From positions 62,001 through 126,000 of the forward strand of contig DAHUYN010000001.1 in assembly GCA_027315165.1 (NCBI GenBank): a stretch of 64,000 nucleotides of DNA. The letters are read 5' to 3'. Numbering within the stretch: position 1 is the first letter of the stretch; the number at the start of each line of letters is the position of its first letter. The position numbers and the translations under genes were made by a program. The stretch is from Thermoplasmata archaeon. GTDB taxonomy: Archaea; Thermoplasmatota; Thermoplasmata; Lutacidiplasmatales; UBA184. This document shows positions 1-64,000 of the stretch, piece by piece. The notes below the pieces were generated by a model that saw only the letters and a list, made by a program, of their open reading frames with translations, was not told the DNA's origin and ran no database searches.

Positions 1-170
1 AGAGGGTCGTGGCCGCAAACGAGGCTCTCGTGCGCGAACGCGGCGACGAGGCGTTCTCTCCGCTGATGGGCGACCTGATGCGAGAGGTCCGCGGGCGCCG
101 CGACGGCCAGGAGGTCGCGAAAGCGCTCCGCAAGGCCCTCGCCTCCCGCCGGGCCCCGAGCGGAGGCTGA
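1..170 (+). CDS. gatE: Glu-tRNA(Gln) amidotransferase subunit E, C-terminal end (partial)
   Basis: Only the last 55 codons are inside the window, in the frame that starts at base 3 and stops with TGA at 168-170. The residues include a segment reading FSPLMGDLMREVRGRRDG followed by a short helical end. This matches the C-terminal YqeY/GatB-type tail of the archaeal GatD-GatE amidotransferase, which converts Glu-tRNA(Gln) to Gln-tRNA(Gln). GatB shares the tail domain, but the conserved LMG-MREVRGR-DG pattern is most typical of GatE. The next gene begins 8 nt downstream. Confidence 0.72.
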   Translation, partial: RVVAANEALVRERGDEAFSPLMGDLMREVRGRRDGQEVAKALRKALASRRAPSGG

Positions 171-178
171 GGCCTCGC

Positions 179-898
179 ATGGCACCGCGGCGGGGCGCGC
201 CGGCCTCGAGGCTCAAGGCGCTCGTCACCGACGTCGACGGGACCCTCACCGACGAGCGGCGTCGTCTCGACCCCCGCGCCGTCTCGGCGGTGCGCGAGCT
301 CGAGGCGCGCGGCGTTCCCGTCCTCCTCGCGACGGGGAACGTGCTGCCCGTCGCCCTCGCGCTCCATCGATCGCTCGGCCTGAGCGGCCCGATCGTCGCC
401 GAGAACGGGGGCCTTCTCTACCGGCGCGTCGCGGGGCGCGAGGTCGTCACGCGCCTGTGCTCGAGGCGACCCGCGCTCGCTGCCTACCGCCGCCTTCGCA
501 AGGCCGGGCTTCCGGTAACGCCGCTGTTCACCGACCGCTGGCGCGAGACAGAGGTCGCGCTCGAGCCGACCGTCGCGCTGGCCCGGATCCGGCCGCTCCT
601 CGCGGGGAGCGGCGTCCGCGTCGAGTCGACCGGCTACGCGCTGCACCTGATGGCGCTCGGGCACGGGAAGCGCCGGGCCCTCGGGCGCGCCCTCGAGCCC
701 CTCGGCCTCACGCTCGCCGACTGCCTCGTCGCGGGGGACGGCGACAACGACGTCGAGATGCTCGGCGCGGCGGGGTTCGGGGTGAGCTTCCGCAACGGCA
801 GCGTGCGGGCGCGCCGCGCGGCCGACTACGTCGCGAGGGCGAGCTACGCCCGCGGGTTCGTAGAAGCGCTTAAGCGAAGCGGCGTTCTCGCTCGCTGA
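179..898 (+). CDS. pgp: HAD-family phosphatase, archaeal phosphoglycolate phosphatase type
   Basis: A 239-aa HAD-superfamily hydrolase. The nucleophile motif DVDGT is at residues 18-22 (Asp18 nucleophile, Asp20 acid/base), motif II is Thr52 in LLATGN, and motif IV is the AGDGDNDVEML segment near residue 185, followed by a GVSFRNG loop. Length and the small C2-type cap fit archaeal phosphoglycolate phosphatases, which recycle 2-phosphoglycolate to glycolate; related sugar phosphatases share the fold, so substrate is inferred. The gene follows gatE by 8 nt and is probably co-transcribed with it. The start ATG at 179 places DVDGT at the usual distance from the N-terminus. Confidence 0.8.
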   Translation: MAPRRGAPASRLKALVTDVDGTLTDERRRLDPRAVSAVRELEARGVPVLLATGNVLPVALALHRSLGLSGPIVAENGGLLYRRVAGREVVTRLCSRRPALAAYRRLRKAGLPVTPLFTDRWRETEVALEPTVALARIRPLLAGSGVRVESTGYALHLMALGHGKRRALGRALEPLGLTLADCLVAGDGDNDVEMLGAAGFGVSFRNGSVRARRAADYVARASYARGFVEALKRSGVLAR

Positions 899-912
899 GC
901 GAGCGGGTCACG

Positions 913-1104
913 ATGCTGGTCGGGAGCTGTGCGCGGTGCGGCGCCCCGGCCACGCTCCGCTGTGCGATGTGCGGCCGAACGCTGTGCCGCAACTGCCTCG
1001 ACTCCGACGAGCGGATGTGTCCGGAGTGCGTGGCGCTCTCGAAGCGCCAGAAGGGCGCCGCCGGCGTCCCGGTGCCTCCGTCGCGTCGGATGGGTCAGAC
1101 CTGA
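913..1104 (+). CDS. Small zinc-ribbon / B-box-like protein
   Basis: A 63-aa protein built around a zinc-binding core. Cysteines occur as CARCGAP, CAMCGRTLC, CLD and CPEC within the first 40 residues, so eight or so Cys can bind two zinc ions in a treble-clef or B-box-like arrangement. The tail after residue 40 is basic (SKRQKG) and likely unstructured. It lies 14 nt after the HAD phosphatase in the same direction. The cysteine pattern is too regular for a chance frame, but I do not recognise a named family and assign no function. Confidence 0.7.
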   Translation: MLVGSCARCGAPATLRCAMCGRTLCRNCLDSDERMCPECVALSKRQKGAAGVPVPPSRRMGQT

Positions 1105-1130
1105 CCGGCCCGAACCCGGGCGGAGGGCCC

Positions 1131-1448
1131 TCAGTAGGCGCGGCCCGGAAGGACGAGCGGTCCTCGTGGGGCCGCGCGCGAGAGGATCACGATCGCGAGC
1201 CCGACGGCGCCCGTGAGCGCTCCGATGAGGAGCGTCGTCCAGGCGAACGGTCCGAGCGCGTTGTGGACGACGACCGGTCCGATCGAGGTCCCCGAGGCGG
1301 GGGCCTCGAGGTGGAGAAGGAGGTTCACGACGACGCCGAGCAGCCAGCCGAGGCCCACGAGCGTCGCACCGGCGGCGGCGAGCCCGGCGCGCTCGTCCCC
1401 GCCGTAGTCCTCGGGCGGGACCGCGGGCGTCTCCTGGAGGTCGGTCAT
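1131..1448 (-). CDS. Small two-helix membrane protein
   Basis: A 105-aa protein with an acidic, Pro-rich N-terminus (about residues 1-20) and two hydrophobic segments at about residues 22-46 and 66-90, ending in a short Arg/Pro tail. It is the last gene of the ftsZ-secE-spt5-rpl11 operon, 5 nt after the 98-aa gene. A membrane protein behind secE could relate to secretion, but nothing in the sequence shows that. No family recognised. Confidence 0.6.
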   Translation of the reverse strand: MTDLQETPAVPPEDYGGDERAGLAAAGATLVGLGWLLGVVVNLLLHLEAPASGTSIGPVVVHNALGPFAWTTLLIGALTGAVGLAIVILSRAAPRGPLVLPGRAY

Positions 1449-1453
1449 CTCGT

Positions 1454-1750
1454 CTAGGCGAAGCCCGGGAGCGACTTCGTGTCGCCGGCGGGCCGACCAG
1501 GGATCTTCCGAAGCTCCTTCGGGCTCTCGACGAGCCGGACGAGGGGCGCCGACTGGACGACGTAGAACGGAAGGCCGGTCGCCGGGTCGTTGCCGGCCCT
1601 CAGGATGTTCATGATGATCAGCTTGACCTCGATGACCGAGCCGTCCTTGAGCTTCAGCTTGACGACGGGCTCGCCCGTGACGACGGTGTAGTCGACGATC
1701 TCGGCCTTGGAGAGGTCCGGAGCGGGCTGCCCCGGCGCGCCCCCCATCAT
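1454..1750 (-). CDS. Conserved-looking small protein in the L11 operon
   Basis: A 98-aa protein with a Pro/Gly N-terminus and a central beta-rich stretch (EIVDYTVVTGEPVVKLKLKDG, then VIEVKLIIMNI). It has no Cys motif and no membrane segment. Its ATG overlaps the rpl11 stop by 4 nt, so it is almost certainly translated with L11. In many archaea rpl1, rpl10 and rpl12 follow rpl11; here this small gene takes that place. The alternation of hydrophobic and charged residues suggests a compact beta-barrel or sandwich. I do not recognise the family. Confidence 0.65.
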   Translation of the reverse strand: MMGGAPGQPAPDLSKAEIVDYTVVTGEPVVKLKLKDGSVIEVKLIIMNILRAGNDPATGLPFYVVQSAPLVRLVESPKELRKIPGRPAGDTKSLPGFA

Positions 1751-2214
1751 CGAGGGCCCCTCGCCGCGACGCGGGCCTTGAGGAGGACGCGCGGGTCCTG
1801 ACCGTCCACGGTGAGCCCGAGGGAGGTGCAGGTGCCGATCACCTGATTCATCCGCTCCTCGAGGCTGCGGCCGAAGAGGTCCGAGCCCTTCGCCTCCGCG
1901 ATCGTGCGGATGGCGTCGAGGGAGACGTCCCCGATCACCTCGCCCTTCGGCTTGCCCGAGCCCTTCTCCTTCTTCGCCTCCTTGAGGAGGAGCGCCGCCG
2001 TCGGGGGCTTTCCGACGACGAGCGTGAAGGCGCGTGTCGCCGGGTCGACCCGGACGACGACCGGCACGCGCATCCCCGCGAAGCCCTTCGTCTGCTCGTT
2101 GATCTGTTGGACCACCAGGACGACGTTGACGCCTAGGGGACCGAGCGCCGGCCCCAGCGGGGGCCCCGCCGACGCCTTGCCGCCCTCGACGAGAACGCTT
2201 ACCTCATCCGCCAC
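1747..2214 (-). CDS. rpl11: 50S ribosomal protein L11
   Basis: A 155-aa L11. The N-terminal hallmark GGKASAGPPLGPALGPLGVN is at residues 11-30, and the C-terminal RNA-binding domain follows a PPTAALLLK segment. L11 forms the GTPase-associated stalk base with 23S rRNA helices 43/44. The start overlaps the end of the spt5 gene by 11 nt, as expected for translationally coupled neighbours in the archaeal secE-nusG-rpl11 cluster. The usual downstream L1-L10-L12 genes are not here. Confidence 0.95.
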   Translation of the reverse strand: MADEVSVLVEGGKASAGPPLGPALGPLGVNVVLVVQQINEQTKGFAGMRVPVVVRVDPATRAFTLVVGKPPTAALLLKEAKKEKGSGKPKGEVIGDVSLDAIRTIAEAKGSDLFGRSLEERMNQVIGTCTSLGLTVDGQDPRVLLKARVAARGPR

Positions 2215-3208
2215 TCTTGCCGCCTCCCTTCTCTAGCATCCGGACATGGTCTCCCCGAACGGTGACGGGGATCGGGACCACGGCCTCGATGAGCTCGACG
2301 GTGATCTCTTCCTTGGCCTGGTCGATCTTGCGGACCCGGGCCTTCTCGCCCTTGAACGGGCCCGCGATCAGCTCGACGATCGCGCCCTCGACGAAGCCCT
2401 CGACCGTGATCTTGGGCACGAGGAGCGGCTCGACCTCCTTCAGGGTCGTCTCGCCGGCGACGAGCCCGCGGGCCTTGCGGATGCCCTTGAGCATCTCGTG
2501 GACCCCCTCAAAGCTCATGCCCTCGGCGAAGACGTAGCCGCGGAGCGCGGCCGGGACGAGGAGCGCGAAGACGACGTCGCGCTTCTCCTCCGCACGCGCC
2601 AAGAGCGTGTCGGCGACCTCGCGCTCGTAGCCTCGGGAGGTCTTGATCGCGAGGACCGCCTGGCGGGCGGCGCAGGCCAGCACGAGCTTCGCGGGTCGCT
2701 CGTTCTCCCACTGCGCGGTGAGGCGCACCTCGACCCGGTCCCCGTAGCGGACGCCGACGGGGGCCTTGATCGCGAAGCTGAACGATACGGGCGTGCCCGG
2801 GGTGAGCGAAACGACGGTCTTCTCCTTCTTGCTGACGAGCTCGCTGTAGGAGCGCTTCCCGGGCGGGAGCCAGCTCACGGGCCACTCGGCGCCTTCGCCC
2901 GGGTAGGTCGACGTGTAGGCGACCTCGACCTGTACGGCGGCGCTCCCGGGCTCGGTGTGGGCGCTCGTGAGGACCGCCGAGAGCGTCGCATCGGTCCCGG
3001 CGGTGACCTCGCGCACGAGGTCGTCGGCCGCCTTGAGAGAGAGAAGGCCGGGGGCCTCGGGCTTCGGCGCCGGCGCGGCGGCGGGCGCGGCGGGCGTCGG
3101 AGGGGGCACGCGGGACGCACCCGGGGCCGAGGTCGCCGGTCGGGCAGGCTCGACGGCCTCCTCGCCCGTGAGAAGACCGATCCCTTCGTCCTGGGGTTTA
3201 CCGGACAT
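2204..3208 (-). CDS. spt5: Transcription elongation factor Spt5/NusG with long N-terminal extension
   Basis: A 334-aa protein whose C-terminal part is a normal archaeal Spt5. The NGN domain covers about residues 182-266 (AVLAIKTSRGYEREVAD through LVPKITVEG), and the KOW domain covers about 270-325 (GAIVELIAGPFKGEKARV). Archaeal Spt5 is usually near 150 aa, so about 180 residues are extra. Residues 1-58 are Ala/Pro-rich and likely disordered. Residues 59-178 look like a beta sandwich (VQVEVAYTSTYPGE, TPVSFSFAIKAP, DRVEVRLTAQW). Spt5 pairs with Spt4 and clamps RNA polymerase for processivity and ribosome coupling. It sits between secE and rpl11. The extension is in frame and starts from an ATG just 12 nt after secE, so it is unlikely to be a mis-called start. 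Confidence 0.9.
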   Translation of the reverse strand: MSGKPQDEGIGLLTGEEAVEPARPATSAPGASRVPPPTPAAPAAAPAPKPEAPGLLSLKAADDLVREVTAGTDATLSAVLTSAHTEPGSAAVQVEVAYTSTYPGEGAEWPVSWLPPGKRSYSELVSKKEKTVVSLTPGTPVSFSFAIKAPVGVRYGDRVEVRLTAQWENERPAKLVLACAARQAVLAIKTSRGYEREVADTLLARAEEKRDVVFALLVPAALRGYVFAEGMSFEGVHEMLKGIRKARGLVAGETTLKEVEPLLVPKITVEGFVEGAIVELIAGPFKGEKARVRKIDQAKEEITVELIEAVVPIPVTVRGDHVRMLEKGGGKSGG

Positions 3209-3220
3209 CGATGCCTTCTC

Positions 3221-3466
3221 CTACAGCCCCTGGAACAGGTTGGTCCAGAGCCACGGCCCCGCCTGCGAGAAGAAGATGTAGATCAGGAACCCCGTGAAGC
3301 CGATGATGACGGCGCCGAGGAACGTCACCTCGAGGACGCGGACGTACTCCTCGACGGCGGGCTTGCGGGCCATCCGCAGGATCCGTCCGTACTTGCCGTG
3401 GCCGACGTTGCGGAGGCGACCGTCGAAGTTCTCCTGCACGCGGCGTGCGCGGTCGAGGAATGCCAT
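3221..3466 (-). CDS. secE: Preprotein translocase subunit SecE (Sec61 gamma)
   Basis: An 81-aa single-span protein. A basic amphipathic helix with the usual ARKPAVEEYVRVLEV segment precedes one transmembrane helix at about residues 49-66. SecE/Sec61-gamma braces the SecY channel. It lies between ftsZ (9 nt upstream) and spt5 (12 nt downstream) in the classic archaeal order. The N-terminus is slightly longer than in the shortest archaeal SecE proteins. Confidence 0.9.
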   Translation of the reverse strand: MAFLDRARRVQENFDGRLRNVGHGKYGRILRMARKPAVEEYVRVLEVTFLGAVIIGFTGFLIYIFFSQAGPWLWTNLFQGL

Positions 3467-3475
3467 GGCTGCCTT

Positions 3476-4600
3476 CTAGCGGACGACGTCCAGGTCCGGG
3501 CCCGGCTTGCGGGCCGGGCCGGGCGCGCCCGAGGCCCCCCCGAAAATCTGGGGGGATTTAACTCCGGTGACCACTAGCATCACGCGGATCGTCGACTGCA
3601 TCGTCGGGTCGACGGCGGCGCCCCAGATGATGCGGGCCGTCGGCGAAATCGCCTTCTGGACGACCTCGGAGGCCTTCTGCGCCTCGCTCACGGTCATGTC
3701 CGGGCCGCCCGTGACGTTGATGAGCGCTCCGGTGGCTCCCGCGATGTCGACGCGGAGCAGCGGCGAGTTGATCGCCTCGAGGACGGCGTCCTCGGCCCGG
3801 TTGTCGCTCTCCGACTCCCCGATCCCGATCAGGGCGACGCCGCCGCCCTTCATGATCGTCCGGAGGTCGTTGAAGTCGAGGTTGACGAGCCCGGGCCGCG
3901 TGATGATCTCCGTGATCCCGCGGATCGCGCGGGCGAGGACCGAGTCGGCGACCTTGAAGGCCGTCTGGATCGGCAGCCTCGGGACGAGCTCGAGCAGCCG
4001 GTCGTTGGGGATCGTGATCACGGTGTCGATGCTCGCCCGGAGGCGCTCGAGGCCCCACATCGCGTTCTCGGTGCGGACGAGCCCTTCGGAGGTGAACGGC
4101 AGCGTGCACACCGCGATCGTGAGCGGGTTGCCGCCGTTCGCATCCTTGGCCATCTGCGCGACGACGGGTGCCGAGCCGGTTCCCGTGCCGCCGCCGAGGC
4201 CGAGCGTGATGAAGACCATGTCCGAGTCGGCGAGCGCCTTCTTCAGCTCGTCCTCCGCCTCGCGGGCGGCCTGCTCGCCGACCTGCGGCAGGGCCCCGGC
4301 CCCGAGGCCCCGAGTGAGCCGGCGGCCGAGGAGGATCTTCTTCGGCGCGTGGATGGCGAGGAGGTGCTGGGCGTCCGTGTTGCAGGCGATCATCTCCGAG
4401 CCGCTGAGGCCCTCCTCCGCGAGCCGGTTGATCGTGTTGCAGCCGCCGCCGCCACAGCCGACCACCTTGATGTTCGTCTTGAGCGACGCGAGGACGGCCT
4501 CGAGCTCCTGGTCGTCGCTCGTCGGAGGCGGGGCGGAGGGGGTCGTCCGCTTCGATTCGCTGGGGAGGTGCGCGAGAATCTCCTGGGCGAGGGGTCGCAT
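3476..4600 (-). CDS. ftsZ: Cell division GTPase FtsZ
   Basis: A 374-aa FtsZ. The nucleotide-binding features are GCGGGG at residues 48-53 and the tubulin signature GGGTGTGS at 136-143. The GTPase T7-loop region near NLDFNDL is also present. A Ser/Pro-rich linker of about 35 residues precedes the fold, and the C-terminus ends in a Pro/Gly-rich tail without an obvious bacterial-type conserved tail peptide. It is the first gene of the secE-spt5-rpl11 operon. An SD-like GAGG lies about 12 nt before the ATG, and a TATA-like element sits 36-44 nt upstream and is shared with the divergent mptE. Confidence 0.96.
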
Positions 4601-4635
4601 TGCCGGTCGTCCTCGCCCGGGGGAGCCGCACCCAC

Positions 4636-4644
4636 TCTATAAAG
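4636..4644. promoter_or_regulatory. Shared TATA element between ftsZ and mptE
   Basis: The sequence TCTATAAAG is the only AT-rich island between the divergent genes and reads as a TATA box on both strands (TATAAAG on plus, CTTTATAG on minus). On the plus strand it is centred about 31 nt before the GTG chosen for mptE, giving a start site close to that codon. On the minus strand it would place ftsZ transcription about 15 nt before its ATG. A single TBP site could therefore serve both genes. Confidence 0.55.
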
Positions 4645-4671
4645 CGTGGCCCCGATTGTGAGGGCGAGCTT

Positions 4672-5409
4672 GTGGAGTTCGCGGAGTGGGCCCCGCAGTA
4701 CGCGCGCATCCAGCGCGAGTTCGGCTTCTCGATGGAGCTCGAGCGCGCCGCATCGGAGACGCTCTGTGGCCTCCTCCCGCCAGCGGCGCTCGACGACCCT
4801 CTCGGCCGCCTCCGCCCCCGCCTCGAAGGGCGTGACGCCGTCGTCGTCGGACTCGCCCCGAGGGCGGGGGCGCCGCCGCTCTGGCGCCTGCCCCAGGGCG
4901 GGCCGCGGCTCGCGCTCGTCGCCGCCGACGGGGCCGCCCGGCGCTGCCTCGAGGCGGGGCTGGTCCCCGAGGTCGTCGTCACGGACCTGGACGGCCCGGT
5001 CGCCTCGGAGGTCTCGGCGAACGCGCGCGGCGCGCTCGTCGTCGTCCACGCGCACGGCGACAACGTCGCGGCGCTGACGCGCTGGGTCCCCGAGTTCACC
5101 GGCGAACTCGCGGGCTCCTGGGCCGGCCCGCCGGAGCGCGGGCTGCTCAACGTCGGCGGGTTCACCGACGGGGACCGAGCGGCCTACCTCGCGGCGCACC
5201 TGGGCGCGCGCCGCGTCCTGCTCTGGGGGTTCGACTTCGAGCACGTCGATGAGACGGAGGGCCCCGAGCGCCTCCGCAAGCTCGCCAAGCTCGCGTGGGC
5301 CCGACGCGACCTCGACCTCCTCGCCCTTGGACGGACCCCGCTCTCGCTGTGGCGGCCGGACGGGTCCCTCGTCGACTATCCGGCGCCGGGCGCCGTGTCA
5401 ACCCAGTAG
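4672..5409 (+). CDS. mptE: 6-hydroxymethyl-7,8-dihydropterin pyrophosphokinase, archaeal MptE type
   Basis: About 245 aa when read from GTG 4672. The DUF115-type core includes VVTDLDG (around residue 107 of this reading), VVHAHGDN and a LLWGFDFEHV segment near the end, all characteristic of archaeal MptE, which activates the pterin for tetrahydromethanopterin or folate synthesis. A longer frame opens at 4600, but residues before LVEFAEW are unlike the family and lie upstream of the expected transcript start, so I prefer the GTG at 4672. The last 34 nt overlap the convergent membrane glycosyltransferase gene. Confidence 0.85.
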   Translation: MEFAEWAPQYARIQREFGFSMELERAASETLCGLLPPAALDDPLGRLRPRLEGRDAVVVGLAPRAGAPPLWRLPQGGPRLALVAADGAARRCLEAGLVPEVVVTDLDGPVASEVSANARGALVVVHAHGDNVAALTRWVPEFTGELAGSWAGPPERGLLNVGGFTDGDRAAYLAAHLGARRVLLWGFDFEHVDETEGPERLRKLAKLAWARRDLDLLALGRTPLSLWRPDGSLVDYPAPGAVSTQ

Positions 5410-7097
5410 ACGATCTGCTCGCCGTTCTCGTAGAGCGGCACGAACGGCGTCTGGCCGAGCCAGGCGAGCGCCTCCGGGCTCATCGGGAGGGCCGCTGCGG
5501 CCGGGTCGAGCGCGACCCCGCCGTGCATCACCGCATCGACGGCGACCGCGTTGATCGCGCGGATCTCGTGCGGGGCGAAGCTCCCGTTGAGCTCGGCGAG
5601 CGCCGCCGAGCGGTTCGTCCCGACGAACAGCGCGGGCGTCGAGTCCCACGTCGCGGGATTCCCGTCGAGCCCGAAGATCATCGAGCTCAGTCGGTGGTCG
5701 GAGGCGACGACGGCCGTCGGGGGAAGGCCGATGCCGACCCACATCCACTCGGCGGCGTCGGCGCTCGTGAGGCCCTCCTGGAACCCGCCGAGGAAGGCCG
5801 GCGGCGGATACACGATCGCGGCGTTCGCGGCGAGGAGGAGCACGACCGCGACGGAACCGGCGGCCACGGCCCGACGGCCCGAGCGGTCGCCCCAGCGCGC
5901 GACGAGACGGCCCAGCGATACGGCGGTGAGCAGGCCGAGCGGAAGGAGGAGGTACTCGGCGTGGCGCGTCGGCAGGAGGACGGCGCTCTGGCTCACCCAG
6001 CCGAGGATCGCGGAGAGGCCGATGACCGCCAGCCAGGTCAGCGCGTACGGCCCGAGCCTCGAGAAGAGGAGCAGCCGGCGAGAGCCGGTCGCGAGCGCGA
6101 CGACGAGGAACAGCGGCAAGAAGAACAGGACGGCGGCGAGGCTCGTCACGTGCGCGCCGCCCGGCAGCGGTGCGAGGAGGAGCGCGACGATCCCTCCGAC
6201 GGCCCCGCCGAGGAGGATCGCGAAGTCCTTGACGAGGCTCCGGTCCGAGGGAAGCCGGGGCGTCGGCGCGGGACGTCGGCGCCCTCGTCGCCACCGGATG
6301 AGCGCCCCGACGACGAGCACCGAGGCGACGACGGCCGGAGCGGCGGCGATCGGGGCGAGGTCGGCGAAGCGCCCGAGCCCCGAGTCGATGACGGAGCGGA
6401 AGTCGGTCGCGTAGCCGAACCAGTAGGCGACGATCCCGAGCCCGAACGCCGCGAGGAAGGCGAGCTCGCGGGCCGGGAAGCGTCGGCTCCAGCGTCCCGG
6501 CGTGACGAGCTCGAGGAGGAGGAGCCCGCCGAGCGCCGAGAGGAGTAGGAAGTAGCTCGACAGGTGGTGCGTGACGATCAGAGCGGTCGACGTGAGGGCG
6601 AGGGGAAGGTACCAACGCACGTCGCGTCGGCCCTCGACGAACATCCAGAGACCGGCGACGACGAGGAGGTCGCCGAGCGAGACCGGGGCCGGGTGCGCGA
6701 GCGTGAAGAGCCTCGGCATCGCGAACGACGCGAAGCCGGCCCCCAAGAGCGCGATCTCCTCCTGCGGGAAGAGACGCCGGAAGAGGAGGAAGAGCGGCAC
6801 GACCGAGAAGACGCTCGCGACGGGTACGACGACGGCGAGCGCCGCGAGCGGGTCCGTCCCGGTCGCGGCGGCCGTCGCGCCGCTGAGCAGGAAGATCCCC
6901 GGGAAGTCCTGGTACGCCGAGCCCCACCCGTTGTAGGAGGCGAGCGGAATGTGGCCCGTCGTCACGAGCGCCGAGGTGAGGCGGTAGTACTCGCCCGAGT
7001 CCGAGCCGAAGACCGGGACGCCGAGCAGCGGCTCCAGCGCGACGAAGACGAGAGCGAGGAAGAGCGCGGCGAGCCAGAGGAGGTGCGCTCGGTTCAC
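5376..7097 (-). CDS. Polytopic membrane glycosyltransferase-like protein (GT-C fold)
   Basis: A 573-aa protein with about 11-12 hydrophobic helices and a soluble C-terminal part of about 110 residues. The first loop holds an acidic motif, FGSDSGEYYRL, near residue 30, typical of GT-C enzymes that use lipid-linked sugars. A GW-SAYQDFPG motif follows. The C-terminal domain (from about residue 455, AEWMWVGIGLPPTAVVASDHRLSSM) resembles the extracytoplasmic domain of archaeal surface glycosyltransferases. The likely role is transfer from a polyprenyl-phosphate sugar to surface glycans; this is inferred from topology and the acidic motif. The 3' end overlaps mptE by 34 nt. Confidence 0.65.
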   Translation of the reverse strand: MNRAHLLWLAALFLALVFVALEPLLGVPVFGSDSGEYYRLTSALVTTGHIPLASYNGWGSAYQDFPGIFLLSGATAAATGTDPLAALAVVVPVASVFSVVPLFLLFRRLFPQEEIALLGAGFASFAMPRLFTLAHPAPVSLGDLLVVAGLWMFVEGRRDVRWYLPLALTSTALIVTHHLSSYFLLLSALGGLLLLELVTPGRWSRRFPARELAFLAAFGLGIVAYWFGYATDFRSVIDSGLGRFADLAPIAAAPAVVASVLVVGALIRWRRGRRRPAPTPRLPSDRSLVKDFAILLGGAVGGIVALLLAPLPGGAHVTSLAAVLFFLPLFLVVALATGSRRLLLFSRLGPYALTWLAVIGLSAILGWVSQSAVLLPTRHAEYLLLPLGLLTAVSLGRLVARWGDRSGRRAVAAGSVAVVLLLAANAAIVYPPPAFLGGFQEGLTSADAAEWMWVGIGLPPTAVVASDHRLSSMIFGLDGNPATWDSTPALFVGTNRSAALAELNGSFAPHEIRAINAVAVDAVMHGGVALDPAAAALPMSPEALAWLGQTPFVPLYENGEQIVYWVDTAPGAG

Positions 7098-7251
7098 GCG
7101 GGGCCCCTCGAGGAGGCCGGCGGCGCCGTCGGGACCTCTCGGGTCCGTTGCGCTCTCCCTCCCGTCCGGTTCACCCCCTCGCGACCGAAGCCTGCAACTC
7201 GCATACCTCTAAATAGGGGGCGTTGGTGGGGCCCGAAACGAGGTGCACCGG

Positions 7252-7638
7252 ATGGTACCGACCCCGAGGCCGAAGAGCGCTGCCCGACGGCCCACGCACC
7301 CGCCGGCCAAGCACCCGTCGCACCCCGCTCCGAAGGCCAAGGTCGCCGCGGTGAAGCGAGCCCCCGCGCGCCCCGCCAAGGGTGCCCCGAAGCCCGCGCC
7401 GGCCAAGGCCCGCTCGAAGCCGAGGGCGGGCAGCGCCTCGGCGGCCGCGGCTCCCGTCGAGCCGCCGCGCTCGGGCGACTCGCGCCGTCACCTGCTCTCG
7501 CTCTCCTTCCTCCGCGACGGCGATGAGTTCCTGGCCCGCCTCGAGACCGACGCGGGCCAGATCACGGAGCTGAAGAACCGCTCCCTCGACCAGCTCCTCA
7601 CGCTGGTCGCGGGAGAGCTCGAGGACCTTCTCGAGTAA
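7252..7638 (+). CDS. Small protein with basic Ala/Pro/Lys tail and acidic C-terminal domain
   Basis: A protein of 128 aa from ATG 7252 (131 aa if GTG 7243 is used). Residues 1-70 are Lys/Pro/Ala-rich and resemble a histone-like or ribosomal-type disordered nucleic-acid-binding tail. Residues 80-128 form a compact, acidic, predicted alpha/beta unit (HLLSLSFLRDGDEFLARLE through LLTLVAGELEDLLE). An AT island (CTCTAAATAG, 7207-7216) sits 36-45 nt upstream. Possibly a small chromatin or RNA-associated protein. The family is not recognised. Confidence 0.6.
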   Translation: MVPTPRPKSAARRPTHPPAKHPSHPAPKAKVAAVKRAPARPAKGAPKPAPAKARSKPRAGSASAAAAPVEPPRSGDSRRHLLSLSFLRDGDEFLARLETDAGQITELKNRSLDQLLTLVAGELEDLLE

Positions 7639-7643
7639 CCCGC

Positions 7644-8168
7644 TCAAGGGGCCGGCGTCGACCGGATGTCCTCGAAGAAGCCGTCTCCGACGAGGTAGGT
7701 GCGCTTCCCGCCCTCGGGCGTCCGCAGCTCGACGAGAGCGGTCGGAGCGGGTGCCAGCAGGCCGTTCGGGTACCGCTGGACGACGTGCAGCTCGTCCAGC
7801 GCGCGCGCCTCGAAGCGGCGGACCGACCCGCCGCGCTCTCGCACGACGAGTCCGTCGCGGGCCTTCCGTGCGCCGACGGGAGCCCGGGCGAGCGTGATCG
7901 ACCAGCCCCAGAGCGCGAGAAGGAGCGCCACGAGCGTGAAGGCGCCCCAGGCGTAGAGGTTGTCACGAACGCCGGGGAGCGGATTCGCGATCGTGAGGCC
8001 CGCGAAGGCGAGGTAGATGACGCCGAGCGCGGCCATGAACAGGAGGAGCAGGCGGCCGGCGCGGGCGGAGCCCGCGGTGTTGGCGACGAACGCACTCGCC
8101 GTCCGCTCGCCGGGCGTCGTCGCGGAGCCGTCCCGACGGGCGATACGGACCGTCCTCGGCGGGGCCAT
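7644..8168 (-). CDS. Membrane protein with two helices and a PH-like C-terminal domain
   Basis: A 174-aa protein. A basic cytosolic N-terminus (residues 1-38) precedes two transmembrane segments at about 39-61 and 71-93. The remainder is a beta-rich soluble domain (DGLVVRERGGSVRRFEARALDE, then VELRTPEG), as in bacterial PH-like or YdbT-type membrane proteins. No catalytic residues are evident. It converges with the preceding small gene with a 5-nt gap. Confidence 0.6.
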   Translation of the reverse strand: MAPPRTVRIARRDGSATTPGERTASAFVANTAGSARAGRLLLLFMAALGVIYLAFAGLTIANPLPGVRDNLYAWGAFTLVALLLALWGWSITLARAPVGARKARDGLVVRERGGSVRRFEARALDELHVVQRYPNGLLAPAPTALVELRTPEGGKRTYLVGDGFFEDIRSTPAP

Positions 8169-8240
8169 CGGCGAGCGTATTACCGGGGGCCGGGGGAGAT
8201 AAACCTGTCCTCGGGCGCGGCGCCCGACCGGCCGTCGCGC

Positions 8241-9356
8241 CTACGTCTCGAGGTTCGCGTCGATCTCCCCGGTGGGGCCGCTCGCCCTCGTCGGCCGGGG
8301 CAGCGGTTGGGAGAGGTCGACGATCGGGACCTTCCGTGCGATCTCGCGCGCCATCGCGCTGCAGCTCGAGGGCGGCACGGGCCGCTGCGTGTAGCCGGGC
8401 AACGCCAGGTCGTAGGTGACGACCTTCTTCTCGGCGATCGTCTCCCACACGGCGCGCCAGACGCGGTCCGCCGCCTCGCGCTCGCCGAGGTGTCGCAAGA
8501 GCAGCTCGACGCACAGGATCTCGGCGACGGGGTTCGCCTTGTCCTGCCCGGCGTACTTCGGCGCCGAGCCGTGCACCGGCTCGAACACCGCGATCTTCTC
8601 GCCGTAGAGGGCCCCCGGCGCGACCCCGAGGCCCCCCGCGAGACCCGCGCAGAGGTCGGAGAGGATGTCGCCGAAGAGGTTCGTCGTCACGATGACGTCG
8701 TACTCCTCCGGTTTCTTCACGAGCTGCATGCACATGTTGTCGACGAGCCGCTCGTCCGAGGGGATCGACGGGTACTCCGCGGCGACGGCGCGGAACGCCT
8801 GCTGGAAGAGCGCCCCGGTCGTCTTCATGATGTTCGCCTTGTGGACGGCCGTGACCCGCCGGCGCTTCTCGCGCCGCGCGAGCTCGAACGCGAAGCGGGC
8901 GATCCGGTCCGAGGCCTTTCGCGTGATCACGTTGACCGTCTCGGCGGCCGAGTGGTCGCGGTCGACCCAGTGCTCGACCCCCGAGTAGAGCCCCTCCGTC
9001 GCTTCCCGCACGACGACGAGGTCGGTCTCGGGGAACCGGGTCCCCTCGCCCGCGATCGCCCGCGCGGGGCGCACCGAGGCGTAGAGGTCGAGCTGCTGGC
9101 GGAGGGCGACGTTGACCGAACGGAAGCCGCCGCCGATCGGGGTCGTGATGGGTCCCTTGAGGGCGAGCCGGTTGCGTCGCACCGAGTCGAGGACCTCGTC
9201 GGGGAGCGGCGTTCCCGAGCGCTGGATCGCGGCCTCGCCCGCCTCGACGACGTCCCAGTCGATCGAGACGCCGGTCGCCTCGGCGACGACGCGCGCGGCG
9301 TTCGTGACCTCCGGTCCGATCCCGTCGCCCGGGATCAGCGTGACCCTCGTGCCCAT
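8241..9356 (-). CDS. icd: Isocitrate dehydrogenase (NADP-type signature)
   Basis: A 371-aa member of the isocitrate/isopropylmalate dehydrogenase family. It has PGDGIGPE at residues 9-16 and a substrate-binding [18 protein letters not shown] segment matching isocitrate dehydrogenases rather than IPMDH. The Mg-binding [10 protein letters not shown] is also present. The coenzyme loop reads [12 protein letters not shown]; in E. coli Icd the equivalent Lys-Tyr pair grips the 2'-phosphate of NADP, whereas NAD-type enzymes carry Asp-Ile there. The enzyme makes 2-oxoglutarate and NADPH in the TCA cycle. Part of the catalytic loop ([13 protein letters not shown]) is closer to the NAD/IPMDH branch. 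Confidence 0.88.
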
Positions 9357-9411
9357 CGAAGCTCCCTCGGGCGGCGGACGCGCGCCGCCGCATAAGGCGT
9401 TTGAGCCGGCC

Positions 9412-10332
9412 TCAAGGCGACCGGGGCGCGGCGGCCGGCGGGCCGAGCGCGAGGTCTCCGAGGAGCCGACGTAGGACGACGTCGCGGACCGCCTCGGGCC
9501 TCGGCTCGCGGGTCCAGACGCAGGCGACGGCGTCCCAGGAGGCGACGCCGAGGTCGGCGACCTCGAGGGTCGGCGTCGTCAGGCCCGAGCCGGGCGGGGC
9601 GAGCTCCGGGCGGAGGGCGGCGAGCGACGCCTCGACGCGGGCGAGCGGGATCGCGTGGGGGAGGGTCACGCGGACCCGTACGAGGTGCGGCTCCGTCGGC
9701 TCGTGGCGGACGATGAGCGAGCCGAAGGCCACCGAGCTCGGCACTCGAGCCTGCTGACCGCTGTCGAGGCGGACGACGGTGTAGAGGAGCTCGATGTCCT
9801 CGACGGTCCCGGAGTAGACGGGGTACATCGCCTCGTGCGGGTACGACGGCCAGATGACCCCGTAGTTGCCCGGGACGAGGCTCACGCGCTGGCCGACGAC
9901 GAACGGCCGGCCGAGGACGATCATGAAGCCGCTGAAGACGTTCGTGAGGACCGTCTGGCTCGCGAGGCCGATGACGATGGCCGCGAAGGCGCTTCCGAGG
10001 AAGACGCTCTCGAGCGAGACGCCGAAGATGTGCAGGAGCGCGAGGAGCACCGCGATCGCCACGATCGCGTCGACGAACAGCCCCACGGCCCCGGCATGAC
10101 GGGCCGTCCGCTCGCGCACGAGCGACCGGCGCACCGTCGAGGTGAACGACCGGGCGACGAGGACGCCGAGGAGCACGACGAGCCCCGCCTCGATGAGCTG
10201 GATCTGCAGGGGCGGGAAGGTGCCGAAGAGGCGCTCGCTGACGAGGAAGAGGACGTAGGCGGCGATCCCGACCCCGATCGCCACGATCAGCCCGCGCACC
10301 AGATGGCGGACCTCGCCGCCCGACTGCGCCAC
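9412..10332 (-). CDS. mscS: Small-conductance mechanosensitive channel, MscS family
   Basis: A 306-aa protein with transmembrane segments at about residues 13-33, 46-62 and 86-105. The pore-lining TM3 follows as a Gly/Ala-rich helix ([25 protein letters not shown], about 111-135). The beta domain follows ([13 protein letters not shown]), then an alpha/beta C-terminal part with the usual [13 protein letters not shown] strand. It opens under membrane tension to release solutes in hypo-osmotic shock. It is divergent from the Cdc6-like gene with a 90-nt gap that holds a perfect inverted repeat. Confidence 0.88.
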
Positions 10333-10382
10333 GGCCTCCCGACGGCCCTTCGACCTTAGGCTTATCGAGCGTGAAAGATGGA

Positions 10383-10402
10383 ACTATAAGATTTCTTATA
10401 GT
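10383..10402. promoter_or_regulatory. Perfect AT-rich inverted repeat upstream of the Cdc6-like gene
   Basis: Two 8-bp arms, ACTATAAG and CTTATAGT, are exact inverted copies separated by ATTT. The element is one of the most AT-rich stretches in the window. The right arm is centred about 24 nt before ATG 10422, so it can act as the TATA box of the Cdc6-like gene. The left arm reads as a TATA box toward mscS. It could be a bidirectional promoter, an operator overlapping the promoter, or an origin-related element. Confidence 0.6.
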
Positions 10403-10421
10403 CGTAGGATTTCCCAGTGTC

Positions 10422-11543
10422 ATGCTCTCCGTCCCGCACCCCGAGGTCCTCCACCACGACTTCGTCCCGCCGGTGCTGCGCTACCGCGCCCCCGAGCTCG
10501 AGCGGCTCCACGAGGCGCTGCGGGCACCCGGAGGCGCCGGCGGCGTCGCCTGGGTCACCGGGCCCGAGGGCAGCGGGAGCTCGGCGCTCGCGCGGCTCGC
10601 GGCCCGGCGCTGCGCCGAGGAGCTCCGCCGGGAGGCACCGGGCGCGCCCGCCCCGCTCGTCGCGGCGGTTCGAGTCCGCTGGTGCCACGGGTCGCAGAGC
10701 CTCGCGGCGGCCCTCCTCCAGCACCTCGATGACGGGTTCCACCCGACGGGGTTCCCGACGAACGAGATCCTCGCCGGGTTCGTCCGGCGGCTCCGGCGCG
10801 AGGGGCGGGCCGGCATCGTCGTCCTCGACGACATCGGCCGGTCCGCGCCGGACCTGCGCCCGGTCCTCCGCGCGGTCCTCTCTCCCGAGCGGTTCCTCCC
10901 CGAGGGCGTCGACGAGCCCCCCTGTCTCCGGCTCCTCCTCGCCGGGGCCCAAGAGGCGGCCGGCGCCTGGAGCCAGGTCGGGACGCTCGCTCCACCGACC
11001 GTCGAGCGCGTCGAGCTGTCGCCGTACGGGCCGAGGGAGCTCGAGGCGATCGTGCGGGACCGCCTCGAGCGCGCCCTCGGCCGCTCGGCCCCCGAACCGC
11101 TCGCGACCGAGGTCGCGGCGCGGGCGGCGCGCGAGGGAGGCGGGGCCTCGCGGGCCTTGGAGTTGCTACGGCGTCGTCTCCTCTCGGACGCCTCGGCGTC
11201 GGTGCGGCCCACCCTGCGGCTCGCGCCGGGGGACAACGCGCTCGCGCTCGAGCCGCATCTCGTCGCGGCCCTCGACCGGGCGGTCGGCGTCTCGACCGCG
11301 TCGCTCGGCGAGCTGAGGGCGTGGGAGGCGCGGCTGGCGCGCGAGCAGGGGGTGCGACCGCTGCCGCTGACGACGATGTGGCGTCGTCTCCTCAAGCTCG
11401 AGGCGATGGGCCTCTTGCGTCGCTCCGTGCGCCCGGGTGGGCCCGGCGGGACCCGTTCGACCCTCGAGCTGCTCACTCCGGTGGCGGAGTGGCCGGTTCG
11501 CCGGGCTCCGTCGCGAAGTCGTCCAGGCGTCGGCCTCGCCTAG
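10422..11543 (+). CDS. Cdc6/Orc1-like AAA protein with degenerate Walker A
   Basis: A protein of 373 aa from ATG 10422 (an upstream GTG/ATG extension would cross the promoter element). The layout follows archaeal Orc1/Cdc6: a RAPELERL entry helix, a P-loop, a FPTNEILAGFVRRLRREGRAG segment, Walker B VVLDDI at residues 133-138, a sensor-2-like GGASRAL, and a C-terminal winged helix (from about residue 290). The P-loop reads GPEGSGSS (47-54), with Ser in place of the catalytic Lys, so ATP binding is probably lost or weakened. It may be a paralogue that binds origins without ATP switching, or a regulator. The last 71 nt overlap convergent hel308. Confidence 0.65.
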   Translation: MLSVPHPEVLHHDFVPPVLRYRAPELERLHEALRAPGGAGGVAWVTGPEGSGSSALARLAARRCAEELRREAPGAPAPLVAAVRVRWCHGSQSLAAALLQHLDDGFHPTGFPTNEILAGFVRRLRREGRAGIVVLDDIGRSAPDLRPVLRAVLSPERFLPEGVDEPPCLRLLLAGAQEAAGAWSQVGTLAPPTVERVELSPYGPRELEAIVRDRLERALGRSAPEPLATEVAARAAREGGGASRALELLRRRLLSDASASVRPTLRLAPGDNALALEPHLVAALDRAVGVSTASLGELRAWEARLAREQGVRPLPLTTMWRRLLKLEAMGLLRRSVRPGGPGGTRSTLELLTPVAEWPVRRAPSRSRPGVGLA

Positions 11544-13809
11544 CGGATCGGGGCGGCCCGAGCGCGGGCGGCGCCGGCATCGGCGTCGCCGCCGGCGGCG
11601 GTCCCGACGGCGGGACCCCGGCCTTCGCCCGAGGGTGGTGGACCTCCCGGAGGATCATCTCGGCGAGCCTCGGCGACCGGAGCGCCTGCGCAACGCGGTC
11701 CACCGGTGCCGACCGGAGCGAGTCGCGGTCGTGGAAGCCGGCCTGGAAGAGCGCTCGGGCCCGGGCCCGCCCGACCCCACGCAGGTGGACGAGGTCGAGG
11801 AGCTCCTCGCGGATGCCGTAGCGCACACGGAGCGAGAGCTCCTCGACGGGCCGCGCGAGCCGGCGCTGGTAGCGGTTGGCGAGCCGCGAGGTGCCGAAGA
11901 GCAGCCACTCGGCGTCCTCGACCTTGGCCCGAAGGTCGCCGGCGCCGATCCCGTAGCGCTCCGAGATCTCGACGATCGGCGTCTCCGCGATCCACGCCTC
12001 GAGGACCTCCGCCGTCTTCAGGGTCGCGAGGAACAGGTCGAGCGGGACCGAGTACGGTTCCTCCTCGGCCTTGGCGAGGAGCTCGGGCTCCTCTTCGGTA
12101 TAGCGACCGAGGAACGCCCGCTCCTCCCCCCGTCGCAGGAACAGGGGAGGGAGGTCCGGCGTCGCCGCGATCGCATGGAGGAGCGGGAAGACACCGACCC
12201 CGAACGGCGCCCGCTCGAGCGCGCGCCGGATCAGGACGGCGCTCAGGGGGTCGAGATAGAGCTCCGAGGTGAGCGCGCCGAACGGCGTCGCGCGGAGCGC
12301 CTTCTCCGGCTCGAGGAGGCCGTTCTCCTCGAGGAAGGCGCGGACCTTGCCGACGGTGAAGGCGAGCTCCGAGACGGGCAGCGTGTGGCCGTAGAACGTC
12401 TCGCCGAAGAACGCCTCGAGCTCCGCCTCCGTCGAGACCTCGCCGCTCGCGACGAGCGCGAGGAGGTGCATCCTCAGCGCCGGCTCGGCCGCGAGGTGGG
12501 ACCGGACCTGCTCCGGCGGAGCGGAGAGGTACTCGTCGAGGAAGCGCTCTGCCTCCTCGACCGAGCGGGCGAGGAGGACGGCCTCGCCCTCGCGGTCGAA
12601 CCGCGGCCGCCCGGCGCGGCCGCACATCTGCTGGATCTCGAGCGCCGGGATCGGCGCCTGCCCGCCCACGCGATCGTCGTAGCGGTGGGTGTCGCGAACG
12701 ATGACGCGCCGGGCGGGGAGGTTGATCCCCGCAGCGAGCGTCGGCGTGGCGACGAGCGCCTTGAGGATGCGGTCCCGGAACGCGCGCTCGACGACGCGCC
12801 GTTCCGGGTTCGTGAGCGAGGCGTTGTGGAAGGCGATCCCGTCCGGAAGGAGGTGCCCGAGTCGCCGGATCCCCTCGGTCTCCTCCTCCGAGACCTGGCC
12901 GAGCTCCTCGCGCGCCCGGACCGCCTCGTCCCGCCCCCGACGGTCGAGGAGGCCGCGGACCGTCGGCGCGAGCGCTTCCGCGACCTGCTCCGAGGCCTTC
13001 CGCGTGTTGACGAAGACGAGCGCCTGTCCCCCGTCCTCGATCACCGTGCGCACGAGGCGGGGCAGTGCGTCTCCCGGTCCCGGCACCCGACGGTTCGTGA
13101 GGTCCGTGAACGTGATCGTCCCATCGTGGTAGACGCCCGAGCGGAGCGGGACGGGCCGGAACTCGCTCGCGATGTGGCGGGCGCGCATCCATTCGGCGAG
13201 CTCGACGGAGTTGCCCACCGTCGCGCTGAGCGCGATCAGCTGGAGCTCGGGGTGCGCTCGACGCAGCCGCGTGAGGCTCACCTCGAGGGTGGGGCCCCGG
13301 TCCGGGTCCCGCAGGAGGTGGACCTCGTCGGCCACGACGCAGCCGAGCCGGTCGAGCCACGGGCTCCCGCGTCGGAGGAGGGCGTCGGCCTTCTCGGAGG
13401 TCGCGACGAGGATGTCGAGCTTCTCGAGCGTGGCGCTGGGCAGGTCGAAGTCGCCGATCGAGATCCCGACGCGCAGACCGAGGCGCTCGAACGCCTGGAG
13501 CTCCTCGTGCTTCTCCTGCGCGAGGGCCCGGAGCGGGACCAGGTAGAGCCCCGTCCGGTGGTGGCGGGCCGCACGGACGAGGCCGAGGTAGGCGACGAGC
13601 GATTTCCCCGAGGCCGTCGGACAGGCCAGCAGGACGCTCTCGCCGTTGAGCACGGGGCCGAGGGCTTCCGCCTGCGGCGGGTACAGCGCTTGGATCCCCT
13701 GCTCCTCGAGGACGGAACGGACCTCCGGCTCGAGCGGGAGCGTATCGAGGGAGACGCGCGCCTCCGGGTCGACCGGAGAGGGAGCGCCGGCCTTCGGCGG
13801 GGGGGTCAC
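11473..13809 (-). CDS. hel308: Ski2-like DNA helicase Hel308
   Basis: A 778-aa superfamily 2 helicase. It shows the Q-motif PPQAEAL (Gln46), Walker A CPTASGKS at 63-70, the DEVH box at 161-164, motif III SATVGN, motif IV VFVNTRKASE and motif VI QMCGRAGRPRFD. Winged-helix and ratchet domains follow, then an HhH segment (LLDLVHLRGVGRARARALFQAG). Hel308 unwinds the lagging strand at stalled forks. The Arg-rich tail ends near RRLDDF, which could be a weak PCNA-binding-like motif. The C-terminal 71 nt are antisense to the Cdc6-like gene. Confidence 0.93.
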   Translation of the reverse strand: MTPPPKAGAPSPVDPEARVSLDTLPLEPEVRSVLEEQGIQALYPPQAEALGPVLNGESVLLACPTASGKSLVAYLGLVRAARHHRTGLYLVPLRALAQEKHEELQAFERLGLRVGISIGDFDLPSATLEKLDILVATSEKADALLRRGSPWLDRLGCVVADEVHLLRDPDRGPTLEVSLTRLRRAHPELQLIALSATVGNSVELAEWMRARHIASEFRPVPLRSGVYHDGTITFTDLTNRRVPGPGDALPRLVRTVIEDGGQALVFVNTRKASEQVAEALAPTVRGLLDRRGRDEAVRAREELGQVSEEETEGIRRLGHLLPDGIAFHNASLTNPERRVVERAFRDRILKALVATPTLAAGINLPARRVIVRDTHRYDDRVGGQAPIPALEIQQMCGRAGRPRFDREGEAVLLARSVEEAERFLDEYLSAPPEQVRSHLAAEPALRMHLLALVASGEVSTEAELEAFFGETFYGHTLPVSELAFTVGKVRAFLEENGLLEPEKALRATPFGALTSELYLDPLSAVLIRRALERAPFGVGVFPLLHAIAATPDLPPLFLRRGEERAFLGRYTEEEPELLAKAEEEPYSVPLDLFLATLKTAEVLEAWIAETPIVEISERYGIGAGDLRAKVEDAEWLLFGTSRLANRYQRRLARPVEELSLRVRYGIREELLDLVHLRGVGRARARALFQAGFHDRDSLRSAPVDRVAQALRSPRLAEMILREVHHPRAKAGVPPSGPPPAATPMPAPPALGPPRSARRGRRLDDFATEPGEPATPPPE

Positions 13810-13856
13810 GAGGGTCCGAGCCGGTCGTCGTACTAAGCGTTACGTCGGCCGGACCG

Positions 13857-14975
13857 TCACCGACCCAGGAGCGCCCGTCCGAGGATGAGCTCCTGGATCT
13901 CGGTCGTCCCCTCGACGATCGGGAAGACGCGGGCGTCGCGGAGCAGCCGCTCGGGGGCGGCGCCGCGCCGGACCCCCTCCCATCCCGCGATCTCAACGCC
14001 CTTCGAGGCGATCCGGAAGGCCGCCTGAGAGGCGTACAGCTTCGCGGCCGACGCCGCCTCGACGAACGGGACCCCGTCGTCCTTCCGGCGGGCGGCGTCG
14101 GAGACGAGGGCCGAGGCCGCCTGCAGGTCGACGAAGGCGCGCGCGACGAGCGTGCGGGTCGCGTCGTCCGGCGCGCGCGAGGCCCGGCGCTGCATCTCCT
14201 CGAAGGCGGCCCGCGCGACGCCGAGGGCGCAGGAGGCGATCCCGACGCGACCGCCCGTGAGGGCTCCGAGGGCGACCTTGAGGCCCTCGCCCTCGCGGCC
14301 GAGGAGGGCGTCCTCCGGTAGGCGCGCCCCGTCGAGCACGAGCTCGTTCGTCTCGCTCCCGCGAAGGCCGAGCTTGTCGAGGTGCTGCGCGATCGAGAAC
14401 CCGCGCGTCCCCTTGCGCAGGAGGAACGCCGAGATCCCCTTCGTCCCTTGGGCCGGGTCCCGCGTCGCGAAGACGAGGAGGAGGTCGGCGCTCGCGGCGT
14501 TCGTGATGAACATCTTGCTCCCCGTGAGCACGAAACCGTCCCGGGTCCGCTCGTAGCGCGTGGCCAGGTGCGCGGTGTCCGAGCCGACGGAAGGCTCGGT
14601 GAGACCGAAGGCGCCGAGCCAGCGCCCCTCGGCGAGCGGCCGGAGGTAGGCCTCCCTCTGCGCGTCGGTCCCCCAGGTGAGGACCGGGGCGGCGGCGACG
14701 GAGAGGTGGACCGAGACGAGCGTCGCGGCGGCGGCGCTCTCGGCCGCCAGCTCTTCGAGCACGGCGACGATCTCGCGGGCGCCGCCGCCGGCGCCCCCCC
14801 ACGAGGGCGGAACGCCGAGGCCCAGGAACCGCTCCTCACGAAGCCGGGCGAGCAGGTCGCTCGGAGCCCGGTCCTCGCGGTCGGCGGCCTCGGCCGTGGG
14901 CCTCAGGTACTCGCGCGCGAACCGGCGAGCCCGCTCGCGCCACCCGGCGGCGTCGGTCCGGCTCTCGCCCGCCAC
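13857..14975 (-). CDS. acd: Acyl-CoA dehydrogenase
   Basis: A 372-aa flavoprotein. The ACAD signature GAFGLTEPSVGSD and the FAD-binding FITNAASAD segment lie in the middle domain. A second helical domain follows, and the C-terminal IVEGTTEIQELILGR stretch carries the usual catalytic glutamate position. It oxidises acyl-CoA to the enoyl-CoA. No other beta-oxidation gene, electron transfer flavoprotein or acyl-CoA ligase is nearby, so chain length and pathway (fatty acid or branched-chain amino acid) cannot be told. It is divergent from rqcH with a 63-nt gap. Confidence 0.92.
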   Translation of the reverse strand: MAGESRTDAAGWRERARRFAREYLRPTAEAADREDRAPSDLLARLREERFLGLGVPPSWGGAGGGAREIVAVLEELAAESAAAATLVSVHLSVAAAPVLTWGTDAQREAYLRPLAEGRWLGAFGLTEPSVGSDTAHLATRYERTRDGFVLTGSKMFITNAASADLLLVFATRDPAQGTKGISAFLLRKGTRGFSIAQHLDKLGLRGSETNELVLDGARLPEDALLGREGEGLKVALGALTGGRVGIASCALGVARAAFEEMQRRASRAPDDATRTLVARAFVDLQAASALVSDAARRKDDGVPFVEAASAAKLYASQAAFRIASKGVEIAGWEGVRRGAAPERLLRDARVFPIVEGTTEIQELILGRALLGR

Positions 14976-15038
14976 GGTCGCCGAGGAGCTCGCTCAAGAC
15001 TTAAGCGATGTCGCCCGGTGGCGCCGCGAGGGGTCGCG

Positions 15039-16934
15039 GTGGCCGAGGCAACGCTCCCGGGCAAGGATCGCTTCACCTCTCTCGACACCCTCGCTTTCGC
15101 GCGAGAGCTCCGCGGGATCGGTCGGGCGTTCGTCGACAAGGCCTTCGACGCACCGGGGGGTGGCTACGCGATCGCGCTCCGCTCTCCGACGCAGGGCCGG
15201 CGCGAGCTCCGGCTCTTCCCCGGCCGCTACGCCGCGTTGGTCCCGGAGCGGAGCCTCCACCCGGAAGAGCCGGGGTCGGTGGCCCGCGAGCTTCGACGGC
15301 TGCTCTCGGGGGCCTCGATCGCGGAGGTGCCGGACCCCGGCGGGGAGCGATACCTCGAGATCGTCCTCCGACGAGGGGACGTCCCCGAGCCGCTCACGCT
15401 CGCGGTCGAGCTGTTCGGCAGCGGGAACCTCCTCATCGCCCGCGGACCGCGCCTCGTGGCCGTCGCGCACCCGAAGACCTGGGCGCATCGCAGCGTGCGC
15501 GTCGGGGCCGACTACGTGCGCCCGCCGTCCCGGGGGAGCCCGTTCTCGAAGGGCGTGAGCGAGCTCGAGGCGGCGCTCGCGCAGTCGCGCACGGACCGCG
15601 TGAGCACGCTCGCGGCGCGACTGACCCTCGGAGGCCCGATCGCGGAGGAGGTGCTTGCGCGCGCCGGGCTCGACGGGAGGGCTCCCGCGCCCGTCGACGC
15701 GGCGTCGACCGCGCCGTCGATCCATCGTGCCCTCTCCGAGCTGCTCACGGAGGTCGGCGAGGCGCCGCACGGCTACCTCTATGCGCGCGGCGAGGAGCTC
15801 CTCGACGTGGAGCCGTTCGCTTCCGTGCGCTGGGCCCGGGACCCGACGGTCCGGCGCGAGGAGCTCACGACGTTCTCGGAGGCGGTCGAGCGGTACTTCG
15901 CCGCGCAGCTCCCGCGCGTCGCGCCTCCGGCCCCCGACCCCCGCGTGGCGCAGCGGGCCGAGCTCGAGCGACAGCGCGAGCGCCAGTTTGGGGCCATCGA
16001 GCAGCTCGAGGGCGAGGTGCAGCGGTTGAACGGCCTCGCCGAGTCCCTCTACGCGAACTACGAGGCGTTCGAGGCCCGACGTGTCGAGGCCCTCGGCCGC
16101 GGCGCGACGGGCACGGTCGCGCTCGCGGTCGGCCCCGTCGAGGTCGCGGTCCGGGTCGAGGAGCCGCTCGAGGTCTCCGCGCGAGCGCTCTACGACGAGG
16201 CGAAGGTGCTGCAGCGCAAGCTCAAGGGGGCCCGAGAGGCGCTCGTCGACTCGGACAAGCGCCTCGCGGAGCCGCTCCCCGAGGCAGCGCCCCGGATCGA
16301 GGCGGCCGAGGCCCGCGCCGCGCGACCGCTCTGGTTCGAGCGCTACCGCTGGTTCCTCTCGAGCGAAGGGCTCCTCGTCGTCGGGGGCCGCGACGCGGCG
16401 TCGAACGACCTCATCGTCCGACGGTACCTACGGCCGAAGGACCGGTACGTCCACGCCGACGTCCACGGAGCCCCGAGCGTCGTCGTCAAGCATCTCGAGG
16501 GCGGAGAGGCCGAGCCGACGGAGGCGACGATGCGGGAGGCCGGGCAGTTCTCCGTCTGTTTCTCGAAGGCGTGGCGCGCGGGCCTCGCCGCGACCTCGGC
16601 GTTCTGGGTGACGCCCGAGCAGGTCTCGAAATCCGGGGCGAGCGGCGAGTTCGTCGCGCGCGGGGCGTGGGTGATCCACGGCACGAAGCACGCGATGCCC
16701 GACCTGCCGACGGAGCTCGCGCTCGGGACGGTCGAGGTTCAGGGCCGCACGCTCTGGTGCGCGTCGCCGCCGGCCGCGCTGCGGGCCCGCGGGCGGGTCC
16801 GGTACCTGCTGTCACCGGGAGAGGAGCGCGAGCGGCCCGTGCTCGAGGTCGAGCTGGCGGGCGCGCTCGGCATCTCCCGGTCGCGGCTCCAGGCGCTGCT
16901 CCCGGCCGGCGGGCTCGTCGCCCGGCCGGCGTAG
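15039..16934 (+). CDS. rqcH: RqcH/NEMF ribosome quality-control protein (NFACT-N, coiled coil, NFACT-R)
   Basis: A protein of 631 aa from GTG 15039 (the first in-frame start followed by family-like sequence). The N-terminal NFACT-N domain begins FTSLDTLAFARELR and covers about 180 residues. A charged coiled coil follows (about 310-420, RAELERQRERQFGAIEQLE). The NFACT-R/DUF814 domain shows GGRDAASNDLIVRRYL and YVHADVHGAPS, then a short C-terminal beta region. In bacteria and archaea this protein binds obstructed large subunits with peptidyl-tRNA and adds Ala tails to mark stalled nascent chains. The 3' end overlaps a convergent zinc-finger gene by 196 nt. Confidence 0.92.
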   Translation: MAEATLPGKDRFTSLDTLAFARELRGIGRAFVDKAFDAPGGGYAIALRSPTQGRRELRLFPGRYAALVPERSLHPEEPGSVARELRRLLSGASIAEVPDPGGERYLEIVLRRGDVPEPLTLAVELFGSGNLLIARGPRLVAVAHPKTWAHRSVRVGADYVRPPSRGSPFSKGVSELEAALAQSRTDRVSTLAARLTLGGPIAEEVLARAGLDGRAPAPVDAASTAPSIHRALSELLTEVGEAPHGYLYARGEELLDVEPFASVRWARDPTVRREELTTFSEAVERYFAAQLPRVAPPAPDPRVAQRAELERQRERQFGAIEQLEGEVQRLNGLAESLYANYEAFEARRVEALGRGATGTVALAVGPVEVAVRVEEPLEVSARALYDEAKVLQRKLKGAREALVDSDKRLAEPLPEAAPRIEAAEARAARPLWFERYRWFLSSEGLLVVGGRDAASNDLIVRRYLRPKDRYVHADVHGAPSVVVKHLEGGEAEPTEATMREAGQFSVCFSKAWRAGLAATSAFWVTPEQVSKSGASGEFVARGAWVIHGTKHAMPDLPTELALGTVEVQGRTLWCASPPAALRARGRVRYLLSPGEERERPVLEVELAGALGISRSRLQALLPAGGLVARPA

Positions 16935-17557
16935 ACCCGCTGGACGAGGTGCGCGGGGAACGACGCCCCCTCGTGGTGCAGCGTCTGGCCCGCGGCGCGG
17001 AGGGCCCGGATGCGGTAGGCGCGGCCCTCCACCGAGAGCGGTCCGCCGACCTCGAGGACAGCTCCCTCGGGCATCTCGAGGACGAGCGAGCGGGTCCTCC
17101 GCCCCTGCACGAGCGAGACCGCCACGCGCGCGCCGTGCTGTCGCGTGGCCCAGATCGTCGCGACCTCGTCGGCGCGCGCCTCGCCGACGTCGCGGCCCGC
17201 GCGCGTCTCGAGCCGCCGGATGCGGTGGCGATGACCGGGGACGTCGGAGCCGATCTGCAGCCGCTGGTGCGCGGGCAGTCGTACCGAGCCCGCGACCGAG
17301 ACTCGACCCTCGGAGAGCACCTCGGCGACCTCGACCTCCCGCTCCGGCTCGGACCGGAACCGGTGCGTGAGCCCACACGCTCGGCACCGGGCCAGGCCCT
17401 GGACCGCGGCGTCCGCGCCCGCGCCCGGCTGGTCGAGCCGGAGGACGCGGTGCTCCGTCTCCTGGCCGCAGGCGTCGCAGTAGACCTCGGCGGCGTGAAC
17501 CGCGGGCCGACGAGCGGCCCCGGCAGGCCTGCGGGGGCTCACGGGGGGATCGGCCAT
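16739..17557 (-). CDS. HVO_0476-family zinc-finger protein with long antisense tail
   Basis: A protein of 272 aa from ATG 17557. A CDACGQETEHRVLRL motif and a CRACGLTHRF motif form one four-Cys zinc site in the first 70 residues. A region rich in beta strands follows (VEVAEVLSEGRVSV, VATIWATRQHG, LVLEMPEGAVLEVGG), ending at QRVYAGR, where homologous small archaeal proteins seem to end. After that, about 65 codons rich in Arg/Ser/Pro run antisense to the end of rqcH. This tail is probably a lost stop codon rather than a domain. Function unknown; the family is conserved in Euryarchaeota. Confidence 0.7.
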   Translation of the reverse strand: MADPPVSPRRPAGAARRPAVHAAEVYCDACGQETEHRVLRLDQPGAGADAAVQGLARCRACGLTHRFRSEPEREVEVAEVLSEGRVSVAGSVRLPAHQRLQIGSDVPGHRHRIRRLETRAGRDVGEARADEVATIWATRQHGARVAVSLVQGRRTRSLVLEMPEGAVLEVGGPLSVEGRAYRIRALRAAGQTLHHEGASFPAHLVQRVYAGRATSPPAGSSAWSRDREMPSAPASSTSSTGRSRSSPGDSRYRTRPRARSAAGGDAHQSVRP

Positions 17558-17655
17558 CGTACGGGACCCGGAGCCGGCGGGCAGATGAGGATTGGGGCCG
17601 TGGGGGCCCGGGCCCCGATACGGCGCCTCAGGGCGCCATCGCACAGGGGCGGCGA

Positions 17656-17764
17656 TGGGGCTGCCCGAATTTGAATCGGGGTCCCGGGCTCCCAAAGCCC
17701 GAAGGATGGACCAGTAGAGCGGCTCCGGGGAGCGTCCCCGCGACCGTAGCTACCCCACAGCCCC
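17656..17764 (-). tRNA. tRNA-Pro(TGG) interrupted in the D-loop
   Basis: On the minus strand the acceptor stem is GGGGCTG with CAGCCCC. The anticodon arm is CGGGC-TTTGGGA-GCCCG with anticodon TGG, and the T-arm is CCCGA-TTCAAAT-TCGGG. The discriminator is A, and CCA is not encoded. The D-arm begins GGGGTAGC and resumes at TGGTCCATCC, but about 34 extra nt lie between, containing a CGGGG/CCCCG stem. This is best explained as an intron at a non-canonical D-loop site; exact splice points could not be fixed because several registers fit. The 5' end is 9 nt after the UPF0179 stop codon, suggesting co-transcription. Confidence 0.88.
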
Positions 17765-17773
17765 GCATGCCGG

Positions 17774-18202
17774 CTAGACCGCGTCGACCCTCTTCAAGGT
17801 CCGCCCGATGCGGCACTCGACCGGGGCTGGGTGGACCGCCTCGACCCGATACCGCTGCTTGGTGGGGAGCGACGGGCCCGCGCAGACCGCCCAGCTCGTG
17901 CAGTCGAGGCGCTGGCAGGCGTAGCGGCCGACCTCGACCGTCCCCCCGACGACCGCGCTCAGGGGCTCGACGACGAGCGTCCTCGCGACGGGCTGCACCT
18001 CGACGACGTTGGCGTTCGTTTCCTGCAGCGCGCAGGGGTGCTCGACGGGTCGCACCTTCGTCACCGCGTAGCGGCGGCCGGGGTCGAGCGTGAGGCAGGC
18101 GTGCCGGTACGGGCAGGTCCGGCACACCGGCGCGGCTCCCTGGAAGACGAATTCGAACCCGACGTGCGCCTGCGCTCCTGAGAGGAGAGTGATCTCCGCC
18201 AT
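17774..18202 (-). CDS. UPF0179 family cysteine-rich protein
   Basis: A 142-aa protein with the cysteine pattern CRTCPYRHAC in the first third and CQRLDC-WAVC near residue 110, plus a single Cys in HPCAL and another in VECR. The arrangement and length match archaeal UPF0179 proteins, whose function is unknown; the Cys spacing suggests zinc or an Fe-S cluster. It follows egsA by 6 nt and precedes tRNA-Pro by 9 nt, so the three probably form one transcript. Confidence 0.85.
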   Translation of the reverse strand: MAEITLLSGAQAHVGFEFVFQGAAPVCRTCPYRHACLTLDPGRRYAVTKVRPVEHPCALQETNANVVEVQPVARTLVVEPLSAVVGGTVEVGRYACQRLDCTSWAVCAGPSLPTKQRYRVEAVHPAPVECRIGRTLKRVDAV

Positions 18203-18208
18203 TGTTCC

Positions 18209-19318
18209 CTACCGAATGACCCCGGTGACGGTCGCGAGGCGCTCGGCGGCCTCCCGGGTGAGGCCGTTGTCGCCTAGGATCGTGTAGCGCTCCGGGCGGA
18301 TCCGGTGCGCGGCGACGAGCGCCTCGACGATCTCCTCGCCGGTGACGCCGAGCTCCTTGGCCGTCGTCGGAGCTCCGATCGTGTGGAGCGCGCTCTTGAG
18401 CCGCATCCAGTCGCCGCCGTGCAGGTACATCATCATGATCGCGCCGACGCCGCACTGTTCGCCGTGGAGGCTCGGGGTCCTCGCCGCCCGGTCGAGCGCG
18501 TGGCTGAACAGGTGCTCGCTCCCCGAGCAGGGCCTCGAGGAGCCGGCGACGCTCATCGCGATCCCCGCGACGATGAGGGGGCGGATCGCGATCCAGACCG
18601 ACTCCTCGAGGTTCGGCTTGATCAGGCTCGCGTGCTCGGAGACCTCCTGGGCGGCGTACTCCGCGAACGTCGCCGCCGTGCTCGAGTACTCCTCGCCCCG
18701 GAGCCTCGCCGCGAGCTTCCAGTCGAGGACGGCCGTGAAGTTCGAGATGACGTCGGCGCAGCCGCTCGCGAGGAGCCGGAACGGCGCTTGGACGATCACC
18801 GCGGTGTCCGCGAGGACGCCGATGGGAACGACCGCCTCGATGCTCGCGACCCGCTCCGGGTCGTGCAGCGAGGCCCGGGGAGAGGAGATGCCGTCGTGGG
18901 CCGCGCTCGTCGGAACGCTGACGAACGGGATCCGGAGGCGGGCCGCAACGAGCTTCGTGATGTCGATCTTGCTCCCCCCGCCGACCGCGATGAGGAACCG
19001 GGCCCCCGCCGCCTTCACCTCGCCGGCGACGCGGTCGACCTCCGCGAGCGTCGCCTCGCGCGCGAGGACCGTCGAGGTCCGGTACCCGGCCGCGGTGAGG
19101 ATCTCGACGGCGCGGTCGCCCGCGAGCGAACGGGTGCGATAGCCGGTGACGACCGCACCGGTCTCGGGAAAGTCGAAGGAGTGGCAGAGCTGCCCGAGCT
19201 CCTCGAGGACCCCGTGCCCGGCGAGCACGGTCCGCGGGAAGACCATCGATCGGGCCTTCCCGAACGGCGACTCGAGGCCGTCGCCGCGGGGATGCGAAGG
19301 GGCTCCCTCGGCCGGCAT
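18209..19318 (-). CDS. egsA: sn-glycerol-1-phosphate dehydrogenase
   Basis: A 369-aa enzyme that sets the archaeal stereochemistry of membrane lipids by reducing DHAP to G1P. The nucleotide motif GGGSKID is at residues 113-119. SVPTSAAHDGISSP (His141, Asp142) supplies the first metal ligand, and GSEHLFSHAL and SLHGEQCG supply the two His ligands. About 20 extra residues precede the usual start, so MVFPRTVL at about residue 25 may be the true N-terminus. It is first in a short operon with UPF0179. A GTAAAG AT island lies about 34 nt upstream. Confidence 0.93.
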   Translation of the reverse strand: MPAEGAPSHPRGDGLESPFGKARSMVFPRTVLAGHGVLEELGQLCHSFDFPETGAVVTGYRTRSLAGDRAVEILTAAGYRTSTVLAREATLAEVDRVAGEVKAAGARFLIAVGGGSKIDITKLVAARLRIPFVSVPTSAAHDGISSPRASLHDPERVASIEAVVPIGVLADTAVIVQAPFRLLASGCADVISNFTAVLDWKLAARLRGEEYSSTAATFAEYAAQEVSEHASLIKPNLEESVWIAIRPLIVAGIAMSVAGSSRPCSGSEHLFSHALDRAARTPSLHGEQCGVGAIMMMYLHGGDWMRLKSALHTIGAPTTAKELGVTGEEIVEALVAAHRIRPERYTILGDNGLTREAAERLATVTGVIR

Positions 19319-19387
19319 CTCGAACCGGGAGTCGAGGAGGGTCCGAGGTTCTTTACGGTTCCCCTGTCCGGCGCGCGCTGGCGCGCG

Positions 19388-20017
19388 CTACCGACCCCGA
19401 ACGTCGCCCCAGAGATGCTTGTGCTCCTGCAGCATCACGCGGACGTCGAGGCGGTCCTTGAGGACCCAGTCGGCGAGCCGGCCGGCGTCGGTCCCCCAGA
19501 CCGGCTGGAACACCGCTTGGGCCCGGAACGGCCTCGAGCGCAGCACCCGACGCGCGTAGAGGTAGTCGCCGCGGTCGCCGATGACGAACTTGACGATGTC
19601 GTCCGGTCGAAGGAGCGGGAGGTTCGCCCACCGGTTCGCCTTCTCCATCGCCGACCCCGGGCACTTGACGTCGACGCTGAGGACGACGCCCGGGATCTCC
19701 AGGTAGGGGGCGACGTCGAGCGATCCGCCGGTCTCGATGACGGTCGTGTAGCCGAGGGCCGCCAGCGCGCGGAGCAGCTCGGGCGACTCGCGCTGCAGGA
19801 GCGGCTCGCCTCCCGTGAGGCAGACGTGGGTCGTCCGGTGGCCCTTCAGCTCGCGCACGATCGAGGCGACGGATCGCTCCCGGCCCGCGCCGAAGGAGTA
19901 GGTCGTGTCGCACCACGTGCAACGAAGGTTGCAACGGGCCGTCCGCACGAACGACGTGCGGAACCCGGTGTAGGGCCCCTCGCCCTGGACCGAGTGGAAG
20001 ACCTCGATGATCCGCAT
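19388..20017 (-). CDS. queE: 7-carboxy-7-deazaguanine synthase QueE
   Basis: A radical SAM enzyme of 209 aa from ATG 20017. The N-terminus reads MRIIEVFHSVQGEGPYTG, the standard QueE opening, followed by the 4Fe-4S motif CNLRCTWC (CX3CX2C) and the SAM-binding LTGGEPLLQ. QueE makes CDG for 7-deazaguanine modifications, in archaea mainly archaeosine in tRNA. An upstream in-frame ATG at 20053 exists, but a TTAAGG island at about 20042-20047 lies 27 nt before the chosen start, supporting 20017. Other archaeosine genes are not in the window. Confidence 0.92.
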   Translation of the reverse strand: MRIIEVFHSVQGEGPYTGFRTSFVRTARCNLRCTWCDTTYSFGAGRERSVASIVRELKGHRTTHVCLTGGEPLLQRESPELLRALAALGYTTVIETGGSLDVAPYLEIPGVVLSVDVKCPGSAMEKANRWANLPLLRPDDIVKFVIGDRGDYLYARRVLRSRPFRAQAVFQPVWGTDAGRLADWVLKDRLDVRVMLQEHKHLWGDVRGR

Positions 20018-20053
20018 CCCCTCGCGGGAGCCCGGCGCGGCCTTAACGCGCAT

Positions 20054-20088
20054 GGTCCCGCACGCCGGGCGCGCCCGCGCGCGGGACC
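20054..20088. repeat. Large GC hairpin in the queE-leuS divergent region
   Basis: Arms GGTCCCGC (20054-20061) and GCGGGACC (20081-20088) are perfect inverted copies. Between them lies a second perfect palindrome, CGGGCGCGCCCG (20066-20077). The element sits between the putative TATA boxes of queE and leuS. It could insulate the two divergent promoters, bind a regulator, or simply be a GC-rich structure. Confidence 0.5.
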
Positions 20089-20093
20089 ACCCG

Positions 20094-20102
20094 TCAAATA
20101 GG
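20094..20102 (+). promoter_or_regulatory. TATA-like element of leuS
   Basis: TCAAATAGG is centred 26 nt before ATG 20124. This spacing predicts a transcript that starts at or next to the start codon (leaderless). Confidence 0.5.
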
Positions 20103-20123
20103 CGAGGCCGCTCGCCGCCCCCG

Positions 20124-23027
20124 ATGGACCGAGCGCGGGAGAGACACTGGCAGGACCAGTGGGCGGCCCGCTCGATCGGCGCGGCGCGCCGGCTCCCCGG
20201 CCGCGAGAAGTTCTTCGGGCTCGTCGCCTACCCCGGGTCGAGCGGGTTCCTCCACGTCGGCCACCTGCGCGGGCTCCTCTATGCCGATGCGTTCCACCGC
20301 TACCACCGGTCGATCGGCCACGCGACGTTCTTCCCGACGGGGACGCACGCCTCGGGCCTGCCCGCGGTGACGTTCGCGCGCAAGGTCGAGCAGCGGGACC
20401 CGCGGACGATGGCGCAGCTCCGCGAGCACGGGGTCCCGGAGGGCGAGTGGGGCCGCCTCGAGGACCCCGCGACGGCGGCTCGCTTCCTCGGCGAAGGCTA
20501 CCTTCGGGAGTTCCGCGAGCTCGGTCTGCTCGTCGACGAGCGGGCCTACCTCACGACGATCGACGACGACTACCGGCGCTTCATCCACTGGCAGTTCCGC
20601 AAGCTCGAGGAGCACGGTGTCCTCGGCCAGGCCCCGCACTACTCCGCCGTCTGCCCCGTCTGCGGTCCGGTCGCGGTCGACGCGACGGAGACCGACCTCT
20701 CCTCAGGCGGCGACGCGGAGTGGATCGAGTACACGACGGTGCCGTTCCTCCTCGATGACGGACGCGTGCTCCTCGCGGCCACGCTGCGACCGGAGACCGT
20801 CTACGGGGTCACGAATCTCTGGCTCCACCCGACGGAGAGTCTCGCCGTCTGGCACTGGAAGGACCGGCTGTTCCTGGTCCACCGGTCGGCGGCGGAGCGG
20901 CTCGTCGACCAGCACGGTGGCTCCGTCGGCCACGAGGTCGCGGCGACCGAGCTCCTCGGGCGGACCGTGACGGCGCCGCTCTCCGGCGCCGTCGTGCCGA
21001 TCCTCGCGAGCCGGCTCGTCGAGCCGACCGTCGGCACGGGCGTCGTGATGAGCGTGCCGGCGCACGCGCCCGCGGACTGGCTGGCGCTCCAGGAGCTTCC
21101 CCCGTCGCAGCGCGGCGCGCTGGCGAGCCCGCCCGTTCTCATCGAGATCCCTCCCACCGCCGCGCTCACCGCCTCGGAGCGCGAGCTCCTCGAGGGCGAC
21201 GGGGCCCCCGCGGCCCGGGCCGTCCGCGCGACCGGGGCTTCGCGTCTCGAGGACCGAGAGGCGCTCGACGAGGCGACGGAGCGACTCTATCGGCTCGAGC
21301 TCGTTAGAGGCCGGATGCGGCCCGACCTCGTCGGCGGGCTCCCCGTCGCCGAGGCGCGCGAACGGACCCGTGCGCAGCTCGCGGAGGCCGGGCGGAGCGT
21401 CGACCTGATCGAGTTCTCCAAGCCGGTCATCTGCCGCAACGGCCACAACGTCGGGATTCGGCGCGTCCCCGACCAGTGGTTCATTCGCTACAGCGACCCC
21501 GCCTGGAAGGCGGCCACGAAGGAGCTCGTCGAGACGATGCGGTTCGTCCCCGCCGAGTACGGCGCGGAGCTCCGCGGGATCCTCGACTGGTTCGCCGATC
21601 GCCCCTGCACGCGCCGCGGCAGCTGGCTCGGGAGCCCCTTCCCCCTCGACCCCTCCTGGGTGATCGAGCCGATCGCCGACTCGACGTTCTACCCCGCCTA
21701 CTTCGTCGTCCGACCCTATGTCGCGTCGGGCCGGCTCCCGCTCGCGGGTCTGACGGACGCGTTCTTCGACTTCGTGTTCCTCGGGCGCGGCCCGGGGGAG
21801 CCGACCGTCGACCGGGCCCTCCTCGAGGAGATTCGGCGCGACTTCGAGTACTGGTACCCGTTGGACCTCAACATCGGCGGCAAGGAGCACAAGCGGGTCC
21901 ACTTCCCGGTCTTCCTCTACACGCACGCCCTCCTGCTGCCGCCCGCCCTCCGACCTCGCGGCATCTACGTCCACTGGTGGCTCACGGCGCCCGGCGGCGA
22001 GAAGGTCTCGAAGCGGCACATCGGGGGCAAGGGCGGGGCGATCCCGCCGATCCGCGACGCGCTCAACGAGTTCGGGACCGACGCGCTCCGGCTCGTCTTC
22101 GCGACCGCCGCCTCGCCCGAGCAGGACCTCGAGTGGGACCCCGCTCTCGCCTCGACGTCCCGCGACCGCCTGGGCGACCTCGAGCGGCTCGGTCGGGACC
22201 TCTCGGGCCCCGGGGCCGGCGCGCCGCCCGAGCTCGAGGCGTGGCTCTCGAGCGAGCTCCACGACGCGATCGCTTCGTACCGGGCGGCCTTCGATGCCTA
22301 CGACGTCCGCACCGCGGCGGAGGTCGCCTACGTCACGCTGCCCGCGCTGTTCCGGCGGTACCTGCGCCGGGGCGGCGACCGTGGCGGTCTCCTCGAACGC
22401 GCGACCTCCGCCTGGATCCGGCTCCTCTCCCCCGTGACGCCGCATCTCGCCGAGGAGCTCGGAGAGGGCCGGTTCGACTCCCTCGTCGCCGAGCAGCCGC
22501 TCCCCGTCCCCGACGACTTCCCCCGCTCGCCCTCGGCCCTCGCCGCCGAGCGGTTCCTGGACGGCGTCGAGGAGGACCTGCGCGACGTGCTCCGGCCGGC
22601 GGCGTCGCGCGGGGAGCACCCCACCGGGGTCGTCTTCTTCATCGCCGCGCCGTGGAAGGAGCAGGTCGAGGCGTGGGTCCGCGAGGCCGTCGAGCGGCGG
22701 AGCGAGCAGCCCGTGATCCGCGAGGTGATGGAGCGCGCCCGCGCCCATCCTGAGGTCGCCGCCGCGCGCGGCGAGGTCCCGCGGTACGTCGAACGCGTGG
22801 CCGCGCTCGTCCGCTCGGAAGCGGCCCGGGAGGGACCGCGCCCCGACGAGCTCCACCTGTTGCGCTCGGCCGAGGCCTACCTCGCGCGGCGCTTCTCGTT
22901 CCGCTCCGTCCTCGTCGTGCCCGAGGACGAGGGGGCGCCGCACGACCCGCTCGGGAGACGCGAGCGGGCGCGACCGTGGCGACCGGCCTTCTACCTCATC
23001 GGGGGCGTCCCCCGCGCCCCGTCGTAG
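20124..23027 (+). CDS. leuS: Leucyl-tRNA synthetase
   Basis: A protein of 967 aa from ATG 20124. The class I HIGH motif is HVGH (residues 44-47). The CP1 editing domain shows ATLRPETVYGVTNLWLHP and TGVVMSVPAHAP, both typical of archaeal/eukaryotic LeuRS. The signature loop is KVSKR (627-631) instead of the common KMSKS. It then runs RHIGGKGGAIPP, and an anticodon-binding helical domain and a C-terminal extension follow. It charges tRNA-Leu and edits mischarged products. The frame opens earlier at 20007, but upstream residues are unlike LeuRS and cross the promoter and hairpin. Confidence 0.92.
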   Translation: MDRARERHWQDQWAARSIGAARRLPGREKFFGLVAYPGSSGFLHVGHLRGLLYADAFHRYHRSIGHATFFPTGTHASGLPAVTFARKVEQRDPRTMAQLREHGVPEGEWGRLEDPATAARFLGEGYLREFRELGLLVDERAYLTTIDDDYRRFIHWQFRKLEEHGVLGQAPHYSAVCPVCGPVAVDATETDLSSGGDAEWIEYTTVPFLLDDGRVLLAATLRPETVYGVTNLWLHPTESLAVWHWKDRLFLVHRSAAERLVDQHGGSVGHEVAATELLGRTVTAPLSGAVVPILASRLVEPTVGTGVVMSVPAHAPADWLALQELPPSQRGALASPPVLIEIPPTAALTASERELLEGDGAPAARAVRATGASRLEDREALDEATERLYRLELVRGRMRPDLVGGLPVAEARERTRAQLAEAGRSVDLIEFSKPVICRNGHNVGIRRVPDQWFIRYSDPAWKAATKELVETMRFVPAEYGAELRGILDWFADRPCTRRGSWLGSPFPLDPSWVIEPIADSTFYPAYFVVRPYVASGRLPLAGLTDAFFDFVFLGRGPGEPTVDRALLEEIRRDFEYWYPLDLNIGGKEHKRVHFPVFLYTHALLLPPALRPRGIYVHWWLTAPGGEKVSKRHIGGKGGAIPPIRDALNEFGTDALRLVFATAASPEQDLEWDPALASTSRDRLGDLERLGRDLSGPGAGAPPELEAWLSSELHDAIASYRAAFDAYDVRTAAEVAYVTLPALFRRYLRRGGDRGGLLERATSAWIRLLSPVTPHLAEELGEGRFDSLVAEQPLPVPDDFPRSPSALAAERFLDGVEEDLRDVLRPAASRGEHPTGVVFFIAAPWKEQVEAWVREAVERRSEQPVIREVMERARAHPEVAAARGEVPRYVERVAALVRSEAAREGPRPDELHLLRSAEAYLARRFSFRSVLVVPEDEGAPHDPLGRRERARPWRPAFYLIGGVPRAPS

Positions 23028-23055
23028 CGTCCGCGCGAGCGCGGTTCGGGGCCGC

Positions 23056-23625
23056 TCAGCGCTTTCGCCCCGGGCGCGGGGCCTTTCGGCCCCGGAAGTT
23101 GAGGTGCATGCGAGAGGGGGTCGGGTGCGCCGAGACGGTGCGGTACTTCGCGCCCTTCTTGGTGTCGTAGGCGTGGCCGACCTCGCCGGAGACCTCGAAG
23201 TAGATCAGCTGGCCGATCGGCATGCCGGCGTAGATGCGCACGGGCAGCTTGACCGACATCTCGAGCGTCCAGTAGTTGCAGAACCCGACGTCGCCCTTCC
23301 CGGCCGTCGAGTGGATGTCGATGCCGAGGCGGCCGACGCTCGACTTCCCCTCGAGGAAGGGGACGAACGTGTGCGTCTCGGTGTACTCGCGCGTGACGCC
23401 GAGGTAGAGCTGGCCCGGCACCAAGACAAAGCCGCGCTCGGGGATGCGGAACTCCTCGACCTCGTTCGGGCGACGCGCGTCGAGCGCCCCGTCGCGATAG
23501 ACGGCGAGGTACGGCCCCAAGTGCACGTCGTAGGAGTTCGAGCCGAGGCAGCTCGGGTCGAACGGCCGGATGACGATGTTCCCCTTGGCGATCTCGGCGA
23601 GGATCTTCCGGTCGCTCAGGATCAT
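23056..23625 (-). CDS. dcd: dCTP deaminase
   Basis: A 189-aa trimeric dUTPase-fold enzyme. Family features include LGSNSYDVHLGPYLAVY, EGKSSVGRLGIDIHSTAG and GFCNYWTLEM, where the glutamate is the likely catalytic residue. It converts dCTP to dUTP, or directly to dUMP in bifunctional archaeal forms; the sequence alone does not decide which. It is third in a minus-strand group after the HIT and MEMO-like genes. The tail after residue 175 is Arg/Lys/Pro-rich. Confidence 0.9.
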   Translation of the reverse strand: MILSDRKILAEIAKGNIVIRPFDPSCLGSNSYDVHLGPYLAVYRDGALDARRPNEVEEFRIPERGFVLVPGQLYLGVTREYTETHTFVPFLEGKSSVGRLGIDIHSTAGKGDVGFCNYWTLEMSVKLPVRIYAGMPIGQLIYFEVSGEVGHAYDTKKGAKYRTVSAHPTPSRMHLNFRGRKAPRPGRKR

Positions 23626-23652
23626 GACGACGAGCGGCGGCAGGAGGCCGCC

Positions 23653-24519
23653 CTATTTAGGTTCGGACGCCGGCGCGGGGCCCCGACGCGTGAGGAGCAG
23701 GCTCGCGTAGCCGACGACGCGCGACATCGGCTCGGCCTCCCCCGAGTGCCCCCATCGCAGCAGCGCCGCGTCGAGCGGCCGGTCCTCGAGCGCGGCGAGC
23801 AACACGGTCGTCGGGGCGATGCCGCACATGGAGATGTCGTGGCCCGTCACGGCGCCGTAGAGACCCCGCGCGCTCCGCTCGAGGATCTGGTCGATCGCGA
23901 GCCGGTCGAGGCGCCGCGCGGTCTCGACGCCGACATAGTGGGAGAAGTCCGTCGACGCGACCACGAGGACGTCCCGGCCGACGAGGGCCCGTCGCACGAC
24001 GGCGGCGACCTCCTCGAGGAATTCGAGCGGCCCGAACCGGACCATCAGCGCGGCGAGCCGGGGCTTCGGCAGGACGTACTGGAGGAACGGCAGCTGCACC
24101 TCGATTGAGTGCTCGGCGACGTGCGCCGACTCGTCGACCTCGACGGGGGCGCTCGCGAGCGCTTCGACGAGCTCGGTGTCGACGGGGACGCGTCCGAGCG
24201 GGGTCTCCCAGTCGCGGGCCGAGACGGACGCGGGTCCGCCCAGCCCGTGGTGGTCGACGCCGAGGACGAGCACCGACGCGGGAGGCCGCTCCTTCGCGAC
24301 CGCCGCGTAGGCGAGGGCGGCGAGGGGCCCGGAGTAGACGAGCCCCGCGTGGGGGACGACGATGGCTTCGATCGAGCGGTCCGCGCCCCGATGCCGGTCC
24401 GGCAGGTGCCCGGGGCCGCGGCCGCTCTCGAAGCAGCCCTCGACCTGTCGCGCGAGCGCCGCCCCGTCGCCCTCGTAGAACTGGCCCGCGACGGCCGGAG
24501 GTCGCGGTCGTGTCGGCAT
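23653..24519 (-). CDS. MEMO1 family protein (AmmeMemoRadiSam system protein B)
   Basis: A 288-aa protein with the full MEMO pattern: PAVAGQFYEGD at the N-terminus, VVPHAGLVYSG, LGVDHHGLG, EHSIEVQLPFL, VASTDFSHY and a C-terminal GHSGEA segment. The His, Asp and Cys positions form the extradiol-dioxygenase-like metal site. The fold is conserved from archaea to human MEMO1; its archaeal role is unknown. It begins 4 nt after the HIT gene. The AMMECR1-like and radical SAM partners of the three-gene system are not in the window. Confidence 0.9.
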   Translation of the reverse strand: MPTRPRPPAVAGQFYEGDGAALARQVEGCFESGRGPGHLPDRHRGADRSIEAIVVPHAGLVYSGPLAALAYAAVAKERPPASVLVLGVDHHGLGGPASVSARDWETPLGRVPVDTELVEALASAPVEVDESAHVAEHSIEVQLPFLQYVLPKPRLAALMVRFGPLEFLEEVAAVVRRALVGRDVLVVASTDFSHYVGVETARRLDRLAIDQILERSARGLYGAVTGHDISMCGIAPTTVLLAALEDRPLDAALLRWGHSGEAEPMSRVVGYASLLLTRRGPAPASEPK

Positions 24520-24523
24520 CGGC

Positions 24524-24946
24524 CTACGACGCCCGGAGCAGCGCGGAGAGCTGCGCGGCGTCCTCCTCGCGGAGCCGCTCTCGGGGGCGGCTCCACTGCG
24601 GCGTGCCCTCGCCGTAGCGCGGGATCACGTGGACGTGCAGGTGGAAGACGATCTGCCCGGCGAGCTCCCCCTGGTTCATCGAGACGTTGTAGTGCGTCGA
24701 GAGGCCCTCGACCCGTCGACACACCGTCGCGATGGCCTTGAAGAGCCCCTCGTAGGCGCTCTCGGGGAGGTCGACCAGCCGGTCGACGTGGAGCTTCGGC
24801 ACGATGAGCAGGTGGCCGCGGGTCACCGGGAACAGGTCGAGGAACGCGAGGTTCTCCGCGTCCTCGTAGACGATCGTCGACGCCGCCGAGCGGTCGATGA
24901 TCCGACAGAAGATGCAGGCGTTCTGGCCGCCCGCCGCCGCGCCCAT
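24524..24946 (-). CDS. HIT family nucleotide hydrolase/transferase
   Basis: A protein of 140 aa from ATG 24946. CIFCRIIDRS begins the fold, and two further features, LIVPKLHVDRL and the active-site HLHVHVIPR near residue 105, define the histidine triad. HIT proteins hydrolyse nucleoside 5'-phosphoramidates or dinucleoside polyphosphates. The CxxC near the N-terminus with two downstream His can bind zinc. The frame extends upstream to 25249, but that part is antisense to the sedolisin start, and a TATA-like site lies between. Confidence 0.9.
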   Translation of the reverse strand: MGAAAGGQNACIFCRIIDRSAASTIVYEDAENLAFLDLFPVTRGHLLIVPKLHVDRLVDLPESAYEGLFKAIATVCRRVEGLSTHYNVSMNQGELAGQIVFHLHVHVIPRYGEGTPQWSRPRERLREEDAAQLSALLRAS

Positions 24947-24970
24947 CCGGGCCGTCAACCGCTCTCGGCG

Positions 24971-24976
24971 TATAGT
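24971..24976 (-). promoter_or_regulatory. TATA-like element of the HIT-MEMO-dcd operon
   Basis: ACTATA on the minus strand is centred about 28 nt before ATG 24946, consistent with a leaderless HIT transcript. It is an isolated AT island. Confidence 0.5.
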
Positions 24977-25040
24977 GTTGCGCGTCGCGCGCGGCCGGGC
25001 CCGGGCGGAGGTTAAGTCGCCCACGAGCTCTCTCGAGGCC

Positions 25041-27416
25041 GTGGGTTCGAACGCCGCGCGCCGGTCGCGCCGGATCGCCGTCGCGGCCGCCGCGATCTGC
25101 CTCCTCGCCCTGCTGCCGACGACCCCCGCTCTCTCGGGGCCGGCCGGTGTGGGCCGCGCCCCGGCTCTGCTCACCGACGCCCGCCCCGTCCCGTCGGGCG
25201 TGCCGACGGCGCCGCTCGCCCCGTCGACACCGCTCGACCTCGTCGTCACGATGGCCTCGAAGGACCCCGCGGGACTGTCGAAGTGGCTCGCGGCCGTCGA
25301 GGACCCGTCCTCTCCTTCGTACCGGCACTACCTGACCCACGCCGAGGTCCTCACCCGTTACGGGCCCGACGCGACCGCCCGCGGGGCGGTCGAGGCCTAC
25401 TTCGAGGGCTTCGGTGCCTCGGGGTTCTCGACGACCTCGGATGGGTTCGGCCTGTCGTTCTCGATCCCGGCGGGCGGGGCCTCGAGGGCCCTGGGCGTCG
25501 GCTTCGTCGAGGTTTCCCCGAGGGCGGGCGCGCCGCTCGCCTACACGGCCGTCGGGCGCGCCGCGCTCCCCGGTCCCCTCGCCGCCTCGGTCTCGGGCCT
25601 CGGCGGTCTCTCCGACACCGGGAACTCGGCGCTCGCGCTCTCCCTCGCGGCCGTCGGTCCGCGCGACGCCGTCGCGGGTCCGGCGCAGTTCGTCACCGAC
25701 GGCACGAGCGGGTTGAACGAGCCGTGGTTCTTCGGCTCCGATTTCACCTCGGCCTATCAGGTGTCGTCGCTGTTCCCGCCGTCGTCCTCGGTCGCGAACG
25801 CGACCTTCCCGACGAAGGAGGCCATCGCGACGCTCCTGATGTCGGGCTACAACGCCTCGACGCAGACGAATCTCCCGCCGTTCGACCCGGTCGTCGTCGA
25901 CGGCTACTTCAACGACACCTTCCCGGCCGCCTGGCCGCACCCGACGGTGACCGGCGTGCCGGTCCCCATCGGGGGGATCACGCCGCCGGCGCCGGGGTAC
26001 TTCGGCGGCGTCAACGACACGACCTCGAACTCCGTCGAGAACTGCCTCGACCTCGAGATGGCCGGCAGCCTCGCCCCGGGGGCGACGCTCGTGAACTTCT
26101 ACTTCCCGGGGAGCCTCCTCAGCGCCCCGAGCACGACCGTCACGAACGGCGACCTCGCCGACGCCTTCGCCGAGACCCTCGCCGCGGCCCTGAGCTACAA
26201 CTATTCGAACGCGAGCCTCGCGGCCGTGAGCGCGTCCTTCGGCCTTCCCGACCTGAACGACTCGTTGTGGAACACCGAGATCGGCGTCGCCGCGGCGATG
26301 GGCGTCACGATCGTCGCCGCGAGCGGCGACCAGGGGAACGCGCCGACGCAGGCCAGCGGCCGGTTCCAGGGCCAGTGGCCCACCTGGCCGGCCACCGCCA
26401 CGTTCGCGACCTCGGGCGCGGTCGCCGTCGGCGGCCTCACGCCGACGCTCACGGGGTCCCCGACCGCCGTCTACAACGGCAGCTCCCTCAACGCCACCTT
26501 CGACCCCACGGTCACCGGCGTCGCGAGCGCGAGCGCCTGGTACGACACGCTCGGCGGGTACGGCAACCTCTCCGGGACGGAGGGCGGCGTCTCGCCGGTG
26601 TACCCCGAGCCCTCGTGGCAGTTCCACTCCGCCGCGCAGCCGGCGATCGTCAACGCGACGGTCACCGAGGGGCTCTCGCAGCTCGGACGGGCCGAGCCGG
26701 ACGTCGCCTTCCCCGCGAACACGACCGTCGCCTACATCTGGCGGAACCTCTCGGGGACCTACTTCCAGGTGCTCGAGGGGACGAGCGTCGCCGCGCCGGT
26801 CCTCGCCGGGTTCCTCGCCTCGGCGGCCGCCGTCGCGGGTCACCGCTTCGGGTTCCTCGACCCCGAGCTGTACCGGATGGGGAGCTACTACGAGGCGTAC
26901 CCGAGCGCGCCGTCGAACCCGTTCGAGGACGTCGTCACGGGGGGCAACTGGCTCTATGCGGCGGCCCCGGGGTGGGACCCGACGACCGGCTGGGGCGCGC
27001 TCGTCGCGCCGGCGTTCCTCGCGGCGGACGCGAACGCGAGCGTGAGCGGCTACAACTACACCGGTCCGACGCCGGGCCTCCCGCCCCCGCTCGCGGTGAC
27101 CTACGGCGGGGTCTCGTCGTGGATCCTCCTCGTGATCGGCGTCTCGATCGCGGTCGCGATCGTGCTCGTCGTCACCGTCGGGCGGCCCCGGACGCCCCCC
27201 CCTCCCGTCTACTCCTACCCGCCGGGGGCCTACCCCGGATACAGCCCGCCGACCGGGGCCGGCCCGCCCTCGGAGGCCTGGGCGACGCCGCCCTCGCCGC
27301 TGCCCCCAGGCCCGGGGCCGCTGTCCCCGCCGGCGCCGTCCACCTTCCTGTGCCCCTACTGCGGGTCCCCGAGACCGGCCGAGCCGGTCCGTTGCCCGGC
27401 CTGCGGCCGCCTCTAG
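25041..27416 (+). CDS. Membrane-anchored sedolisin (S53 peptidase) with zinc-ribbon tail
   Basis: A protein of 791 aa from GTG 25041. It has a signal peptide (about residues 6-33) and a pro-kumamolisin activation domain (about 60-215, SPSYRHYLTHAEV). The S53 catalytic domain shows the Glu333/Asp337 pair (ENCLDLEM), oxyanion Asp430 (AASGDQGN), nucleophile Ser582 (EGTSVAAP) and a Ca-site-like DPTTGWG. A transmembrane helix follows at about 692-713, then a Pro/Tyr-rich linker and a zinc ribbon CPYC/CPAC at 771-788. The enzyme likely degrades protein outside the cell at acidic pH while the zinc ribbon sits in the cytosol. A GTTAAGTC island is about 27 nt before the GTG. Confidence 0.9.
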   Translation: MGSNAARRSRRIAVAAAAICLLALLPTTPALSGPAGVGRAPALLTDARPVPSGVPTAPLAPSTPLDLVVTMASKDPAGLSKWLAAVEDPSSPSYRHYLTHAEVLTRYGPDATARGAVEAYFEGFGASGFSTTSDGFGLSFSIPAGGASRALGVGFVEVSPRAGAPLAYTAVGRAALPGPLAASVSGLGGLSDTGNSALALSLAAVGPRDAVAGPAQFVTDGTSGLNEPWFFGSDFTSAYQVSSLFPPSSSVANATFPTKEAIATLLMSGYNASTQTNLPPFDPVVVDGYFNDTFPAAWPHPTVTGVPVPIGGITPPAPGYFGGVNDTTSNSVENCLDLEMAGSLAPGATLVNFYFPGSLLSAPSTTVTNGDLADAFAETLAAALSYNYSNASLAAVSASFGLPDLNDSLWNTEIGVAAAMGVTIVAASGDQGNAPTQASGRFQGQWPTWPATATFATSGAVAVGGLTPTLTGSPTAVYNGSSLNATFDPTVTGVASASAWYDTLGGYGNLSGTEGGVSPVYPEPSWQFHSAAQPAIVNATVTEGLSQLGRAEPDVAFPANTTVAYIWRNLSGTYFQVLEGTSVAAPVLAGFLASAAAVAGHRFGFLDPELYRMGSYYEAYPSAPSNPFEDVVTGGNWLYAAAPGWDPTTGWGALVAPAFLAADANASVSGYNYTGPTPGLPPPLAVTYGGVSSWILLVIGVSIAVAIVLVVTVGRPRTPPPPVYSYPPGAYPGYSPPTGAGPPSEAWATPPSPLPPGPGPLSPPAPSTFLCPYCGSPRPAEPVRCPACGRL

Positions 27417-27449
27417 ACGAGCGCGGTCCCGACCGGGCGTCGGGCGCGC

Positions 27450-28100
27450 CTACTCGCGAGCGCCGGCGGGCGGCTCTGGAGCGCCCTCGGGGAGATCGGC
27501 CGGGTCGGGCGTCGGTGGGGCGGGCAGCGAGGCCGGCGGCGTCCCCTCGGCTCCGGCGGGAGGGGTCGGGGCCATCGCGGAGGGCGAGACGCCGAGCTTC
27601 TGCTCGAGGAACTGGCGGATCTCCTCCGGGCGCGTCGACGAGATGCCGAAGTACTCGGCGAACAGCTTGGTCGTCCGGATCTCGAGCGTGGCCCCCTTCG
27701 GCTCGGCGTGGATGAGGCTCATCCCGCGCAGCCTCGACACTTCCTCGTAGGCGGCGTCGCCGAGCATCTTGGCCAGCAGGCTCTGGAGGATCGGTTGGTG
27801 GTAGGCGATCAGCGTGAGCGCCTTGAGCGTGCGGGGCGGCATCTCCACCGGCGTCACCGAGTGCGCCGAGGGGACGTACTCCTCCCGGAGCTGGAGCGCG
27901 AAGCGGTCGCCGACGCGCCGGATCTCGAGCGCGGTCTGGCGGCCGTCGTAGGTCCGCTGCAGCTGTCGCAGCGCCCGCTGCACGGGCCGGTGGTCGGAGG
28001 TGTCGAGCGCCTCCGTGAGCTCCTTGACCGAGAGCGGGTGGCCGCTCGCGAAGAGGAGCGCCTCGACACGGAGGACGAGCCCCTCGAGTCGGGACGGCAT
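27450..28100 (-). CDS. scpB: Segregation and condensation protein ScpB
   Basis: A protein of 216 aa from ATG 28100. Two winged-helix domains are seen: LVLRVEALLFASGHPLSVKELTEAL and TLKALTLIAYHQPILQSLLAKMLGDAAYEEVSRLRG. A Pro/Ala-rich tail begins after about residue 175. ScpB dimers bind ScpA and complete the condensin-like SMC complex. The start is 1 nt after the scpA stop. The frame extends upstream to 28448, but that part is a shadow of scpA. Confidence 0.9.
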   Translation of the reverse strand: MPSRLEGLVLRVEALLFASGHPLSVKELTEALDTSDHRPVQRALRQLQRTYDGRQTALEIRRVGDRFALQLREEYVPSAHSVTPVEMPPRTLKALTLIAYHQPILQSLLAKMLGDAAYEEVSRLRGMSLIHAEPKGATLEIRTTKLFAEYFGISSTRPEEIRQFLEQKLGVSPSAMAPTPPAGAEGTPPASLPAPPTPDPADLPEGAPEPPAGARE

Positions 28101-28101
28101 C

Positions 28102-29049
28102 TCAGGCCTCCACGACGGGGTGGCGCTCGTCGGCGACGCGCACGAGGAGGAGGGGGCTCTCGCCGAGCCGCTCCTGCCGGAGCTCGAGGACGTGCTCTCG
28201 AGCGAGGAAGAGACAGGCCAAGAACGTCGCGACGAGCCGGTCGCGCCCCTGCGTCGGGCGCCAGAGGTCGAGGAACGGGAACGGCTCGGACTTCGGGTGG
28301 GCGAGCGCGGTCTCCCAGGCGTCCTGCAGGTCCCGCTCGGGGATGTCGCCGTGGACCAGGACCTCCGGTGGCGCGCGCTGCTCCTCGCGGAGGCGCTCCC
28401 GAAGCTCCTGGACCCGCAGCGAGCGTCGGGCCTCCGCCTCGGCCTCACCGAAGGCGCTGACGAGCTCGAGGAGGCTCACGGGCCTCGACTCGGAGTGCCG
28501 GACCATCTGGACGAGCGGGGGCGGGTCGGCGCTGCCGAGCACGACCTGCGTCACGTCGAGCGCCTCGGGCGTGTCGAGGTCGGAGAGGAACCCGTCGTCG
28601 AGCGCCCCCGCCTCGGGGGCCGGCTCGGGCGGGTTCCCGCGGTTCTTGAGCAGCTCTTCCGACTGCAAATAGAGGATCGACCAGGCCATGTAGAGCAGAC
28701 GGCCCGCGACGGCGAAGTCGAGGCCTCCGCTCTCTCGAACGCGCTCGAGGTAGACCTGCGTGAACCGCGCGAGGTCGATCTCCCACGGGTCGAACTCCTC
28801 CTTCATCACGAGCTCGAACAGGATCGCGGTCGCCTTCTGGAACGGGTCGGGGATGATGACGTGGACCCCTTCCCGCAGGTTCTGGACGAGGCTCAGGTAG
28901 CGCTCGAGGAGGCGGCCGGGCGCCTCGGACTCGCCCAGGAGGGAGCGGTGGAAGATCAGGTAGTCGAGGACCCGCTGCGCGGCCTCGCGGTTCACCGGGG
29001 CCCCGGAGGCCTGGGCGAGGTCGAGCGCCTGGGACTCGGAGATCGTCAT
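28102..29049 (-). CDS. scpA: Segregation and condensation protein ScpA (kleisin)
   Basis: A 315-aa kleisin. The N-terminal helix (LLGESEAPGRLLERYLSLVQNLREGVHVII) and FDPWEIDLARFTQVYLERV are typical of ScpA, which bridges SMC heads. An acidic linker in the middle binds ScpB, and a winged helix ends the protein. The ATG overlaps the smc stop by 4 nt, which couples translation in the SMC-ScpA-ScpB order. Confidence 0.92.
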   Translation of the reverse strand: MTISESQALDLAQASGAPVNREAAQRVLDYLIFHRSLLGESEAPGRLLERYLSLVQNLREGVHVIIPDPFQKATAILFELVMKEEFDPWEIDLARFTQVYLERVRESGGLDFAVAGRLLYMAWSILYLQSEELLKNRGNPPEPAPEAGALDDGFLSDLDTPEALDVTQVVLGSADPPPLVQMVRHSESRPVSLLELVSAFGEAEAEARRSLRVQELRERLREEQRAPPEVLVHGDIPERDLQDAWETALAHPKSEPFPFLDLWRPTQGRDRLVATFLACLFLAREHVLELRQERLGESPLLLVRVADERHPVVEA

Positions 29050-32000
29050 GCCGCCCCCGCGACGACGACGGGCCGAGCCTCGGGCCGGTCCCGCTCGTCG
29101 ACATCGACGATCTCGTCGAGCTTGAGGCTGACCACGCGCGAGCAGCCGTCCCCGTGCATCGTCACGCCGAAGAGACGGTGGGCGAACTTGAGCGTGACCT
29201 TGCGGAGCGAGATCACGATGAACTGGGCCCGCTCGGCGTTGCGTCGAAGCATCCGTCCCACGTTCTCCGCGTTGATCCCATCGAGGGACATGTCGACCTC
29301 ATCGAAGACGTAGAGCGGGCTCGGGTCGTGCCGCTGGAGGGCGAAGATGAACGCGAGGCTCGCGAGCGACTTCTCCCCGCCCGAGAGCTGCTCGAGCCGC
29401 TGGATGATCTTGCCCACGGGGCGGGCCTTGATCAGGAGGCCGGCGGCGAGCGGGTTCTCCGGGTCCTCGAGCGCGATCTCGCCCTCGCCTCCGCCGGAGA
29501 GCTCGGCGTAGATCCCGCGGAAGTTCTCGTTGACGCCCGTCACGACCTGGACGAGCTTCTCGCGTTTCTTCGTCTCGATCTCGCCGACGAGCGCGGTGAG
29601 CTCCTTCTTCTCGGTCGAGAGGCGGCCGACCTCCCCCTCGAACTCGTCGAGCCGGGCCTTCTCGGCGTCGTACTCCTCGAGGGCGCGCAGGTTCACCGAC
29701 CCCATCGCTTCGAGCTGCGCCGAGACGGTCGCGATCGTGCGCTTGAGCTCCTCGGCGGGGACCGGCTTTTCGTCGGCCTCGGGCTCGGGAAGGTCCTTCA
29801 CGCTCGCCTCGACCTCGGCGAGGTGCTGGCGCGCCTGCGCGAGGCGGATCTCCTCCGTCTGGACGCCGGCCGATCGCGTGCGCAGCGTCTCCTCCGCCCG
29901 GGCCCGCTGGTCGACGAGCTTGAGGCGCGCCTGGTCGAGCTGGCGCTTCTTCTCCGTCTGGGTCTTCACGGCCTCGAGCGCCTGGGACTCGACGGCCCTC
30001 AGCGCCTCGAGCGCCTCCTTGGCCTTGTCGCGGGAGGATTCGGTCGAGCGGATCGCCTGGCGCTTGTCGGCCTCGGCCTTGCGGGTCGTCTCGAGCTCGC
30101 CCTTGCGGGCCTCCGCGGCCTGCCGGGCCGCGGTGATCGAGGCGCGCACGCCCTCGAGCTCCTTGGCGAGCTCGAGCCGCTCCTCGGCCTTCTGCGCGGA
30201 GGCCTCCTGCAGCTCCCGGATCCGCTGGGAGACGGCGCCGGGCAGATGACCGAGATACTCCGTGCGGAGCGAGGCGAGCGACGCCTTCGTCGTCTCGAGC
30301 TCCTTCGAGGAGCCCTCGGCGTCGCCGGTCGCGGTGTCGAGCGCGGCCTGGGCCTTGCGGCGGGCCGCCTCGGCCTCCTCGATGTGCCGTGTCGCCTCGC
30401 GGAGCCGCTCGCGCGCCGACGCGAGTTCCTTGTCGAGGAGCTGTCTCGCCGACGACTGGGCCTCGGCCTGCCCGGAGCGCTTGGCGAGCTCCTCGGCGAG
30501 CCCCCGGACCTCCTCGGTGACCTTGACAAGCTCCGTGCGCGCGGCCGCCTCGGCCTCGCTCTTGGCGCGGAGCTCCTCGCCGAGCCTCTTCAGCTCGACC
30601 GCGTTGTCGCTGCCCCGGCCCTGCGTATCGACGAAGCCGCCGGTGATCGCGCCCGTCGCTTCGATGAGCTCGCCGGACCTCGTCACGAGGCGGACGCCGC
30701 CCATCTGGCTGCGCGCGCTCGCGAGGTCGGTCATGACGACGGTCTCGCCGAAGACGTACCAGAAGGCCGGTCGAAGCTCCTCGTCAAAGTGCACGAGGTC
30801 GATCGCGAAGCCGACGGCGCCGCCCGATTGCGCGGCGACGAGCGACTTGCCGTGGGGCCGTCCGGGCAGCATCTTGTTGAGAGGGAGGAACGTCGCCCGA
30901 CCCCGCTTCTCGGCCCGAAGGAGCTTGATGCACTCCTCGGCGACCTGGTCGGTCTCGACGACGAGCGACTGGAACCGGCCGCCGGCGGCGACCTGGAGGG
31001 CGGTCTGGTTCTCCGGGTCGAACCGAGCCAGCTCCTCGACCGTGCCGCGGATCCCCGCGACCTTCCCGAGGTTCCGTTGAGAGAGGAGGAAGTCGACCGC
31101 GGCGAGGGCGCTCGGGCGGCTTCCGCCCTCGGTGCGCGCCTTCAACCGGGCGTCGAGCGCGAGATAGCGGCGGTTGAGCTCGCTGACCTCTTGCGAGAGC
31201 CGGTCGCCCTCGGTCGTGAGGCTGCGCTCCTTGGCGCGGAGCTGGAAGAGCCGCTTCTGCAGCTCGGCGACGGGCGCCTCGCCCCCCGCCTTCTCGCCCT
31301 TGGCGGGTCTCGCGCGCAGCTCGAGGTCCTTGAGCTCGAGCTCCCGCGTGCGGTGGTCATCCTCCGCCTGGGCCTTCGTCCGCTCCGCGGAGTCGACCGC
31401 GGCCCGCGCCGCCTCGAGGTCGCGGACGGCGCCCTGCCAGGCCGCCTCGCGCTCCTGCTGCTGGCGTTCGAGGAGAAGGATCTGCTTGCGCGTGCCGACG
31501 AGCTTGCCCTGGGACTGCTCGGCCTCGCCGGTGGCCTCCTTGAGGGCGCCGGTGTGCTGGGCGGCCGCCGCCTCGACGGTGGCGAGCTTCTCCGCCAGGG
31601 ACTTCTCGCTGCCGGCGAGCCGACCGAGCTCCTTCTCGTCGGCCTTCACCTGCTCGAGGAGCCCCGCGAGACGCTGGGAGAGCTCCTCGAGGGCCTGCCG
31701 GGTCGACTGGGCCTGCTCGTCGAGGCGCGCGAACGCCATGCGCTTCTCGTCGAGGTCGGCCTTGAACCTCACCGCGTCGGGGCCGCCCCGCTGGGCGATC
31801 TCGCGCTCGACCTGCTCGATCTGCCCGTCGAGCTTCTGCCGCTGCTCCTCGAGCACGGAGACCTGCTCCCGGAGCCCCGTGAGCTCGGCGTTGAGCTTGG
31901 CCAGGAGCGCCTCGCTGCTCGTGACCTCCTGGACGGCGAGACGGTGGGCCGCCCGCGCGAGATGGCTCTCCGCCCGTCGCTTCTCCTCCTGGAGCTGGCG

Positions 32001-32663
32001 GTACTGGATCGCCTGGAGGCGCTGGGACTCGAGGTCCGTGAGCCGGCTCCGGATCTCGGTGAGGAGCGTGTTGATCCGGCCGAGGTTCGTCTCGAGGTCG
32101 GCCCGCTTCGTCTCGGCCCGCTGGAGCTCCTCGTCGTACTGGGAGATCCCGGCCAGGCGCTCGACGAGGCCGCGGCGGGGGATCGGACCCATCGCGACGA
32201 TCTTGTTGACGTCGCCCTGCTGGACGAGGTTGTAGCCGTCGCCGGAGAGGCGGGCGTGCGACAGCAGCGAGTCGATCTCCGTCTGGGTCGAGCGGCGACC
32301 GTTGACGTAGAAGTAGGAGTAGTAGCCGTTCGGGTCGCTCGGGGCGAGCTTGACGTAGCGGGTCACCTCGACCTCGGGCGCCTCGACGGGGATCAGGTGG
32401 TCCGCGTTGTCGAAGACGAGCGAGACCTCGCACTCGGTCGCCGGCTTCTTCGAGGAGCCCCCGTTGAAGAACAGGTGCGTGAGCCGGTCCGCCCGGAGCG
32501 CCTTCGAGCTCGTCGGGCCGAGGACGAAGAGGATCGCGTCGGAGATGTTCGACTTCCCCATCCCGTTGGGACCGGCGACGCCGGTGAACCCCGGCTCGAA
32601 CGGGACCTCGGTGCTGCCGGCGAACGACTTGAAGTTCCTCACCTTGAGCCGCTTCAGGTGCAT
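29046..32663 (-). CDS. smc: Chromosome segregation ATPase SMC
   Basis: A 1205-aa SMC. Walker A is GPNGMGKS at residues 31-38, two long coiled coils flank a hinge (about 520-680, including GRATFLPLNKM and GVRLVTRSGELIEATGAITGG), and the C-terminal head has LSGGEKSLASLAF and Walker B VFDEVDMSLD. With ScpA and ScpB it forms a ring that organises and segregates chromosomes. The upstream region contains a TATA-like site and a set of TGTC/GACA inverted repeats. Confidence 0.97.
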   Translation of the reverse strand: MHLKRLKVRNFKSFAGSTEVPFEPGFTGVAGPNGMGKSNISDAILFVLGPTSSKALRADRLTHLFFNGGSSKKPATECEVSLVFDNADHLIPVEAPEVEVTRYVKLAPSDPNGYYSYFYVNGRRSTQTEIDSLLSHARLSGDGYNLVQQGDVNKIVAMGPIPRRGLVERLAGISQYDEELQRAETKRADLETNLGRINTLLTEIRSRLTDLESQRLQAIQYRQLQEEKRRAESHLARAAHRLAVQEVTSSEALLAKLNAELTGLREQVSVLEEQRQKLDGQIEQVEREIAQRGGPDAVRFKADLDEKRMAFARLDEQAQSTRQALEELSQRLAGLLEQVKADEKELGRLAGSEKSLAEKLATVEAAAAQHTGALKEATGEAEQSQGKLVGTRKQILLLERQQQEREAAWQGAVRDLEAARAAVDSAERTKAQAEDDHRTRELELKDLELRARPAKGEKAGGEAPVAELQKRLFQLRAKERSLTTEGDRLSQEVSELNRRYLALDARLKARTEGGSRPSALAAVDFLLSQRNLGKVAGIRGTVEELARFDPENQTALQVAAGGRFQSLVVETDQVAEECIKLLRAEKRGRATFLPLNKMLPGRPHGKSLVAAQSGGAVGFAIDLVHFDEELRPAFWYVFGETVVMTDLASARSQMGGVRLVTRSGELIEATGAITGGFVDTQGRGSDNAVELKRLGEELRAKSEAEAAARTELVKVTEEVRGLAEELAKRSGQAEAQSSARQLLDKELASARERLREATRHIEEAEAARRKAQAALDTATGDAEGSSKELETTKASLASLRTEYLGHLPGAVSQRIRELQEASAQKAEERLELAKELEGVRASITAARQAAEARKGELETTRKAEADKRQAIRSTESSRDKAKEALEALRAVESQALEAVKTQTEKKRQLDQARLKLVDQRARAEETLRTRSAGVQTEEIRLAQARQHLAEVEASVKDLPEPEADEKPVPAEELKRTIATVSAQLEAMGSVNLRALEEYDAEKARLDEFEGEVGRLSTEKKELTALVGEIETKKREKLVQVVTGVNENFRGIYAELSGGGEGEIALEDPENPLAAGLLIKARPVGKIIQRLEQLSGGEKSLASLAFIFALQRHDPSPLYVFDEVDMSLDGINAENVGRMLRRNAERAQFIVISLRKVTLKFAHRLFGVTMHGDGCSRVVSLKLDEIVDVDERDRPEARPVVVAGAA

Positions 32664-32714
32664 CGTTCCACGCTTCCCCGACGGCCGCTCGGCCGACGCC
32701 GACGCTGCCCTGTT

Positions 32715-32764
32715 TGTCAGACAGATGTCAGCGGGCCTTCATCACTCCGTCGGGCGGTATTTAA
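32715..32764 (-). promoter_or_regulatory. smc promoter with operator-like inverted repeats
   Basis: A TTAAATA element (about 32758-32764, minus strand) is followed, around the expected transcript start, by three half sites: TGTC (32715-32718), GACA (32720-32723) and TGTC (32726-32729). These form two overlapping palindromes, TGTC-A-GACA and GACA-GA-TGTC. The position just after the TATA box is where an archaeal repressor could block RNA polymerase. Confidence 0.5.
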
Positions 32765-32855
32765 CCGTTGGGCCGGTCTGGAACCGTGCGGCTTCGCGCT
32801 CGGAGCGCCGGTCTCGCGTGGGGCTCGAGGCGGGCGCGGACGCTCGAGGCCCCCT

Positions 32856-33800
32856 CTACCTCGGGGGAGGTGGCGGTGGAGGGAGCGGCGCCCGCCGGAC
32901 GAGGTCCAGGTAGGCCTCCTCGAGGCCGAGCGAGGCGCGGCTGAAGGAGGAGACCGGTGCGAGCTTCTGGCAGCTCTCCAGGATCCGGGAGCGGTCGTCC
33001 TCGGCTCCGCCGAACCCGAGCCGGTACCGGGTGGGGCCGAGCGCCTCGACCGCGGAGACGCCCGGGACCGCGGCCAGCGACGCCGCCTCGACGGGGCGGG
33101 CGAACTCGACCTCGAGACGGGTGACGCGGAAGCGGCTCTCGAGGTTGGCGACCGAGTCCTCGAGGAGGATCTTGCCCTGATTGATGAAGATCACGCGGTC
33201 GCAGATCTCGGTGACCTCCTGAAGGAGGTGGGAGCTCATCAGGAGGAGTCGACCCTCGCGCTTGAGGCGGATGAGGACGTTGCGGATGATCACGCGCTCG
33301 GCGGGGTCGAGGCCGCTCGTCGGCTCGTCGAGGAGGAGCACCGTCGGCTCGCACAGGAGGACCCCGGCGAGGACGATCCGCTGTCGCTGGCCCTTGGAGA
33401 GGCGGGCGGTCCTGCGGTCGAGGGGCGGCAGCTCGAGCTCGTTCGCGTAGCGCTCGGTGCCATCGCGGATCTGCTCGCGCGAGAGCCCGCGGAACTCTCC
33501 GATCATCGAGAGGGTCTCGCGTCCGGTGAGGGCGGGATACGGTTCGGGCGTCTCGACGAGCGCGCCGACCTCCCAGAGGGCCGCCTTCGGGTCCGCCGCC
33601 ACATCCTGGTCGTTGATGGAGGCGTGGCCCGCCGTGGGCCGCAGGAAGCCGGTGAACAGCTTGAGGGTCGTGGTCTTGCCCGCCCCGTTGGGGCCGAGAT
33701 AGCCGACCGCGGTCCCACCCTCGAGACGGAACGACGCCCCGTCGAGCGCCGTCGTCGAGGCGAACCGCTTCGTGAGGCCCTCCGCGGCGAGCTTCGGCAT
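32856..33800 (-). CDS. ABC transporter ATP-binding protein
   Basis: A 314-aa ABC ATPase of the ABC-2 exporter type. Walker A GPNGAGKTT is at residues 36-44, the signature motif reads LSKGQRQRI (Lys for the usual Gly), Walker B is VLLLDEPTSGLD, and the switch His is in MSSHLL. A C-terminal domain of about 90 residues ends in a polyproline run. It pairs with the permease gene 1 nt upstream. Substrate unknown; this type often exports drugs, lipids or natural products, or regulates membrane proteins. Confidence 0.93.
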   Translation of the reverse strand: MPKLAAEGLTKRFASTTALDGASFRLEGGTAVGYLGPNGAGKTTTLKLFTGFLRPTAGHASINDQDVAADPKAALWEVGALVETPEPYPALTGRETLSMIGEFRGLSREQIRDGTERYANELELPPLDRRTARLSKGQRQRIVLAGVLLCEPTVLLLDEPTSGLDPAERVIIRNVLIRLKREGRLLLMSSHLLQEVTEICDRVIFINQGKILLEDSVANLESRFRVTRLEVEFARPVEAASLAAVPGVSAVEALGPTRYRLGFGGAEDDRSRILESCQKLAPVSSFSRASLGLEEAYLDLVRRAPLPPPPPPPR

Positions 33801-33801
33801 C

Positions 33802-34641
33802 CTACGCCCTCACCTCCCGGTATCGGTAGACCGCGAGCGAGAGCGCGACGAACACGACGAGGTACACCGCGAGGATCAGCGCGCCCTCCCACGGGTAGGG
33901 AAGGAACGTGTAGATCGTGAGCGTGGCCCCCTTGCGTCCGAGGCCGAGGTGCGAGACGGTCTCGTGCGTGAAGTTCGACGCGAGGACCGACGTGATCGCC
34001 TGGGAGCCGTAGTCGAGCGAGTACCAGGGTTCCACGCCGCTCAACGTGCCCGCCTCGGTGAGGATGGGGAAGCCGATCAGGAGGATCAGGAGCGTCGAGA
34101 CGATGCTCACGCCGGGGCTCTTGAAGAAGGAGCTGAAGAAGAACGCGAGCGCGAGGACCGCGAGAAGGAACAGGATCGCGAGACCGACCGAGAGCAGGAT
34201 CGCGGCCGGAACGGTCCCGTAGAAGTACTGAACGGTCGCGGCGGCGAACACGTAGTAGACGCCGCTCACGACGACGCCGACGAGCGCCGCCGCGAGGAAC
34301 CGCCCCGCGAACAGCGTCCGCCGACGGACCGGCTGGGAGAGCATGAGGTACCCCGGACCGCCGCCCAGGTCCACCGCGAGCGCGTCCCCTCCGAGGAAGG
34401 CGCCCGTGATGACGACCACGTTCGTGATCTCGGCGAGGTAGGCGGAGAGCTCGTCGGAGGCGCTCGGGTGGTTCGCCGTGACCTGGGCGACGCCGTTGTG
34501 GAGCTGGACGACCAGGATGACGGTCGAGACCGCCGCCACGAAGAGGAGCAGCCCCAGGAACCTCCAGGTTCGTAGGTAGGAGCGCAACTGGTAGACGAAG
34601 GCGGTACGGAGTTGCTGGAGATCGCGGATCGGTTCCGCCAC
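33802..34641 (-). CDS. ABC-2 type transporter permease
   Basis: A 279-aa membrane protein with six predicted helices. The first begins near residue 26 (FLGLLLFVAAVSTVILVV), the central helices cluster between about 85 and 205, and the last is near 252-270 (EGALILAVYLVVFVALSLAVY). A GDALAVDLGGGPGYLMLSQPVRRRTLFAGRF segment is typical of ABC-2 permeases. It is the first gene of the two-gene ABC unit. Confidence 0.88.
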   Translation of the reverse strand: MAEPIRDLQQLRTAFVYQLRSYLRTWRFLGLLLFVAAVSTVILVVQLHNGVAQVTANHPSASDELSAYLAEITNVVVITGAFLGGDALAVDLGGGPGYLMLSQPVRRRTLFAGRFLAAALVGVVVSGVYYVFAAATVQYFYGTVPAAILLSVGLAILFLLAVLALAFFFSSFFKSPGVSIVSTLLILLIGFPILTEAGTLSGVEPWYSLDYGSQAITSVLASNFTHETVSHLGLGRKGATLTIYTFLPYPWEGALILAVYLVVFVALSLAVYRYREVRA

Positions 34642-35060
34642 GCTCGGCCGTGTCGCGCGGGATTATGGGCTTATCCCTGCCAGCCGCCCCCGCGCGGTGT
34701 CGAGGGGATCCTCTACGCCCTCCGCCGGTACCCGCGTTCCGACGCGGGTCGCGCCGACCGTTCGGCGAGGGCCCGTGGCCGAGCGGGTCCGCGCGGTATC
34801 GACGAGGGCCGGCGACACCGCCGATCGGAACGGGAGGGGCCCGGCCACGGTCCGGCAGGTCCTCCGGGGCCCGGCCCCGGCACGACTCCGCCCCCGACTC
34901 TCCGCCCGGAGCCCCTTCGGCCTTCGGCCCGTCTTCTCTCGGCGTCGCCGCCCCGAGCAAACCCTATTAACTGGCGGGTCCCTCGTTCGCCCGACATGCG
35001 CCATCCCGACTCGAGAGGGTAAGCCCGACCCTCGCGTCGCAGTTTTCGCCGGACGTATTC
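34642..35060. other. Intergenic region of 419 nt between ABC operon and nitroreductase
   Basis: GC-rich and without a convincing protein gene or known structured RNA. Near the right end is a TATA-like CCTATTAA (34964-34971). About 25-32 nt downstream of it a very short frame begins (ATG 34996, eight codons, TAA 35020-35022), which could be a leader ORF. The nitroreductase ATG at 35061 has no clear SD. The left part contains inverted GC tracts but no tRNA T-loop or RNase P/SRP signature. Confidence 0.5.
34996..35022 (+). CDS. Possible 8-codon leader ORF upstream of nitroreductase
   Basis: ATG at 34996 opens MRHPDSRG and stops at TAA 35020-35022. It lies at the right spacing (about 27 nt) behind the TATA-like CCTATTAA to be translated from a leaderless transcript. 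It ends 38 nt before the nitroreductase start. It could be an uORF that affects downstream translation, but such a short frame can arise by chance. Confidence 0.25.
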   Translation: MRHPDSRG

Positions 35061-35600
35061 ATGGACCTCCTCGAGGCGATTCGTTCCTACCGGCCCTGTC
35101 GGGCCTTTGCCTCCCGACCCATCCCGCCCGAGAAGCTCAAGACGGTCCTCGGAGCCGCGCGGCTGACCCCGTCCCAGAACAACCTGCAGCCTTGGCGCTT
35201 CGTCGTCGTCCAGGACGACGAGGTCAAGCGCAAGCTCGCGCAAGGCTGTCTTCGGGGTCGGCTCGTCGGCGAGGCGCCGATCGTCGTGGTCGCCTTCTCG
35301 GTCGAGGAGGACCTCCCGGTCACCGTCGGCGGCTACATCTCCGCCTATCCGCTCGACGTGGCCGTCGCGATCAGTCATCTGCAGCTCGCGGCGACGGCCG
35401 AGGGCCTCGCCTCGATCTGGATGGTCGACTTCCACGAGGACAAGGTCCGGGCGGTCCTCGGCGTCCCGGACGGCATCCATCCCCTCGGAGTGATCCCGAT
35501 CGGCTTCGCCGCCGAGGCGAACGGGGACGCGCGGAGCGGCTCGAACGAGGGTCGCAAGAGCCCGGACGAGATCATCTCGTACAACTCCTACGCTTGGTAG
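35061..35600 (+). CDS. Nitroreductase family flavoprotein
   Basis: A 179-aa FMN-binding protein. It opens DLLEAIRSYRPCRAFASRPIP, the standard nitroreductase start in which Arg residues bind FMN phosphate. LTPSQNNLQPWRFVVVQD continues the FMN site, and LGVIPIGF near the end completes the fold. It uses NAD(P)H to reduce quinones, nitro compounds or flavin substrates; the physiological substrate is unknown. The next gene starts 4 nt downstream, so it is probably co-transcribed with the ITPase. Confidence 0.88.
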   Translation: MDLLEAIRSYRPCRAFASRPIPPEKLKTVLGAARLTPSQNNLQPWRFVVVQDDEVKRKLAQGCLRGRLVGEAPIVVVAFSVEEDLPVTVGGYISAYPLDVAVAISHLQLAATAEGLASIWMVDFHEDKVRAVLGVPDGIHPLGVIPIGFAAEANGDARSGSNEGRKSPDEIISYNSYAW

Positions 35601-35604
35601 CGCG

Positions 35605-36174
35605 ATGCGCGCGCTCCGCTTCGTCTCGAGCAATCCCGGTAAGTTCCGCGAGGTGCGGGAGATCCTCGGGGCGTACGGCGTCGAGGTCACGTGGGAACGT
35701 CGCGAGCTCCCCGAGCCCCAGGCGGATACGCTCGCCGAGGTCGTCTTCTCGAAACTGGCGGCGCTCCCTCGTGGGAGCGGGCCGTACCTCGTCGAGGACT
35801 CCGGCCTGTTCCTCGACGCGCTCGGGGGCTTTCCTGGGGTCTACTCGGCCTATGCCTACCGGACCGTCGGTCTCGAGGGGATCCTGCGCCTCCTTCGGGG
35901 CCGGCCGCGCGGCGCCGTCTTCCGGACCGTCGCCGGGGTAGGCGCCGGCCCCGAGCAGTGGACCGTCACGGGCGCCACCCGGGGCACGATCGCCACGCGG
36001 CCTCGCGGCTCGAACGGGTTCGGGTACGACCCGATCTTCGTGCCGAAGGGACTCGAGCACACCTTTGGCGAGCTCCCGGCCTCCGAGAAGAACCGCCTGT
36101 CCCATCGGGCCCGCGCGGTACGTCGCGTCGGCCGACGCCTCGCGGGCGCGGCCCCTCTCGAAAAGCAAATGTAG
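35605..36174 (+). CDS. XTP/dITP diphosphatase (HAM1/RdgB family)
   Basis: A 189-aa house-cleaning enzyme that hydrolyses dITP and XTP to monophosphates. Family features are FVSSNPGKFREVREIL at the N-terminus, VEDSGLFLDALGGFPGVYSAY in the centre and GSNGFGYDPIFVPKG followed by SEKNRLSHRARA. Ser-Asn-Pro-Gly-Lys and the catalytic Asp in VEDSG are present. It follows the nitroreductase by 4 nt. Confidence 0.95.
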   Translation: MRALRFVSSNPGKFREVREILGAYGVEVTWERRELPEPQADTLAEVVFSKLAALPRGSGPYLVEDSGLFLDALGGFPGVYSAYAYRTVGLEGILRLLRGRPRGAVFRTVAGVGAGPEQWTVTGATRGTIATRPRGSNGFGYDPIFVPKGLEHTFGELPASEKNRLSHRARAVRRVGRRLAGAAPLEKQM

Positions 36175-36202
36175 ATTATCTCGGGCGTTCTCGCTGCGCG
36201 GG

Positions 36203-39136
36203 ATGTCCGGGGGTCTCCGACCTCTGCGCTCCATGCCCGACCGAACGAAATGGACCCCCGCCGCCTTGGTTCTCCTGGCGGTGGTCGTGCTGATGGCACT
36301 CCCGCAGTCCCCGGCGGTCGCGGGCCCCGTTCCCGTTCGCTCCGCCGTGCCCACGGAGGCTCAGGTCGCCGCGCAGCAGATCGCTCTCGCGCGCGGCTCC
36401 CTCTCCAACGCGGCGCTGCCGTTGGCCCCGCATCCGTTGGCCTCGACGCACCCGGTGTGGTCCGACCTCTCCTCGAAGATCCCCTCCGCCCCCTCACCGA
36501 GGTACCTCGCGGCGATGGTCTACGACCCTGTCGATCACTACGTGGTCCTCTTCGGCGGGTACGGCTCCAGCGGTGCCCTCAGCGACACGTGGACGTACGC
36601 CGGAGGAGTCTGGACGCAGGTCGCCTCGGGAGCCTCGCCACCGTCCCGGTACGCCGCCTTCTCGACGTGGGATGCCTCGGATGGCTACGTGCTCCTGTTC
36701 GGAGGCTACGACAGCAGCACGGGGAGCCTTCTCAACGACACCTGGACGTTCGTCGGGGGGGCCTGGACCCAGCTGAGTCCGACCGCCTCGCCCTCGCCGC
36801 GATGGCGCGGCGCCCTGGCGTACGACCCCACCGACAAGTACGTCGTCCTTTACGGGGGCGGCTCGGACCTCTCCACCGCCACGACGAGTGACACGTGGAA
36901 GTTCCACGCCGGGGCCTGGACCAACCTCACCAAGAACGTCACGGGCAAGCCGGGCGGGCTGTTCCGGCAGGAGGCGACGACCGACTGGACCGACGGGTAT
37001 GTCGTGATGTTCGGCGGTTGCACGAGCCAGACCTGCTCGAGCCCTTCCTCCGCGACCTGGACCTACGAGAACCTCACCTGGACCAAGCAGGCCCCGACCA
37101 CCTCGCCCGCCGGGCGTGCCTACGAGGGTCTCACGTTCGACAACGCGACAGGGACGGTCCTCCTGTTCGGCGGGGACAACTACGCGACCGGTGCGGGCGA
37201 CTCCGACACGTGGGAGTATGTCGGCGGGAACTGGACGAGCCTCACCGCCCAGCTGACGCGAGCCCCCTCCGCTCGGGCGTTCGAGGGCCTCACCTACGAC
37301 GCTTCTGACGGCTACGCCGTCCTGTTCGGCGGACAGAACCCTTCGAGCGGCTCGGTTTGGTTCAACGACACGTGGGCGTTCGGTCCTTCGGTGATCACCT
37401 CGCTCAACGTCGCTCCCGCCTCGATCGACCTCGGCCAGGCGGTGACGCTCAACGCGACGCCGTTCGCCTTCAACGGCTACGTGAACGCCTCGTACGCGGG
37501 CCTTCCCCCCGGCTGCGCGAGCGCGAACGTGACCGTCCTGACCTGCACGCCGACGCAACTGGGCACCTACCTGGTGTCGGTGACCGAGAATGACTCGCTC
37601 GGCTCCCCCGTCACCCGGTTCGCGAACCTCACGGTCGGCCCGGATCCCGCGATCACCGCCTACGCCGCGAGCCTCGGCGCCCTCACGGCCGGCTCGACGG
37701 TGTGGTTCAACGTGACCGTCGTCAACGGGAGCCCGGCCTACCACTATGCCTACTCGGGGCTTCCCCAGGGCTGCGCCTCGTCGAGCACGCCGAACCTCGC
37801 CTGCACGCCGGGCAGCACGGCGAGAGGCAGCTACACGGTCGAGGTCAACGCGAACGATGCGGCCGGCTTCCACGTCTACGACAACACCTCCGTCCTCGTC
37901 AACGCGAAGCCGTCGGTCGTCTCCTTCCGGGCCACGCGCTCGACGGTCGATGCGGGACAGCCGATCTCGCTCTATGCGAACACGTCGGGCGGGACGGCCC
38001 CGCTCGCCTACTTCTACGGGAACCTTCCCGCCGGCTGCGCGAGTACGGACACGGCCGTTCTCCACTGCGCGCCCACCGGCTCGGGCACGTACCCGGTGAA
38101 CGTGACGGTCACCGACTCGTTCGCCTGGTCGGCGACGGCCACGCTCAACCTGCAGGTGAACCCGGACCCCTCGATCACCTCGTTCGTCGCGAGCCCCACC
38201 GCCTTCGACCTCGGCCACGGGACCACCATCTACCTCAACGCGACCGGGGGGACCGGGACGCTGATCTACAGCTACGTCGGCCTCCCGCCGGGCTGCATCC
38301 TCGGCGCGGCCGCGACCGGCAGCTGCACGCCCACGAGCAACGGCACCTTCACGGTCCAGGGGACCGCCCTCGACACCCTGAACTTCGCCGTCCACACGAC
38401 GCTGACCCTCGTCGTCGCGGGCGACCCGCTGATGACGGCGGTCGTCGCGACCCCCTCCGAGATCGACGCGGGTCAGTCGTTCAAGCTGACGTCCGTCGTG
38501 AGCGGTGGGACCGGTCCGTTCGTGTTCTCCTACACGGGGCTTCCGCCGGGCTGCTCGGGAGGCACGACGGCGAACGTCACGTGCCAGCCGCACCAGGCCG
38601 GTGGGCTCACGATCACGGCGGTCGTGACCGACGCGTGGAAGCTCTCGAGCCAGCTCGCGCAGACCGTCACGGTCGACGCCGACCCGTCGGTGACCGCGTT
38701 CACCGCGAGCGCCGCCTCGGCCTCCCTCGGCGGTACGGTGACGCTTGCGGTCGGCGTCAGCGGCGGGAGCGGCGTCTACACGTACGTCTACTCGAACCTC
38801 CCGGCGGGTTGCGCGAGCGCGAACGCCTCGAGCCTCCCGTGCACGCCGACCTCGGCGGGCTCCTACAACGTGAGCGTGAACGTCACCGACTCGGCCGGTA
38901 TCTCGACCCACGCCTACACGACGTTCAGCATCACCTCGGGGAGCTCCGGCGGGAGCAGCTTCGGACTCTCGGGGTCCGGCGGCTTCCTCCTGGTCGCGCT
39001 CGTGGTCGTCGTCGCACTGGTCGCCGCGGTCGCGGTGCTGGTGCTCCGGCGGCGCCGAGGCTCTTCGCCGGCACCGGCCGCGGAAGCACCGGCGGCCCCG
39101 CCCGCGGAGAGCTGGCAGGAAGAGCCGAACCCGTAG
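36203..39136 (+). CDS. Secreted, membrane-anchored Kelch/Ig-repeat surface protein
   Basis: A protein of 977 aa from ATG 36203 (ATG 36233 is an alternative). It has a signal peptide (hydrophobic LVLLAVVVLMALP), then six Kelch-type repeats with YVVLFGGY and NDTWTF motifs, forming a likely six-bladed propeller (about residues 90-400). Six Ig-like repeats of about 85-89 aa follow, each with GLPPGC and TCTPT-like Cys pairs. A C-terminal transmembrane helix (FLLVALVVVVALVAAVAVLVL) and an Arg-rich cytosolic end finish the protein. Many N-x-S/T sequons suggest glycosylation. It is probably an S-layer-associated or adhesion protein; the ligand is unknown. Confidence 0.88.
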   Translation: MSGGLRPLRSMPDRTKWTPAALVLLAVVVLMALPQSPAVAGPVPVRSAVPTEAQVAAQQIALARGSLSNAALPLAPHPLASTHPVWSDLSSKIPSAPSPRYLAAMVYDPVDHYVVLFGGYGSSGALSDTWTYAGGVWTQVASGASPPSRYAAFSTWDASDGYVLLFGGYDSSTGSLLNDTWTFVGGAWTQLSPTASPSPRWRGALAYDPTDKYVVLYGGGSDLSTATTSDTWKFHAGAWTNLTKNVTGKPGGLFRQEATTDWTDGYVVMFGGCTSQTCSSPSSATWTYENLTWTKQAPTTSPAGRAYEGLTFDNATGTVLLFGGDNYATGAGDSDTWEYVGGNWTSLTAQLTRAPSARAFEGLTYDASDGYAVLFGGQNPSSGSVWFNDTWAFGPSVITSLNVAPASIDLGQAVTLNATPFAFNGYVNASYAGLPPGCASANVTVLTCTPTQLGTYLVSVTENDSLGSPVTRFANLTVGPDPAITAYAASLGALTAGSTVWFNVTVVNGSPAYHYAYSGLPQGCASSSTPNLACTPGSTARGSYTVEVNANDAAGFHVYDNTSVLVNAKPSVVSFRATRSTVDAGQPISLYANTSGGTAPLAYFYGNLPAGCASTDTAVLHCAPTGSGTYPVNVTVTDSFAWSATATLNLQVNPDPSITSFVASPTAFDLGHGTTIYLNATGGTGTLIYSYVGLPPGCILGAAATGSCTPTSNGTFTVQGTALDTLNFAVHTTLTLVVAGDPLMTAVVATPSEIDAGQSFKLTSVVSGGTGPFVFSYTGLPPGCSGGTTANVTCQPHQAGGLTITAVVTDAWKLSSQLAQTVTVDADPSVTAFTASAASASLGGTVTLAVGVSGGSGVYTYVYSNLPAGCASANASSLPCTPTSAGSYNVSVNVTDSAGISTHAYTTFSITSGSSGGSSFGLSGSGGFLLVALVVVVALVAAVAVLVLRRRRGSSPAPAAEAPAAPPAESWQEEPNP
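37430..38935 (+). repeat. Six tandem Ig-like repeats inside the surface-protein gene
   Basis: The motif Y-x-x-LPxGC recurs at about 37494, 37747, 38014, 38273, 38530 and 38788, with spacings of 253, 267, 259, 257 and 258 nt. Each unit has a second Cys about 12-15 residues later, inside a C-x-P segment, before GTY/GSY-like ends. The near-constant spacing and conserved Cys pairs indicate duplication of a disulfide-bonded beta-sandwich unit. Confidence 0.85.
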
Positions 39137-39213
39137 GCGGTCGAACCCTTTCCGCGCCCGCGATGCGGCGCGCGATGCGGCGGCTCACGCTCTCGTAGCG
39201 GGGCGGAGCTCTC

Positions 39214-39273
39214 GAAGAAGAAGAAGAAGGGGGAAGAGGTTGGTCCCGCCCGGCGCGCGAGGCGCCGGGCGGG
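39214..39273 (-). terminator. Terminator-like hairpin and pyrimidine tract after the thermosome gene
   Basis: Arms 39245-39256 (CCCGCCCGGCGC) and 39262-39273 pair perfectly over 12 bp with a 5-nt loop. On the minus strand this hairpin lies 15 nt after the thermosome stop and is followed within about 16 nt by a CTTCTTCTTCTTCTTC tract (39229-39214). A strong hairpin plus a U/C-rich tract fits transcription termination of the thermosome gene. It also separates that gene from the convergent surface-protein gene. Confidence 0.65.
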
Positions 39274-39287
39274 GGTCGAGGTCGGGC

Positions 39288-40958
39288 CTAGTCCTCGCCG
39301 AAGTCGCCGCCGCCCATCCCGCCCATGCCGCCCATCCCGCCCATGCCGCCGGCCCCACCGGGACCGCCCGCGGGCGCAGAGGTCGTCTTGGACGCGATGA
39401 CGTCGTCGATCCGCAGGATCATCACGGCCGCGTCCGTCGCGGACTCGATCGCCTGGCGGCCCACCCGGATCGGCTCGAGGACGTGGAGCGCCTCCATGTC
39501 GTCGACCTTCCCCGAGAAGACGTTGACGCCCGCGCTCTTGCGGCCGCCCTTGTGGGCCTTGCGGAGCTCGATCAGGATGTCGATCGGGTCGAGGCCCGCG
39601 TTCTCGGCGAGCGTGCGCGGGATCGTCTCGAGGGATTCGGCGAAGCTCTCGAAGGCGAGCTGCTCGCGGCCGCCGACCTTCGCCGCCTCGTCCCGCAGGT
39701 GGAGCGCGATCTCGCTGGCCGCCGCGCCGCCGCCGATCACGATCTTGCCGTCCTCGACGGCGACCGCGACCACGTTCAGGGCGTCGTCGAGCGAGCGCTC
39801 GATCTCATCGAGGACGTGCTCGGTGCCGCCGCGCATCAGGATCGAGACGGCCTTCGCCTTCTTCGCCCCGGTGACGAACGTGAGCGCATCGTCGCCGATC
39901 TTCCGCTCCTCGACGAGCGCCGCGTGCCCGACGTCCTCTGGGGTGAGCTCGCTCACCTTCGAGATGATGTTCGCGCCCGTGGCCTTGGCGAGCTTCTCCA
40001 TGTCCGACTTCTTGACGCGCCGGACCGCGTAGACGCCCTCCTTGGCGAGGTAGTGCTGGGCGAGGTCGTCGATCCCCTTCTGGCAGAGGACGACGTTCGC
40101 GCCGCTCTTCTTGACCGTGTCGACCATCCGGCGGAGCATGTTCTCCTCCTCCGCGAGGAAGGCGTTGAGCTGCGACGGGTCGCTGATCTCGATCTTCGCG
40201 TCGATCTCGGTCTTCTTGATCTCGAGCGCGGCGTCGAGGAGGGCGATCTTCGGCTCGACGACGCGCGTCGGCATCCCCGAGTGGACCTTCTCCTTGTCGA
40301 CGATGACGCCCTCGATGAGCTGGGTGTCGGCCATCTGGCCGCCCTGCTTCTTGATCAGCTGGATGTTGTCGAGGTCGACGTAGTAGCTCGTGCCGCTCTT
40401 CTCGGCGACGGCGATGACGGCCTTGACGGCGATGTCGCCGAGGAGGTCGCGGTTGAACGAGACCGACTTCGAGGCCATCGCGGTGAAGGCGATCTGCTTG
40501 AGGGTCTCGTGGTCCTCGATGCGGACCGGCTTCGAGATCGACTCGAGGACCTCGAGGGCCTTCTTCGACGCCATCCGGTAGCCCTGCGAGATGATCGTCG
40601 GGTGGATGTTCTGCTCGATGAGGGACTCGGCCCGCTTGAGGAGCTCGCCCGCCAGAACGACGGCGGTCGTCGTCCCGTCGCCGCACTCCTGGTCCTGGGT
40701 CTTGGCGACCTCGACGAGCATCTTCGCGGCGGGATGCTCGACGTCCATCTCCTTGAGGATCGTGACCCCGTCGTTCGTGACGACGACGTCGCCCATCGAG
40801 TCGACGAGCATCTTGTCGAGCCCACGGGGCCCGAGCGTCGAGCGCACCGCATCGGCGATCGCCTTTGCGGCCTGGATGTTGTTCGACAGGGCTCCCCGGC
40901 CCTTCTCCCGCCTCGTTCCTTCCTTCAGCACCAGAATCGGCGTTTGTCCTGTCAGCAT
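39288..40958 (-). CDS. thsA: Thermosome (group II chaperonin) subunit
   Basis: A 556-aa chaperonin. Equatorial features are [31 protein letters not shown] and the ATPase motif [15 protein letters not shown]. The apical domain and its helical protrusion lie in the middle, and the protein ends in Gly-Met repeats followed by an acidic tail. It folds proteins in an ATP-driven double ring. A TTTAAATAGA promoter lies 53-62 nt upstream and a GGAGG SD 9 nt before the ATG, so unlike many neighbours this gene has a leader. The alpha/beta subunit type cannot be told, so the symbol is provisional. Confidence 0.96.
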
Positions 40959-41010
40959 CGCTCTGCCTCCCGAGTCTCCGCTCGGTAGTCAAGTCGGCTG
41001 ATTCTGCACT

Positions 41011-41020
41011 TCTATTTAAA
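41011..41020 (-). promoter_or_regulatory. TATA box of the thermosome gene
   Basis: TTTAAATAGA on the minus strand is the strongest AT island near the gene. It predicts transcription starting about 30 nt before the ATG, with a GGAGG SD in the leader. Confidence 0.65.
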
Positions 41021-41071
41021 ACAGCCCCTATCACGCCCGCGCACGGCCTCGCGCGCGCCGAGGCCCCCGCG

Positions 41072-41887
41072 CTAGTGCCCGAAGCGGCGCTTGCGGTTCT
41101 GGAAAGTGTAGATCGCCTTGAGGAACTCGACCTTGGAGAGCCCCGGCCACATCACGTCGGCGAAGTAGAGCTCCGCGTAGGCCGACTGCCAGAGGAGGAA
41201 GTTCGAGATCCGCTCCTCCCCGCTCGTCCGGAAGACCAGGTCCGGGTCGGGGAGGTCGGCGGTGTAGAGCCGGCGCGAGACCATCTCGGCGTCGATCCGG
41301 TCCGGGTCGAGCCGGCCGTCGCGCACCTCGCGCGCCAGCTTGCGGATCGCCTCGAGGATCTCGTCGCGGCCGCCGTAGGCGATCGCGACGTTGTAGGAGT
41401 AGTCGCGGTAGTCCTTCGTCGCCTCCTCGGCCCGGCGGATCGCGGCCTGGACCGCCTCGGGGAGAAGGGCGATGTTCCCGAGGGCGCGGACGCGGATGTG
41501 GTTCTTGTGGATCCGCTCGTCGGTCACGATCCCGTCGAACCCGCGGCGGTAGAGGTCCATGAGCCCCTCGAGCTCGGGCTCGGAGCGCTTGAAGTTCTCC
41601 GTCGAGAGCGCGAAGACGGTGAGCGTGCGGATGCCGGCCTCGAGGCACCAGCTGAGGAGGTCCTCGAGCTTGTCGCGGCCCCGCTCGTGGCCTTCGGCGA
41701 CCAGGAGCCCATGGTCCGTCGCGAAGCGGCGGTTGCCGTCCATGATGATCGCGAGGTGGCGCGGGACCGGGGCCTCGCGGATGCGCTCGAGCAGCCGCTT
41801 CTCCGTGAGGTCGCGGAACGCCCCGGCGACGGCGTGGGAGAGGTACGGCGACCTCTCCCGAGGGGGCTCCTTCTCCGGCGCGGCCAT
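41072..41887 (-). CDS. uppS: cis-Prenyl diphosphate synthase (UppS family)
   Basis: A 271-aa enzyme that elongates prenyl chains in cis to make the lipid carrier for surface glycans. Features are AIIMDGNRRFA (catalytic Asp), GHERGRDKLEDLL, FALSTENFKRS and the C-terminal RTSGEERISNFLLWQSAYAELYF, which carries the Arg residues that bind IPP. It is next to two glycosyltransferase genes, which fits a role in dolichol-type carrier synthesis. Its leader region has a GTTTATCA element 21-28 nt before the ATG. Confidence 0.95.
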   Translation of the reverse strand: MAAPEKEPPRERSPYLSHAVAGAFRDLTEKRLLERIREAPVPRHLAIIMDGNRRFATDHGLLVAEGHERGRDKLEDLLSWCLEAGIRTLTVFALSTENFKRSEPELEGLMDLYRRGFDGIVTDERIHKNHIRVRALGNIALLPEAVQAAIRRAEEATKDYRDYSYNVAIAYGGRDEILEAIRKLAREVRDGRLDPDRIDAEMVSRRLYTADLPDPDLVFRTSGEERISNFLLWQSAYAELYFADVMWPGLSKVEFLKAIYTFQNRKRRFGH

Positions 41888-41907
41888 GCCCGTCGCACCT
41901 CGCGGAG

Positions 41908-41915
41908 TGATAAAC
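41908..41915 (-). promoter_or_regulatory. TATA-like element of uppS
   Basis: GTTTATCA on the minus strand is centred about 25 nt before ATG 41887, consistent with a leaderless transcript. Confidence 0.5.
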
Positions 41916-42000
41916 GGTTAGGGGCCGGGAGGCGCCGACGGCCCGCCGCACGGACGGTCTTATCCCTCCTGAGAGGCATCTACGGCGCGCGGGACCCGGT

Positions 42001-43269
42001 ATGCGCATCCTCAGGGTCGATAGCTGGGACGGCCGCTCGGGGGGCGGACAGGAGTACGTCCGGACCGTCGCCGACGCGCTCGCGCGACTCGGGCACCCGC
42101 AGCGGCTCCTGAGCCTCGTCTCGGACCGGGCGTACGAGGCTCGGCCCGACGAGCACCTCTACCACGTCCCCGGCCGCGGGCTCCGGCGCGCGGCCGATGA
42201 CGTCCTCGGCGACGCGGAGTTCGTCGCCTGGGCCAAGCGCGAGGTCGAGGCGTTCCGGCCCGACCTCGTCCATCTCCATCACTACGAGGCGGAGTTCACC
42301 GGCCTCGCCCGGTTCGTCGAGGACCTCGAGGTCCCGGTCGTGTTCACGGCGCACGACGCGTCCCTCGTCTGCCCGATCTCGACCCTGATCCTCCCCAGCG
42401 GCGCCGTCTGCGAAGGCGGCGTCCGCCCCCGCTGCGGCGTCACCGGCTGCCGGGTCGGCGCCGGCCTCGCCTACAACCTTCTGCAGTCGCGCCGCTTTGA
42501 CGCCGACGTCCGGCCCCGGATCCGGGTCTTCCTCTGCCCGAGCTCCCTTCTCGTCCGGTACCTCGAGCGGCACGGGTACGCGCCGGCGCTCCATCTGCCC
42601 CCCTTCGCCGAGATCCCGGCCGGGGTGCGCGCGGCGGTGTACCCGTGGCCCCTCGCGACCTCGGGGCCGAGGGTCGGCTACATCGGCCGTCTCGAGGAGT
42701 ACAAGGGGGTCCTCGACCTCATCGAGGCGCTGCCGACGCTCCGGACCCGCCACCCGTCGCTCCGGCTCTCGGTCGCCGGCGAGGGCCCGGCGCGCCGGGC
42801 GATGGCGGCGACCGCGGCGTCGCTCGGCGTTGCCGAGATGATCGAATGGGCGGGCGATGTGCGCGGCGAGGCGAAGGAGGCGTGGTTCCGCTCCGTCCAC
42901 ACCGTCGTCGTGCCGTCGAACGCCTGGGAGAACTTCGGCCTCGTCGCGCTCGAGGCGCTGACCCGGGGTCGCCCCGTCGTCGCCACCGACTTCGGGGGCC
43001 TCCCCGACGTCGTCGAGGACGGCGAGAGCGGCCGTCTCGTCCCGATCGGCCGCCCCGCGGCGATCGCCGAGGCGATCTCCGGGCTCCTCGCCGACCCTGA
43101 GCTCTCTCGACGTCTCGCGGCGACCGGTCGCGCTCGCGCGCTCGAGCGCTTTACCCCCGAGCTGCACGTGGCGCGGCTCCTCAGGGTCTACGAGAACGTC
43201 CTCGCGGGCGCGACGATCCCCTCCGGCGGGGCCGCCGCCGACCTCGCCCGGCCGACCGTTCCGGAGTGA
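42001..43269 (+). CDS. GT4 family glycosyltransferase
   Basis: A 422-aa GT-B enzyme. The N-terminal domain has SGGGQEYVRTVADALARLGH and VHLHHYEAEF. A Cys-rich insert follows (SLVCPISTL, then CEGGVRPRCGVTGC, near residues 122-152), which could bind a metal. The C-terminal domain shows VGYIGRLEEYKGVLDLIEAL and the NAWENFGLVALEAL-type donor site. It is likely to add a hexose to a lipid-linked oligosaccharide. It is divergent from uppS, and a TCTTATCC island lies about 40 nt upstream. Confidence 0.9.
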   Translation: MRILRVDSWDGRSGGGQEYVRTVADALARLGHPQRLLSLVSDRAYEARPDEHLYHVPGRGLRRAADDVLGDAEFVAWAKREVEAFRPDLVHLHHYEAEFTGLARFVEDLEVPVVFTAHDASLVCPISTLILPSGAVCEGGVRPRCGVTGCRVGAGLAYNLLQSRRFDADVRPRIRVFLCPSSLLVRYLERHGYAPALHLPPFAEIPAGVRAAVYPWPLATSGPRVGYIGRLEEYKGVLDLIEALPTLRTRHPSLRLSVAGEGPARRAMAATAASLGVAEMIEWAGDVRGEAKEAWFRSVHTVVVPSNAWENFGLVALEALTRGRPVVATDFGGLPDVVEDGESGRLVPIGRPAAIAEAISGLLADPELSRRLAATGRARALERFTPELHVARLLRVYENVLAGATIPSGGAAADLARPTVPE

Positions 43270-43277
43270 CGGAAGGA

Positions 43278-43301
43278 CCGGGGGCGGCGGACCGCCCCCG
43301 G
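43278..43301 (+). terminator. GC hairpin 8 nt after the GT4 stop
   Basis: CCGGGGGCGG (43278-43287) and CCGCCCCCGG (43292-43301) form a perfect 10-bp stem with a CGGA tetraloop. No T tract follows, so it may act as a 3' stabiliser rather than a terminator. Confidence 0.45.
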
Positions 43302-43333
43302 CGACCCGTGTCGAGGCCGGGTCGTTGGGTGGA

Positions 43334-43437
43334 CGCCCTGGTCGGGAGTCTCCCGGCGGGCGCGGAGGCGCCCGTCGTTTCGAACCCGAGTCGCAGGCTC
43401 GACAGACCTACATCCTAGACCGCTAGACTACCAGGGC
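43334..43437 (-). tRNA. tRNA-Asp(GTC) interrupted in the T-loop
   Basis: On the minus strand the acceptor stem is GCCCTGG with CCAGGGC and discriminator G. The D-arm is GTCT-loop-GGAT. The anticodon arm is TAGGT-CTGTCGA-GCCTG, with anticodon GTC. The T-stem is TCGGG with CCCGA directly before the acceptor strand. The T-loop begins TTCGAA and should close after one more base, but about 31 nt intervene, containing a GGGCG/CGCCC hairpin. Removing those bases gives the standard TTCGAAT loop, so this looks like an intron at position 59/60. Confidence 0.88.
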
Positions 43438-43566
43438 AGCGCCCGAGCGCGGTACCCGTTCGTTCTCTTGAACCTTGCCCACGCCGTCTCGAGGTCGGGA
43501 CGGGGTGGCGCCGGCCCGTTTCCCGTGGACGTGAGGGGATTATGTAGGCGGTCGTGGAAATCGTGG

Positions 43567-43582
43567 GTTCCCGAGAGGGAAC
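43567..43582 (+). promoter_or_regulatory. Hairpin covering the ribosome-binding region of the 47-aa ORF
   Basis: GTTCCC (43567-43572) and GGGAAC (43577-43582) pair perfectly around a GAGA loop and end one base before ATG 43584. The SD-like GAGAGGG lies in the loop and 3' arm. Folding would hide the ribosome-binding site, a typical shape for translational control. A TATA-like GATTATG lies about 30-45 nt upstream. Confidence 0.45.
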
Positions 43583-43583
43583 G

Positions 43584-43727
43584 ATGGGCGCCTTCCTCGC
43601 TTGGTTCACGGCTGTGGTCCTCGTCCTGAGCTTTGTCCTCGTCCTGCACCAGATCGGGCTCGACGTGACGCCGTTCGTCGGCACGGCGCTCCACGGCGTC
43701 GAGCGGTTCCTCGGAACGCCGCTCTAG
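43584..43727 (+). CDS. 47-aa single-span membrane protein
   Basis: ATG 43584 to TAG 43725-43727 encodes 47 residues. It opens MGAFLAWFTAVVLVLSFVLV with one clear transmembrane helix at about residues 4-21, then a short amphipathic end with HQIGLDVTPF. A purine-rich SD precedes the ATG within a hairpin, and an AT-rich promoter-like site lies upstream. The stop overlaps the end of the convergent glycosyltransferase gene. No known family; small single-span proteins of this kind often modulate larger membrane complexes. Confidence 0.5.
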   Translation: MGAFLAWFTAVVLVLSFVLVLHQIGLDVTPFVGTALHGVERFLGTPL

Positions 43728-44860
43728 CGCGAGCGCGCCGCCCGCTCTCCCACGAGCCGGTCGTAGAGCTCGAGGTAGCGGCGGACCATCGCCGCCTCGG
43801 TCCAGTCGTGGGCCTCGAGCGCGGCCCGTCGGGCCCGCTCGGCGGCGACCTCGGGTCGCTCGAGCCGTCGCAAGGCCGTGGCCAGCTCCTCCGAGGAGCG
43901 GACGATCTCGCCGGCGCCGTGCGCCGCCATCTCCGGCGCCGCTCCGGCGGGCCAGGCGACGAACGGCCGCCCGGCCGCCAACCCCTCGGCGAGCGCGACC
44001 CCGAACCCTTCGTACTCGCTGCCCGAGACGACGGCGTCCGCGGCGCGCAGCGCCGCGACGGCCTCCTCGCGCGGGACGATCCCCGGTGCGACGAGCTCGA
44101 CCCCGAGGGCGCTCGCTCGGGCCCGGCAGTAGGCCAGGTCGTACCGCGAGCCCGGCACGTCCTTGCCGAGCGCGAGGAGCGCCCACGCGCCCTGCGTGGG
44201 CGCCACGCCCTCGACGAGCCGGTCGACCCGCTTGTTCTCGAAGAAGCCGCCGAGGTAGACCGCGAGGTGCGGGGCGGCGACGCCGAGGCGGGCGCGATAC
44301 GCCGCCGGGTCGAGGCCGCCCTGCGCGAACTCGCCGGCGTCGGCGCCGAGGGGGATCCGGACGAGCTTCGACTCCGGGACGCCCCACGAGAGCAGCTGCT
44401 GGCGCTCGTGCTCGGTGTCGCAGGCGTAGACGCTCAGCCCTCGAAGGAGGCGCGGGAAGTACCGCTCGAAGTAGAGGCGGTCCCACGGCCGGCGGTGCAT
44501 CTCGTACTGGTAGAAGCCGTGGCCCGTGCCGACGGACGGCCAGTCGTACCGCCGAGCGAACGGGAGGTAGAAGTCGGCGCACCAGATCCGATTCCCGTGC
44601 AGGTGGAACAGGTCGGCGCGCGTGGCGCGCAGCGTCTCGTGGTAGCGGACGGGGATCCGGACGCCGGCGACGTGCCGCATCGGAAGCCGGACCACGTCGA
44701 CGCCGTTGAGCTCCTCCGCGCTCGGGACTCCAGGCTCCGCCTGCGTCACGACCGTCACGTCGTCGCCGCGGCGGGCCGCCGCCTCGGCGAGCAACTGCGC
44801 GATCCGCTCCGAGCCGCCCGGGACCGGATGGTACCGGTGGCACGCCAGGACGACGCGCAC
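43724..44860 (-). CDS. GT4 family glycosyltransferase
   Basis: A 378-aa GT-B enzyme. HRYHPVPGGSERIAQLLAEAAARRGDDVTVVT is the typical acceptor-domain opening of GT4. AVYLGGFFENKRVDRLVEG starts the nucleotide-sugar domain, and SGSEYEGFGVALAEGLAAGRP supplies the donor-binding EX7E-like glutamates. It differs from the plus-strand GT4 at 42.0 kb in length and in lacking the Cys-rich insert. Together with uppS they suggest a local surface-glycan cluster. Confidence 0.9.
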   Translation of the reverse strand: MRVVLACHRYHPVPGGSERIAQLLAEAAARRGDDVTVVTQAEPGVPSAEELNGVDVVRLPMRHVAGVRIPVRYHETLRATRADLFHLHGNRIWCADFYLPFARRYDWPSVGTGHGFYQYEMHRRPWDRLYFERYFPRLLRGLSVYACDTEHERQQLLSWGVPESKLVRIPLGADAGEFAQGGLDPAAYRARLGVAAPHLAVYLGGFFENKRVDRLVEGVAPTQGAWALLALGKDVPGSRYDLAYCRARASALGVELVAPGIVPREEAVAALRAADAVVSGSEYEGFGVALAEGLAAGRPFVAWPAGAAPEMAAHGAGEIVRSSEELATALRRLERPEVAAERARRAALEAHDWTEAAMVRRYLELYDRLVGERAARSR

Positions 44861-44915
44861 GCGGCGCCTGACCCGTCGGAGGGGATACGGCTGACGGTCG
44901 GGCCCGGCGGCTCGC

Positions 44916-45362
44916 CTAGACCTGCCGTCCGCAGGCGGTGCAGGTCCGGGTCTGCGGGTTGACCATCCCGCCGCAGGCCGGGCAGGCCATCGCGACGGGC
45001 TGCCCCGGCATCGGGGCCGCCATCGCGGGCGTGCTCTTGTGGACGAGCGTGAGGATCCCGCCGATCAGCGCGAGGATGAAGCCGATGATGAACCCCCCGA
45101 GCGCGAACGGCAGGCTCGCGATCGCGAGGACGATCACGAGCGCCCCCCAGGCGGTCTTCATCGAGGGCATGACGAAGATCAGGATCGAGAAGATGAGCAT
45201 GAGGACCCCGATGAGAAGGCCGATGTAGAACAGGCCCGCGAGCCCTCCGATGAAGAAGGAGAGGAAGCTCCCGAGCACCGCGAGTGCCGCGCCCGCGAGG
45301 AGCACGAACACCGACCCGATTATCGAAAGGACGCCCCCGGCGACGGGAACATGGTTTGACAT
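44916..45362 (-). CDS. Membrane protein with C-terminal zinc ribbon
   Basis: A 148-aa protein of mostly hydrophobic helices (four segments: about 8-35, 38-66, 70-85 and 88-107) with a C-terminal zinc ribbon, ACPACGG then CTACGRQV. The layout resembles small archaeal DUF-type membrane proteins that carry a cytosolic zinc ribbon. An inverted repeat, CTACT-TAAG-AGTAG (45394-45407), overlaps the likely TATA element upstream. Function unknown. Confidence 0.75.
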   Translation of the reverse strand: MSNHVPVAGGVLSIIGSVFVLLAGAALAVLGSFLSFFIGGLAGLFYIGLLIGVLMLIFSILIFVMPSMKTAWGALVIVLAIASLPFALGGFIIGFILALIGGILTLVHKSTPAMAAPMPGQPVAMACPACGGMVNPQTRTCTACGRQV

Positions 45363-45435
45363 GCCACGACTCCACAGGGAGAACCGGCTTTCGCTACTTA
45401 AGAGTAGGGTCGATGCGGAAGTTCCACCGCCGAAG

Positions 45436-46452
45436 CTACGTCGCGCGGTCGGGCGCGGCGCGTCGATTTCGGAGCGTCGCGGCGAGGGCCCGAGGTCTGA
45501 CGAGCCCGTCGGGCGTGACGAAGCCGGTGACGTAGCGCGCCGGCGTCACGTCGAACGCCGGGTTCCGGGCCGCGCTCGAGCGGGGCGCGGTCCGGGGTCT
45601 CGAGGCGCCGAGGACCTCGCTCGCCTCCCGCTCCTCGACGGGGATCGAGCGCCCGGAGGGCCGGGCGCCGTCGAAGGTGCTCCACGGCGCCGCGACGTAG
45701 AACGGGATCCCGTTCTCGTGAGCGACGACGGCCTTCTCGTAGGTCCCGATCTTGTTGGCGAAGTCGCCGTTGCGGGCGATCCGGTCCGCGCCGACGATCA
45801 CGCGGTCGACCTCGCCGGTCCGCATGAAGTGGCCGGCGGCGTTGTCGACGATGATGGCATGGCGGATCCCCTCCTCCGCGAGCTCCCAGGCGGTGAGGCG
45901 CGACCCCTGCAGGAGGGGGCGTGTCTCGTCGACCCAGACGAAGAGGTCGCTGCCCCGGTCGTGGGCGACGCGGAGCGGCGCTAGCGCGGTGCCCCACTCG
46001 ACCGTCGCGAGCGCGCCGGCGTTGCAGTGGGTGAGGACCTTGGGGGCGCCCTCGAACAGCCTCGCGCCGGACTCGCCGATCCGTCGGCATTCGTCGACGA
46101 CCCGGTCGCGAAAGCCGTCCGCCGCGGCCGTCGGCGACTCGCCCCGCTCCCACGCCACGCGGACGTGCGCGACCCCGACGGAGAGGTCGACGGCCGTCGG
46201 CCTCGTCGAGACGAGGAGCTGGGACGCGGCCGCCGGGGTCAGGCGCCCCTCGCGCGCTGCGAGCGCCATGCCGTAGGCGCCCGCGACGCCGATCGCCGGG
46301 GCGCCGCGCACGGTCATGTTCCGGATGGCTCGCGCGACCTCTCGGGTCCGGGTCAGTCGGAGCACGACGTGGCGCTCCGGGAGGCGGCGCTGGTCGACGA
46401 GGTAGAGGGCCCCCCGCTCGAACCAGAGCGCGCGGACCCCCATCGGGCTCAC
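45436..46452 (-). CDS. mtnA: S-methyl-5-thioribose-1-phosphate isomerase
   Basis: A 338-aa member of the eIF2B-related isomerase family. RGAPAIGVAGAYG, THCNAGALATVEWGTAL (catalytic Cys), VWVDETRPLLQGSRLTAWEL and ADRIARNGDFANKIGTY match MtnA of the methionine salvage pathway. The C-terminal NPAFDVTPARYVTGFVT also fits. Ribose-1,5-bisphosphate isomerase is a related alternative. The GTG at 46452 overlaps the pfk stop as GTGA; ATG 46443 is a possible alternative start. It is last in the pepQ-pfk-mtnA operon. Confidence 0.88.
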   Translation of the reverse strand: MSPMGVRALWFERGALYLVDQRRLPERHVVLRLTRTREVARAIRNMTVRGAPAIGVAGAYGMALAAREGRLTPAAASQLLVSTRPTAVDLSVGVAHVRVAWERGESPTAAADGFRDRVVDECRRIGESGARLFEGAPKVLTHCNAGALATVEWGTALAPLRVAHDRGSDLFVWVDETRPLLQGSRLTAWELAEEGIRHAIIVDNAAGHFMRTGEVDRVIVGADRIARNGDFANKIGTYEKAVVAHENGIPFYVAAPWSTFDGARPSGRSIPVEEREASEVLGASRPRTAPRSSAARNPAFDVTPARYVTGFVTPDGLVRPRALAATLRNRRAAPDRAT

Positions 46453-47474
46453 CGGGGTTCGAAGGTGTGGAGGAGGTCGAGCCAGGCCGCGGGGACCCGC
46501 TTGTTCTCCCGAAGCGCCTCGTCGAGCGGGACGCCGAGGACCTCTGAGCCGCGGAGGACCGCGACCGTGCCGAACCGTCCGTCGAGCGCGAGGTCGACGG
46601 CCTTCGCGCCGAGCCGCGTCGCGAGGAGGCGGTCGAACAGCGTCGGCGCCCCTCCGCGCTGGATGTGCCCGATCTGGGCGCTCCGCGCCTCGATCCCCGT
46701 CGCCTCTTCGATCCGTCGCGCGAGCGCGGCCCCGACCTCGCGCTCGCGAAGGAGCTCGTGGCCGAACTGGTCGGTCCCCGCGACGGTCCCCTTCGGCGTG
46801 CCGAGGTCGACGCCCTCGCTCACGACGACGAGCGCAAAGCCGCGCTGGCGAACCCCCGCGCGGACGCGATCGAGGAGCGAGGCCTCGTCGTACGGCTCCT
46901 CGGGCACGAGCGTCGCGTCGGCGGCGCCCGCGAGCCCGGTCGCGAGCGCGACCCAGCCCGCGTGCCGGCCCATCACCTCGAGCACGACGACCCGGTGGTG
47001 GCTGTTGGCCGTGTCGCGGAGCCGCTCGAGCGCGTCGACCGCGACCGAGCTCGCCGAGTCGAAGCCGAAGGTCCAGTCCGTCGCTGCGACGTCGTTGTCC
47101 ATCGTCTTCGGGACCCCGACGACCTTGGCGCCGCGCCGGTGGAGCTCGCGGGCCGCGCTGAGCGTGTCGTCGCCGCCGATCGCGACGAGGACGTCGACGC
47201 TCTCGCTCCGAAGGGTGGCGAGGACCTTGGCGGCGTCCTCCTCCGAGCGGAACGGGTTGGTCCGTGAGCTACCCAAGAGCGTGCCGCCGCGGAGGATGGC
47301 GTCGGCGACCTCGGCGGTGGTGAGCGGCCGGACCCGGCGGTCGCGGACCCCCTTCCAGCCGTCGAGGAACCCGACCGTCTCGTGTCCCGACCGGGCGGCC
47401 CGGTAGACGACGGCGCGGACCGCCGCGTTGAGGCCCGGGCAGTCGCCGCCCCCGGTGAGAACGCCGAACCTCAC
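46449..47474 (-). CDS. pfk: 6-phosphofructokinase, predicted pyrophosphate-dependent
   Basis: A protein of 341 aa from GTG 47474, which overlaps the pepQ stop as GTGA. The PFKA fold is clear from GGGDCPGLNAAVR, MGRHAGWVALATGLA and IGHIQRGGAPT. The phosphoryl-donor sites read GGDDT (residues 100-104) and PKTMDND (122-128). In E. coli the matching positions are Gly104 and Gly124. Asp and Lys there are the known marks of PPi-using enzymes; ATP enzymes keep Gly. Asp126 is the catalytic base. The enzyme would phosphorylate fructose-6-phosphate reversibly. Confidence 0.9.
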   Translation of the reverse strand: MRFGVLTGGGDCPGLNAAVRAVVYRAARSGHETVGFLDGWKGVRDRRVRPLTTAEVADAILRGGTLLGSSRTNPFRSEEDAAKVLATLRSESVDVLVAIGGDDTLSAARELHRRGAKVVGVPKTMDNDVAATDWTFGFDSASSVAVDALERLRDTANSHHRVVVLEVMGRHAGWVALATGLAGAADATLVPEEPYDEASLLDRVRAGVRQRGFALVVVSEGVDLGTPKGTVAGTDQFGHELLREREVGAALARRIEEATGIEARSAQIGHIQRGGAPTLFDRLLATRLGAKAVDLALDGRFGTVAVLRGSEVLGVPLDEALRENKRVPAAWLDLLHTFEPR

Positions 47475-48592
47475 GCACCGACCTCGAGGTACTCGCGCGG
47501 CGCCGTCGTGAGGAAACGGTAGCCGTCCTTCGTGATCACGACGTCGTCCTCGATCCGGACGCCGCCGTGGCCGGGGAGGTAGATCCCCGGCTCGACCGTG
47601 ACGACCATGCCCGGCTCGAGGAGGTCCTTGACGCCGGGCGCCAGGCCGACCCCGGCGTCGTGCACCGAGAGGCCGAGCGCGTGGCCCAGGCCATGGGTGA
47701 ACCGCCCCTTCCACGGAGAGGCGTCGACGACCTTCTGCGCGGCCGCGTGCACGACCTCGCCGGCGACGCCCGGGCGGAGGAGGTCGAGGGCGGCGCGCTG
47801 GGCCTCGAAGACGGTCTCGTGGACGCGCTTCATCTCCTCGTCCCGGGGCCCGAAGTGGAACGAGCGCGTGATGTCGCAGGCGTAGCGGCTGAAGTAGGCC
47901 CCGAAGTCGCAGACGAGGCTCTGGCCCGCGACGAGCCGGACCTTCTGCGGCGCGTAGTGGGGCTCGGCGCTGTTTGGGCCGAACCCGACGATCGTCGAGA
48001 AGCTGCGCCCCGAGGCGCCCCGCTTCATCATCGCGTACTCGATCTCGGCGGCGAGCTCGATCTCCTCGATCCCCGCCCGGAGCATCGACGGGATCTCCCG
48101 GGCGACGGCCGAGCCGATCCGGGCCGCCTCCTCGATCCGCGCGACCTCGTTGGCGTCCTTGACGCCCCGCTCCTGACGGATCGCCGCGGTCGCGTCGACC
48201 CACTGCGCCTCGGGGAGCATCTTGCCGAGCGCGAGGAACGCCTCGTGGGTCACCTCGTGGAAGTTCACGGCGAGGGTCGGCTTCGAGGGCACCTCGCGCT
48301 TGAGGATCTCCTGGACGAGGCGCTCCTTGTTCCCCGACGTCATCACATGGACCTCGACCGACGGGTCGCGCTTCGCCGCCTGCCGCGCGCTCTCCTCCTC
48401 GAGGGGCGAGCTCAGCACGTGGAGGCGCCCGTCGGGCAGCCCGATCGCGACCGAGCCCTCGAAGAGCCCGCCCGGGACCTCGAACGTGTAGAAGAAGCTC
48501 CCGTCGAGGTGCGGGTCGACGGAGTTCGCGATGAGGAGGGCGTCGGCCTTCGGGCTCAAGCGGCCGAGGATGCGGCGGACCCGGTCCTTCAT
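47471..48592 (-). CDS. pepQ: Xaa-Pro aminopeptidase/dipeptidase (M24 family)
   Basis: A 373-aa pita-bread metallopeptidase. The N-terminal creatinase-like domain covers about 1-130. The metal ligands fall in CDFGAYFSRYACDITRSF (two Asp), GLGHALGLSVHD (His), VTVEPGIY (Glu) and GGVRIEDDVV (Glu). It removes residues next to proline during peptide turnover. It is first in the pepQ-pfk-mtnA operon. Confidence 0.93.
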   Translation of the reverse strand: MKDRVRRILGRLSPKADALLIANSVDPHLDGSFFYTFEVPGGLFEGSVAIGLPDGRLHVLSSPLEEESARQAAKRDPSVEVHVMTSGNKERLVQEILKREVPSKPTLAVNFHEVTHEAFLALGKMLPEAQWVDATAAIRQERGVKDANEVARIEEAARIGSAVAREIPSMLRAGIEEIELAAEIEYAMMKRGASGRSFSTIVGFGPNSAEPHYAPQKVRLVAGQSLVCDFGAYFSRYACDITRSFHFGPRDEEMKRVHETVFEAQRAALDLLRPGVAGEVVHAAAQKVVDASPWKGRFTHGLGHALGLSVHDAGVGLAPGVKDLLEPGMVVTVEPGIYLPGHGGVRIEDDVVITKDGYRFLTTAPREYLEVGA

Positions 48593-48617
48593 GCCGCGCG
48601 GTACGGGCGGAAACGGT

Positions 48618-50075
48618 TCAAGGTTTCGGGGGCCGCTCCCGAAGGTCCTTCCACGAGAGGTGAAGGTCGCGGGCGGCGCGGACCTCGTCGACCCGCCCGA
48701 CCGAGAGGTTCCGCGGGGCCGCGTGCAGGTTCTCCGGTGTGTCCGTGACGGCGCGCTCGAACGCGTCGGCGAAGCCGTCGAGCTCCCGGCGGCTCTCGGT
48801 CTCGGGGAACTCGATCATGAGCGCCTCCTCGACGAGCGCCGGGAAGTAGACGGTCGGAGCGTGGTAGCCCTCGTCGAGGAGACGCTTGGCGAGGTCGAGG
48901 GTGCGGACCCCCCGCGCCTTGAGCGGGGCGCCCGAGAGGAGGAACTCGTGCTTGACGAGCGGACGGAACGGCCGCGGCAGGTGTCGGCCGAGCCGCTGGC
49001 CGAGGTAGTTCGCGTTGAGGACCGAGCGCCTCGAAACGGCCCTGAGCCCCTCCTCGCCGTGCGAGAGGAGGAAGACGTAGGCCCTCAGGTCGAGCCCGAA
49101 GTTCCCGTAGCCGCTCTTGATCTTGCCGATCGACTTCGGGCGGTCGTAGTCGAGCGCGAACCGCCGGCCCTTCTTGACGACGCGCGGGACCGGCAGGTAG
49201 GGCGCCAAGAGCTCGCCGGCGCCGAGGACCCCCGCTCCGGGGCCGCCGCCCCCGTGCGGCGTCGCGAAGGTCTTGTGCAGGTTGAGGTGCGCGACGTCAA
49301 AGCCCATCCGCCCCGGGTTCGTCACGCCGAGGATCGCGTTGAGGTTGGCCCCGTCGTAGTAGAGGAGCCCGCCCGCACCGTGGACCGTCTCGGCGATCTC
49401 GACGATCTGGCTCTCGAAGAGGCCCGCCGTGTTCGGGTTCGTGAGCATGAACGCGGCGGTCCGGTCGCTGACCGCGGCCCGGAGCGCCTCGAGGTCGACA
49501 CAGCCGTCCTTCGAGGGGATCTCGCGCGTCGTGAAGCCGGCCATCGCGGCCGACGCGGGGTTCGTGCCGTGGGCGGTGTCGGGGAGGAGCACCTCGGTCC
49601 TCCGCCCGAGCTCGCCGCGGTCGCGGAAGTAGGCGCGGACCATCAGGAGGGCCGCGAACTCGCCGTGCGCGCCCGCGGCGGGCTGGAGCGAGACCTCGGG
49701 GAAGCCCGTGATCTTGCCGAGCGCCGTCTCGAGACGCCAGAGGATCTCGAGGGCTCCCTGGACCGTCTCGACGGGCTGTTCGGGATGGAGCTCCGCCGCC
49801 GTCCGTCGGCGGGCCACGGCCTCGGAGACCTTCGGGTTGTACTTCATCGTGCACGACCCGAGCGGGTAGGCCGAGGTGTCGATCCCGAAGTTCATCTGCG
49901 AGAGCCTCGTGTAATGGCGGACGACCTCGAGCTCGCTCAGCTCGGGCCATCGGAGTGCCTTCTTCCGACGGAGCTTCTCGGGAAGACCCGGCACCGACGG
50001 GCCGGGCGCCCCCTCCGACGGCGGGCTCAGCTCCCAGACGAGGGGCTCGTCGTACCGGGCCTGGCGGAACGTCAT
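48618..50075 (-). CDS. gcvPB: Glycine dehydrogenase (decarboxylating) subunit 2
   Basis: A 485-aa PLP enzyme. The PLP lysine lies in HLNLHKTFATPHGGGGPG. LEPEVSLQPAAGAHGE-type and LPDTAHGTNPASAAMAGF segments are also family features. With subunit 1 it forms P-protein of the glycine cleavage system, which decarboxylates glycine and passes an aminomethyl group to the lipoyl H protein. Its ATG overlaps the gcvPA stop by 4 nt. GcvT, GcvH and lipoamide dehydrogenase are not in the window. Confidence 0.95.
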   Translation of the reverse strand: MTFRQARYDEPLVWELSPPSEGAPGPSVPGLPEKLRRKKALRWPELSELEVVRHYTRLSQMNFGIDTSAYPLGSCTMKYNPKVSEAVARRRTAAELHPEQPVETVQGALEILWRLETALGKITGFPEVSLQPAAGAHGEFAALLMVRAYFRDRGELGRRTEVLLPDTAHGTNPASAAMAGFTTREIPSKDGCVDLEALRAAVSDRTAAFMLTNPNTAGLFESQIVEIAETVHGAGGLLYYDGANLNAILGVTNPGRMGFDVAHLNLHKTFATPHGGGGPGAGVLGAGELLAPYLPVPRVVKKGRRFALDYDRPKSIGKIKSGYGNFGLDLRAYVFLLSHGEEGLRAVSRRSVLNANYLGQRLGRHLPRPFRPLVKHEFLLSGAPLKARGVRTLDLAKRLLDEGYHAPTVYFPALVEEALMIEFPETESRRELDGFADAFERAVTDTPENLHAAPRNLSVGRVDEVRAARDLHLSWKDLRERPPKP

Positions 50076-51463
50076 GGCGACCCCCGGACGGCCGCGAGGG
50101 CGCCCCGGGCGGCCGAGACGTAGCGCTGGAGGTCGCGCTCCTCCAACGACTCGCTCACCGAGGCGAGCAGGAGGGGCTCCGAGGCCGGTGCGCCCGGCCT
50201 CGGGTCCGAGAGCGGGACCCCGCCGAGGACCTTCTTCGCCCGGAGCCGGTCGAGGAACTCCCCGACGCCGCCGCGCGTGACGCCGACCGCGAAAGAGCTC
50301 AGGTACGGCGCCTCGAACCGCGGCGCCTGGAGACCCTCGAGGCCGCCGAGCGCGGAGGCCAGCGTCCGGGCCTTCTCGGTGAGCCGCGTCTGCAGCTCGG
50401 CGAGGCCCCGCGGTCCCACGAGCGTCGCGTAGACGACGAACCCGAGGGCCAGAAGCGACTCGTTCGTGCAGATGTTCGAGGTGGCGCGGGAGCGTCGGAT
50501 GTGCTGCTCGCGGGTCTGCAGCGTGAGCGTGAACGCCCGACGGCCGGTGGCGTCGGCGGTCGCGCCGACGATACGGCCGGGCGCGAGCCGCAGGTGTTCC
50601 TTCTGGCAGGCGAAGAGCCCGAGGAGAGGACCGCCGAAGGACGGCGCCATGCCGAAGCCCTGTCCCTCCCCGACGACGACGTCAGCGCCCCAGGCGGCCG
50701 GGGGCTCGACGACGGAGAGCGCGAGCGGGTCGGCGGCGATGACGAGAGGGACCGACCCGAGGATCGCCTTGAGGTCGGGGAGCCCCTCGTCGAGGACCCC
50801 GAAGCCGTTGGGGAGGTCGGCCAGGAGGCCGAAGACGTCGCCGCGCGCGACCTCCGTCTTGACCCACTCGGTGTCGAGGCGGCCGGTCCTCGGGTCGTAG
50901 GGGATCTCCTCGAAGCGGACCGGGAGCCCGGCGGCGTAGTTCCGCAGGACGCTCTTCTCCTCCCAGGGGAGGCTCGCGGGGAGGAGGAACCGGCTCCCCT
51001 CGTGGACGCGGCGGCAGAGGAGAAGCGCCTCGCCCGCGGCCGTCGCGCCGTCGTAGAGGGAGGCGTTCGCGGCGTCGGCGCCGGTGAGCTCGACCCAGAG
51101 GCTCTGGAACTCGAAGAGGGTCTGGAGCATCCCCTGGCTCGCCTCGGGCTGGTACGGCGTGTAGGAGGTGTAGAACTCGCTCCGGCTCAGGATCGCGTCG
51201 AGCGCCGCCGGCGAGAACGGCGTCGTCACGCGACCGCCCAGGAAGTTCGAGAACTTCGAGTACGGCTTGTTCCGGTCGAGGATCTTGTCGACGTACCGAA
51301 GGACCTCGAGCTCCTCCTTCGGCGCGCCCACGCCCATCCGCCCGAGGCGGACCTTCTTGGGGACGTCGGAGAACAGCTCCTCCGCGTCGGCGAGCCCGAG
51401 CTCGCGGAGCATCGCCGTCTCGTCCGCCGCCCCGCCCGGGATCCATCGCGCCACGTTGAGCAC
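50072..51463 (-). CDS. gcvPA: Glycine dehydrogenase (decarboxylating) subunit 1
   Basis: A protein of 463 aa from GTG 51463. The family region starts with RWIPGGAADETAMLRELGL and EELFSDVPKKVRLGR, and continues with FLGGRVTTPFSP and SEFYTSYTPYQPEASQGMLQ. Subunit 1 lacks the PLP lysine and partners GcvPB. The frame opens at 51649, but residues before the chosen start are Arg/Pro-rich and unlike the family; GTG 51454 is another possible start. Confidence 0.9.
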   Translation of the reverse strand: MLNVARWIPGGAADETAMLRELGLADAEELFSDVPKKVRLGRMGVGAPKEELEVLRYVDKILDRNKPYSKFSNFLGGRVTTPFSPAALDAILSRSEFYTSYTPYQPEASQGMLQTLFEFQSLWVELTGADAANASLYDGATAAGEALLLCRRVHEGSRFLLPASLPWEEKSVLRNYAAGLPVRFEEIPYDPRTGRLDTEWVKTEVARGDVFGLLADLPNGFGVLDEGLPDLKAILGSVPLVIAADPLALSVVEPPAAWGADVVVGEGQGFGMAPSFGGPLLGLFACQKEHLRLAPGRIVGATADATGRRAFTLTLQTREQHIRRSRATSNICTNESLLALGFVVYATLVGPRGLAELQTRLTEKARTLASALGGLEGLQAPRFEAPYLSSFAVGVTRGGVGEFLDRLRAKKVLGGVPLSDPRPGAPASEPLLLASVSESLEERDLQRYVSAARGALAAVRGSP

Positions 51464-51588
51464 CGGGGGCGGCTCGAGCCGGGCGGCCCTGAAAAGCCCT
51501 TCGCCGCGTTCGGGCCACGGCGCCCGCGGTGGCGCCGTCCGGGCCGCGAGCGGCAACGGTAAGTCGGTGCGTTCCTCCAGTCGCGTCG

Positions 51589-52665
51589 ATGCCGGCGTCG
51601 AAGGGACGGGAGGACCGCGGCGCCTCGCGGGGCGCCCTCCGGGGGGCACCGCCCTCGTCGGCGATCCTCGACGCCGCCTTCCACAAGGCCCACAAGGCGA
51701 CGCCGCACGGGGAGACCCACCTCGACCGCTCCCGCCTTCGCGCCAAGCTCAAGATCGTCCGCAGCGGGGCGGTCACGCTCCGCCAGCTGCGGCTCGCCAC
51801 CCAGCCGTTCCGGCGGCCGGGTCTCAGCGACTTCGAGCGACTCCTCGTCGCGCGACGGTTCGGCGCCGGGGCCTACGAGCGCGCCCTCCGCCGGCTCCAG
51901 CGGGCCGAGAGCCGCATCCGTGGACTCTCCCAGGAAGAGCAGCGCCGGCTCCGTCGCGCCTCCTCGACCGAGCAGTTCGGCGAGAGCGTGCGCCGGTTCT
52001 ACGGTCGGCTCGCGAGCTTCCTTCGGGAGGTCGACCCGGACCTCTCGCTGCTGAGGGAGGTCTCCTCCTTCGTGCGGGACCGCCCGCGGCTCACCCGGGA
52101 CGCGCCGGTCGTCGTCGTCGCGGGGTTCCCCAACGTCGGGAAGTCCTCGCTCGTCGCCAAGCTCTCGAGCGCGCGCCCCCGCATCGCCGACCATCCGTTT
52201 ACGACGCTCGCGCTCCAGGTCGGCCACGCCGACCTCGGGTTCGACCGGCTGCAGATCCTCGACACGCCCGGCGTCCTCGGCCGTCGCCATCGCGCCAATC
52301 CCGCGGAGGTCGAGGCGGAGACCGCCGTCGAGCGGGCCGCGACGGTCGTCGTCTTCGTCGTCGACCCCTCCGAGCGATGCGGCTACCCGCTCGTCGAGCA
52401 GGAGGCGCTCCTCGAGCGGTGGCGCTCGGAGCTCCCCGTCGTTCCGTTCGTCGTCGTCGAGACGAAGGCCGACCTCCTCAAGCGGAGCGGGAGCGAGCGT
52501 CTCGCGGTCTCGGCGACGACGGGCGAAGGCCTCGACGAGCTTCGGGAGCGGATCCAGGAGGCGCTGCGAGACTGGCAACCACCGCCACCGCCCCCCTCCG
52601 CCGACGGCGACACGGGGACGGAGGCCTTCGAGGACGGGTCCGCGGCCGGCGAGACGGCTAAGTAG
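51589..52665 (+). CDS. NOG1-type ribosome-assembly GTPase
   Basis: A protein of 358 aa from ATG 51589. A helical N-terminal domain precedes the GTPase: G1 GFPNVGKSS at residues 179-187, G2 HPFTTLA, G3 LDTPGV, and a G4-like ETKADLL. NOG1 proteins bind 60S/50S precursors in eukaryotes and archaea. The C-terminal Pro/Glu/Asp tail is likely disordered. The next gene follows by 20 nt. A DRG-like family member is a less likely alternative. Confidence 0.85.
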   Translation: MPASKGREDRGASRGALRGAPPSSAILDAAFHKAHKATPHGETHLDRSRLRAKLKIVRSGAVTLRQLRLATQPFRRPGLSDFERLLVARRFGAGAYERALRRLQRAESRIRGLSQEEQRRLRRASSTEQFGESVRRFYGRLASFLREVDPDLSLLREVSSFVRDRPRLTRDAPVVVVAGFPNVGKSSLVAKLSSARPRIADHPFTTLALQVGHADLGFDRLQILDTPGVLGRRHRANPAEVEAETAVERAATVVVFVVDPSERCGYPLVEQEALLERWRSELPVVPFVVVETKADLLKRSGSERLAVSATTGEGLDELRERIQEALRDWQPPPPPPSADGDTGTEAFEDGSAAGETAK

Positions 52666-52685
52666 CGGGACCCGTTCGAGGGCGT

Positions 52686-53024
52686 GTGACCTGGCACAAG
52701 ACGGGCGTGGCGCTGGGGGCGTTCCCGGCCGGGACGATGCGGGAGGTCGACCTCGGCGGCACCGCCGTCCTGCTCGTGCGCCTCGGCGTGGAGGTCCACG
52801 CCCTCGACGCGGTGTGCTCGCACGCCGGCGGGATTCTCGCAGACGGGACGCTCCGAGGCAAGCGCGTCACCTGCCCGGTGCACGAGGCCGCCTTCGACGT
52901 GACGACGGGGGCCGTGCTGGCCGACCCGGACGCGAGGGAGCCACCCGAGGGGGGAACGGCCGCGCTCACGCGGTACCGGACGCGCGTCGTCGAGGGGTTC
53001 CTCGAGGTCGAGCTGGGCGGGTAG
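52686..53024 (+). CDS. Rieske [2Fe-2S] domain protein
   Basis: A 112-aa stand-alone Rieske ferredoxin. Cluster ligands are Cys44 and His46 in CSHAGG and Cys63 and His66 in CPVHEAAFDVTTG, the standard CxHxG and CxxH patterns. There is no membrane anchor, so it is soluble and could serve as an electron carrier for an oxygenase or reductase not in the window. The start is GTG 52686, 20 nt after the GTPase gene. Confidence 0.92.
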   Translation: MTWHKTGVALGAFPAGTMREVDLGGTAVLLVRLGVEVHALDAVCSHAGGILADGTLRGKRVTCPVHEAAFDVTTGAVLADPDAREPPEGGTAALTRYRTRVVEGFLEVELGG

Positions 53025-53037
53025 CGCGAGGGCGCGC

Positions 53038-54270
53038 TCAGACCTCGAACCGGTGCCCGTTCAAGGGCATCTGGACCTTGACCTCGTGCCCGAGCGCTTC
53101 CGCGAGCTTCTCGCGCTGGTCGCCGTGCATCAGGATCACCTCGCGGGCCTCGGTCTTCCGAACGAGCTTGACGAGCTCGGAGTGCCCGGCGTGCGCCGAG
53201 AAGTCGAACTTCATCACTTCGCACTCGGGTCGGATCGTCACCTCGTCGATGGTGAGCGTCCCCTTGTCGAGGAGCTGGCGTCCGTTCGACCCGTCGACCT
53301 GAAAGCCGGTGAGGAGGATCGAGCACTTCGCGTCCTTGTAGCGCTCGCCGAGATAGAACAGGACGGGTCCCCCGTCGAGCATCCCGCCCGTGGTCACGAT
53401 CACGTCGGCGTCGCGGAGCGCCTGCCGGCGCTCGGGGGGGGTCCTCACCGTGTGGACGCCGTCGAGGGCGCGACGGAAGCGACGACCGTCGGCGAGATAC
53501 TCCGGGGCCGCCTTGTAGATGTCGTTGACCGCGCGCGCCATCCCGTCGAGCCAGACCTCGAAGCCGGAGGAGGCCAGCGACATCAGCACCTCCTGGGCTC
53601 GGCCGACGGCGAACGCGGGGACGATCGCCTGGCCGCCGCGCTCGACGGTCTCGGCGACCTTGTCGCGGAACCGCCGCTCCGTCTCGTGCCGGTCCGGGTG
53701 GTCCCGCCCCGCGTAGGTCGCCTCCATCACGAGGACGTCGCAGGTGACCGGCTCGGCGCCGGGGACGAGGTGCGTCGGGATCGTCTGAAGGTCGCCGGTG
53801 AACAGGACGTCCTTCGCGCCGCGGTAGAGGAACATCGTCGCGCCGGGGATGTGCCCGGCGGGCGTGAGGTCGACCTCGAGCCCCTTGTGCCGGTAGGTCC
53901 CCTTCCGCTCGACGAGCTGGAACCTCGAGTCCATCGCCTGGATGTCCGACGGGTCGTACGGGGGGAGGTACCCCTCGAGACGCGCGACCTTGAGGGCGTC
54001 CCGCGTGAGGAGCTGGGTCACCGCGGCGGTGACCGGGGTCGTGACGAGCCTCGCGTGCGGGAGCCTCGTCAGGATCGGGAGCATCCCCGAGTGGTCGAGG
54101 TGGGCGTGCGAGAGGAAGACGGCGTCGACGTTCATCGGGGCCGGCCTCGGGTAGCTCGGCGGGTCCGAGGGCGTGAGGCCGTAGTCGAAGAGCAGGGTGC
54201 GCCCCTGGTCCCGGACGACGAGGCCGAGCGAGCCGATCTCGGAGGCGCCTCCGAGGAACTGGAACTCCAT
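53038..54270 (-). CDS. Beta-CASP metallo-RNase, aCPSF-like without KH domains
   Basis: A protein of 410 aa from ATG 54270. The metallo-beta-lactamase core has HAHLDH at residues 55-60 (motif 2), GHIPGAT and FTGDLQT. The beta-CASP insert includes VPAFAVGRAQEVL, and the C-terminal motifs are FSAHAGHSELV and ILMHGD. It lacks the N-terminal KH domains of aCPSF1, so it fits the shorter aCPSF2/RNase J-like group, which cuts or trims RNA. A TTAAAT element lies 28 nt before the ATG; the longer frame to 54408 crosses it and is not used. Confidence 0.9.
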   Translation of the reverse strand: MEFQFLGGASEIGSLGLVVRDQGRTLLFDYGLTPSDPPSYPRPAPMNVDAVFLSHAHLDHSGMLPILTRLPHARLVTTPVTAAVTQLLTRDALKVARLEGYLPPYDPSDIQAMDSRFQLVERKGTYRHKGLEVDLTPAGHIPGATMFLYRGAKDVLFTGDLQTIPTHLVPGAEPVTCDVLVMEATYAGRDHPDRHETERRFRDKVAETVERGGQAIVPAFAVGRAQEVLMSLASSGFEVWLDGMARAVNDIYKAAPEYLADGRRFRRALDGVHTVRTPPERRQALRDADVIVTTGGMLDGGPVLFYLGERYKDAKCSILLTGFQVDGSNGRQLLDKGTLTIDEVTIRPECEVMKFDFSAHAGHSELVKLVRKTEAREVILMHGDQREKLAEALGHEVKVQMPLNGHRFEV

Positions 54271-54293
54271 GTCGGCGGGCCTACGGAGGGCCC

Positions 54294-54338
54294 GATTTAA
54301 CGCCTCGCCGGGCCGCCCGCGGCCCAAGGGCCTATTAG
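54294..54338. promoter_or_regulatory. Back-to-back TATA elements for the CPSF-like and suhB genes
   Basis: Minus-strand CGTTAAATC (54294-54302) is centred 28 nt before ATG 54270. Plus-strand CCTATTAG (54331-54338) is centred 28 nt before ATG 54363. Both spacings fit leaderless transcripts, so the two divergent genes have separate promoters within about 45 nt. Confidence 0.55.
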
Positions 54339-54362
54339 CCCGACCTCGGTCCCGAGCGAGGG

Positions 54363-55169
54363 ATGCCGACCGCGGACCCCGAGCTCGAGGTGCTGTTCCG
54401 CCTTTCACAGGCGGTGCATCGGGCGGTCCGGCAGGCGATCACCTCCCCGCACCGGGGCGACGTCGTCGCGATGGGCGCCGACGGGAGCCCCACCGAGGAG
54501 CTCGACCGCGTCGCCGAGGGCCAGCTCCTCGCGACGCTCGAGACCGAGGGGGTCGACTGGGAGGTCCTGAGCGAGGAGGCCGGCCGGGTCCGTCGTGGCG
54601 GAGGTCCGCTGCTCGTCGTCGACCCGATCGACGGCAGCCACAACGCGCTGCGCTCGGTCCCCTTCTCGACGATCTCGCTCGCCCTCGGCCGCGGGACGCT
54701 CGGCGGCGTCGAGAAGGCCGTCATCCGCGACCTGTTCCAGGGGACGACCTACTGGGCGACGCGCGGCGGCGGCGCCTGGCGCGACGGGCACCGTCTGCGG
54801 ACCCGCTCGTGGGAGGCCCGCGGCGAGCTGTTCTTCGTCAACCTCGGCCGGCACGCGACCCCGAAGGCGGTCGCGCTCGCGGAGAAGGGGCGCCGGATCC
54901 GCTCGCTCGGCTGCGCCTCCCTCGAGATGGCGATGGTGGCGCAGGGCTCCGCCGACGCCTACTTCTTCGAGAACGACACGCCCGAGCGGAACCTCCGGGT
55001 CACCGACATCGCCGCGGGCTATCTGCTCGTGAGAGAGGCCGGCGGGGCCGTCTCGGACGCGGCGCGTCGCGGGCTCGAGTCGGTGCCGCTCGACCTCTCC
55101 GAGCACACGAGCGTCCTCGCCTACGGCCACCCGTCGGTCCTGCCGCGCCTCGTCGAGGTCGCGCCGTGA
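54363..55169 (+). CDS. suhB: Inositol-1-monophosphatase / fructose-1,6-bisphosphatase family
   Basis: A 268-aa Li-sensitive phosphatase fold. Metal-binding motifs are the SEEAG around residue 71 and DPIDGSHN at 87-94, with the second Asp near NDTPERNLRVTDIAAGY. Archaeal members often have both inositol monophosphatase and FBPase activity. Its stop overlaps the nadK GTG as GTGA; in some archaea these two activities are fused in one protein. A Ser-His after DPIDG replaces the common Thr-x, which may shift substrate preference. Confidence 0.9.
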   Translation: MPTADPELEVLFRLSQAVHRAVRQAITSPHRGDVVAMGADGSPTEELDRVAEGQLLATLETEGVDWEVLSEEAGRVRRGGGPLLVVDPIDGSHNALRSVPFSTISLALGRGTLGGVEKAVIRDLFQGTTYWATRGGGAWRDGHRLRTRSWEARGELFFVNLGRHATPKAVALAEKGRRIRSLGCASLEMAMVAQGSADAYFFENDTPERNLRVTDIAAGYLLVREAGGAVSDAARRGLESVPLDLSEHTSVLAYGHPSVLPRLVEVAP

Positions 55170-56047
55170 GGATCGGGGTCACGGCGAACCCGTTGAAGCC
55201 GGCGGCGCTCGAGCTCGCGCGAAGGGCCGTCGAGCGGCTCTCGGAGCGGGCCGAGGTCGTCGTCTCGACCGAGACCCAGGCGCTCATCCGGGCGAGCGCC
55301 GCCCACGGCCCGCTCGAGACCCTCAAGGTCGACGCCCTCGTGGCGATCGGCGGCGACGGGACGTTCCTCTACACGCTCCAGCGAAGCCACGCTCCCCTGC
55401 TCCCGATCAACGCCGGCACGCTCGGCTTCCTCGCGGAGGTCGACGGGGGGAACGCGACCGCCTTCGAGGGGGCCCTCGACCGCCTCGCCGCGGGCCGCTA
55501 CTTCCTCGAGTCGCGCATGAAGCTCGCGAGCCAGGTCGGCGGCCACAACCTCGCCGATGCGACGAACGAGGTCGTCGTGCACACGAGCCAGGTCGCCAAG
55601 ATGCGCCAGTTCGAGATCGCGGTCGACGGCCAGCCCGTCGGCCGGCTCCGCGCCGACGGCGTCATCCTCGCGACGCCGACCGGATCGACCTCCTACTCGC
55701 TGAGCGCGGCCGGGCCGATCCTCGACCCCGGCGTCGAGGGGATCATCGTCGGGGCCCTCGCGCCGTTCCAGTCGGCCCAGCGCTCCGTCGTCCTCGACCC
55801 GCTCCGCAGCGTCAGCGTCACGCTCGTCTCGAAGGAGAAGGACGGGGTCGTCGTCGTCGACGGGCAGGACGAGCGTCGCCTCGCCGGCGGCGCTACGGTC
55901 GTCGCCTACCGGTCGCCGCGGCGGGCCGAGTTCGTCCGGTTCGGCTCGCGGTTCTTCCGGCGGCTGCTCGGCAAGCGGCTGCTCCCATGGGGCGAGGAGG
56001 TCGAGGGGGCCCCCGACGACGATGCCGTTCTTCCGCCCGCAGCGTAG
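55166..56047 (+). CDS. nadK: NAD kinase
   Basis: A protein of 293 aa from GTG 55166. The catalytic GGDGT motif is at residues 62-66. NAGTLGFLAEVDGG and TPTGSTSYSLSAAGPI are the diacylglycerol-kinase-fold signatures. It phosphorylates NAD to NADP, using ATP or polyphosphate. The start overlaps the suhB stop by 4 nt. The 3' end overlaps the JAMM-protein gene by 26 nt. Confidence 0.94.
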   Translation: MRIGVTANPLKPAALELARRAVERLSERAEVVVSTETQALIRASAAHGPLETLKVDALVAIGGDGTFLYTLQRSHAPLLPINAGTLGFLAEVDGGNATAFEGALDRLAAGRYFLESRMKLASQVGGHNLADATNEVVVHTSQVAKMRQFEIAVDGQPVGRLRADGVILATPTGSTSYSLSAAGPILDPGVEGIIVGALAPFQSAQRSVVLDPLRSVSVTLVSKEKDGVVVVDGQDERRLAGGATVVAYRSPRRAEFVRFGSRFFRRLLGKRLLPWGEEVEGAPDDDAVLPPAA

Positions 56048-56543
56048 GCGCACCGAGGCGACGGCGCGGCTCGGCGACACGCCGACCCGGATCACGAGGC
56101 GCTGCCTCGACTCGGCGCTCGCCTGCGCGCGCTCTTCCTTCCCCAACGAGTTCGGGGGCATCCTTCGCGCGGACCCGCCCGGCACGATCAGCGAGCTCCT
56201 GCTCCTTCCGGGGACGACCTCGGGCCGGCGTCACGCCAACTTCCAGCTGTGGATGCTCCCGGTCGACCTCGGCGTCGCCGGGACCGTCCACTCGCACCCG
56301 AGCGGCGCGCTCCATCCCTCCGAGGCCGACGTCAACCTGTTCCGGCACTGGGGCCGGCGCCACCTGATCGTCGGGGCGCCGTTCTCGATGGGGGCCTGGC
56401 GCGCCTACGACGGGAACGGCCGCGAGGTGCCGATCGAGGTCGTCGGGGCCGCCGCGGCGGACGACGGGCCCCTCAAGGCCTATCGACCCCGGTCCGTGCA
56501 CCGACCGGGCGACGAGCGCGAGCTCGGCCCCGACGTCGAGTGA
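56022..56543 (+). CDS. JAMM/MPN+ metalloprotease
   Basis: A 173-aa protein with the full JAMM pattern: Glu43 in NEFGGIL, then His90, His92, Ser100 and Asp103 in HSHPSGALHPSEAD. This is the H-x-H-x7-S-x2-D spacing of active deubiquitinase-like enzymes. In archaea such proteins remove small ubiquitin-like modifiers (SAMPs). It overlaps nadK by 26 nt, which suggests translational coupling to cofactor genes rather than to a ubiquitin-like gene. Basic N-terminal residues could bind nucleic acid or membrane. Confidence 0.88.
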   Translation: MPFFRPQRRRTEATARLGDTPTRITRRCLDSALACARSSFPNEFGGILRADPPGTISELLLLPGTTSGRRHANFQLWMLPVDLGVAGTVHSHPSGALHPSEADVNLFRHWGRRHLIVGAPFSMGAWRAYDGNGREVPIEVVGAAAADDGPLKAYRPRSVHRPGDERELGPDVE

Positions 56544-56547
56544 CGGC

Positions 56548-58140
56548 TCACTCGCGGACGGGGATCGTCGGCATCGGGATCCGCTCCGGATGCCGGAGCG
56601 GGCTCTCGATCGGCGGTGTGCTCTTCTTCGGCTCGCTCCAGAGGCCGTGCATCCTCGAGAGCATCTCGAGGAACCCGATGAACCCCCGGAAGGTCGCCCG
56701 ATAGGCCGTCGTGTGCGCGCCCTCCCAGTCGAAGAAGTCGCGGAGCAGCACCTTCGACTGCCGGAGCCCGTGCGTGAGCGCGCGCTTGAACAGCTCTTCC
56801 TGCACGTCGCTCAGGCGGTCGCGACGGAACCAGTCCTTCGACTTCAGATGGCCGAGGGGGACGAAGAACATCGGGACCAGGATCGCCTTGAAGTCCCAGA
56901 GGTTGTCGATGAGGTCGATGGTGCGGAGGACGTCGTCCTCCGTCTCCTGCGGCAGCCCGACGATGAACGTGCACGCCGGATAGACGTGGTTGTCGTTCAT
57001 CAGGCCGGCCGCCTGGACGACGAGCTCGGGCCACTGCGACGCCTTGAACGGCGCGACCTTCCCCGGCATCGCGGCCGTGATGAGCCTCGGCGAGCCGGTC
57101 TCGACACCGACCTCGACGCCCCACCAGTCCTGGCGGTCGTCGAGGAGTACCTCGGCGCACTTCCCGAGCAGCTTCGGCTTGGTCATCAGCGACGCGATCG
57201 CGACGTGGCTCCAGCCGACCTGGTCGTAGTAGCGCTTCGCGAGCTGGAGGAGGGGGAGCAGCTTCTCCTCGCGGGGCATGACGTTGGGGCTGCCGTAGAA
57301 GTAGACGTCGTCGGAGTGGAGAAGCCCCTTGCGGATGCCGATCCCCGCGTTGACCTTGAGCTCCTGCTCGACCTTCTCGAGCGGGTACCACCGCGTCGGG
57401 CGCGTCGTCACCGAGCAGAACGAGCAGCCGCGGCAGCAGCCCCGGCCGATCTCGACGAGCCCGTTGACGCTCGCGTAGCGGATCGAGCTGATCTGCTCGA
57501 CCTTCGGCGCCTCCTTGGCCGTGAGGACGACATGGGGCGGCAGGAACTCGTCCGAGAGCGCCTTGCGGACGATCTCGCGGACGAAGATGTCGCTCTCACC
57601 CTCGACGACGCAGTCGATCCCGCCGATCGAGTCGACGAACTCGCCGATCCACGGCACCTTCTGGCGCGTCGGGGGGGAGAGCTGCCAGGCGCACGGGCCG
57701 CCCGCGATGAGCTTCATCCCCTGGCGGCGGGCCTCGAGGACGTGCGGGAGCGTGAGCATCCGCTTGAAGTTGACACAGTTGAGCGGCTCCTTGCGCATCA
57801 CGCCGCCGAACGTCGAGGACGGCGGGTTGAGGCCGAAGTAGTCGTGACCGGAGATGAGGAGGAGCTTGGCCGACCCGGGCATGTAGCGGTCGAGGTAGCT
57901 CGGGTGGATGATGCGGGCGTCGACGCCCTCGTCGAGGAGCGCCGCCTCGATCTTCCGCATCCCGTACGGGGCCTGGGCCGGGTGGCCCTCGGCATCGACG
58001 GGCATCGTCGGGAAGAACATCCGCTGGTAGGCGGACTCGGGCAGGATGTAGGCCGGTGTGGTCGTTCCGAAGCCGAGGAACTCCTTGCCGTGGTGGTTGG
58101 ACATCATCGTCCAGTCACACGTGATGACAACTTCGGGCAT
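56548..58140 (-). CDS. B12-binding-type radical SAM protein
   Basis: A 530-aa protein. The N-terminal part (1-200) resembles a cobalamin-binding-like alpha/beta region (VVITCDWTMMSNHHG, LLLISGHDYFG, LIAGGPCAW). The 4Fe-4S motif is C235-x3-C239-x2-C242 (CCRGCSFC), and the radical SAM barrel follows with VEVGVETGSPRLI and CTFIVGLPQETEDD. The C-terminal 100 residues include a Trp/Phe-rich helix. The archaeal family is widespread, but its reaction is unknown. No B12 His-box is plain in the N-terminal domain. Confidence 0.85.
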   Translation of the reverse strand: MPEVVITCDWTMMSNHHGKEFLGFGTTTPAYILPESAYQRMFFPTMPVDAEGHPAQAPYGMRKIEAALLDEGVDARIIHPSYLDRYMPGSAKLLLISGHDYFGLNPPSSTFGGVMRKEPLNCVNFKRMLTLPHVLEARRQGMKLIAGGPCAWQLSPPTRQKVPWIGEFVDSIGGIDCVVEGESDIFVREIVRKALSDEFLPPHVVLTAKEAPKVEQISSIRYASVNGLVEIGRGCCRGCSFCSVTTRPTRWYPLEKVEQELKVNAGIGIRKGLLHSDDVYFYGSPNVMPREEKLLPLLQLAKRYYDQVGWSHVAIASLMTKPKLLGKCAEVLLDDRQDWWGVEVGVETGSPRLITAAMPGKVAPFKASQWPELVVQAAGLMNDNHVYPACTFIVGLPQETEDDVLRTIDLIDNLWDFKAILVPMFFVPLGHLKSKDWFRRDRLSDVQEELFKRALTHGLRQSKVLLRDFFDWEGAHTTAYRATFRGFIGFLEMLSRMHGLWSEPKKSTPPIESPLRHPERIPMPTIPVRE

Positions 58141-58252
58141 CGTTACCCCGAGCGGGGCCTCCTACCCACGCCGACAGGTCCCCGCCTCTTATTGGTTGTG
58201 CCGCGCGGTGTGCGACAGCCTCGGGGGCCTCGACGACCGCGTCGCGGACCCC

Positions 58253-58504
58253 TTACAGGTCAGGGTCGTCGTCGTCGCGGGGAAGGACCCCGTCGAGCGC
58301 GTCGGCGCCCTCGTCCGGGGTCTCCTCGTGCTCGCCTTCGCGGAAGGCGGGGTCCCGCTGGATCAGGTGGATGCGAACGCAGTCGCGGTGGGCCGGCTCT
58401 CCGTTCCAGGAGCTCTCCTCCGCCGGCTTCGTGAGCGGCTCGCGGCAGAGGACGCAGACCTTCGGGGGCGCGATGATCCAGTCGATCCGCCTCGGGGTCG
58501 CCAT
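58253..58504 (-). CDS. Small Cys/His zinc-binding protein
   Basis: An 83-aa protein. CVLCREP near residue 17 and HRDC near residue 39 can form a zinc site of the CCHC type. It starts from an Ile/Trp-rich core (IDWIIAPPKVC) and ends in an acidic tail. AT-rich GTAGAAAG lies about 30 nt upstream of the start. Family not recognised. Confidence 0.6.
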   Translation of the reverse strand: MATPRRIDWIIAPPKVCVLCREPLTKPAEESSWNGEPAHRDCVRIHLIQRDPAFREGEHEETPDEGADALDGVLPRDDDDPDL

Positions 58505-58608
58505 GCGCCAGGGCCCCCGAGCGCGCTGCGCGCTTTCTACGTTTCGTTCTCTTTCTCGGACCCCGGGCGGTCGGAACCCCCTTATGGAGGGGCCGCCGTG
58601 ACGGGTCG

Positions 58609-59205
58609 GTGGAGAGTTCCCGGGCCCTCGCCGAGATCCGGAAACGGCGGCTCTCGCTCGGGCTGTCGCTCGGGGACCTCGCCCGCGCGGTCGGCCGGAG
58701 CGACGCGACGATCAGCCGCATCGAGCGGGGCCAGATCCGGCCCTCCTACGACCTCGTCCAGCGGATCCTCGGGTTCCTCGAGGAGCAGGAGGGCGCGGTC
58801 GCGCCGCACCTCACCGCGGCCGACGTGATGCGCTCGGAGGTCGTGACCGTGCCGGGCGAGGCCCCCCTGCACGCCGCCGCGCAGACGATGGAGCGGGGGG
58901 CGTTCTCGCAGCTGCCCGTCCTCGAGGGGGGCCGCGTCACCGGTGCGCTGTCCGAGACCGCGCTCCTGCGGGCCCTCGGCCAGCCGAAGGGCCGTCGGGC
59001 CCGGGTCCGGGACGTGCAGGAGCCGGCCTACCCGCAGGTCGACGGGCGCTTCCCGGCCGACCTGCTCGCGGGGATCCTCACGCGATACCCGGCCGTCCTC
59101 GTCGTCGAGCGCGGGGCCGTGCGCGGGATCGTGACGAAGACCGACCTCATCCGGGGGCTCCGCGGGACGCCGCTCCGGCGCCCGACCCAAGAGTCCGAGG
59201 GCTAG
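58609..59205 (+). CDS. XRE-type HTH regulator with CBS pair
   Basis: A 198-aa protein. An HTH domain covers about residues 6-60 (LGDLARAVGRSDATISRIERGQIRPSYDL). Two CBS domains follow at about 70-125 (MRSEVVTVPGEAPLHAAAQTMERGAFSQLPVLEGGRVTG in outline) and 128-188. CBS domains sense adenylate ligands, so this is probably an energy-responsive transcription regulator. GTG 58609 is centred 25 nt after CCTTATGG, so the transcript is likely leaderless. Target genes are not evident. Confidence 0.88.
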   Translation: MESSRALAEIRKRRLSLGLSLGDLARAVGRSDATISRIERGQIRPSYDLVQRILGFLEEQEGAVAPHLTAADVMRSEVVTVPGEAPLHAAAQTMERGAFSQLPVLEGGRVTGALSETALLRALGQPKGRRARVRDVQEPAYPQVDGRFPADLLAGILTRYPAVLVVERGAVRGIVTKTDLIRGLRGTPLRRPTQESEG

Positions 59206-60128
59206 CGCGCGTCGATCGCGACGGCCCGGGCGAGCGCGTGCGCGACGAGCTCGGCCGCGACGGCGCCCAGGGCGTCGGCGCGCTCGCCGCCCCGCCGCTC
59301 GGCCGACCGTCGGGGCTCGCGCGTCGTCGAGGCGAAGACGACATCGCCGTCGGTCGCGGTGTTCACCGGGACGACGGCGCGCGCGAGCCCGGTCTGCGCC
59401 ATCACGGCGATGCGTTGGAGCTCGCCGCGCGTCACGGGGGCGTCGGTGACGACGGCGACGAGGTTCGTGCCCGCGCAAAGACGCCGCGGGCGCCGCGGGA
59501 GGGTCGGCGGCACGAGGCCCCGACCGGGGATCCGCGCGCCCGCGAGCCAGGTGCCGGTCGCCGGGTCGCGGATCGCGCCGACGGAGTTCGCGGCCGCGAG
59601 GACGCCCACGCGTCCGAGCCCGGGGACGCGGTGCGCCGCCGAGCCGACGCCGCCCGGAGCGGCGAAGCGGCGGCCGTGGTACTTCGCGACGGTCGCGCCG
59701 GCGCCCGCGCCGACGCGACCGCTCGCCACGGGACGGCGGTCCGCCGCGGCGGCGGCCTCGTAGCCGAGGGCGCGGTAGTCCGGCAGCGCGCGGGCCCGCT
59801 CGCCGAGGTCGAACAGCGCCGCGCCCGAGACAGGGGCGATCCTCGGTCCGACGCGGAACGCCTTGTGACCGCCGCCCTCCTCGAGGATGCGCTCGCGGAG
59901 GCCGGCGGCGGCGTCGAGGCCGAACAGGCTGCCTCCCGAGAAGAAGAGGCCCCAGCGCCGTCCGAAGGTCGCCTCGAGCGCGAGCGAGGCGGTGTCGTAC
60001 GTCGCCGACGCGCCCCCGCGCACGTCGACGACCGTCGGGGCCGCGACCGAGAAGCGGAGGACCGTGACGCCCGACGAGCCGTCCGCCGCGGTCGCGTGAC
60101 CGACGCGGACGCCCGGGAGCGAGGTCAC
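59202..60128 (-). CDS. P1/S58 family peptidase (DmpA-like)
   Basis: A protein of 308 aa from GTG 60128. The N-terminus TSLPGVRVGHAT and the autocatalytic region (GRVGVLAAANSVG, then the segment with NLVAVVTDAP) are typical of the DmpA/aminopeptidase P1 family, which self-cleaves to form an N-terminal nucleophile. It may hydrolyse small peptides, amides or D-amino acid derivatives. The frame extends to 60782, but the earlier part is a shadow of the HExxH gene. Confidence 0.85.
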   Translation of the reverse strand: MTSLPGVRVGHATAADGSSGVTVLRFSVAAPTVVDVRGGASATYDTASLALEATFGRRWGLFFSGGSLFGLDAAAGLRERILEEGGGHKAFRVGPRIAPVSGAALFDLGERARALPDYRALGYEAAAAADRRPVASGRVGAGAGATVAKYHGRRFAAPGGVGSAAHRVPGLGRVGVLAAANSVGAIRDPATGTWLAGARIPGRGLVPPTLPRRPRRLCAGTNLVAVVTDAPVTRGELQRIAVMAQTGLARAVVPVNTATDGDVVFASTTREPRRSAERRGGERADALGAVAAELVAHALARAVAIDAR

Positions 60129-60236
60129 GGTCGGGGACCGGGCCGCCACGGGCCGAGGAGAGCGGCCGGGCGCATAGCGCTGCCGGCGCCCGGCGCGCGC
60201 GTGAGGCTTATCTCGGCGGCCCCCTCGGGGTAGTGA

Positions 60237-60818
60237 ATGCCCCGCGCCGGTCCCCGTCCCCGAAGCGCCCCGAAGGTCCCGAACGGCTTCCGCATCGCAC
60301 GCGACCTCCCGCTCGGTCGCCACCCGCTCCTCGAGGCGTTCCCGGGGCTCGACGGGCTCGAGACCGCGGCGCGCCACGAGCCCGAGCCGGGCCGACGGGA
60401 GCGGCTGCACCACGACACGCTCGTCGAGCTCATCCCCGAGGACGTCTGGATGTACGTGGCTCCCGAGGCGGTCCCGGCCGACGCCCGGGGCCGGTGGAAG
60501 CCGGTCCTCGCCAACGGCCACGACTGCATCGTGATCGGCGAGGAGCACCTCCGCAAGAGCCCCGAGCTGATCCTCTTCCTCGACATCTTCCACGAGCTCT
60601 GCCACATCCGCCAGCGGCACGACGGCCGCGAGCTGTGGGACCGCCGCTACAGCTACGGGACCCGGCCGACGGAGGTCGAGGCGTATCGGTTCGTCGTCGA
60701 CGAGGCCCGACGGTTCGGCGTCGCCGACCCGGTGCTGCGGGAGTACCTCAAGGTCGAGTGGATCGACGACGACGACTACCACGAGCTCCTCGCCGCGTGC
60801 GGGGTCCCGCGCGCGTAG
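60237..60818 (+). CDS. Minimal HExxH zinc metallopeptidase-like protein
   Basis: A 193-aa protein. A gluzincin-like site is seen: His119-Glu120-x-x-His123 in FHELCHIRQR and a downstream Glu146 in RPTEVEAYRFV, giving the spacing expected for a third ligand. No inhibitor, signal peptide or membrane segment is present, so it acts in the cytosol. The C-terminal WIDDDDYHELLA is acidic. GCTTATCTC lies about 28 nt before the ATG. Substrate unknown; possibly a regulatory protease. Confidence 0.75.
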   Translation: MPRAGPRPRSAPKVPNGFRIARDLPLGRHPLLEAFPGLDGLETAARHEPEPGRRERLHHDTLVELIPEDVWMYVAPEAVPADARGRWKPVLANGHDCIVIGEEHLRKSPELILFLDIFHELCHIRQRHDGRELWDRRYSYGTRPTEVEAYRFVVDEARRFGVADPVLREYLKVEWIDDDDYHELLAACGVPRA

Positions 60819-60927
60819 CGCGGCTTCCGGCCGCGCCGGGTCGCTCGAGCGTTTCGCGAGCGACCGAGGGTTTATCCACGAGCCGTCGGTCGTTCCCGTT
60901 TACCGGGACCTTCGAGGGGGGTGCGCC

Positions 60928-62346
60928 GTGGAGATCAAGGCCGCGACCACGATCCGCCCCTCGTCGAGCGACCTCTGGTTCTTCGCCTACCTCCCGATCG
61001 CGATCGCCGACGGGATCGCGACGCCCCTGATCCCCCTCCTGGCGCTCCAGCACTTCGGCGCCGGCGCGTTCGCCGTGACGATCATCATCGCCGCGAGCGC
61101 GATGAGCCAGGTCCCGTTCACGATCCTCTGGGGGAACCTGTCGGACCGTGTGGCGCACCGCAAGTACTTCTTGGTCGGGTCGTTCTTCCTCACGGGCGTC
61201 TCGCTCGTCCTCATCGCGCTCGCCGGGGACCTTCTCACCTACTTCTGGCTCAACGTCGCCGAGGGGCTCGCCTCCGCCGCGAGCGCGCCGATCGGGACGA
61301 TGCTCCTCCTCGAGACCCGGCACAAGCGCTGGTGGCCCGAGGACATCGGGCTGTTCGGGCTGATCTCCGGGCTCGGGACGACCGTCGGCCTCGGGGTCGG
61401 GATCCTCTGGCTGTTCGTGATCGGCTTCCACGGCTCGATGGTCTCGGTGATGACCGGTCTCCTGATCCTCGCCGGCGCGCTCGCGATCCTGGGGGCGCTG
61501 ATCGCCTGGGCCTGGATCGAGGAGCCGGCGGTGCGGCTCGAGCGGCGGGCGCTCGCCGACCTGCTCAACCTCCACCGGGGGATCGTCGAGCGCGTCCGCC
61601 GCGTCCGGGCTCGGGTCCTCAACATCATCGACCTCACGCGGTCGACGCCGGAGCGGCTGCCGCGCCGCGAGCTCCTCTTCCTCGCGGCGCTCGGCGTGAT
61701 GAACGTCGGGTTCGAGATGTTCTACGGGCCGTTCCCCGTCTTCCTCACGCAGGTGACCCAGTTCAGCGACGCCTCGGTGTTCGTCGTCTACCTCGGCTCG
61801 GCCGCCGCCTCGACGGCGCTGTTCTTCCACTCGGGGAAGGTCGTCGAGTGGCACTCACCGAAGTTCGTCTTCCTCGAGTCGCTCGGGGCGCGGATCCTCC
61901 TCCTCCTCGCGTTCCTCTGGGCTCCCGCCTACGTCCTCTTCGGTCTCCACTCGCCGGCGCTCGTCGGGTGGGTGACGCTCCTCAACTGCCTGATGGGGGT
62001 CACCTGGGCGTTCATCTCGACGGCGAGCACGCTGTTCCTCGTCCGCCTCGTCGGTCGGTCGAACCGCGGGCGCGCGCTCGGCCTCTACAACGCCGTCGCC
62101 GGCTTCGGAGGGCTCCTGGGGACGCTCCTCGGAGGGTACTTCTACGCGACGCTGGGGGTGAACTCGGCCTACTCGATCGCGGCGATCACCGTCGCCATCG
62201 GCTCGGCGCTCCTGCTGCCGATCCCCTTCCACGTCTTCGACATGCCGCACCTCCACCGGCACCGGCAGCGGCACCTCCGGTCGGCGCGCGCGACCACCGG
62301 GCCCGGCCTCTCTCGGCGGCGGCCGCAGGACCGACGACACCGTTAA
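60928..62346 (+). CDS. MFS transporter
   Basis: A 472-aa transporter with 12 hydrophobic helices in two bundles, joined by a basic central loop (about residues 195-245, AVRLERRALADLLNLHRG). The loop after TM2 has GNLSDRVAHRKYFLVGSF, the standard MFS motif A. FLVRLVGRSNRGRALGLYNAVAGFGGLLGT is in the second half. Substrate unknown. The start is GTG 60928, with a GGTTTATCC box about 55 nt upstream and an SD-like G-run before it. Confidence 0.9.
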   Translation: MEIKAATTIRPSSSDLWFFAYLPIAIADGIATPLIPLLALQHFGAGAFAVTIIIAASAMSQVPFTILWGNLSDRVAHRKYFLVGSFFLTGVSLVLIALAGDLLTYFWLNVAEGLASAASAPIGTMLLLETRHKRWWPEDIGLFGLISGLGTTVGLGVGILWLFVIGFHGSMVSVMTGLLILAGALAILGALIAWAWIEEPAVRLERRALADLLNLHRGIVERVRRVRARVLNIIDLTRSTPERLPRRELLFLAALGVMNVGFEMFYGPFPVFLTQVTQFSDASVFVVYLGSAAASTALFFHSGKVVEWHSPKFVFLESLGARILLLLAFLWAPAYVLFGLHSPALVGWVTLLNCLMGVTWAFISTASTLFLVRLVGRSNRGRALGLYNAVAGFGGLLGTLLGGYFYATLGVNSAYSIAAITVAIGSALLLPIPFHVFDMPHLHRHRQRHLRSARATTGPGLSRRRPQDRRHR

Positions 62347-62509
62347 GGCGGGGACGGGGGTCGCCCGCCGCGCCTCGGGGGGGAGAGCGATCGCGGAGAA
62401 CGTCTCGGCCTCGTGGGGCCGTCGGCTGCACCACCTCGCCGCGCACCCCCTCCTCTGGGCCCGCTATGTCTGGCTCCGGGACCTCCGGCACCAGGAGGTC
62501 GTCTTCGAC

Positions 62510-63208
62510 GTGAACCCGAGGTTCCGCGACTGGCGGCCCATGTACCTCGTGGCCCGCCCCGCCCTCGGCCGGCTCACGGGGCGCCGCCGCGCGGAGCTCG
62601 ACGGGTACTTCGAGGAGCTGCTCCCGCTGCACGCCGCCCTCCGGGCCGAGGCCGGGGCGCTGCCGACGGCCGGCGCCCTGATGCAGGCCCCGCTGCTCTA
62701 TGTGCTCGTCCGGGCCCTCGGCGCCCGCCGCATCCTCGAGACCGGGATCTCCTCGGGCTACTCGGCCCGCCTGATCCTCGAGGCGATCGCGCGGAACGGC
62801 GCCGGCCATCTCGACTCGATCGGCGTCGAGGTCTTCGGCCTGAGCGAGCTCCCGAGATCCGCCCCCGACGGGCTCAAGGGCCGCCGGGTCGGCTGGCTCG
62901 TCCCCGAGCGGTTGCGGGGCCCGTGGAGCCTGCACCTCGGCACCAGTCAGGAGCACCTGCCTGCGCTCGTCGCGCCGGGGAGCGAGCCGATCGACCTGTT
63001 CCTCCACGACAGCCTGCACCAGTACCCGACGATGCACTGGGAGTTCTCGACCGCCTTTCCGGCGCTCGCCCGCGGGGGGCTCCTCGCGTCGCACGATGTC
63101 CACGCCAATCGCGCCTGGCCCGACTTCCTCAACGCGAACGGCCTCCGAGGCGACGAGGTGCTCGACCACGACCTCGGCGTCGTGCGTCGGCCGGGGCCGC
63201 CGTCCTAG
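62510..63208 (+). CDS. SAM-dependent methyltransferase (class I, Methyltransf_24-like)
   Basis: A 232-aa enzyme from GTG 62510. The SAM motif is RRILETGISSGYSARLILEA, and a later acidic loop reads IDLFLHDSLHQYPTMHWEFSTAF, as in Methyltransf_24 proteins. Codons upstream in the same frame remain protein-like (WGRRLHHLAAHPLLWARYVWLRDL) for about 35-40 codons with no ATG, GTG or TTG, so the true N-terminus may use a rare start. Substrate unknown. Confidence 0.78.
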   Translation: MNPRFRDWRPMYLVARPALGRLTGRRRAELDGYFEELLPLHAALRAEAGALPTAGALMQAPLLYVLVRALGARRILETGISSGYSARLILEAIARNGAGHLDSIGVEVFGLSELPRSAPDGLKGRRVGWLVPERLRGPWSLHLGTSQEHLPALVAPGSEPIDLFLHDSLHQYPTMHWEFSTAFPALARGGLLASHDVHANRAWPDFLNANGLRGDEVLDHDLGVVRRPGPPS

Positions 63209-63245
63209 GTCCGCGCCGGCGCCGCGCGACCCGTGACGGGGCCCG

Positions 63246-63752
63246 CTACCGGAACATCTCCCAGACGAGCGTCCGGATCAGATAGCCGAGAGCCAGGTTG
63301 GCGAAGAACGGGGCGAGCTCGGGCGAGGCGTCCCGGAGCACGACGGAGCGGAACCCGAGCTCGCCCGACGCGACGACCCGCGGGCCGTCGAAGATCGCGA
63401 AGCGGCCCGTGAGCTTCTCGTGGACCGTGTAGCGGACGCCCCCGTACTCGAACGTCATCGGGCCGAACAGCGAGGAGACCGTCCGCCACTTCTCCTCGCC
63501 GATCTGCACGAGGATCTCGTCCTTCTTGGCCGAGTAGCTCACCGTCGAGTGGACCTCCTCGGGCGCGCTCGAGCGGATCGTCTCGTAGGTCGTCGAGAAC
63601 AGGGCCGCCAAGCGCCGGGTGAGCGCGCCCGTCGCGTTGACGACCGGGCGGCACAACCAGGTCTCCTGGTCGACCTCCATCTCGACGACGTTCTGGAGGA
63701 CCCGTGCCGTCGCCCGGATCATCGAGGGCCGCCGAGGAGGGGCCGGGCTCAT
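63246..63752 (-). CDS. Hypothetical beta-rich protein
   Basis: A 168-aa protein; ATG 63722 is an alternative start. It has strands such as STVSYSAKKDEILVQIGEEKW and MTFEYGGVRYTVHEKLTGRFAIFDG, which suggest a beta barrel or LURP/Tubby-like fold, with a hydrophobic C-terminal helix (PFFANLALGYLIRTLVW). Family not recognised. Confidence 0.6.
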   Translation of the reverse strand: MSPAPPRRPSMIRATARVLQNVVEMEVDQETWLCRPVVNATGALTRRLAALFSTTYETIRSSAPEEVHSTVSYSAKKDEILVQIGEEKWRTVSSLFGPMTFEYGGVRYTVHEKLTGRFAIFDGPRVVASGELGFRSVVLRDASPELAPFFANLALGYLIRTLVWEMFR

Positions 63753-63817
63753 AGACGTTGTGACGGCCCGGCACCGACCGGCGAAGAGGCCAAGTGGGGG
63801 GGTCCGCTCCCCGCCGC

Positions 63818-64000
63818 GTGCCGGAAGGGTCGCTCCGGCCTCCCGCCGCGGAGGTCGCGCTAGGGCTCGAGTTCTACGCGACCCTCACGGAGGGCGGCGG
63901 CGGGGTGCTGAAGGAGCGCGCCGAGGAGTTCCGCGTGCGCGAGCTCTCCGCCTACCCGATGCCCGACCCGGCCGGCCGCTACACGGTGCTGCGCATCGTG
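63818..64000 (+). CDS. truD: tRNA pseudouridine synthase D, N-terminus (partial)
   Basis: From GTG 63818 to the window end, 61 codons. The residues LGLEFYATLTEGGGGVLKER and EEFRVRELSAYP match the archaeal TruD start (LGMEVYAT-GGRI-RPEDFVVEE). TruD makes pseudouridine 13 in tRNA. The gene continues beyond the window. Confidence 0.8.
   Translation, partial: MPEGSLRPPAAEVALGLEFYATLTEGGGGVLKERAEEFRVRELSAYPMPDPAGRYTVLRIV

Follow-up and report, generated by a model that had tools for sequence, protein, structure and literature searches.

A functional and apparently single-copy tRNA-Asp(GTC) gene, with a BHB intron between T-loop positions 59 and 60 that is spliced by an alpha'2 EndA together with RtcB, is the reading of this locus to which we assign a probability of about 0.93. 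The gene lies in a stretch of 64,000 nucleotides from a Thermoplasmata archaeon, referred to here as the window, and the reading rests on the anatomy of the gene, on intron boundaries established by comparison, on conserved pairing and on the presence of genes for EndA and RtcB. Archaeal BHB tRNA introns at 59/60 are of a known kind; what is unexpected here is the lineage of the host, how many such introns it has, and the enzyme.

The features of the gene are collected in Table 1. The T-stem TCGGG/CCCGA encloses 38 nt, and when 31 of these are taken away the loop reads TTCGAAT. The acceptor stem GCCCTGG/CCAGGGC has 7/7 pairs, the anticodon is GTC and, with the insert removed, a standard 73-nt cloverleaf results that ARAGORN calls as a clean tRNA-Asp(GTC). 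A model of mature tRNA-Asp scores the gene at 86.4 bits (E 2.6e-16). A preliminary description of this DNA had reported the same stem around some 38 nt, a TTCGAAT restored by removal of 31 nt, and an intron at 59/60. Its coordinates proved exact, with 38 nt counted, the restored loop agrees with both the sequence and the ARAGORN call, and the position is borne out by the BHB geometry, an empty site in tRNA-Glu, the lack of an intact tRNA-Asp and 11 more genes with an insert at the same site. A by-eye comparison of 12 tRNA-Asp upstream regions revealed a promoter-like AAGGTTCA(T/A)AG about 30-40 nt upstream of the gene in relatives from the genus, slightly altered in the window, and this putative element is consistent with tRNA-Asp expression.

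Table 1. The interrupted tRNA-Asp(GTC) gene and its predicted splicing features, in positions of the window.
Feature	Position	Strand	Basis
tRNA-Asp(GTC) gene, unspliced, 104 nt	43334..43437	-	cloverleaf and ARAGORN call after insert removal; mature tRNA-Asp model
Exon 1, 59 nt, positions 1-59, 3' end TTCGAA	43379..43437	-	sequence; conserved in family
31-nt intron ACGACGGGCGCCTCCGCGCCCGCCGGGAGAC, between T-loop positions 59 and 60	43348..43378	-	R1 match; BHB register statistics
Exon 2, 14 nt, positions 60-73 (T60, T-stem 3' strand, acceptor 3' strand, G73)	43334..43347	-	sequence
5' strands of outer helix (T-stem 49-53) and central helix (T54 T55 C56 G57)	43381..43389	-	partners 43342-43346 and 43350-43353
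5' bulge A58 A59 ^ A(i1)	43378..43380	-	geometry: 3-nt bulge, cut after second nucleotide
Predicted 5' splice site	between 43379 and 43378	-	bulge geometry; AA^N in 37/37 Asp introns
Intron hairpin with CTCC loop; inner helix CGACGGGCGC / GCGCCCGCCG has one A x C mismatch	43354..43377	-	fold; registered pairing far above swap null
Central helix, intron strand GGAG	43350..43353	-	T54.G, T55-A, C56-G; G57 x G mismatch
3' bulge A C ^ T60	43347..43349	-	geometry; NN^T at all introns examined
Predicted 3' splice site	between 43348 and 43347	-	bulge geometry
Promoter-like element AAGGTTCAAGAG, ~30-40 nt upstream of gene	43465..43476	-	resembles AAGGTTCATAG in relatives, by-eye comparison

ARAGORN called no tRNA on the raw window, and the Rfam tRNA model gave a truncated match to the locus of 21.5 bits, under its cut-off of 29. 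A covariance model of the T-loop intron (R1) was trained on 11 genes of this genome, including tRNA-Asp. Because MAFFT alignments of whole introns fell out of register, its input consisted of pieces of equal length in which the apical loop was masked. In the window R1 gave a single significant match (34 bits, E 6e-7; runner-up 13.9 bits), and since the same site was also reached by a model naive to the intron, the insert is not attributable to chance. Across the genome itself, the window and relatives, 121 loci were accepted as R1 matches and 121/121 prove to be tRNA genes when the insert is taken out; they comprise 118 distinct genes with 21 anticodons and introns of 21-35 nt. With default settings ARAGORN gave right-ended calls for 0/123 unspliced genes. 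Common tRNA finders overlook genes with T-loop introns, and the tRNA sets of such archaea will therefore seem incomplete.

A search for BHB motifs, proposed in the preliminary description, found the motif. In each gene the T-stem serves as outer helix and T54 T55 C56 R57 lie opposite intron positions -3 to -6, with 3-nt bulges at A58 A59 ^ i1 and at i(n-1) i(n) ^ T60, while the intron stretch from i2 to -7 forms a hairpin, the inner helix. A hairpin register leaving 1 intron nucleotide before and 6 after was the best of those tried, with 3.76/4 pairs over the 118 genes against 2.16/4 (sd 0.08) for a swap null in which 3' ends were exchanged between introns; three central pairs are present in all and position 60 is T in 118/118 genes. 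The central-helix pairing count (118/118) is biased because the training of R1 included these pairs. Free of this bias are the partner of R57, which was not modelled as a pair, and the Asp introns, which were collected with the mature-tRNA model. G57 lies opposite C in 71/73 and A57 opposite G in 66/74 distinct introns, a linkage between R57 and its partner with a Fisher p of about 2e-38 over the 147 introns. A57 faces U in just 5 of the 74, a preference for A.G over A-U. It has been described in review, for pairing of the anticodon, that exon 1 pairs with the 3' end of the intron in the archaeal BHB central helix (PMC4090602). A central helix drawn between the 5' end of the intron and exon 2, by which there would be no BHB, was rejected as having the wrong orientation.

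The succession of outer helix, 3-nt bulge, central helix of about 4 bp, 3-nt bulge and inner helix is present in the window intron, with a relaxed central helix. Of the four positions of this helix, two form Watson-Crick pairs, one is G.U and the last, G57 x G, is a mismatch; the intron is one of the 2/73 with G57 that have no C facing it, a weakness that counts against the preferred reading. So does the in silico minimum of the precursor, which in isolation is not the cloverleaf with BHB (-55.3 vs -40.5 kcal/mol), with the mature tRNA also misfolding in silico (-32.6 vs -25.0 kcal/mol).

The mature tRNA-Asp model, which is naive to the intron, was run on 41 genomes of the family and found an interrupted tRNA-Asp with the same insert site in 39 of them (38 sequences read, plus locus L230); the remaining 2/41, which are 85-89% complete, gave no high-scoring Asp match. 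Among the 37 distinct Asp introns the exons are 90% identical and the intron core is 57% identical, against 53% when shuffled. T54, T55 and C56 are paired in 37/37, C lies opposite G57 in 25/26, and the inner-helix positions are paired in 28 to 35 of the 37, with many pair types and compensatory changes. The third inner-helix pair, i4 x -9, is paired in 19/37 against a null of 16, near chance, between neighbours that are paired, and may be an inherited mismatch or a feature. An intact tRNA-Asp elsewhere in the genome had been named in the preliminary description as evidence that would speak against the intron. Neither a second nor an intact tRNA-Asp was found by Rfam and mature-Asp searches of this 94%-complete assembly and of the 41 family genomes, and these genomes likewise yielded no empty allele of tRNA-Asp itself. 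An intronless tRNA-Asp appeared to be present in 11 relatives, and was rejected when the eleven 73-nt runner-up matches that were fetched proved to be tRNA-Glu(CTC).

That tRNA-Glu(CTC) gene carries a T-loop intron in the genus of the window and in genus g7, and is uninterrupted in 11 genomes of the sister genera g2, g4, g5 and g6. Joining the exons from the window genome gives a sequence that the uninterrupted genes match, in several genomes at 73/73 positions, with the junction TTCAAA^T, and the boundaries of the Glu intron are therefore fixed, up to equal neighbouring letters. The empty site also shows that the intron was gained or lost cleanly.

The assembly containing the window (2.04 Mb, 61 contigs, estimated completeness 94%) was inventoried for tRNA genes by Rfam searches at permissive thresholds, reading of loci and R1. 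At least 12 of about 42 detected tRNA genes have T-loop introns. Inserts after TTCRAA and before T60 occur in Asp GTC, Glu CTC, Ser CGA, Ser GCT, Ser GGA, Arg TCT, Arg TCG, Asn GTT, Gln CTG, Leu TAG and Lys TTT, these 11 of the 12 having been spotted first by tRNA searches and by eye, without a motif model. R1 recovered the ten other training genes at 33 to 40 bits, with the next match at 14.7, and added Gly TCC (C1:45636-45682) as the twelfth. The survey of the parent genome suggested in the preliminary description has thus provided 11 more genes with an insert at 59/60. Further inserts are present in the D-arm of Pro TGG, Arg GCG and Met and, as second inserts, of Lys TTT and Leu TAG, and in the anticodon region of Met, Tyr, Leu TAA and Trp, so that intron-bearing genes amount overall to about 19/42 (about 45%), the boundaries of the D-arm and anticodon-region introns being approximate. 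It had also been stated that two of two tRNAs are interrupted, and this is correct: the other is tRNA-Pro(TGG) at 17764..17656 (-), with an insert in the D-arm.

Several of these other inserts have features of their own. For the D-arm insert of tRNA-Pro(TGG) (17656-17764, -) the best BHB solution is not unique. Both tRNA-Leu(TAG) (L039, contig C9 ~23.0-23.2 kb) and tRNA-Lys(TTT) (L040, contig C1 ~10.2 kb) combine a D-arm intron with a T-loop intron, and for the D-arm introns of this pair it is possible to draw BHBs that have 4 central pairs. The long insert in the anticodon region of tRNA-Trp(CCA) (L041, contig C33 ~102.3 kb) contains C/D-box-like sequences.

One EndA gene was detectable: PF01974 matched twice within a single frame and nowhere else in the genome. 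One RtcB gene is present. The EndA aligns end to end with the alpha'2 EndA of A. fulgidus and has its catalytic repeat (Tyr/His/Lys) at the C-terminus; it has two repeats in one chain, C-terminal catalytic residues and no second gene beside it, as is characteristic of the alpha'2 type. In PDB 3p1y, an A. fulgidus EndA furnished with the crenarchaeal loop, the loop lies between YGS and the next strand. This broad-specificity insertion with its conserved Lys is absent after YGS in the EndA of the genome itself (YGSRVGARLELSL) and in 22 relatives. The PRGG region of the N-terminal repeat was considered as a substitute for the loop and rejected; it is probably ancestral, since its alignment to M. 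jannaschii EndA is almost gapless and the A. fulgidus chain, which is shorter, lacks it.

The alpha'2 EndA has been described as narrow in specificity (PMC6379350; PMC12397907), and Euryarchaeota with alpha4 or alpha'2 enzymes are reported to have introns in <10% of their tRNA genes, with a single intron in each and always at 37/38 (PMC4090602). This reported restriction of alpha'2 enzymes to the canonical position counts against the preferred reading. Introns at other positions have been credited by others to lineage-specific EndA loops. One group maintains that homodimeric EndA also accepts BHB-like motifs with an internal loop, and has shown cleavage of minimal BHB substrates at 30 C by the homodimeric EndA of Ferroplasma, a member of the Thermoplasmata (PMC8707768). 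On the simplest interpretation, the EndA of this genome restricts the motif and not its position.

According to the mechanism that we propose, the precursor would fold with the T-stem as outer helix, T54-T55-C56 (usually with R57) and the 3' end of the intron as central helix, and the hairpin as inner helix. Cleavage at both 3-nt bulges is most likely the work of the homodimeric alpha'2 EndA, which would recognise the motif irrespective of where in the tRNA it lies; RtcB most likely ligates the exons to give TTCGAAT, and charging of the resulting mature tRNA-Asp would be expected. Since the intron holds T54-C56 in base pairs, modification of the T-loop would have to wait until the intron is gone.

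Three other explanations were weighed. The failure of standard tRNA finders to detect the gene would fit a pseudogene created by the insert, or an error of assembly, but this is the sole tRNA-Asp found, with the same site occupied in 39/41 family genomes, its exons conserved and the structure of the insert kept, which leaves the idea with a negligible chance and refuted for practical purposes. It is highly improbable, too, that the insert is retained, giving a working mature tRNA with an enlarged hairpin in its T-loop. The hairpin is stable and splicing of the gene is a prediction, but TTCRAA and T60 are so preserved that removal yields exactly TTCRAAT, T54, T55 and C56 are sequestered through pairing with the intron, the core of the intron is free in sequence, and the orthologous tRNA-Glu can be without an intron.

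Excision might instead occur at 58/59, or be carried out by another nuclease than EndA, or leave a nicked tRNA. By sequence alone TTCGA^..^CT likewise yields a 7-nt loop in this gene. Against this stand the empty tRNA-Glu site, which places the Glu intron to the base up to equal neighbouring letters, the fact that the 3-nt bulges are in register at 59/60 alone, and the invariant T60; such excision is very unlikely, if the least improbable of the three.

R1 matches were found in 76/200 genomes of the class, including 20/20 of the genus, these counts being lower bounds because the filters of the survey were strict (genome G057 is unmatched there yet has the Asp intron, L265), and in 17/194 genomes of a sample of the phylum. 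Every R1 locus fetched in the two surveys is a tRNA gene with a T-loop intron. Arg(TCT) is the commonest carrier and was seen in several families. In another class of the phylum the T-loop introns are 15-18 nt long (L297-L299, L303-L305), a length that seems close to the smallest at which a BHB can include an inner helix, and A57 lies there opposite U (L296, L299, L303). The named relatives of the EndA, at up to 72% identity, belong to Thermoplasmata MAGs, including UBA184 and several AcS/SubAcS genomes, the latter being Ca. Lutacidiplasmatales, archaea of acidic environments (PMC9287336). On the basis of this EndA similarity the host probably belongs to that order or close to it. These surveys show that the T-loop intron site is widespread in archaea where reviews exclude such introns. 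The statement in the preliminary description that such introns are known mainly from hyperthermophilic Thermoproteota holds for their presence in that group but is too narrow, given Asgard archaea (PMC11291895), a red alga (PMC9602550) and the Thermoplasmata host here.

We consider it rather likely that T-loop introns occur in many families of the phylum, outside TACK, Asgard and DPANN, and in a large number of tRNA isotypes, and that in the lineage of the window they are spliced by an alpha'2 EndA that has no loop. If this is true, the rule that enzyme type sets intron position is wrong as stated: what the enzyme restricts is the motif, not where it lies, and no change of enzyme is needed for T-loop BHB introns to appear and be maintained. 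With introns in about 45% of detected tRNA genes, 12 of which have them in the T-loop, the genome breaks the alpha'2 pattern, and the idea of co-evolution between enzyme and intron is therefore testable with one purified enzyme. The host range and enzyme context appear to be new, although an earlier report from Thermoplasmatota may exist outside the open-licence literature.

Among known systems, 59/60 is listed as one of the non-canonical tRNA intron positions of archaea (PMC4090602). The 59/60 introns of Thermoproteales, the best known of them, share with those described here the point in the T-loop, the short length, BHB-type junctions and their presence several times in one tRNA set, but the host here is a member of the Thermoplasmatota with a fused alpha'2 EndA, unlike the (alpha beta)2 enzyme with a crenarchaeal loop found in Thermoproteota. 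Canonical BHB introns at 37/38 have the identical layout, with a central helix between the loop and the 3' end of the intron and with 3-nt bulges, since in either case a 7-nt loop is cut behind its sixth nucleotide; they differ in that the T-arm is involved here and that the fourth central pair is often A.G, not a standard pair. A BHB motif in the T-loop is also found in tRNA-Ile(UAU) of Cyanidioschyzon merolae, where Pus4 formed no pseudouridine 55 in precursors with the T-arm intron (PMC9602550). There the enzyme is eukaryotic and the intron is one of three in a single gene, in contrast to the many isotypes of the lineage described here. Asgard archaea were reported in 2024 to have abundant introns at non-canonical positions, and Atabeyarchaeia and Freyarchaeia (PMC11291895) resemble the host lineage as non-thermophilic archaea of soil in which introns at unusual positions are plentiful; they belong to another phylum.
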